DNA from: Prevotella sp. UBA4376
GTDB taxonomy: Bacteria > Bacteroidota > Bacteroidia > Bacteroidales > Bacteroidaceae
DNA: 20,415 bases
NCBI GenBank assembly: GCA_002391185.1
Contig: DGRY01000030.1
Location: 19,968 to 40,382 of the forward strand
Direction: 5' to 3'
The notes beneath the pieces were generated by a model. That model was not told the DNA's origin. It saw nothing but the letters and a program-made list of their open reading frames with translations, and searched no databases. The translations under genes were made by a program, and so were the position numbers. Numbering within the stretch: the stretch's first letter is position 1; each line of letters begins with the position of its first letter. Below are positions 1-20,415 of this stretch, in pieces.

Positions 1-1188
1 GTGGTACAGAACAAAGAAAACGGACTGGAGTTCCGACAAACATTCACCTTTCAGGTGTATAGCAACTACACACCATCATACGTGGTTGTATATGAGAAAG
101 GCAACAACACCATTGAATGGATGTCGTTGCAAGGCGAACCAGCTGATTTCACACGTTACTTCGACAATATGATACAGCGCATCAATCCCGAAGAACCAAT
201 AAAAGGCACATACACAGGGGCGCTCTACTCCACCAACGAACTTGCCATCTTCACCAATCATCATCCCGACTACGGCAAGTGTATCAGTATGCGCAATGCC
301 GACCCAGCCAACGGCTATCTCTACAACGTAGGAGAATACACAGGCAACGTGTATGGAAAGATGTATATGGGAACAGCCTCATCGCTCAACATACATAACT
401 GCACATTCGGCTATGGTGCATCAAAGTATTTTATCTGCAATGACGTGCTTCATGTGTTCAATGGTCTTGACCGCAAGCTGCCTGTATTCAACGAAAGCAC
501 TTTTGTGAAGAGTACGGAGGTAAAGCAAGCAATATCGAGCAAGCAGTTTCAACGCTATAAGAAAGCAACCTTTGTGCTGCACAAAGACGGGCACGTGGGC
601 TGCTACCATGTTTACGACGATGTTATGGAGGATGTGAAGGTTGACGGAGAACCATTTATGCTCGACTCCCTCTACGGCTGTTTTACCGAAGCCACGGGTA
701 TGGGTTCCAACAAGCCATACTGCGTGTATCTCCTTGGTAGCAGAAACGGCGAGTTCAATCTTTATCGTTTCTATGTAAACTATATCAACCGTGTAGTGCA
801 GCCATTACAGTTAGAAGCCAAAATGCCTGTTGATGCCGATTTTGCCAAATCAACAAAATACTGGTGGGGCTCATTTGGCGAAAACTATGCTTTCTACACC
901 ATTGGCAACAGCATCTGTCGCTTCGACTATTACGAAATGGAAACTTTCGAGCCAGCAACAGCCAAGAAGCTCATCACCTTTGATGCCGATGAAGAGATTG
1001 TTGATGTGTTCCCCCTCACCACAGGTATGGGACTACGTGACGAAGACGACTGCACCATTGTACTGCTCTACAAGAAATCCACCAACACCAGCAGTTTGTT
1101 TGTTTACAACACCGTGACTGGCAAGAAGATAAAGGAATACAAGAATATTATACCCGGGAAGGCAAGAAAAGTGGAAAAGGTGATATAA
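1..1188 (+). CDS. C-terminal part of a probable PKD-like family surface lipoprotein (5' end outside window)
   Basis: The reading frame is open from the first base and ends at TAA 1186-1188. The GTG at position 1 is only the window edge: the 395 visible residues have no signal peptide or lipobox, so the true start lies upstream. The protein is rich in aromatic residues and beta-forming stretches with repeated short units (for example around residues 70-125 and 290-310), as in a beta-propeller or a stack of beta-sandwich repeats. It resembles the C-terminal half of Bacteroidota PKD-like family lipoproteins, which commonly sit with SusC/SusD-like genes and a DUF5117-type metalloprotease. The next gene is such a metalloprotease, but on the opposite strand. 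I see no catalytic motif. The family call is by resemblance only; a role in surface binding is inference. Confidence 0.5.
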   Translation: MVQNKENGLEFRQTFTFQVYSNYTPSYVVVYEKGNNTIEWMSLQGEPADFTRYFDNMIQRINPEEPIKGTYTGALYSTNELAIFTNHHPDYGKCISMRNADPANGYLYNVGEYTGNVYGKMYMGTASSLNIHNCTFGYGASKYFICNDVLHVFNGLDRKLPVFNESTFVKSTEVKQAISSKQFQRYKKATFVLHKDGHVGCYHVYDDVMEDVKVDGEPFMLDSLYGCFTEATGMGSNKPYCVYLLGSRNGEFNLYRFYVNYINRVVQPLQLEAKMPVDADFAKSTKYWWGSFGENYAFYTIGNSICRFDYYEMETFEPATAKKLITFDADEEIVDVFPLTTGMGLRDEDDCTIVLLYKKSTNTSSLFVYNTVTGKKIKEYKNIIPGKARKVEKVI

Positions 1189-1199
1189 GCCTCTCCCAT

Positions 1200-1219
1200 C
1201 CCCCTCCAAAAGGAGGGGG
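1200..1219. repeat. GC-rich hairpin CCCCCTCC-AAAA-GGAGGGGG
   Basis: A perfect 8-bp stem with a 4-nt loop begins 12 nt after the stop of the first gene. No T-run follows, so it is not a typical intrinsic terminator. A related C-rich/G-rich hairpin follows the DUF4923 gene at 5965-5983, which suggests an intergenic repeat family that sits just after stop codons. Confidence 0.6.
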
Positions 1220-1221
1220 CT

Positions 1222-1303
1222 AACCAACAGTTTGAGTTTCTTGCTGCAAAAACTCAATGTTCAAAACTCAATGTTCAAAGTTCAATGTTCAAAGCTGTTG
1301 GTT
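1222..1303. repeat. Nested inverted repeat containing a heptamer array
   Basis: Outer arms AACCAACAG (1222-1230) and CTGTTGGTT (1295-1303) are perfect 9-bp complements. Inside, TTGAGTTT (1232-1239) pairs with AAACTCAA (1250-1257) around the core TTGC-T-GCAA. Positions 1255-1296 are six exact 7-nt units that alternate CAATGTT with CAAAACT, CAAAGTT or CAAAGCT. Confidence 0.7.
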
Positions 1304-1354
1304 GATATTTTTTGCACTTATTGTGCAATGGCGCATCAGCGCTACATTTTCCAA

Positions 1355-1475
1355 GCTTAAGCATGATAACCCGACAAAGGAGGGGCTTATATTTGACTAA
1401 ATGCCGTTGGGAGCTTGCTCATATAAGGCTTTAGACAAATTGAAGCGAAGGCTTTAAAGCCATTCATGCTTAAGC
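1355..1475. repeat. Large nested inverted repeat
   Basis: GCTTAAGCATGA (1355-1366) and TCATGCTTAAGC (1464-1475) are perfect 12-bp complements. Inside them, TTTGACTAAATGCC (1392-1405) pairs imperfectly with GGCTTTAGACAAA (1427-1439) around the core GAGC-TT-GCTC (1411-1420). A separate 12-bp perfect palindrome GGCTTTAAAGCC is at 1450-1461. No coding frame spans it. Confidence 0.6.
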
Positions 1476-1608
1476 ATTTTCTTTATGCTTTTAGTTTCCT
1501 CCGTAGAGTTCCTTGAGAGTTTTGCTCGAAAAATTATCGTAAAATTGGTTTTTCTTTAAAACTCAAAGTTCTTTAAAAAAATCTCAAGTAAAATATTCAC
1601 TTCAATAT

Positions 1609-4017
1609 TTACATTCCGTCAGGACGGCTGTTAGCAGAACTGCCACTCATCTGTGGCATTCCGCTAAGAGCAATCCTTATCTGCATCAAAAGGTCGGCGT
1701 AGTGAGCACGAGTATCAGCATCAGCGGTACGAGCTTTCTGCAATCGACCTTTTATCATGTTCAAGCCAGCCAGAGCATAAGGTTTCTGCTCATCAACCAT
1801 ATTCACACGCCATGCCTTGGCTAAGTTTGCCACCACTTTGCGCTGAATATGCTTTGTCCACAGAGATGCTTTCTTTCCACTAACGGTAGAGCTGAACACA
1901 TAGTTAACCAAATCAGTAATATACTCCATTGGCTTGTAACCATCAGGCATATAGCTATGCTTGCTCACAAGGTTTATTGTCATGGCACTTGTCAACTTGT
2001 CAACAACATCATCGGCAATACCAAAGATAAGGTTCTCGGGCACACGGTTAAGGCGTCTTACATAAGGTTCGCTAACAAGCCATGTTGGCTCATTGAACAC
2101 ATTGGCATTTATCCATGCCAGAGCACGTTTCTGAGTAGCACGGCTAACAGGAGTATATACCACACCATCCTGCTCGGCACTCTTGAAATCGTGATAACAA
2201 CCGCTGATATTTGTAGCCACATGACGCATATAACGTCCCATCTGTGCAACAACATTCTTATAGGCAAACTTCAGTTGCACATCCATGTCGCCCTCCTTGT
2301 AGTTCCACTCAGGAATCTTCTTAACAATGCGCTTAAGGTTCTTAATACCATAATCGCTTGCCTTCATGGCATCATCGCCAAGGTCTTCGGTCTGCGCATG
2401 TGGGTCATTGTCTGAGCCTTCGCCACCAAACCAATAGCGTGGACTCTCCTTCAACTTGGCAATAGTCATCTTGTTTAATATCAGGCGTTCCTCCTCGGCA
2501 TCCTTAGCATCTGGGAAATAGCGATAGCCCCAGTTGATAGCCCACTTATCATAATCGTTGATGCGTGGGAAGATACCTTTTTCTGATATGTTATCTTCAG
2601 GCTGAGCAACATAGTTGAAACGAGCATAATCCATGATCGAAGCGGTGTGACCATGTTCTTCTACCCAAGCCTTGTCACGCAGTTTCTCAACAGGTGTAGC
2701 CGAGCTGGCACCCATGTTATGACGCAAGCCAAGAGTGTGTCCAATCTCATGTGAAGAAACAAAACGTATGAGCTGTCCCATCAGCTCGTCGTCGAACTCA
2801 GGTTTCTGCGCTCTCTTGTCAACACATCCTGCCTGCACCTGATACCAGCTGTGCAACAGCTGCATCACATTATGATACCAACCTACATGACTTTCAAGAA
2901 TCTCACCTGTTCGTGGGTCGCTACAATGAGGACCGTAGGCATTAGGAATGTCACTTGCAAGATAGCGGATAACAGAATAACGTGCATCCTCTAAGCTCAT
3001 GGTAGAATCGTTAGGCCAGTCTTTGGCAGCAATGGCGTTCTTAAAGCCAGCAGCCTCGAAAGCCACGTTCCAGTCCTCTACACCAGCTTTCAGATAAGGA
3101 CGCCATTTTGCAGGTGTTGCAGGGTCGATATAATAAACTATCTGCTTCACTGGTTCCACCAGTTCGCCTCGCTTATAAGCCTCTATATCCTTAGGTACAA
3201 GGCGGTAGCGTGTAACCACCTTCTTGCGTGTCACCTCTTGCTGGTTATCGCTGAACTCATTGAACTCCTCGGTAAAATATCCCACTCGTGGGTCGAAGGT
3301 TCTAAACTTCATTGGTTCTTTTGGCAACAGCACAAACGAAGTGTTCATCTTCAATGTCACATTACCTGTTGCCTGACCAGCAGGAAGTTTTGTCAATGCC
3401 TTGGAAGCAAATGTTCTCACCGTAACCACCTCGGTATTTATAGGAAAAGTGTGGATATAGTCGATATAAGACAGGTCTTTCTTGTAGTTGGCAATACCCA
3501 ATCTTGATTTCATGTTGCTGTTAATGGCAAACACATCAATATCAGAATTAAACAAGCCTGTTACCTCCACACTATAGAGCTTTGCACCAGTTGAATCGGT
3601 AACAGTAGAGTCTATCTTTGTGTTGAAAACAATAGGATCTTGTGTAGAGTTTTTCACAGCCAATGCAATAGCATCGGTAGAGTCTGTGCGAGTGTCGTAG
3701 AGATTAGCACACAGATACATCTGTTTGCCTCTTTTCTCCCAATATAGCACCTGACTGTTAGCGAGTTCACCTCCATAAACGCCTGCATCTACAGGAGTAG
3801 AAACGAAACGGGTGTTCACCATCAGCAGTCTGCCAAGCAAACTATCTGGTATCTGGAAATAATATTTATCCTTGTGAAACTGCACATTGAAAAGTCCGTT
3901 CTTAGCAGGTGTTCGCACCTCAGTTTTCACAGGACTTGCATTCTTCTTTTTCTTCTTTGCCTCAGCGGGAGCTGCCATCATAACGGCAGCAAGGGCAAGC
4001 ACAAAAAATTTCTTCAT
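1609..4017 (-). CDS. Secreted zinc-dependent metalloprotease (DUF5117/DUF5118 family)
   Basis: An 802-residue protein expected to be exported and to cut proteins or peptides outside the cytoplasm; its substrate is unknown. A signal peptide covers residues 1-20 (basic MKK, hydrophobic core, AEA cleavage site), followed by a lysine run at 21-25. The N-terminal ~40-270 region has the beta-rich character of the DUF5118/DUF5117 modules. The catalytic site is HEIGHTLGLRH at 423-433, with zinc ligands His423, His427 and His433 and catalytic Glu424. A Met-turn follows (SIMDYARFNY, Met462), so it is a metzincin-type enzyme. Length and layout look complete and the active site is intact. The start at 4017 is supported by the signal peptide directly after it. 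A weak TATCTTCG box (minus strand, 4049-4042) could be its -7 element. It converges on the surface-protein gene ending at 1188. Confidence 0.9.
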   Translation of the reverse strand: MKKFFVLALAAVMMAAPAEAKKKKKNASPVKTEVRTPAKNGLFNVQFHKDKYYFQIPDSLLGRLLMVNTRFVSTPVDAGVYGGELANSQVLYWEKRGKQMYLCANLYDTRTDSTDAIALAVKNSTQDPIVFNTKIDSTVTDSTGAKLYSVEVTGLFNSDIDVFAINSNMKSRLGIANYKKDLSYIDYIHTFPINTEVVTVRTFASKALTKLPAGQATGNVTLKMNTSFVLLPKEPMKFRTFDPRVGYFTEEFNEFSDNQQEVTRKKVVTRYRLVPKDIEAYKRGELVEPVKQIVYYIDPATPAKWRPYLKAGVEDWNVAFEAAGFKNAIAAKDWPNDSTMSLEDARYSVIRYLASDIPNAYGPHCSDPRTGEILESHVGWYHNVMQLLHSWYQVQAGCVDKRAQKPEFDDELMGQLIRFVSSHEIGHTLGLRHNMGASSATPVEKLRDKAWVEEHGHTASIMDYARFNYVAQPEDNISEKGIFPRINDYDKWAINWGYRYFPDAKDAEEERLILNKMTIAKLKESPRYWFGGEGSDNDPHAQTEDLGDDAMKASDYGIKNLKRIVKKIPEWNYKEGDMDVQLKFAYKNVVAQMGRYMRHVATNISGCYHDFKSAEQDGVVYTPVSRATQKRALAWINANVFNEPTWLVSEPYVRRLNRVPENLIFGIADDVVDKLTSAMTINLVSKHSYMPDGYKPMEYITDLVNYVFSSTVSGKKASLWTKHIQRKVVANLAKAWRVNMVDEQKPYALAGLNMIKGRLQKARTADADTRAHYADLLMQIRIALSGMPQMSGSSANSRPDGM

Positions 4018-4302
4018 GTTATTCTTTTTATTTTTCGTGCACGAAGATAATCAAAAGAATTGAAATAGAAAAACAATTCAGGGGGTTAATAACTAAACTT
4101 GTAACGTAATGAAGCTGGGGTGCTAGTTTGAATCACTAGTAAATCCTGTTTCAAAAAAAGAAAAACCATATTTACGATAAAATTAACGGCTAATTGGCGA
4201 TAATTAACGGAGAAAAAATGAGCATCAAATGGATAACCAGAAGTTGTTTTTAACATAAAACATAGTGAAAAAGAAATAAAAAGGAGTAAAAATGGCATAG
4301 GG

Positions 4303-4335
4303 TTTGCAGAGAATAAAAGAAATAAAGTATTTTTG
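4303..4335 (+). promoter_or_regulatory. Bacteroidota-type promoter for the Bax-inhibitor/DUF4923 operon
   Basis: TTTG (4303-4306), a 21-bp spacer, then TATTTTTG (4328-4335) followed by CA match the Bacteroidota -33/-7 consensus TTTG...TAnnTTTG exactly. Transcription would start near 4341, giving a leader of about 240 nt that contains the repeat element at 4404-4485. Confidence 0.65.
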
Positions 4336-4403
4336 CAAAGAAAGAAAGACCCCTCCCATGACGCTTCGCTATTGAACCAAAGGTCACTGACCATCGGGAA
4401 GTA

Positions 4404-4485
4404 ATATTGAATATTGAACATTGAAGATTGAAGATTAGTCGGCTACGCCGATATAATATTTCATTTTTTCCATTTTTCAATCTTT
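4404..4485. repeat. Heptamer array plus triloop palindrome plus complementary arm
   Basis: Five exact 7-nt units (ATATTGA, ATATTGA, ACATTGA, AGATTGA, AGATTAG) run 4404-4438. The palindrome TCGGC-TAC-GCCGA (4439-4451) follows directly. AAGATTGAA in the array (4424-4432) pairs with TTCAATCTT (4476-4484). The stretch 4456-4481 is almost identical to 6257-6283. Confidence 0.75.
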
Positions 4486-4584
4486 CCATATTATGATACG
4501 AAGCATGCATCGTACTAAATTGAGGTGAGGGTGCTTCTCATGTCTGCTAATGCAGAATACAAGAATAACATAAATTACAAAGAT

Positions 4585-5316
4585 ATGGATTTAAAAGATT
4601 TAGAAAAACAAGTTTATCAGCAGGACTTAGGCAATGGCTTTGCCTTGTCAGAGGCTTTTCCTGCTTTGATGCGCAAAGTGTATGTGTGGATGACAATGGC
4701 TTTAGCCATTAGTGGTGTAACAGCTTATGGAGTGGCAAGTTCTCCTAATCTGCTTTATCTTATTCTTAACAACAGAATTCTGTTCTTTGGAATAATCATT
4801 GCAGAGTTGGTATTGGTGTGGAAGATTTCATCAAGCGTATGGAAGCCTAACCGCTCACTCACCACAACAACATTGATGTTTATCATCTTCTCTATGCTTA
4901 ATGGTGCCACAATGTCGTATATCTTTGTGTTGTTTGCTCCAGAGGCTATCGTGAAGACTTTCTTCGTTACAGCTGGTACTTTTGGTGCAACAGCATTATA
5001 TGGCTACACCACAAAGAAAGACCTTGTTAGCTTTGGCAGTTTCTTTATGATGGGCCTTATTGGTCTTATCATCGCAGGTGCAGTAAACATCTTCCTACAG
5101 AGCAGTATGATGGATTTAATCATCAGTATTGCAGGTGTAGCGCTGTTCATTGGTCTTACAGCATGGGACAGTCAGCAGATAAAGAGACAGTTGGCTATGA
5201 TGCCTGATCTTAGCGAGGGCAGTCAAAAGGTTGCTCTGTCGGGTGCATTAAGTCTGTATCTCGACTTCATCAACCTTTTCATTTATTTATTGCGTATATT
5301 CGGAAGAGAAAGATAA
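4585..5316 (+). CDS. Bax inhibitor-1 / YccA-YetJ family membrane protein
   Basis: A 243-residue integral membrane protein of the TMBIM/BI-1 family; bacterial members such as B. subtilis YetJ are pH-sensitive calcium-leak channels. Seven hydrophobic segments are visible (about 31-51, 64-80, 93-117, 124-140, 150-171, 176-195, 221-239). The conserved aspartate pair is present: Asp195 in TAWDSQQ and Asp227 in LYLDFINLF, equivalent to the YetJ pH-sensing pair. I chose ATG 4585 because the family's N-terminus is short and the bases before it are A-rich, as usual in Bacteroidota. ATG 4540 would add 15 residues; the in-frame GTG 4525 is less likely. Its stop TAA overlaps the next gene's ATG by one base, so the two are translated as a unit. 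Transport function is inferred from the family. Confidence 0.9.
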   Translation: MDLKDLEKQVYQQDLGNGFALSEAFPALMRKVYVWMTMALAISGVTAYGVASSPNLLYLILNNRILFFGIIIAELVLVWKISSSVWKPNRSLTTTTLMFIIFSMLNGATMSYIFVLFAPEAIVKTFFVTAGTFGATALYGYTTKKDLVSFGSFFMMGLIGLIIAGAVNIFLQSSMMDLIISIAGVALFIGLTAWDSQQIKRQLAMMPDLSEGSQKVALSGALSLYLDFINLFIYLLRIFGRER

Positions 5317-5954
5317 TGAAGAAAATTAGTGTAGCTGCAGTTGCAGCAGTATTCGTATTGAGCAGTTGTGGTATCACAACAAACGGCACATCAGGTAATG
5401 ATGCCGCTAACGTACTGAATGGTGTGTTGGGGTCTATCTCAAACCCTAATAATATTGGTAACGTACTTTCAAGTGTATTAGGTATCGACAAACCATCGGT
5501 AAACGACATTTACGGCACATGGTATTATGCCACTCCTGGTGTGGCTTTCACAAGCGAGAACACACTGGCAAAGGCTGGTGGTGAGGTTGTGGCAAGTCAG
5601 ATAAAGGACAAGCTGGCAGGCTACTATAGTAGCGTAGGCCTCAAAAAGAGTAACACCATGTTCACCTTTAACAAGAACAACACTTTCTCAGGAAAGGTTG
5701 ACGGCAAGAGCGTAAGCGGTACATGGACCTATGATGCCAACAACCAGAAGATTACATTGAAAACCTTACTATTCACTATCCCAGTATATGCAAAGAAAAC
5801 AAGCAACGGCATGAGTTTCCTTATGGAATCAAAGAAGTTGCTCACCGTTCTGCAGACAGCAGCAGCCCTAACAGGAAACAGCAACCTACAGGCTATCGGT
5901 GAGTTAAGCAAGAACTACGATGGTGTGAGAATGGGATTCGACATGAAGAAATAA
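5316..5954 (+). CDS. DUF4923-type lipoprotein
   Basis: A 212-residue predicted lipoprotein. The N-terminus MKKISVAAVAAVFVLSSC is a lipoprotein signal with the lipid-bearing cysteine at 18. The mature part has DIYGTWYY near residue 65 and a second GTWTYD near 140, the short beta-strand motifs of a lipocalin-like barrel, with an acid/lysine-rich stretch between. This matches Bacteroidota DUF4923 proteins, whose function is not known. It probably faces the periplasm from the inner or outer membrane. The ATG shares its first base with the stop of the Bax-inhibitor gene, so expression is coupled. A strong terminator follows. Family call is fairly sure; no function can be given. Confidence 0.8.
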   Translation: MKKISVAAVAAVFVLSSCGITTNGTSGNDAANVLNGVLGSISNPNNIGNVLSSVLGIDKPSVNDIYGTWYYATPGVAFTSENTLAKAGGEVVASQIKDKLAGYYSSVGLKKSNTMFTFNKNNTFSGKVDGKSVSGTWTYDANNQKITLKTLLFTIPVYAKKTSNGMSFLMESKKLLTVLQTAAALTGNSNLQAIGELSKNYDGVRMGFDMKK

Positions 5955-5964
5955 TCTATCCCCG

Positions 5965-5983
5965 CTCCCCTTATGAAGGGGAG
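5965..5983. repeat. GC-rich hairpin CTCCCCTT-ATG-AAGGGGAG
   Basis: A perfect 8-bp stem with a 3-nt loop sits 10 nt after the DUF4923 stop. No T-run follows. It resembles the hairpin at 1200-1219 in composition and in its position just after a stop codon. Confidence 0.55.
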
Positions 5984-6004
5984 GCATGGAGGAGTTGAGA
6001 ACAA

Positions 6005-6046
6005 AAAAGTGATTGAACTTTCGAAAATAAAAGTTCAATCACTTTT
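6005..6046. terminator. Bidirectional intrinsic terminator
   Basis: AAAAGTGATTGAACTT (6005-6020) pairs perfectly with AAGTTCAATCACTTTT (6031-6046); one more T-A pair closes an 8-nt loop. An A-run precedes the stem and T-rich sequence follows, so it can end transcription from both the lipoprotein gene (plus) and the phosphatase gene (minus). Confidence 0.85.
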
Positions 6047-6050
6047 ATTT

Positions 6051-6261
6051 ATTATTACTCACTGAAGTTTCGTATGTTGAGTAGATATAGGAAGTTAAAT
6101 GGAGTTATGCCGCTTTCTGCGGCGGAGATAGAGGACAAGTGCTTGCTATTATCTCCTTCGCTTACACAGATGCACCAACTTCGTTGACGGCATCTGCTCA
6201 GTCAATGACCTTCGGTTGAAGATTGAAAATTAAGCGCAAAGCGCTTTAATACTTCCATATT
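6051..6261. repeat. Spacer of successive palindromes ending in a repeat shared with 4456-4481
   Basis: No gene is seen. Successive stems are GCCGC/GCGGC (6109-6123), GGAGATA/TATCTCC (6124-6130 and 6150-6156), and CAGATGC/GCATCTG (6167-6173 and 6190-6196) enclosing CAAC-TTC-GTTG. These are followed by a TTGAAGATTGAA arm and the triloop palindrome AAGCGC-AAA-GCGCTT (6232-6246). The right arm 6257-6283 nearly duplicates 4456-4481 and runs into the last codons of the phosphatase gene. Confidence 0.65.
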
Positions 6262-9123
6262 TCATTTTTTTCCATTTTTCAATATTAACTCTAATACTCC
6301 TCCTTGCTCTATCATCTCGTGAGTGATATAATTGTGTGGATAATCCTTTCCGTTGAAAGACACTTTCTTTTTCCCTGCATTTTCCTTTAAAGCATTCTCA
6401 ACTATGATGGTGAGATTACCAATGCGAATCTTATCGAAAGTTGGGATGCCCAACACATAACGGTCTGACGCAGGAGAAGGATAAAAGCCTAATGCTGAGA
6501 ACACATACCAGGCATCACTATCAGGGATACTGTTATTAATGAAATCAAGATTATCAACAGCCTTTTTCCAATTAGCAGAACGTTTAAGCAATAGCTGATA
6601 ATCGTTGTCCTTGCCTAATTTCTTAGCTACCTGAGCCAAACAATAGGCTGCCAAATCATTATCATAGTTACCCTTAGTATAAGGAACAGAGAGAATGCTC
6701 TTACGCATAGCTTCATAGGCTTTTTCGGTCTTGATGCTTCTAACACCCTTTAGTAAAGCATCAGCCAATACAATTGTGGCATAATGAGTATCAGACACAG
6801 AAGCCTCGTTGTTGCATGCAGGAAAATCAGGAATACTGCCACTCTGCTCATACATATCAACAAAATTCTGCATCATGGTACCATACTGTGGTTCGATAAT
6901 TAGATTCAATGGATTTTGTGCACGATAGGTATAAGGCAGAGGATAGTCCATATATGTGCGACGATAGATAGCCTTACCACCTATCTTTCCAAAGGAATAA
7001 ACCATTACACTATCTTCGTGAGCGAATGTAGGAAACCTACCGTCCTTATCGCTGAAGGCACGAGGAAGGAAACTGTTGCGATAGATTGCACTATAGAACT
7101 TATTGACAGCCTCGGCATCGCTACTTTCAACATCTATACGACTAAGACGACGAATCCACGACTCGGCAATGCGACAGCGAGTGTCGTAGAACTCCCAATG
7201 AGGAATTTCCTCCTGCATATTGTTCCAAGCACCCTTTAAATCAACAAAACTGGTAGATGCCTTCACTAACAGTTCTTCATTACGTGCAACATCAAAAGCA
7301 ACCCAAGCATACTGAACAGAGTCAACAGTATCAATGCCCCATGAAGAAATCTGATCCTGAAAGGCTACTATGAAATAGCCATTGATGCCAGCCTTCGCTC
7401 CCTGACCATTTAACTGACGATGAACAGGATTGCAGCCATAGACAATATTTCTAACGGTATCTACCTTTAACCATCCTTCATGTTGGTCGCTATTTGCCTG
7501 AACAACAAAATAGGCACGACCATCTTTCTGATATTTGAAACGGAAGAACGCACTATGACTCATACCTGTCATCTCAGCCTTTAGATGTTCATCAGGCAGA
7601 ACGACAGAATAGTAATCAGGATGTCCTTCCTCACCTTCATGAGAAAAACGAGAGGCACGAGCAGAAGGCAGTAGGCGCAAGCTATCCATCAAGGGCATAA
7701 GAGTGAAAGAACCGTAATCCTGAGCCTTCACTCCATTAAGCCAATGACTTGAGCGGAAACCTTGAAAGAGAGTATTGTCATATCTATAAGGTGATACTCC
7801 AAGGTGCTCCCCCTCTACATTCTGCGGTGTCCATGAATTCATACCGAAAGGTTCAAGAACAGCAGGAATATTCAGAGCTGTTGTGTCAGTAGGATTTATT
7901 GTGCTTATACGCTGAAGCAATCCCAGTTTCTCAGCTCTATTAATACGCTTACGCATATATTTCTTTAGCTGACTCCAAGTATAGAAACCATCCTTGTCAG
8001 ACTCACGGAAGAGTTTCACAGGCTGCTCATTATGCAGAATCTGAACAATAATATTCTTACCATTACTATAGAAAACTATCTGAAGATTGGCAGCCATAGG
8101 AATGGCCTTATCCATATCATCGAAACGCTCATCGCTAAGAGTGCTTAGTCCCATCAGCGAAAGCAGACGATAAAGACTGCTGTCGTGCCCGAAACGAAGA
8201 GTAGCACCATGACGGTTTTGTGATATGTATCTATCAGCCTCAGCCTCTATGTTTTTCCAAAGACTGATAGCAGAACGCTGAGGAACCCCATAGTTGTCGG
8301 GCGACTGACCATTGACTACCCACATACGTTCGTTGGCTTCCTCATAAAGAGTGCGCATCTCGTTGTCGGTGAAATAATCAAAGAGATTGACTTTTAGACT
8401 GGTATTTTGAATATCAGAAGCTATAACATAGAAGTCACGCATGAACTTTTCGGGATTGCTCACACGGGTGATAACCTTGAAAAACTGCGATGTGAAACGC
8501 TCTGCATCAATATCGCTATCGTAACGATAGTTCTTTATCAACCTTTCTTCCTCATCACTACTATATGCTATCCAGCACATATCAGTTTCATCTTTTCTCT
8601 CAGAAAGAGCCATGTGATTATCTGTATTGCGTGAGCGCAATACATTGAAGAAAGCCGACATGCTGTCATAACAACGAGGCATAGTACTACTAAAGCCCTC
8701 AACCTGAGCACCTGAAGCAAAAGCCTCAGGGAAAGCAGAAAGCATTCTGCAAGCAATACCTTCGTGCTGCGACATACCAAGAGGAGTGAGCATACCTATA
8801 TTTGTCTGAGCATCCTTCCACACCTTGTTCAATACTTTCTGCGCCTTTTTTCCCTGAACAGTAAGGTTTGACTTATCAGCAAACTGTGCAAGAACATCTT
8901 TATATTGACTCTCATTAGCCAACCAACGACTACCATGACGGGCATAATGAGAAATAAGAATTGGTTTGTAACCATCAGGAGCATCCACAGCCCCACTCCT
9001 CTTGGGTGCATGATAAACATAATAAACTCCTCCCATCTGCTCATTTGTTTTTTGAGCAGACAATGACATTGTACCGAATAGTGCCAATAATATAAAAATA
9101 AGTTTATGAGTTTGCGAGGTCAT
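6262..9123 (-). CDS. Secreted histidine phosphatase fused to a core-deleted GH92-like module
   Basis: A 953-residue exported protein with a signal peptide at 1-23 (ending SLSA-Q). Residues ~30-400 form a histidine acid phosphatase of the phytase/MINPP type: the catalytic RHGSR is at 62-66 and the partner HD at 313-314 in LRFGHDSS, so a phosphate-ester hydrolase is likely. Residues ~420-953 follow GH92 alpha-mannosidases: the N-terminal beta-sandwich (GSFTLMPL, RFSHEGE), the linker and first barrel helices (KFYSAIYRNSFLPRAFSDKDG, YDNDLAAYCLAQ), and the C-terminal AWYVFSALGFYP at 871-882. GH92 enzymes normally have well over 100 residues between the NWKK region (851) and AWYVFSALGFYP, including the NEPSHH acid and the D-rich base motif. 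Here only about 16 remain. WDT is also replaced by PYT near 730. Mannosidase activity is therefore doubtful; a binding or structural role is inference. Confidence 0.85.
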   Translation of the reverse strand: MTSQTHKLIFILLALFGTMSLSAQKTNEQMGGVYYVYHAPKRSGAVDAPDGYKPILISHYARHGSRWLANESQYKDVLAQFADKSNLTVQGKKAQKVLNKVWKDAQTNIGMLTPLGMSQHEGIACRMLSAFPEAFASGAQVEGFSSTMPRCYDSMSAFFNVLRSRNTDNHMALSERKDETDMCWIAYSSDEEERLIKNYRYDSDIDAERFTSQFFKVITRVSNPEKFMRDFYVIASDIQNTSLKVNLFDYFTDNEMRTLYEEANERMWVVNGQSPDNYGVPQRSAISLWKNIEAEADRYISQNRHGATLRFGHDSSLYRLLSLMGLSTLSDERFDDMDKAIPMAANLQIVFYSNGKNIIVQILHNEQPVKLFRESDKDGFYTWSQLKKYMRKRINRAEKLGLLQRISTINPTDTTALNIPAVLEPFGMNSWTPQNVEGEHLGVSPYRYDNTLFQGFRSSHWLNGVKAQDYGSFTLMPLMDSLRLLPSARASRFSHEGEEGHPDYYSVVLPDEHLKAEMTGMSHSAFFRFKYQKDGRAYFVVQANSDQHEGWLKVDTVRNIVYGCNPVHRQLNGQGAKAGINGYFIVAFQDQISSWGIDTVDSVQYAWVAFDVARNEELLVKASTSFVDLKGAWNNMQEEIPHWEFYDTRCRIAESWIRRLSRIDVESSDAEAVNKFYSAIYRNSFLPRAFSDKDGRFPTFAHEDSVMVYSFGKIGGKAIYRRTYMDYPLPYTYRAQNPLNLIIEPQYGTMMQNFVDMYEQSGSIPDFPACNNEASVSDTHYATIVLADALLKGVRSIKTEKAYEAMRKSILSVPYTKGNYDNDLAAYCLAQVAKKLGKDNDYQLLLKRSANWKKAVDNLDFINNSIPDSDAWYVFSALGFYPSPASDRYVLGIPTFDKIRIGNLTIIVENALKENAGKKKVSFNGKDYPHNYITHEMIEQGGVLELILKNGKK

Positions 9124-9131
9124 GAGATGAT

Positions 9132-9166
9132 AAGTTTATAGTTTATTGTTTACTGTTTACAGTTTA
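9132..9166. repeat. Five exact heptamers NNGTTTA in the phosphatase leader
   Basis: AAGTTTA, TAGTTTA, TTGTTTA, CTGTTTA, CAGTTTA follow each other without a gap, then TGAGTTT and the inverted TGTAAAC. The array starts 9 bp upstream of the phosphatase start codon and lies inside its transcribed leader if the -7 box at 9192-9199 is used. Confidence 0.75.
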
Positions 9167-9191
9167 TGAGTTTTGTAAACTACTAATGTGG

Positions 9192-9199
9192 CAAAGATA
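9192..9199 (-). promoter_or_regulatory. Candidate -7 box for the phosphatase-GH92 gene
   Basis: On the minus strand this reads TATCTTTG followed by C, an exact TAnnTTTG match. No clear TTTG lies 19-21 bp upstream, so the -33 half is weak. Transcription would start near 9185, giving a leader of about 60 nt with the heptamer array. Confidence 0.5.
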
Positions 9200-9225
9200 A
9201 GAAAAAAAACAATAATATGCGATTT

Positions 9226-9243
9226 TGAGAATAAAAATTCACT
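9226..9243. promoter_or_regulatory. Candidate ArgR operator (ARG-box-like), distal
   Basis: AGAATAAAAATTCA (9228-9241) matches 13 of 14 positions of the classical ARG-box core TGAATWWWWATTCA. It lies between the divergent phosphatase gene and argR, about 175 bp from the proximal site at 9403-9416. Whether the ArgR of this lineage uses this consensus is not known to me. Confidence 0.45.
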
Positions 9244-9286
9244 GGTGATTATTTTTATTAAAAACTCAGTAATCATCGTTATAATA

Positions 9287-9300
9287 CGCATAATTATGCG
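9287..9300. promoter_or_regulatory. Perfect palindrome CGCATAATTATGCG upstream of argR
   Basis: A perfect 14-bp palindrome with the same 5-4-5 half-site geometry as an ARG box. The half site TATGCGAT (9295-9302) recurs at 9216-9223. It lies about 60 bp upstream of the argR -33 box and could be a regulator site, perhaps for ArgR itself. Confidence 0.45.
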
Positions 9301-9359
9301 ATATATTATACTATATAATTACATTTTTGTAATTTATCCAGCATTTTATTAACAAATAA

Positions 9360-9391
9360 TTTGGCTATATATACAAAAAGTTGTATTTTTG
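9360..9391 (+). promoter_or_regulatory. Bacteroidota-type promoter for argR operon
   Basis: TTTG (9360-9363), a 20-bp spacer and TATTTTTG (9384-9391) followed by CA match the Bacteroidota consensus at every defined position. The transcript would start near 9398, about 24 nt before the argR ATG. Confidence 0.8.
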
Positions 9392-9402
9392 CACCCATAA
9401 GT

Positions 9403-9416
9403 TGAATAAAAATACA
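9403..9416. promoter_or_regulatory. Candidate ArgR operator at the argR transcription start
   Basis: TGAATAAAAATACA matches 13 of 14 positions of TGAATWWWWATTCA and covers the predicted start of transcription of argR. Binding there would block the promoter, fitting autorepression of the argR-GNAT-argG operon. Confidence 0.5.
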
Positions 9417-9421
9417 TTGTT

Positions 9422-9895
9422 ATGAAGGTTAAGAATAGTAGAATGGAAGCTCTGAAGATGCTTATTTCAAGCATGGAATTAGGTTCACAAGAAGAAGTTC
9501 TTCAGGCGCTAAAAAAAGAGGGATTCAAACTTACTCAAGCTACTTTAAGTCGCGACTTAAAACAATTAAAGGTAGCCAAGGCTGCATCTATGAACGGCAA
9601 ATATGTATATGTATTGCCTAACGAGACTATGTATAAACGCATCCACAAGCCTCTGTCAGCAGTAGAGATGATGAACACTCCAGGATTTATCTCTATCAAT
9701 TTTTCGGGCAACATGGGCGTTATCAAGACCCGCCCAGGATACGCAAGCAGCATAGCATACAACATTGACAACAGCGACATTCCTGAAATATTGGGAACAA
9801 TAGCTGGTGACGATACAATATTCATAGTAGTAAAAGAAGGAGCAAATAAAAACAACATCATAGAAGGTCTCAACGGTATTATACCAAACATATAA
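9422..9895 (+). CDS. argR: Arginine repressor ArgR
   Basis: A 157-residue DNA-binding regulator of arginine genes; family members form hexamers with arginine bound between trimers. The N-terminal winged helix-turn-helix contains LTQATLSRDLKQLKVAK at 37-53, with the family's SRDL recognition motif. The C-terminal oligomerisation and arginine-binding domain contains GTIAGDDT at 125-132. Length is normal for the family. The ATG at 9422 follows a strong promoter and an ARG-box-like site at 9403-9416. It is the first gene of a plus-strand group; the acyltransferase gene begins 9 bp after its stop and argG after that, so repressor and biosynthetic enzymes are probably made from one transcript. Autoregulation is inferred from the operator position. 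Confidence 0.95.
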   Translation: MKVKNSRMEALKMLISSMELGSQEEVLQALKKEGFKLTQATLSRDLKQLKVAKAASMNGKYVYVLPNETMYKRIHKPLSAVEMMNTPGFISINFSGNMGVIKTRPGYASSIAYNIDNSDIPEILGTIAGDDTIFIVVKEGANKNNIIEGLNGIIPNI

Positions 9896-9904
9896 AAAAA
9901 AATA

Positions 9905-10504
9905 ATGGAAGAAATAAAGGTAATGGTTGCCGACGAATCACATATTAAATATGTCGAAACCATACTGCAGACTATTGCTGACGCTGCCAAGGTTCGTGGC
10001 ACTGGTATAGCTAAGCGTTCACCAGAATACGTCGCAACAAAGATGAGAGAAGCTAAAGCCGTCATTGCCCTGCAGGGTGAAAAATTTGCAGGCTTCAGCT
10101 ACATAGAAACATGGGGAAACAAGCATTACGTGACTACATCAGGACTTATTGTTCATCCTGATTTCAGAGGTCTCGGACTTGCCAAAAGAATAAAGAATGT
10201 GACATTCACATTAGCACGAAAGCGATGGCCTAATGCAAAGATATTCTCATTGACATCTGGTTCTGCCGTAATGAAGATGAACACCCAACTGGGTTATCAT
10301 CCCGTTACCTTTGCCGACCTCACCGATGACGAAAGTTTCTGGAAAGGATGTGAGGGATGTGTAAACCATGATGTATTGGCAAGAACAGGACAGAAATACT
10401 GTATCTGCACAGCAATGCTCTTTGACCCAGAAGAACATCTTCCTGCAAAACTTCCACAGGAGGTGCTTGACAGAATAAACAGAATAGACGGAAGCAATAA
10501 ATAA
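9905..10504 (+). CDS. GNAT acyltransferase, candidate glutamate N-acyltransferase of the arginine pathway
   Basis: A 199-residue GNAT-fold protein. The acyl-CoA binding motif A is VHPDFRGLGLAKRI at 83-96. Central strands FAGFSYIETW and YVTTSGLIVHP precede it. The C-terminal part has an unusual cysteine cluster: Cys149-x2-Cys152 in FWKGCEGC and Cys166-x-Cys168 in KYCICTAMLF, with His155 between, which could bind a metal. It sits between argR and argG, 9 bp after argR and 18 bp before argG. No other argA or argJ is in the window, and the transcarbamylase here is of the N-succinylornithine type. It may therefore transfer a succinyl (or acetyl) group from CoA to glutamate to start arginine synthesis. 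The GNAT fold is sure; the substrate is inference from context. Confidence 0.8.
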   Translation: MEEIKVMVADESHIKYVETILQTIADAAKVRGTGIAKRSPEYVATKMREAKAVIALQGEKFAGFSYIETWGNKHYVTTSGLIVHPDFRGLGLAKRIKNVTFTLARKRWPNAKIFSLTSGSAVMKMNTQLGYHPVTFADLTDDESFWKGCEGCVNHDVLARTGQKYCICTAMLFDPEEHLPAKLPQEVLDRINRIDGSNK

Positions 10505-10522
10505 AGCACAAAATAGATTATT

Positions 10523-11725
10523 ATGGCAAAGAAGAAAGTTGTCGTAGCCTTCTCAGGCGGTCTCGACACATCATACACAGTAATGAAGCTCGCCCAAGAT
10601 GGCTGGGATGTTTATGCTGCATGTGCCAACACTGGTGGATTCAGCGAAGAACAGCTAAAGAAAAACGAGGAGAATGCCTATAAATTGGGCGCAGTAGAGT
10701 ATGCTACTCTTGACGTTACTCAGGAATATTACGAGAAGAGTCTGAAATATATGATTTTCGGAAATGTACTGCGTAACAACTGCTACCCTATCTCTGTTAG
10801 TTCAGAGAGAATTTTCCAGGCTATAGCCATAGCACGATATGCAAACGAGATTGGTGCCGACGCTATCGCTCATGGCTCTACCGGAGCAGGCAACGACCAA
10901 ATTCGTTTTGATATGACATTCCTTGTTATGGCACCAGGAGTGGAAATTATCACCCTTACCCGTGACAAGGCACTATCACGTCAGGAAGAAGTGGACTACC
11001 TCAATGAGCACGGATTCTTTGCCGACTTTACTAAACTAAAATATTCATATAACGTTGGTATTTGGGGTACCAGCATTTGTGGTGGTGAGCTTCTTGACCC
11101 AACACAGGGATTGCCTGAGGAAGCCTATCTCAAACATGTCACAGCCAAGGAAAAAGAAGCTGAACTGAAGATCACCTTCAAGAATGGTGAGATCGACGCT
11201 GTTAATGGCGAACATTTTGACGATAAGATAAAGGCAATACAGAAGATTGAAGAGATTGGTGCCAGCTATGCTATCGGCAGAGACTGCAATGTTGGCGACA
11301 CCATTATTGGTATCAAGGGACGTGTTGGCTTCGAGGCTGCTGCTCCAAAACTGATTATTGAAGCACACAGATTGTTGGAAAAGAGCACTCTAAGCAAGTG
11401 GCAGCAGTATTGGAAAGACCAGTTGGGCAACTGGTATGGAATGTTCCTCCACGAGAGTCAGTATCTGGAGCCTGTTATGCCCGACATGGAAGCTTTCCTT
11501 ACAAGCAGCCAGCGTCACGTGAACGGAACAGCCATTCTAAAACTTCGTCCATACGGTTTCGAAACTATTGGTGTTGATTCTGACGAAGACCTCACCAAGA
11601 GCAAGCTCGGAGAATATGGCGAGATGAACCACGGATGGACAGCCGACGATGCCAAGGGTTTCATCAAGATAACATCTACTCCACTCCGTGTGTTCTACGG
11701 AATGCACCCAGAAGAGAAAAGATAA
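10523..11725 (+). CDS. argG: Argininosuccinate synthase
   Basis: A 400-residue cytoplasmic enzyme that joins citrulline and aspartate using ATP to give argininosuccinate, the next-to-last step to arginine. The ATP-pyrophosphatase loop SGGLDTS is at 11-17, and HGSTGAGNDQIRFD, the citrulline/aspartate-binding stretch, is near 117-130. Length is normal for bacterial ArgG and no key motif is missing. The ATG at 10523 is 18 bp after the acyltransferase stop, and the gene closes the argR operon. A 170-bp palindromic repeat element follows (11731-11900). ArgH, which acts next, is not in the window. Confidence 0.97.
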   Translation: MAKKKVVVAFSGGLDTSYTVMKLAQDGWDVYAACANTGGFSEEQLKKNEENAYKLGAVEYATLDVTQEYYEKSLKYMIFGNVLRNNCYPISVSSERIFQAIAIARYANEIGADAIAHGSTGAGNDQIRFDMTFLVMAPGVEIITLTRDKALSRQEEVDYLNEHGFFADFTKLKYSYNVGIWGTSICGGELLDPTQGLPEEAYLKHVTAKEKEAELKITFKNGEIDAVNGEHFDDKIKAIQKIEEIGASYAIGRDCNVGDTIIGIKGRVGFEAAAPKLIIEAHRLLEKSTLSKWQQYWKDQLGNWYGMFLHESQYLEPVMPDMEAFLTSSQRHVNGTAILKLRPYGFETIGVDSDEDLTKSKLGEYGEMNHGWTADDAKGFIKITSTPLRVFYGMHPEEKR

Positions 11726-11730
11726 AAAAG

Positions 11731-11900
11731 AATGTGGAATTAGGAATTAGGAATTTTGAATTGGTCGCACTCCGTGCGATGAAGAATTATTCAATGAACA
11801 ATTATTTAAGCGCTATGCGCTTCATTATTCATTATTCAATATTCACTATTCATTAGCAAAGCTCTGCTTTGCGCTAATTCAAAATTCAACACTCCACATT
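11731..11900. repeat. 170-bp composite element: terminal inverted repeats, two heptamer arrays, three triloop palindromes
   Basis: Ends AATGTGGA (11731-11738) and TCCACATT (11893-11900) are inverted repeats, and GAATTTTGAATT (11751-11762) pairs perfectly with AATTCAAAATTC (11876-11887). Inside are heptamers at 11736-11763 (GGAATTA-like, 4 units) and 11821-11855 (TTCATTA-like, 5 units). Palindromes are TCGCAC-TCC-GTGCGA (11765-11779), AAGCGC-TAT-GCGCTT (11808-11822) and GCAAAGC-TCT-GCTTTGC (11856-11872). It has no ORF of its own. Confidence 0.8.
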
Positions 11901-11983
11901 TAAGATATGCTTTTTCTTTGATGATGCAACTTTTCAATAATCCATTGCGTCTAACATACAAAGAAACTTTAAAGCATACTATT

Positions 11984-12184
11984 ATGTCAACAGGAAAAAG
12001 AATTTATCGTTCGGATGACCGCATCTTAGGTGGTGTATGTGCAGGACTTGCAGAATACTTTGAGTTTGATGCCACATGGGTACGCATATTATATGCCTTA
12101 CTCACTTTCTGCACTGCCTTTAGTGGATGTATTCTCTACATCATCATGTGGATTGTCATCCCCGACAAGAACAGACTTTTATGA
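11984..12184 (+). CDS. Small PspC-domain membrane protein
   Basis: A 66-residue protein that is essentially one PspC domain: KRIYRSDDRILGGVCAGLAEYF (4-25) followed by a hydrophobic hairpin (about 33-58) and a charged end. PspC domains are linked to envelope-stress signalling and membrane binding, but the role of such minimal forms in Bacteroidota is unclear. I chose ATG 11984 because the PspC motif begins right after it; the upstream in-frame ATGs at 11918-11924 would add a stretch unlike the family. The stop TGA overlaps the argC start (ATGA, 12181-12184), so translation of argC is probably coupled to it. Why it is tied to arginine synthesis is not evident. Confidence 0.88.
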   Translation: MSTGKRIYRSDDRILGGVCAGLAEYFEFDATWVRILYALLTFCTAFSGCILYIIMWIVIPDKNRLL

Positions 12185-13191
12185 TAAAGATAGGAATTCT
12201 CGGTGCAGCTGGTTATACAGGAGGTGAGCTTATACGTCTCTTGATTAACCATCCTGAAGCCGAAATAGTTTTCGCAAATAGCGAGAGTAATGCCGGCAAC
12301 CTTGTGGCTGATGTTCATGAGGGTTTGTTAGGCGAAACCCAACTAAAATTCACGGATCAGCTACCTTTCGACAAGGTAGATGTAGTTTTTTTCTGCTTCG
12401 GTCACGGCAAGAGCGAAGCATTCATGAAAGAACACGATATCCCTTCCAATGTTAAGATCATAGACTTAGCACAGGATTTCCGCCTGCATCCACAATCACT
12501 TCCAGATGCAAATGCAGTAGTACGTCCTACTGCCATCTGCCATGATTTTGTTTATGGTCTTCCAGAGATTAACCGAGATATTATTTCCCAAGCCAAACAT
12601 GTTGCCAACCCAGGTTGTTTTGCCACCTGCATACAGCTTGGACTTATGCCTGCGGCAGCCATGCACCTTATAAACAGTGATGTAGCTGTTAATGCCATTA
12701 CAGGCTCTACTGGTGCTGGTCAGAAACCAGGTGCCACAACACATTTTTCATGGCGCAACAACAACCTAAGTATCTATAAAGCATTCAAGCATCAGCATGT
12801 ACCAGAGATAAGAGAGAGTATCACTCAGGTGCAAGGTTATCTTGACGCAAGCATTGACTTTATTCCTTACCGAGGAGACTTCGCACGTGGTATTTTTGCT
12901 ACCGAAGTAATCAAGACAGACAAACCTCTTGAAGAGATTGTTGCAGGTTATAAGGAGTTCTACAAGGATGCAGTCTTTACACACTACAGCGACAAAGCAA
13001 TAGACTTGAAACAGGTGGTAAACACCAACAAAGCTATTGTTCATTGCGATAAGATTGATGACAAGTTGCTCATCACCTCTTGTATCGATAACCTGCTAAA
13101 GGGTGCTGTGGGACAGGCTGTACAAAACATGAACATCATGTTTGGAATTGACGAGACATCAGGGTTAAAACTTAAAGCAAGCGCATTTTAA
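12181..13191 (+). CDS. argC: N-acyl-gamma-glutamyl-phosphate reductase
   Basis: A 336-residue NADPH-dependent enzyme that reduces N-acylglutamyl phosphate to the semialdehyde, the third arginine step. The nucleotide-binding GAAGYTGGEL is at 8-17, the catalytic cysteine is Cys146 in NPGCFAT, and GSTGAGQKPG is at 175-184. The conserved HQH of the active site follows at 204-206. The real start is ATG 12181 overlapping the PspC stop; the open frame extends upstream to 12127 only because it reads through the PspC gene. argD begins 2 bp after its stop. With a succinyl-type ArgF' nearby, the substrate is probably the N-succinyl compound, which is inference. Confidence 0.96.
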   Translation: MIKIGILGAAGYTGGELIRLLINHPEAEIVFANSESNAGNLVADVHEGLLGETQLKFTDQLPFDKVDVVFFCFGHGKSEAFMKEHDIPSNVKIIDLAQDFRLHPQSLPDANAVVRPTAICHDFVYGLPEINRDIISQAKHVANPGCFATCIQLGLMPAAAMHLINSDVAVNAITGSTGAGQKPGATTHFSWRNNNLSIYKAFKHQHVPEIRESITQVQGYLDASIDFIPYRGDFARGIFATEVIKTDKPLEEIVAGYKEFYKDAVFTHYSDKAIDLKQVVNTNKAIVHCDKIDDKLLITSCIDNLLKGAVGQAVQNMNIMFGIDETSGLKLKASAF

Positions 13192-13193
13192 TT

Positions 13194-14336
13194 ATGAAAC
13201 TATTTGATGTATATCCACTTTTTGACATCAATATTGTCAAAGGTGAAGGAACAAAGGTTTGGGATGAAAAAGGACAGGAATATCTTGACCTTTACGGCGG
13301 TCATGCCGTTATCAGCATAGGTCATTGTCACCCACACTATACAGCAGCTATCACCAAGCAGCTCAATGCTCTTGGATTCTATAGTAACTCGGTAATCAAC
13401 AAATTGCAAGTGACACTTGCTGAACGTTTGGGAAAGATTAGTGGATACGACGACTACCAGTTCTTTCTTATCAATTCAGGAGCAGAGGCTAATGAGAATG
13501 CTCTGAAGTTGGCATCGTTTACTAATGGTCGCAAACGTGTACTGGCATTAGAAAAGTCGTTCCATGGTCGCACATCACTTGCTGTAGAGGTAACAAACAA
13601 TCCTAAGATTGTTGCACCTATCAACGATAATGGACATGTGACATTCTTGCCTATAAACAACCTTGAGGCTTGGGAAAAAGAACTTGCAAAAGGAGATGTG
13701 TGTGCCGTTATTCTGGAATGTATCCAGGGCGTTGGCGGATGCAATATGGTTACTAAGGAGTTTGCTCAGGGATTGGCAAAAGCCTGCAAGAAGTATGGAA
13801 CCATTCTTATATGCGACGAGATACAATGCGGCTATGGACGTACCGGTAAGTTTTTTGCGCATCAATGGCTCGACATCCGTCCCGACCTTATCACAGTAGC
13901 AAAGGGCATTGGAAATGGTTTCCCCATTGGAGGACTACTCATTTCACCAAACTTCACTCCTGTATATGGCAGATTAGGCACAACCTTCGGTGGAAACCAC
14001 CTTGCTTGTTCTGCAGCGCTGGCTGTTCTTGATGTCTTTGAGAACGAGGGGCTTGTTGAAAACGCACACCTCGTGGGCGAATATTTCATAGAACAACTCA
14101 AGGAACTGCAAAAAACAGAATCACATATCACAGATGTACGTGGCAAGGGCTTGATGATTGGTGTAGAGATGGACATTCCACAAAAGGATGTAAGACACAA
14201 ACTTATATATGATGAGCACGTGTTCACTGGCTGTGCTTCTACTAATATTCTAAGAATACTACCTCCACTCGTACTTACCAAAGACGATGTGGATGAGTTC
14301 ATGAAGAGATTCAAGAAGGTACTAAAAACTTTTTAA
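13194..14336 (+). CDS. argD: N-acylornithine aminotransferase
   Basis: A 380-residue PLP-dependent class III aminotransferase that converts N-acylglutamate semialdehyde to N-acylornithine with glutamate as amino donor. NSGAEANE at 94-101 binds the PLP phosphate. ILICDEIQCGYGRTG at 204-218 holds the Asp208 that contacts the pyridine nitrogen. Lys237 in TVAKGIGNGFPIG forms the Schiff base. TTFGGNHLAC (263-272) completes the site. Length is normal. It lies 2 bp after argC and 2 bp before proC, a tightly packed unit. Probably acts on the N-succinyl form (N-succinylornithine aminotransferase), inferred from the transcarbamylase type. Confidence 0.95.
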   Translation: MKLFDVYPLFDINIVKGEGTKVWDEKGQEYLDLYGGHAVISIGHCHPHYTAAITKQLNALGFYSNSVINKLQVTLAERLGKISGYDDYQFFLINSGAEANENALKLASFTNGRKRVLALEKSFHGRTSLAVEVTNNPKIVAPINDNGHVTFLPINNLEAWEKELAKGDVCAVILECIQGVGGCNMVTKEFAQGLAKACKKYGTILICDEIQCGYGRTGKFFAHQWLDIRPDLITVAKGIGNGFPIGGLLISPNFTPVYGRLGTTFGGNHLACSAALAVLDVFENEGLVENAHLVGEYFIEQLKELQKTESHITDVRGKGLMIGVEMDIPQKDVRHKLIYDEHVFTGCASTNILRILPPLVLTKDDVDEFMKRFKKVLKTF

Positions 14337-14338
14337 CT

Positions 14339-15124
14339 ATGAAGATTTCTATAATTGGAGCAGGTGCTATGGGAGGTGCTTTTGCAGAAGGACTGCTAAA
14401 AACGAGCACCTTTAAAGCAAACGACATTACCGTTGCCGACCCATACAAACCTACTCTTGACCACTTTAAAAAAGAAGGAGCTAACGTTACATCAAACAAT
14501 AGCTCTGCCGCAAAGAATGCAGATATTGTTGCCGTGGTAGTGAAACCATGGCTCGTAGAACAAGTCATTACCGAAATAAAAGATGAACTTGACTACAACA
14601 AACAACTGCTGATAGTTATTGCTGCTGGCATTTCGTCAGCAAGCATAAAGACATGGATGAATAAGGACGGAGCTACTCCGCACTTCTTCCTCACCATTCC
14701 TAATATTGCCATTTCAGAAAAGGCAAGTATGACATTCATTGTTCCTGTTGACGCCACAACTGAAGAAACACAAACCATAAGCAACATCTTCGATGAACTG
14801 GGGGGAAGCATTATTACCGAAGAAAAACTCCTTGGAGCAGGAACAACACTCGCTTCATGTGGCATTGCATACGCTATGCGCTATGTGCGTGCTGCAGCCG
14901 AAGGCGGTGTGGAACTCGGCTTTAAAGCCAAGGACGCAACAAAGATTGTGTTGCAGACCATGGAAGGAGCGGTAAAACTGCTACAAGCAACAGGCGAACA
15001 CCCTGAAGCGGCTATTGACAAGGTTACAACACCTGGGGGAGTAACCATCAAGGGACTAAATGCCATGGAACACTATGGCTTCAGCAATGCCGTTATAGAA
15101 GGGCTGAAAGCAGGCTGTAAATAA
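14339..15124 (+). CDS. proC: Pyrroline-5-carboxylate reductase
   Basis: A 261-residue NAD(P)H-dependent enzyme for the last step of proline synthesis. The Rossmann GAGAMGGAFAEG is at 7-18. The family signature TTPGGVTIKGLNAME lies at 230-244. Length is as expected. The start is 2 bp after the argD stop, so proline's last enzyme is co-transcribed with two arginine enzymes; both routes start from glutamate and pass through semialdehydes. A strong intrinsic terminator follows within 10 bp, so this gene ends the PspC-argC-argD-proC unit. proB and proA lie 2.6 kb further on. Confidence 0.96.
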   Translation: MKISIIGAGAMGGAFAEGLLKTSTFKANDITVADPYKPTLDHFKKEGANVTSNNSSAAKNADIVAVVVKPWLVEQVITEIKDELDYNKQLLIVIAAGISSASIKTWMNKDGATPHFFLTIPNIAISEKASMTFIVPVDATTEETQTISNIFDELGGSIITEEKLLGAGTTLASCGIAYAMRYVRAAAEGGVELGFKAKDATKIVLQTMEGAVKLLQATGEHPEAAIDKVTTPGGVTIKGLNAMEHYGFSNAVIEGLKAGCK

Positions 15125-15130
15125 GAGCAC

Positions 15131-15171
15131 AAAAGATACTGCACAAAGTTTCTTGTTTGTGCAGTATTTTT
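15131..15171 (+). terminator. Intrinsic terminator after proC
   Basis: ATACTGCACAAA (15136-15147) and TTTGTGCAGTAT (15156-15167) form a perfect 12-bp stem with an 8-nt loop, followed by TTTT and more T-rich sequence. An A-run before the stem extends pairing. It lies just after the proC stop and separates it from the XRE-cupin gene. Confidence 0.9.
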
Positions 15172-15204
15172 CATTTCTTTACACAAGTTTAAAGAAATAA
15201 ACAT

Positions 15205-15216
15205 TAGGTGTACCTA
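15205..15216. promoter_or_regulatory. Inverted repeat TAGGT-GT-ACCTA, candidate operator
   Basis: A 12-bp inverted repeat with perfect 5-bp arms sits where the -33 box of the next promoter should be, 18 bp before the -7 box at 15235. Its place fits a site where the XRE-cupin protein or another regulator controls the regulator-ligase operon. Confidence 0.4.
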
Positions 15217-15234
15217 TCTCTAAGAAAAAATTCA

Positions 15235-15242
15235 TACTTTTG
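15235..15242 (+). promoter_or_regulatory. -7 box TACTTTTG for the XRE-cupin operon
   Basis: An exact TAnnTTTG match lies 31 bp before the XRE-cupin ATG. No TTTG is found at the usual -33 distance; that space is taken by the inverted repeat at 15205-15216, so the promoter may need an activator. Confidence 0.6.
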
Positions 15243-15272
15243 TCCGAAATTAAATACTAAAGACGAATAAAC

Positions 15273-15827
15273 ATGGAAGAATCAATCAAACAAATCGGAG
15301 AACGATTAAAAGGACTCCGTGAGGTTCTCGACATACCAGCCGAAGAGATTGCTGAACTCTGTGGCATCACACTCGAGCACTACATGAAGATTGAAGCTGG
15401 CGAAGCTGACCCATCAGTATATCGCCTTAGCAAAATATCTAAGAGATATGGTATTGACCTTGATGTGCTTCTCTTTGGAGAGGAGCCTCGTATGAGTACA
15501 TATTATCTCACCCGAAAGGGAAAAGGACAGGAAATAGACCGTAACGATGATTATAAATATCAAAGTCTGGCTGCAGGATTCCGTGGCAGAAAGATGGACC
15601 CTTTCTTTGTTCAGGTTGACCCCCTTCCAGGTAACACCAATCACAACCAAAACCACCACGATGGTCAAGAGTTTGACTATATCCTCAAGGGTAGTCTTGA
15701 GCTTACCATTGATGACAAGGTACTGGTGTTGAATCCTGGCGACAGCATTCACTTTGATGGTTCACGTCCGCATTGCATGCGAGCGCTCAATGATGAACCA
15801 GTAAATTTCATTTGCGTAATCATTTAA
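15273..15827 (+). CDS. XRE-family regulator with cupin sensor domain
   Basis: A 184-residue protein with an N-terminal helix-turn-helix of the XRE/HTH_3 type (about 7-68: IGERLKGLREVLDIPAEEIA, then GITLEHYMKIEAGEADPS) and a C-terminal cupin barrel (about 112-182). The cupin motifs are NHHDGQEFDYILKGSLEL (127-144) and PGDSIHFDGSRPHCMRAL (155-172). His128, His129, Glu133 and His167 are candidate metal ligands. Such proteins sense a small molecule in the cupin and control a neighbouring gene. The acyl-CoA ligase gene begins 15 bp downstream, so the ligand may be its acid substrate or acyl-CoA product; this is inference. Its own promoter (15235-15242) and the upstream inverted repeat suggest autoregulation. 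Confidence 0.9.
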   Translation: MEESIKQIGERLKGLREVLDIPAEEIAELCGITLEHYMKIEAGEADPSVYRLSKISKRYGIDLDVLLFGEEPRMSTYYLTRKGKGQEIDRNDDYKYQSLAAGFRGRKMDPFFVQVDPLPGNTNHNQNHHDGQEFDYILKGSLELTIDDKVLVLNPGDSIHFDGSRPHCMRALNDEPVNFICVII

Positions 15828-15842
15828 AAAGAGATAATAACA

Positions 15843-17519
15843 ATGATCGAGAGATTTCTTAAGCAGACTCAATTCTCTTCAGAGGAAGACTTCAAAAAGA
15901 ACCTGCAATTCATTATTCCTGAGAATTTCAATTTTGCCTACGATGTCATGGACGAATGGGCACGCATAGAACCAAACAAGGTATGCTTGTTGTGGACCAG
16001 CGAACGTGGCGAAGAGGTAAAGACAACATACAAGCAATTCAAGGAGCAAACAGACCAGACCGCTTCTTACTTCCAGACTTTAGGTATTGGGCGTGGAGAC
16101 AAGGTGATGCTTATCCTTAAACGACACTATCAATGGTGGTTGAGCATGATGGCATTATGCAAGATTGGTGCTATAGCTATTCCTGCCACACACATGCTCA
16201 CAAAGCATGACATCGTTTACCGCAACAATCGTGCAAGCGTAAAAGCAATAATCTGCGTAAACGACGAATATGTTACCACTCAAGTGAAGGAAGCGATGCC
16301 CGAAAGTCCTACAGTGAAAAAACTTGTTGCTGTAAACTCCATGATTGAAGGTGAGAAGGCTGTTCCAGAAGGCTTTCACAACTGGCACGAAGAATGGGCA
16401 CAAGCTCCACATTTCCGTCGTCCAGAAAATGTCAATGAGAACGACGACACCATGTTGATGTATTTCACCAGCGGAACAAGTGGTGAACCAAAGATGGTTG
16501 CTCATGACCACTTGTATGCTTTAGGTCACCTCACGACAGGTGTTTTCTGGCATAACCTCAATGAAAATAGTCTGCACCTTACCGTTGCTGATACAGGTTG
16601 GGGTAAGGCAGTATGGGGCAAACTCTATGGTCAATGGTTTGCAGGCGCTACAGTATTTGTTTATGATCACGAGAAGTTCACAGCTGAAAAGATTATGCGT
16701 GCTATGGAGAAGTATCATGTTACTTCGTTCTGTGCACCACCTACCATTTATCGTTTTATGATATTGGAAGACTTCAGCAAATACGATCTGAGCAGTCTAA
16801 AGTATTGCACAACAGCAGGCGAAGCAATGAACCCATCTGTTGAGGATACATTCTTCAAACTCACAAACATACATATCATGGAGGGGTTCGGACAGACTGA
16901 AACAACAATGACCTTAGGCACCTTCCCTTGGATAAAGCCCAAACCAGGAAGTATGGGCAAACCAAATCCACAGTATGATGTATGTATTCTGCGTGAAGAC
17001 GGAACAGCTTGTGAGGATGGAGAGAAAGGTGAGATATGTATCAAAACCATTAACGGCAAACCATACGGCTTGTTCAAAGGTTATTATCGTGATGATGAAA
17101 AGACACATGAAGTGTGGCACGATGGCATTTATCACACAGGTGATATGGCATGGCGCGATGAAGATGGCTACTACTGGTTTGTTGGTCGTACAGATGATGT
17201 TATCAAGAGTTCTGGCTACCGCATTGGTCCATTCGAGGTTGAAAATGCTCTTATGACTCATCCTGCCGTTGTGGAATGTGCCATTACTGGTGTCCCCGAC
17301 CCTATCCGTGGAATGGTTGTAAAGGCAACAGTAGTATTGTCGAAAGACTATAAGGCTAAAGCAGGAGACGAACTCATAAAGGAGTTGCAGAATCATGTGA
17401 AGCATGAAACTGCTCCTTATAAGTATCCTCGTGTCATTGAGTTTGTTGATGAACTGCCAAAGACCATCTCAGGAAAGATTCGTCGTGTAGAAATACGCGA
17501 TAATGATTCAAAGAAGTAA
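15843..17519 (+). CDS. AMP-forming acyl-CoA ligase (short/medium-chain, ACSM-like)
   Basis: A 558-residue adenylate-forming enzyme that activates a carboxylic acid with ATP and CoA. All core motifs are present: P-loop FTSGTSGEPK (208-217), the acyl-pocket region ADTGWGKAVWGKLYGQW (249-265), TTAGEAMNP (323-331), GFGQTETT (348-355), YHTGD (430-434), the hinge GRTDDVIKSSGYRIGP (448-463), and the catalytic lysine Lys545 in KTISGKIRR. The pattern is nearer to medium-chain acyl-CoA ligases (ACSM type) than to classical acetyl-CoA synthetase, which is about 100 residues longer. It probably acts on acetate or short, branched or medium-chain fatty acids, though the exact acid cannot be read from sequence. 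It follows the XRE-cupin gene by 15 bp and is probably controlled by it. It has no clear terminator. Confidence 0.9.
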   Translation: MIERFLKQTQFSSEEDFKKNLQFIIPENFNFAYDVMDEWARIEPNKVCLLWTSERGEEVKTTYKQFKEQTDQTASYFQTLGIGRGDKVMLILKRHYQWWLSMMALCKIGAIAIPATHMLTKHDIVYRNNRASVKAIICVNDEYVTTQVKEAMPESPTVKKLVAVNSMIEGEKAVPEGFHNWHEEWAQAPHFRRPENVNENDDTMLMYFTSGTSGEPKMVAHDHLYALGHLTTGVFWHNLNENSLHLTVADTGWGKAVWGKLYGQWFAGATVFVYDHEKFTAEKIMRAMEKYHVTSFCAPPTIYRFMILEDFSKYDLSSLKYCTTAGEAMNPSVEDTFFKLTNIHIMEGFGQTETTMTLGTFPWIKPKPGSMGKPNPQYDVCILREDGTACEDGEKGEICIKTINGKPYGLFKGYYRDDEKTHEVWHDGIYHTGDMAWRDEDGYYWFVGRTDDVIKSSGYRIGPFEVENALMTHPAVVECAITGVPDPIRGMVVKATVVLSKDYKAKAGDELIKELQNHVKHETAPYKYPRVIEFVDELPKTISGKIRRVEIRDNDSKK

Positions 17520-17530
17520 ATTTGAGTCAG

Positions 17531-17667
17531 TGAGTTTATAAGTTTTTGAGTTGATGAATATTTGAGTTGATGAGTTGCAAGCTCACAACAAAAATAAAAA
17601 CTCAAAAACTTATAACGAAACAACTTACTGAACTCAATACCATATACTTACAGAACTTATAAACTCA
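17531..17667. repeat. Inverted repeat with one left arm and two possible right arms, upstream of proB
   Basis: TTATAAGTTTTTGAGTT (17536-17552) pairs perfectly over 17 bp with 17599-17615. The overlapping TGAGTTTATAAGTT (17531-17544) pairs perfectly over 14 bp with AACTTATAAACTCA (17654-17667). The two pairings share bases and exclude each other. Between the arms lie loosely 7-nt-spaced GAGTT units and a palindrome around TTGCAA. No T-run follows either stem. Confidence 0.65.
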
Positions 17668-17691
17668 AGCCCTAACATTTAAATAGAGACG

Positions 17692-18462
17692 ATGAAACGA
17701 ATAGTAGTAAAAGTGGGCAGTAATGTGCTGACCCGAAATGATGGAAAACTCGACGTAACACGTATGTCGGCTATTGTTGACCAGTTAGTGTGGCTACGTC
17801 GGCATGATTACGAAATAATACTCGTTTCTTCTGGTGCTGTATCAGCAGGAAGAGATGAGCTACATCCCGACCACGAGCTTGATAGCGTGGAACAACGCCA
17901 GCTCTTCTCGGCTATGGGACAGGTAAAGTTGATGACTCTCTACTATGACCTTTTTAGGGAATACAATATCAAAGTGGGGCAGGTGTTGACAACCAAAGAT
18001 AACTTTGAGAATGAAGACTCATACCAGAATCAGGAGCGTTGCATCTCTACCATGCTTGAGAATGGCGTGTTGCCTATTGTCAACGAGAACGACACCGTGT
18101 GCCTAACAGAGTTGATGTTTACTGATAATGATGAACTCTCAGGACTTATTGCTGAGATGATGCAGGCAGAAACTCTTGTTCTTCTTACAAATGTAGATGG
18201 AATATACAACGGAGATCCCAAAGATCCCAACACACGTATTATCCCATCTGTTTACTATGATCGAGACATCAGCGAGTATGCTTCTGACGAGAAGAGTTCT
18301 AACGGACGAGGCGGTATGGCATCAAAAGCAAAGACTGCTCATGAGATTGCCAACAAGGGTATCCGTGTTATCATAGCCAACGGCAACACTCCAAATATTC
18401 TTATAAACCTGAAGGAGCAACCTATGAATACTATGCACACGGAGTTTGTAGCACGAAAATAA
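17692..18462 (+). CDS. proB: Glutamate 5-kinase, short form without PUA domain
   Basis: A 256-residue amino-acid kinase that phosphorylates glutamate on its gamma-carboxyl, the first proline step. Motifs: VVKVGSNVLT (5-14), LVSSGAVSAGRDE (44-56), IVNENDTV (129-136), FTDNDELSG (143-151) and the nucleotide-site GRGGMASKAKTA (205-216). It stops right after the kinase domain. Enzymes like E. coli ProB (about 367 residues) carry a C-terminal PUA domain that is missing here. The ending looks natural, since proA follows after 16 bp with no remnant between. Proline feedback involves the kinase domain in known enzymes, so it may persist. The start ATG 17692 is supported by the immediate KRIVVKVGS motif. 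It forms an operon with proA. Confidence 0.95.
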   Translation: MKRIVVKVGSNVLTRNDGKLDVTRMSAIVDQLVWLRRHDYEIILVSSGAVSAGRDELHPDHELDSVEQRQLFSAMGQVKLMTLYYDLFREYNIKVGQVLTTKDNFENEDSYQNQERCISTMLENGVLPIVNENDTVCLTELMFTDNDELSGLIAEMMQAETLVLLTNVDGIYNGDPKDPNTRIIPSVYYDRDISEYASDEKSSNGRGGMASKAKTAHEIANKGIRVIIANGNTPNILINLKEQPMNTMHTEFVARK

Positions 18463-18478
18463 TAAAAGATAAAAAACT

Positions 18479-19726
18479 ATGACCACTCAAGAGATATTCA
18501 AAAACGTTAAAGATGCCAGCTACACGCTGACATTCCTTGACGACAACAAGCGTAATGAGATTCTGCAAACTGTGGCAGATTCTATCATAGACAACAAGGA
18601 AAAACTCCTTGAGGCTAATGCCGAAGACCTTGCTAAAATGGATAAGACGAATCCTCTTTACGACAGGTTGCAGCTCACAGATAAGCGTCTTGAGGGTATA
18701 GCCTCAGATATGCGCCATGTAAGTATGCTTCCCTCCCCTCTTGGCAGAACCCTAAAGGAAAAGACTTTGGAAAATGGTTTGCATCTACGTAGAGTAAGCG
18801 TTCCTTTTGGTGTCATAGGCATGATTTACGAGGCTCGCCCGAATGTTACATTCGATGTATTCTCACTTTGTTTCAAAAGTGGAAATGCTTGCATTCTAAA
18901 AGGCGGCAAGGATGCCGACAACAGCAATCAGGCTGGTGTAGCACTCATAAAGAATGTTTTGAAGAAATATGGCATCAATGAGCATGTGGTTGAGCTATTA
19001 CCAGCCTCACACGAGGCAACAGGCGAGATGCTTAATGCCGTTGGATATGTTGACCTTGTGATACCACGTGGTGGAAGAAAGCTTATTGACTTCGTGCGTA
19101 ACAACGCCAAAGTGCCATGTATAGAAACAGGTGCAGGAGTTGTGAACACATATCTCGACAAGGATGGCGACATAGATATGGCTACTGCCATAGTGAACAA
19201 CGGCAAAACACGAAGAGTAAGTGTTTGTAATGCCCTCGACTGCCTTATTGTTCACAAAAAGCAAATTGCAAAGCTGCATAAGGTGTGTGCTCCTCTTAGC
19301 GAAAGCAAAGTGATGATATATGCTGATGAGCGTGCATTTACAGCTCTCTACGGCAAATATCCAGAAGAACTGTTGAAACATGCCACAGCAGAAAGTTTCG
19401 GCACCGAGTATATGGATTACAAAATGGCTATTCGCACAGTAGATAACGTGGAAGAAGCCTTAAACCATATTCAACAATACGGTTCTGGACATAGTGAAGC
19501 TATCATAACAAACAACAAAGACACAGCTCACTTATTTGAACAAAGAGTTGATGCAGCCTGCGTTTATGTTAATGCACCAACAAGTTTTACCGATGGTGCA
19601 CAGTTTGGATTAGGTGCCGAGATAGGTATAAGCACTCAGAAACTTGGTGCCCGCGGCCCAATGGCTTTAGAGGAAATAACAACCTATAAATGGCTCATTG
19701 AAGGAAGTGGACAAATTAGAAATTAA
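18479..19726 (+). CDS. proA: Gamma-glutamyl phosphate reductase
   Basis: A 415-residue NADPH-dependent aldehyde-dehydrogenase-fold enzyme that reduces gamma-glutamyl phosphate to glutamate-5-semialdehyde, which cyclises to the ProC substrate. The substrate region [16 protein letters not shown] is at 111-126 and PRGGRKLI at 196-203. The catalytic cysteine is Cys250 in [10 protein letters not shown]. The family signature [18 protein letters not shown] lies near 326-343. Length is normal. It is 16 bp after proB, and the two enzymes are known to hand over the unstable phosphate. The spacer to argF' (226 bp) holds palindromes and heptamers. Confidence 0.97.
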
Positions 19727-19736
19727 AAGTTTTGTT

Positions 19737-19791
19737 CTTCACTGACTGAACGTTTGCTGTCAGCGTAGCTGATGCAAACATAAAGGTGAAG
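19737..19791. repeat. Three-level nested palindrome after proA
   Basis: CTTCAC (19737-19742) pairs with GTGAAG (19786-19791), GTTTGC (19752-19757) with GCAAAC (19774-19779), and the centre is TCAGC-GTA-GCTGA (19760-19772) with a 3-nt loop. No T-run follows, so an ordinary terminator role is uncertain. Confidence 0.65.
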
Positions 19792-19816
19792 GAAGTAATT
19801 ACGAATTTGGAATTAG

Positions 19817-19946
19817 TTGCGCAAAGCGCAATTATAAATTATTTAATTTAAAATTATTAATTCACAACTCGTAATTAAAATAATTCGTAATTCGTAACTC
19901 GTAATTCGTAATTATAACAATTCGTAACTCGTAACTTGTAATTATC
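19817..19946. repeat. Triloop palindrome and AATTCGT heptamer array in the argF' leader
   Basis: TTGCGC-AAA-GCGCAA (19817-19831) is followed by AT-rich sequence and then 7-nt units. AATTCGT, AATTCGT, AACTCGT, AATTCGT run 19882-19909. After a 9-nt degenerate unit come AATTCGT, AACTCGT, AACTTGT, AATTATC (19919-19946). The array ends 6 bp before the argF' ATG. Confidence 0.8.
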
Positions 19947-19952
19947 AAAGAT

Positions 19953-20415
19953 ATGAAAACATTTTTCAACGTAGAAGACCTTGGAGATCTCAATAAAGCC
20001 CTTGACGAGGCACAGGAAGTAAAAAAGAATAGGTTTAACTATCAGGAATTGGGTAAGAACAAAACCCTGTTGATGATATTCTTCAACAACTCATTGCGCA
20101 CACGTTTGAGTACGCAAAAGGCAGCCATGAACCTTGGCATGAACGTTATCGTGCTTGACGTGAATGCAGGTGCTTGGAAACTGGAAACAGAACGAGGAGT
20201 TATCATGGATGGTGACAAGAGTGAACACCTTCTTGAAGCAATTCCTGTTATGGCAAGTTTCTGTGATGTCATTGGCGTAAGAAGTTTTGCTGGGCTCTCA
20301 GACCGTGAATACGACTATGCCGAGACAATAGTAAACCAGTTTGTGAAATATAGCGGTCGTCCTGTCTTTGCTATGGAAACAGCCACCGTACACCCTTTGC
20401 AGGCATTTGCCGACC
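19953..20415 (+). CDS. argF': N-succinylornithine carbamoyltransferase, N-terminal part (3' end outside window)
   Basis: The visible 154 residues start at ATG 19953 (MKTFFNVEDLGDL) and run off the window. The enzyme carbamoylates N-acylornithine with carbamoyl phosphate to give N-acylcitrulline. SLRTRLST at 47-54 is the carbamoyl-phosphate loop and GAWKLETERGVIMDG at 73-87 the acyl-ornithine region. The sequence closely follows, from memory, the Bacteroides fragilis N-succinylornithine enzyme. Position 90 is Ser (GDKSEHLLEA). In published work on the Xanthomonas N-acetylornithine enzyme, Glu at the equivalent place (92) gives acetyl specificity, and changing it to Ser, Pro, Val or Ala gives succinyl specificity. 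Ser90 therefore predicts the succinyl substrate. It lies after proA on the same strand with a 226-bp repeat-rich leader. Confidence 0.93.
   Translation, partial: MKTFFNVEDLGDLNKALDEAQEVKKNRFNYQELGKNKTLLMIFFNNSLRTRLSTQKAAMNLGMNVIVLDVNAGAWKLETERGVIMDGDKSEHLLEAIPVMASFCDVIGVRSFAGLSDREYDYAETIVNQFVKYSGRPVFAMETATVHPLQAFAD

Follow-up and report, generated by a model that had tools for sequence, protein, structure and literature searches.

A Prevotella histidine phosphatase fused to a GH92 part that has lost its catalytic core

The window, a stretch of 20,415 nucleotides from Prevotella sp. UBA4376, carries on the minus strand an open reading frame of 953 amino acids plus stop (6262-9123) that joins a histidine phosphatase to a pseudo-GH92 part. 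The losses in the GH92 part, their sharing across a clade and purifying selection on the remnant are established; retention of the GH92 fold is predicted. With a little more confidence than doubt we favor the view that a bifunctional enzyme became a phosphatase, in which the pseudo-GH92 part is kept mainly as a structural scaffold. The gene would be a clear natural example of a bifunctional enzyme with one half dead by deletion and most of the shell still selected, and intact relatives are at hand for comparison with the gutted fusion.

The phosphatase half and the layout of the gene

Pfam located His_Phos_2 at residues 61-365. The first-pass annotation had described the phosphatase motifs as complete, and indeed R62, H63, R66, R150, H313 and D314 were invariant in all 67 aligned sequences. 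The presence of RHGxR and of the second catalytic motif (RHGSR and HD) together with the predicted fold place this half in branch 2 of the histidine phosphatases as a MINPP-like domain. The full RHGxRxP form is inexact with RHGSRWL, and the HAE tripeptide of HAE-type MINPP is absent, residues 313-315 being HDS. The domain probably targets inositol phosphates or sugar phosphates. The same genome has a second His_Phos_2 gene (L070, C142:12670-13464), a 434 aa open frame that possibly codes for a stand-alone MINPP.

Table 1. Features of the fusion gene, in window positions
Feature	Position	Strand	Remarks
Signal peptide-like N-terminus	9052..9123	-	residues 1-24; by-eye reading of the translation, lipobox Cys not seen
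HD-type histidine phosphatase domain, MINPP fold	7909..9051	-	residues 25-405
RHGSR nucleophile motif	8926..8940	-	residues 62-66; R62, H63, R66 invariant in 67/67 aligned sequences
HD proton-donor motif	8182..8187	-	residues 313-314; invariant in 67/67 aligned sequences
GH92 N-terminal beta-sandwich domain	7249..7878	-	residues 416-625; Pfam PF17678, E 6.9e-35
GH92 (alpha/alpha)6 barrel remnant and C-terminal part	6265..7230	-	residues 632-953; PF07971 and predicted model
Loss 1: 15 residues gone between 417 and 418	7870..7875	-	domain junction; takes HGQ of HGQT
Loss 2: 38 residues gone between 826 and 827	6643..6648	-	SRTLEYAYDD region
Loss 3: 17+103 residues gone around 857-863 vs P0006	6535..6555	-	general acid TEG, HGNEP, base motif
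PYT replacing WDT	6928..6936	-	residues 730-732
SDTHYA replacing MIGDHC	6778..6795	-	residues 777-782

Elsewhere in the window, positions 9422-19726 hold a run of arginine and proline biosynthesis genes (argR, GNAT, argG, argC, argD, proC, proB and proA, named by reading their sequences). The GNAT acetyltransferase between argR and argG could be an unusual acetylglutamate-type enzyme. A large DUF5117/DUF4953 met-zincin protein (Pfam) is encoded at 1609-4017 on the minus strand.

What the GH92 part has lost

By sequence and predicted fold the protein belongs to GH92, since profiles scored above cut-off and the retained parts are modelled as GH92-folded. PF07971 matched in three stretches, the best at residues 632-814, and a genome scan recovered profile positions 2-172, 208-242 and 378-463, all in the same frame, the remainder of the profile being absent. 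The NCBIfam model TIGR01180 (GH92 family glycosyl hydrolase) gave 254.1 bits against a cut-off of 249.55. Because this cut-off is passed although the catalytic core is absent, an automated GH92 miscall is possible, and CAZyme surveys may include the protein among GH92 glycosidases.

About 180-190 residues, distributed over five blocks, are missing from the GH92 part compared with intact relatives. The gaps relative to the intact fusion P0006 measure 15 residues where the domains join, 38 following residue 826, 17 following 857, 103 following 862 and 16 at the C-terminal end, 189 altogether. As the largest block of P0006 contains its own 11-residue insertion relative to other intact fusions, a total of about 178 is fairer with respect to most relatives, and the loss around 857-863 is then about 109. 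The core deletion between recognisable flanking parts, which the first-pass annotation had pointed out, is therefore real, the acid and base motifs being deleted relative to P0006; its extent had been underestimated, with the losses of 38, 15 and 16 residues overlooked.

In the GH92 enzyme BT3990, Glu533 is the general acid and Asp644 the general base, according to PMC10167667. Alignment of P0006 with the BT3990 PDB sequence equated Glu533 with the E of TEG and Asp644 with the second D of GNDD; a chain numbering offset of +19 fits both. The equivalent of Glu533 is absent from the window protein, the TEG block being deleted in the alignment. The column of Asp644 holds S, S, S and N in the four gutted sequences, and GNDDAG of the intact fusion aligns to a gap plus NNSIP in the window protein. 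A supply of acid and base from elsewhere in the chain was considered as well, and the sequence alignment contained no aligned candidate.

Further motifs are affected. We take WDT, MIGDHC, GGCTQ, HGNEP and SRTLEYAYDD to be active-site motifs of GH92. Next to the MIGDHC replacement and that of WDT by PYT, which had been spotted earlier and was reproduced by the alignment, GGCTQ reads GVKAQ. With acid, base, HGNEP and SRTLEYAYDD deleted and WDT, MIGDHC and GGCTQ changed, the ancestral sugar pocket is, as far as the alignment tells, largely gone. We infer that the protein has no GH92 mannosidase activity.

Columns with 95% or higher conservation among 63 intact sequences were scored in the four gutted proteins. 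All four kept 68 of the 81 phosphatase columns (9 changed, 4 mixed, 0 deleted), 52 of the 83 columns in the linker and GH92N (12 changed, 15 mixed, 4 deleted) and 51 of the 150 in the C-terminal part of GH92 (27 changed, 8 mixed, 64 deleted).

The predicted model of the window protein is confident and retains the GH92 fold except for several barrel helices; its input alignment consisted mostly of intact homologues, so that the model may lean to their fold. Alignments for structure prediction comprised 67 and 62 of 121 sequences. A complete (alpha/alpha)6 barrel is absent, because the deleted sequence includes the part that forms helices 945-1015 in the intact model, and pLDDT falls below 50 at residues 858-867.

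Occurrence of the gutted form and its intact relatives

A protein search yielded 1,317 relatives among the candidates scored. All of the 120 best listed had the RHGxR and HD phosphatase patterns, and 117 of them had both GH92 acid and base patterns. The three without were the nearest ones: P0001 (98% identity to the window protein, cluster of 245 sequences), P0002 (90%, 54 sequences) and P0003 (77%, 2 sequences). P0056, an intact fusion, lacked the WDT pattern only. The intact fusions among those listed are about 1,060-1,210 aa long and come from Prevotella wherever the source gives an organism. Judged by these sequences the intact fusion is widespread in Prevotella/Segatella, and the layout is not peculiar to the window gene; hence the fusion is older and the gutting specific to one clade. 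The search for the layout of a phosphatase with a short GH92, suggested in the first-pass annotation, thus did retrieve gutted relatives (P0001-P0003 and the sheep locus below), while the fusion itself proved common in the genus with an intact GH92. Among the literature matches listed, with most subscription papers outside coverage, there was no description of a phosphatase-GH92 fusion.

Scanning named genomes turned up 16 loci. One of them, L054 from a sheep Prevotella MAG, is a gutted gene of 950 aa with the same neighbours on both sides as at the window. A sample of 398 genomes of the genus contained 78 with a match at E<=1e-100, some of them partial; the full query aligned only in the window's own genome, and the best matches of the other 77 all stopped at or before query residue 833. 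A PF07971 search of 60 related genomes gave matches in 32; short single-piece matches aside, the window gene was alone in showing N- and C-terminal parts of the domain within a single open frame that has no core. Other core-less GH92 proteins were sought with residues 790-953 as query. Of 575 matches the best 120 included 110 new proteins, and 102 of these had the base-motif pattern; P0228 matched the acid pattern and not the base pattern, and the remaining 7 with neither pattern still hold the core with variant motifs by eye. Since the acid pattern is too narrow for the wider family and missed many proteins with the base motif, this comparison rests on the base motif, and other deletions remain possible.

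A BaxI gene lies in the examined flank in 4 of the 13 other named records that have a long fusion match, L055-L067 (L058, L060, L063 and L066), as at the window, and L066 additionally carries DUF4923. In the examined flanks of the other 9, some of them short, BaxI was not found. A common locus is therefore likely for some of the relatives and unsupported for the rest. Around the fusion of Segatella paludivivens (L058) lie a further GH92, a GH28, a SusD-like protein and a GH97. Seven genomes that have a fusion were scanned with PF07971 as well, and six of them had a second GH92 gene within about 5 kb of the fusion on the same contig (G009, G013, G020, G024, G025 and G031; not G006). Directly upstream of the intact fusion a GH92-type protein of about 855 aa is encoded in L058 (3345-5912, Pfam) and in L063 (4201-6771, judged by an N-terminus similar to that of the L058 copy). 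In G025 the fusion is split into L024 and L028, one part reading through a TGA, so the copy is broken or mis-assembled. The profile scan detected no other GH92 on the window's contig and three complete GH92 genes elsewhere in its genome; hence the mannosidase capacity of this genome need not have been lost.

Selection on the remnant and its possible role

Comparison of the window gene with L054 gave a dN/dS of 0.128 for the whole gene, 0.120 for the phosphatase and 0.130 for the GH92 part (416-950), values that come from a single pair of genes, in which internal recombination is likely. Within the GH92 part dN/dS was 0.096 for GH92N, 0.131 for 631-815 and 0.091 for the scar (816-870); the 0.556 of the C-terminus (871-950) is based on 4.5 synonymous differences. 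Thus the remnant is under purifying selection. As a control, 49 intact fusion ORFs provided 143 pairs at 75-97% identity. In the 25 most similar of these, which are non-independent as several loci seem to represent a single genome present in two collections, dN/dS was 0.059-0.246 for the phosphatase and 0.037-0.132 for GH92, the latter being lower in 24 of the 25 pairs (exception L046/L048). The gutted pair is at the top of the GH92 range and shows a slightly higher value for GH92 than for the phosphatase, unlike nearly all of the intact pairs reported. Because of this the constraint appears somewhat relaxed, perhaps less strict than on a working GH92.

A fresh pseudogene was rejected, in agreement with the earlier reading of the sequence: the frame is unbroken in both the window and L054, dN/dS is low in both halves, and the confident model retains the fold.

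Divergence from P0003 was uneven, with identities of 79% in the phosphatase, 83% in GH92N, 81% in 631-815, 64% in the scar and 61% at the C-terminus. A tree built from 23 sequences gave the stem leading to the gutted clade a GH92/phosphatase ratio of 0.82 against a background total of 0.76; only columns retained in the gutted clade were used, which favours slow columns, and branch ratios scatter from 0 to about 4. The same stem was the second longest phosphatase branch. This, and the 9 changed columns of 81 near-invariant ones, suggest that the phosphatase itself may have shifted function in the clade.

The synonymous divergence between the window gene and L054 is mosaic, with dS below 0.1 at residues 1-150 and about 0.5-1.6 across 151-700, one block being saturated. 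In the later blocks it is zero at 701-750, 0.17 at 751-800, 0.87 at 801-850 and about 0.1 at 851-950. On inspection by eye, P0002 matches the window at both ends and L054 in the middle. The pattern suggests recombination between alleles, or chimeric assemblies.

In the account we favor, the ancestor would have been a bifunctional phosphatase-mannosidase of the Prevotella/Segatella lineage, and one clade's ancestor would have lost the mannosidase function through several in-frame deletions, with which acid, base and neighbouring barrel helices disappeared. The product would now be a probably secreted, MINPP-like histidine phosphatase of the HD type, against which the beta-sandwich and the truncated barrel may pack and thereby stabilise it. 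Dependence of the phosphatase on the shell would explain why the shell was retained.

Purifying selection would also be expected if the remnant bound glycans or surfaces and so directed the phosphatase to phosphorylated glycans, and both the joining of the two activities in the intact ancestor and the frequent second GH92 gene beside intact fusions fit such a role. Yet, with both catalytic residues lost and the pocket largely gone, a new or much altered binding surface would be required, and no other GH92 accompanies the gene on its contig. We regard this as rather unlikely, and a structural role as at least as likely as glycan binding or targeting. It is likewise a tentative idea that the remnant is a bacterial pseudo-glycosidase, i.e. 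a non-catalytic regulatory or substrate-presenting module which shifts the range of phosphorylated molecules within reach of the fused phosphatase.

Slow decay of the GH92 part as dispensable baggage appears improbable. The residues already gone, the faster divergence of scar and C-terminus and the slightly raised dN/dS of the remnant are in line with it, but dN/dS near 0.1 over most of the remnant, unbroken frames and a remnant kept in relatives down to 77% identity are not. A new catalytic activity from re-purposed residues is very improbable: D868, D870 and others are new residues common to all four gutted sequences in the alignment, but no site is assignable and the modelled barrel is incomplete. 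An assembly or sequencing artefact is practically dismissed, for although the genome is a draft of 204 contigs and 71% complete, identical deletions recur in three protein clusters and at the same locus in the separate sheep MAG.

Among known systems, GH92 mannosidases of the BT3990 type (PDB 2wvx) resemble the window protein in the predicted fold of its retained parts (528 residues, 2.4 A); they have Glu533, Asp644 and a full barrel, whereas the window protein is without both equivalents and several barrel helices. The proton donor of BtMINPP from Bacteroides thetaiotaomicron (PDB 4fdt) is HAE, according to PMC3969271 and PMC12580751, in contrast to HD in the window protein. HD also serves in the MINPP of Prevotella sp. 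CAG:617 (PDB 7r5y), whose crystallised chain of 416 aa is the phosphatase alone without GH92. The intact Prevotella/Segatella fusions (such as P0004, P0006 and L058 of S. paludivivens) are alike in layout: these keep the acid, base and barrel of GH92 that went with the deletions in the window protein, and share with it the same two domains in the same order and identical catalytic residues of the phosphatase.
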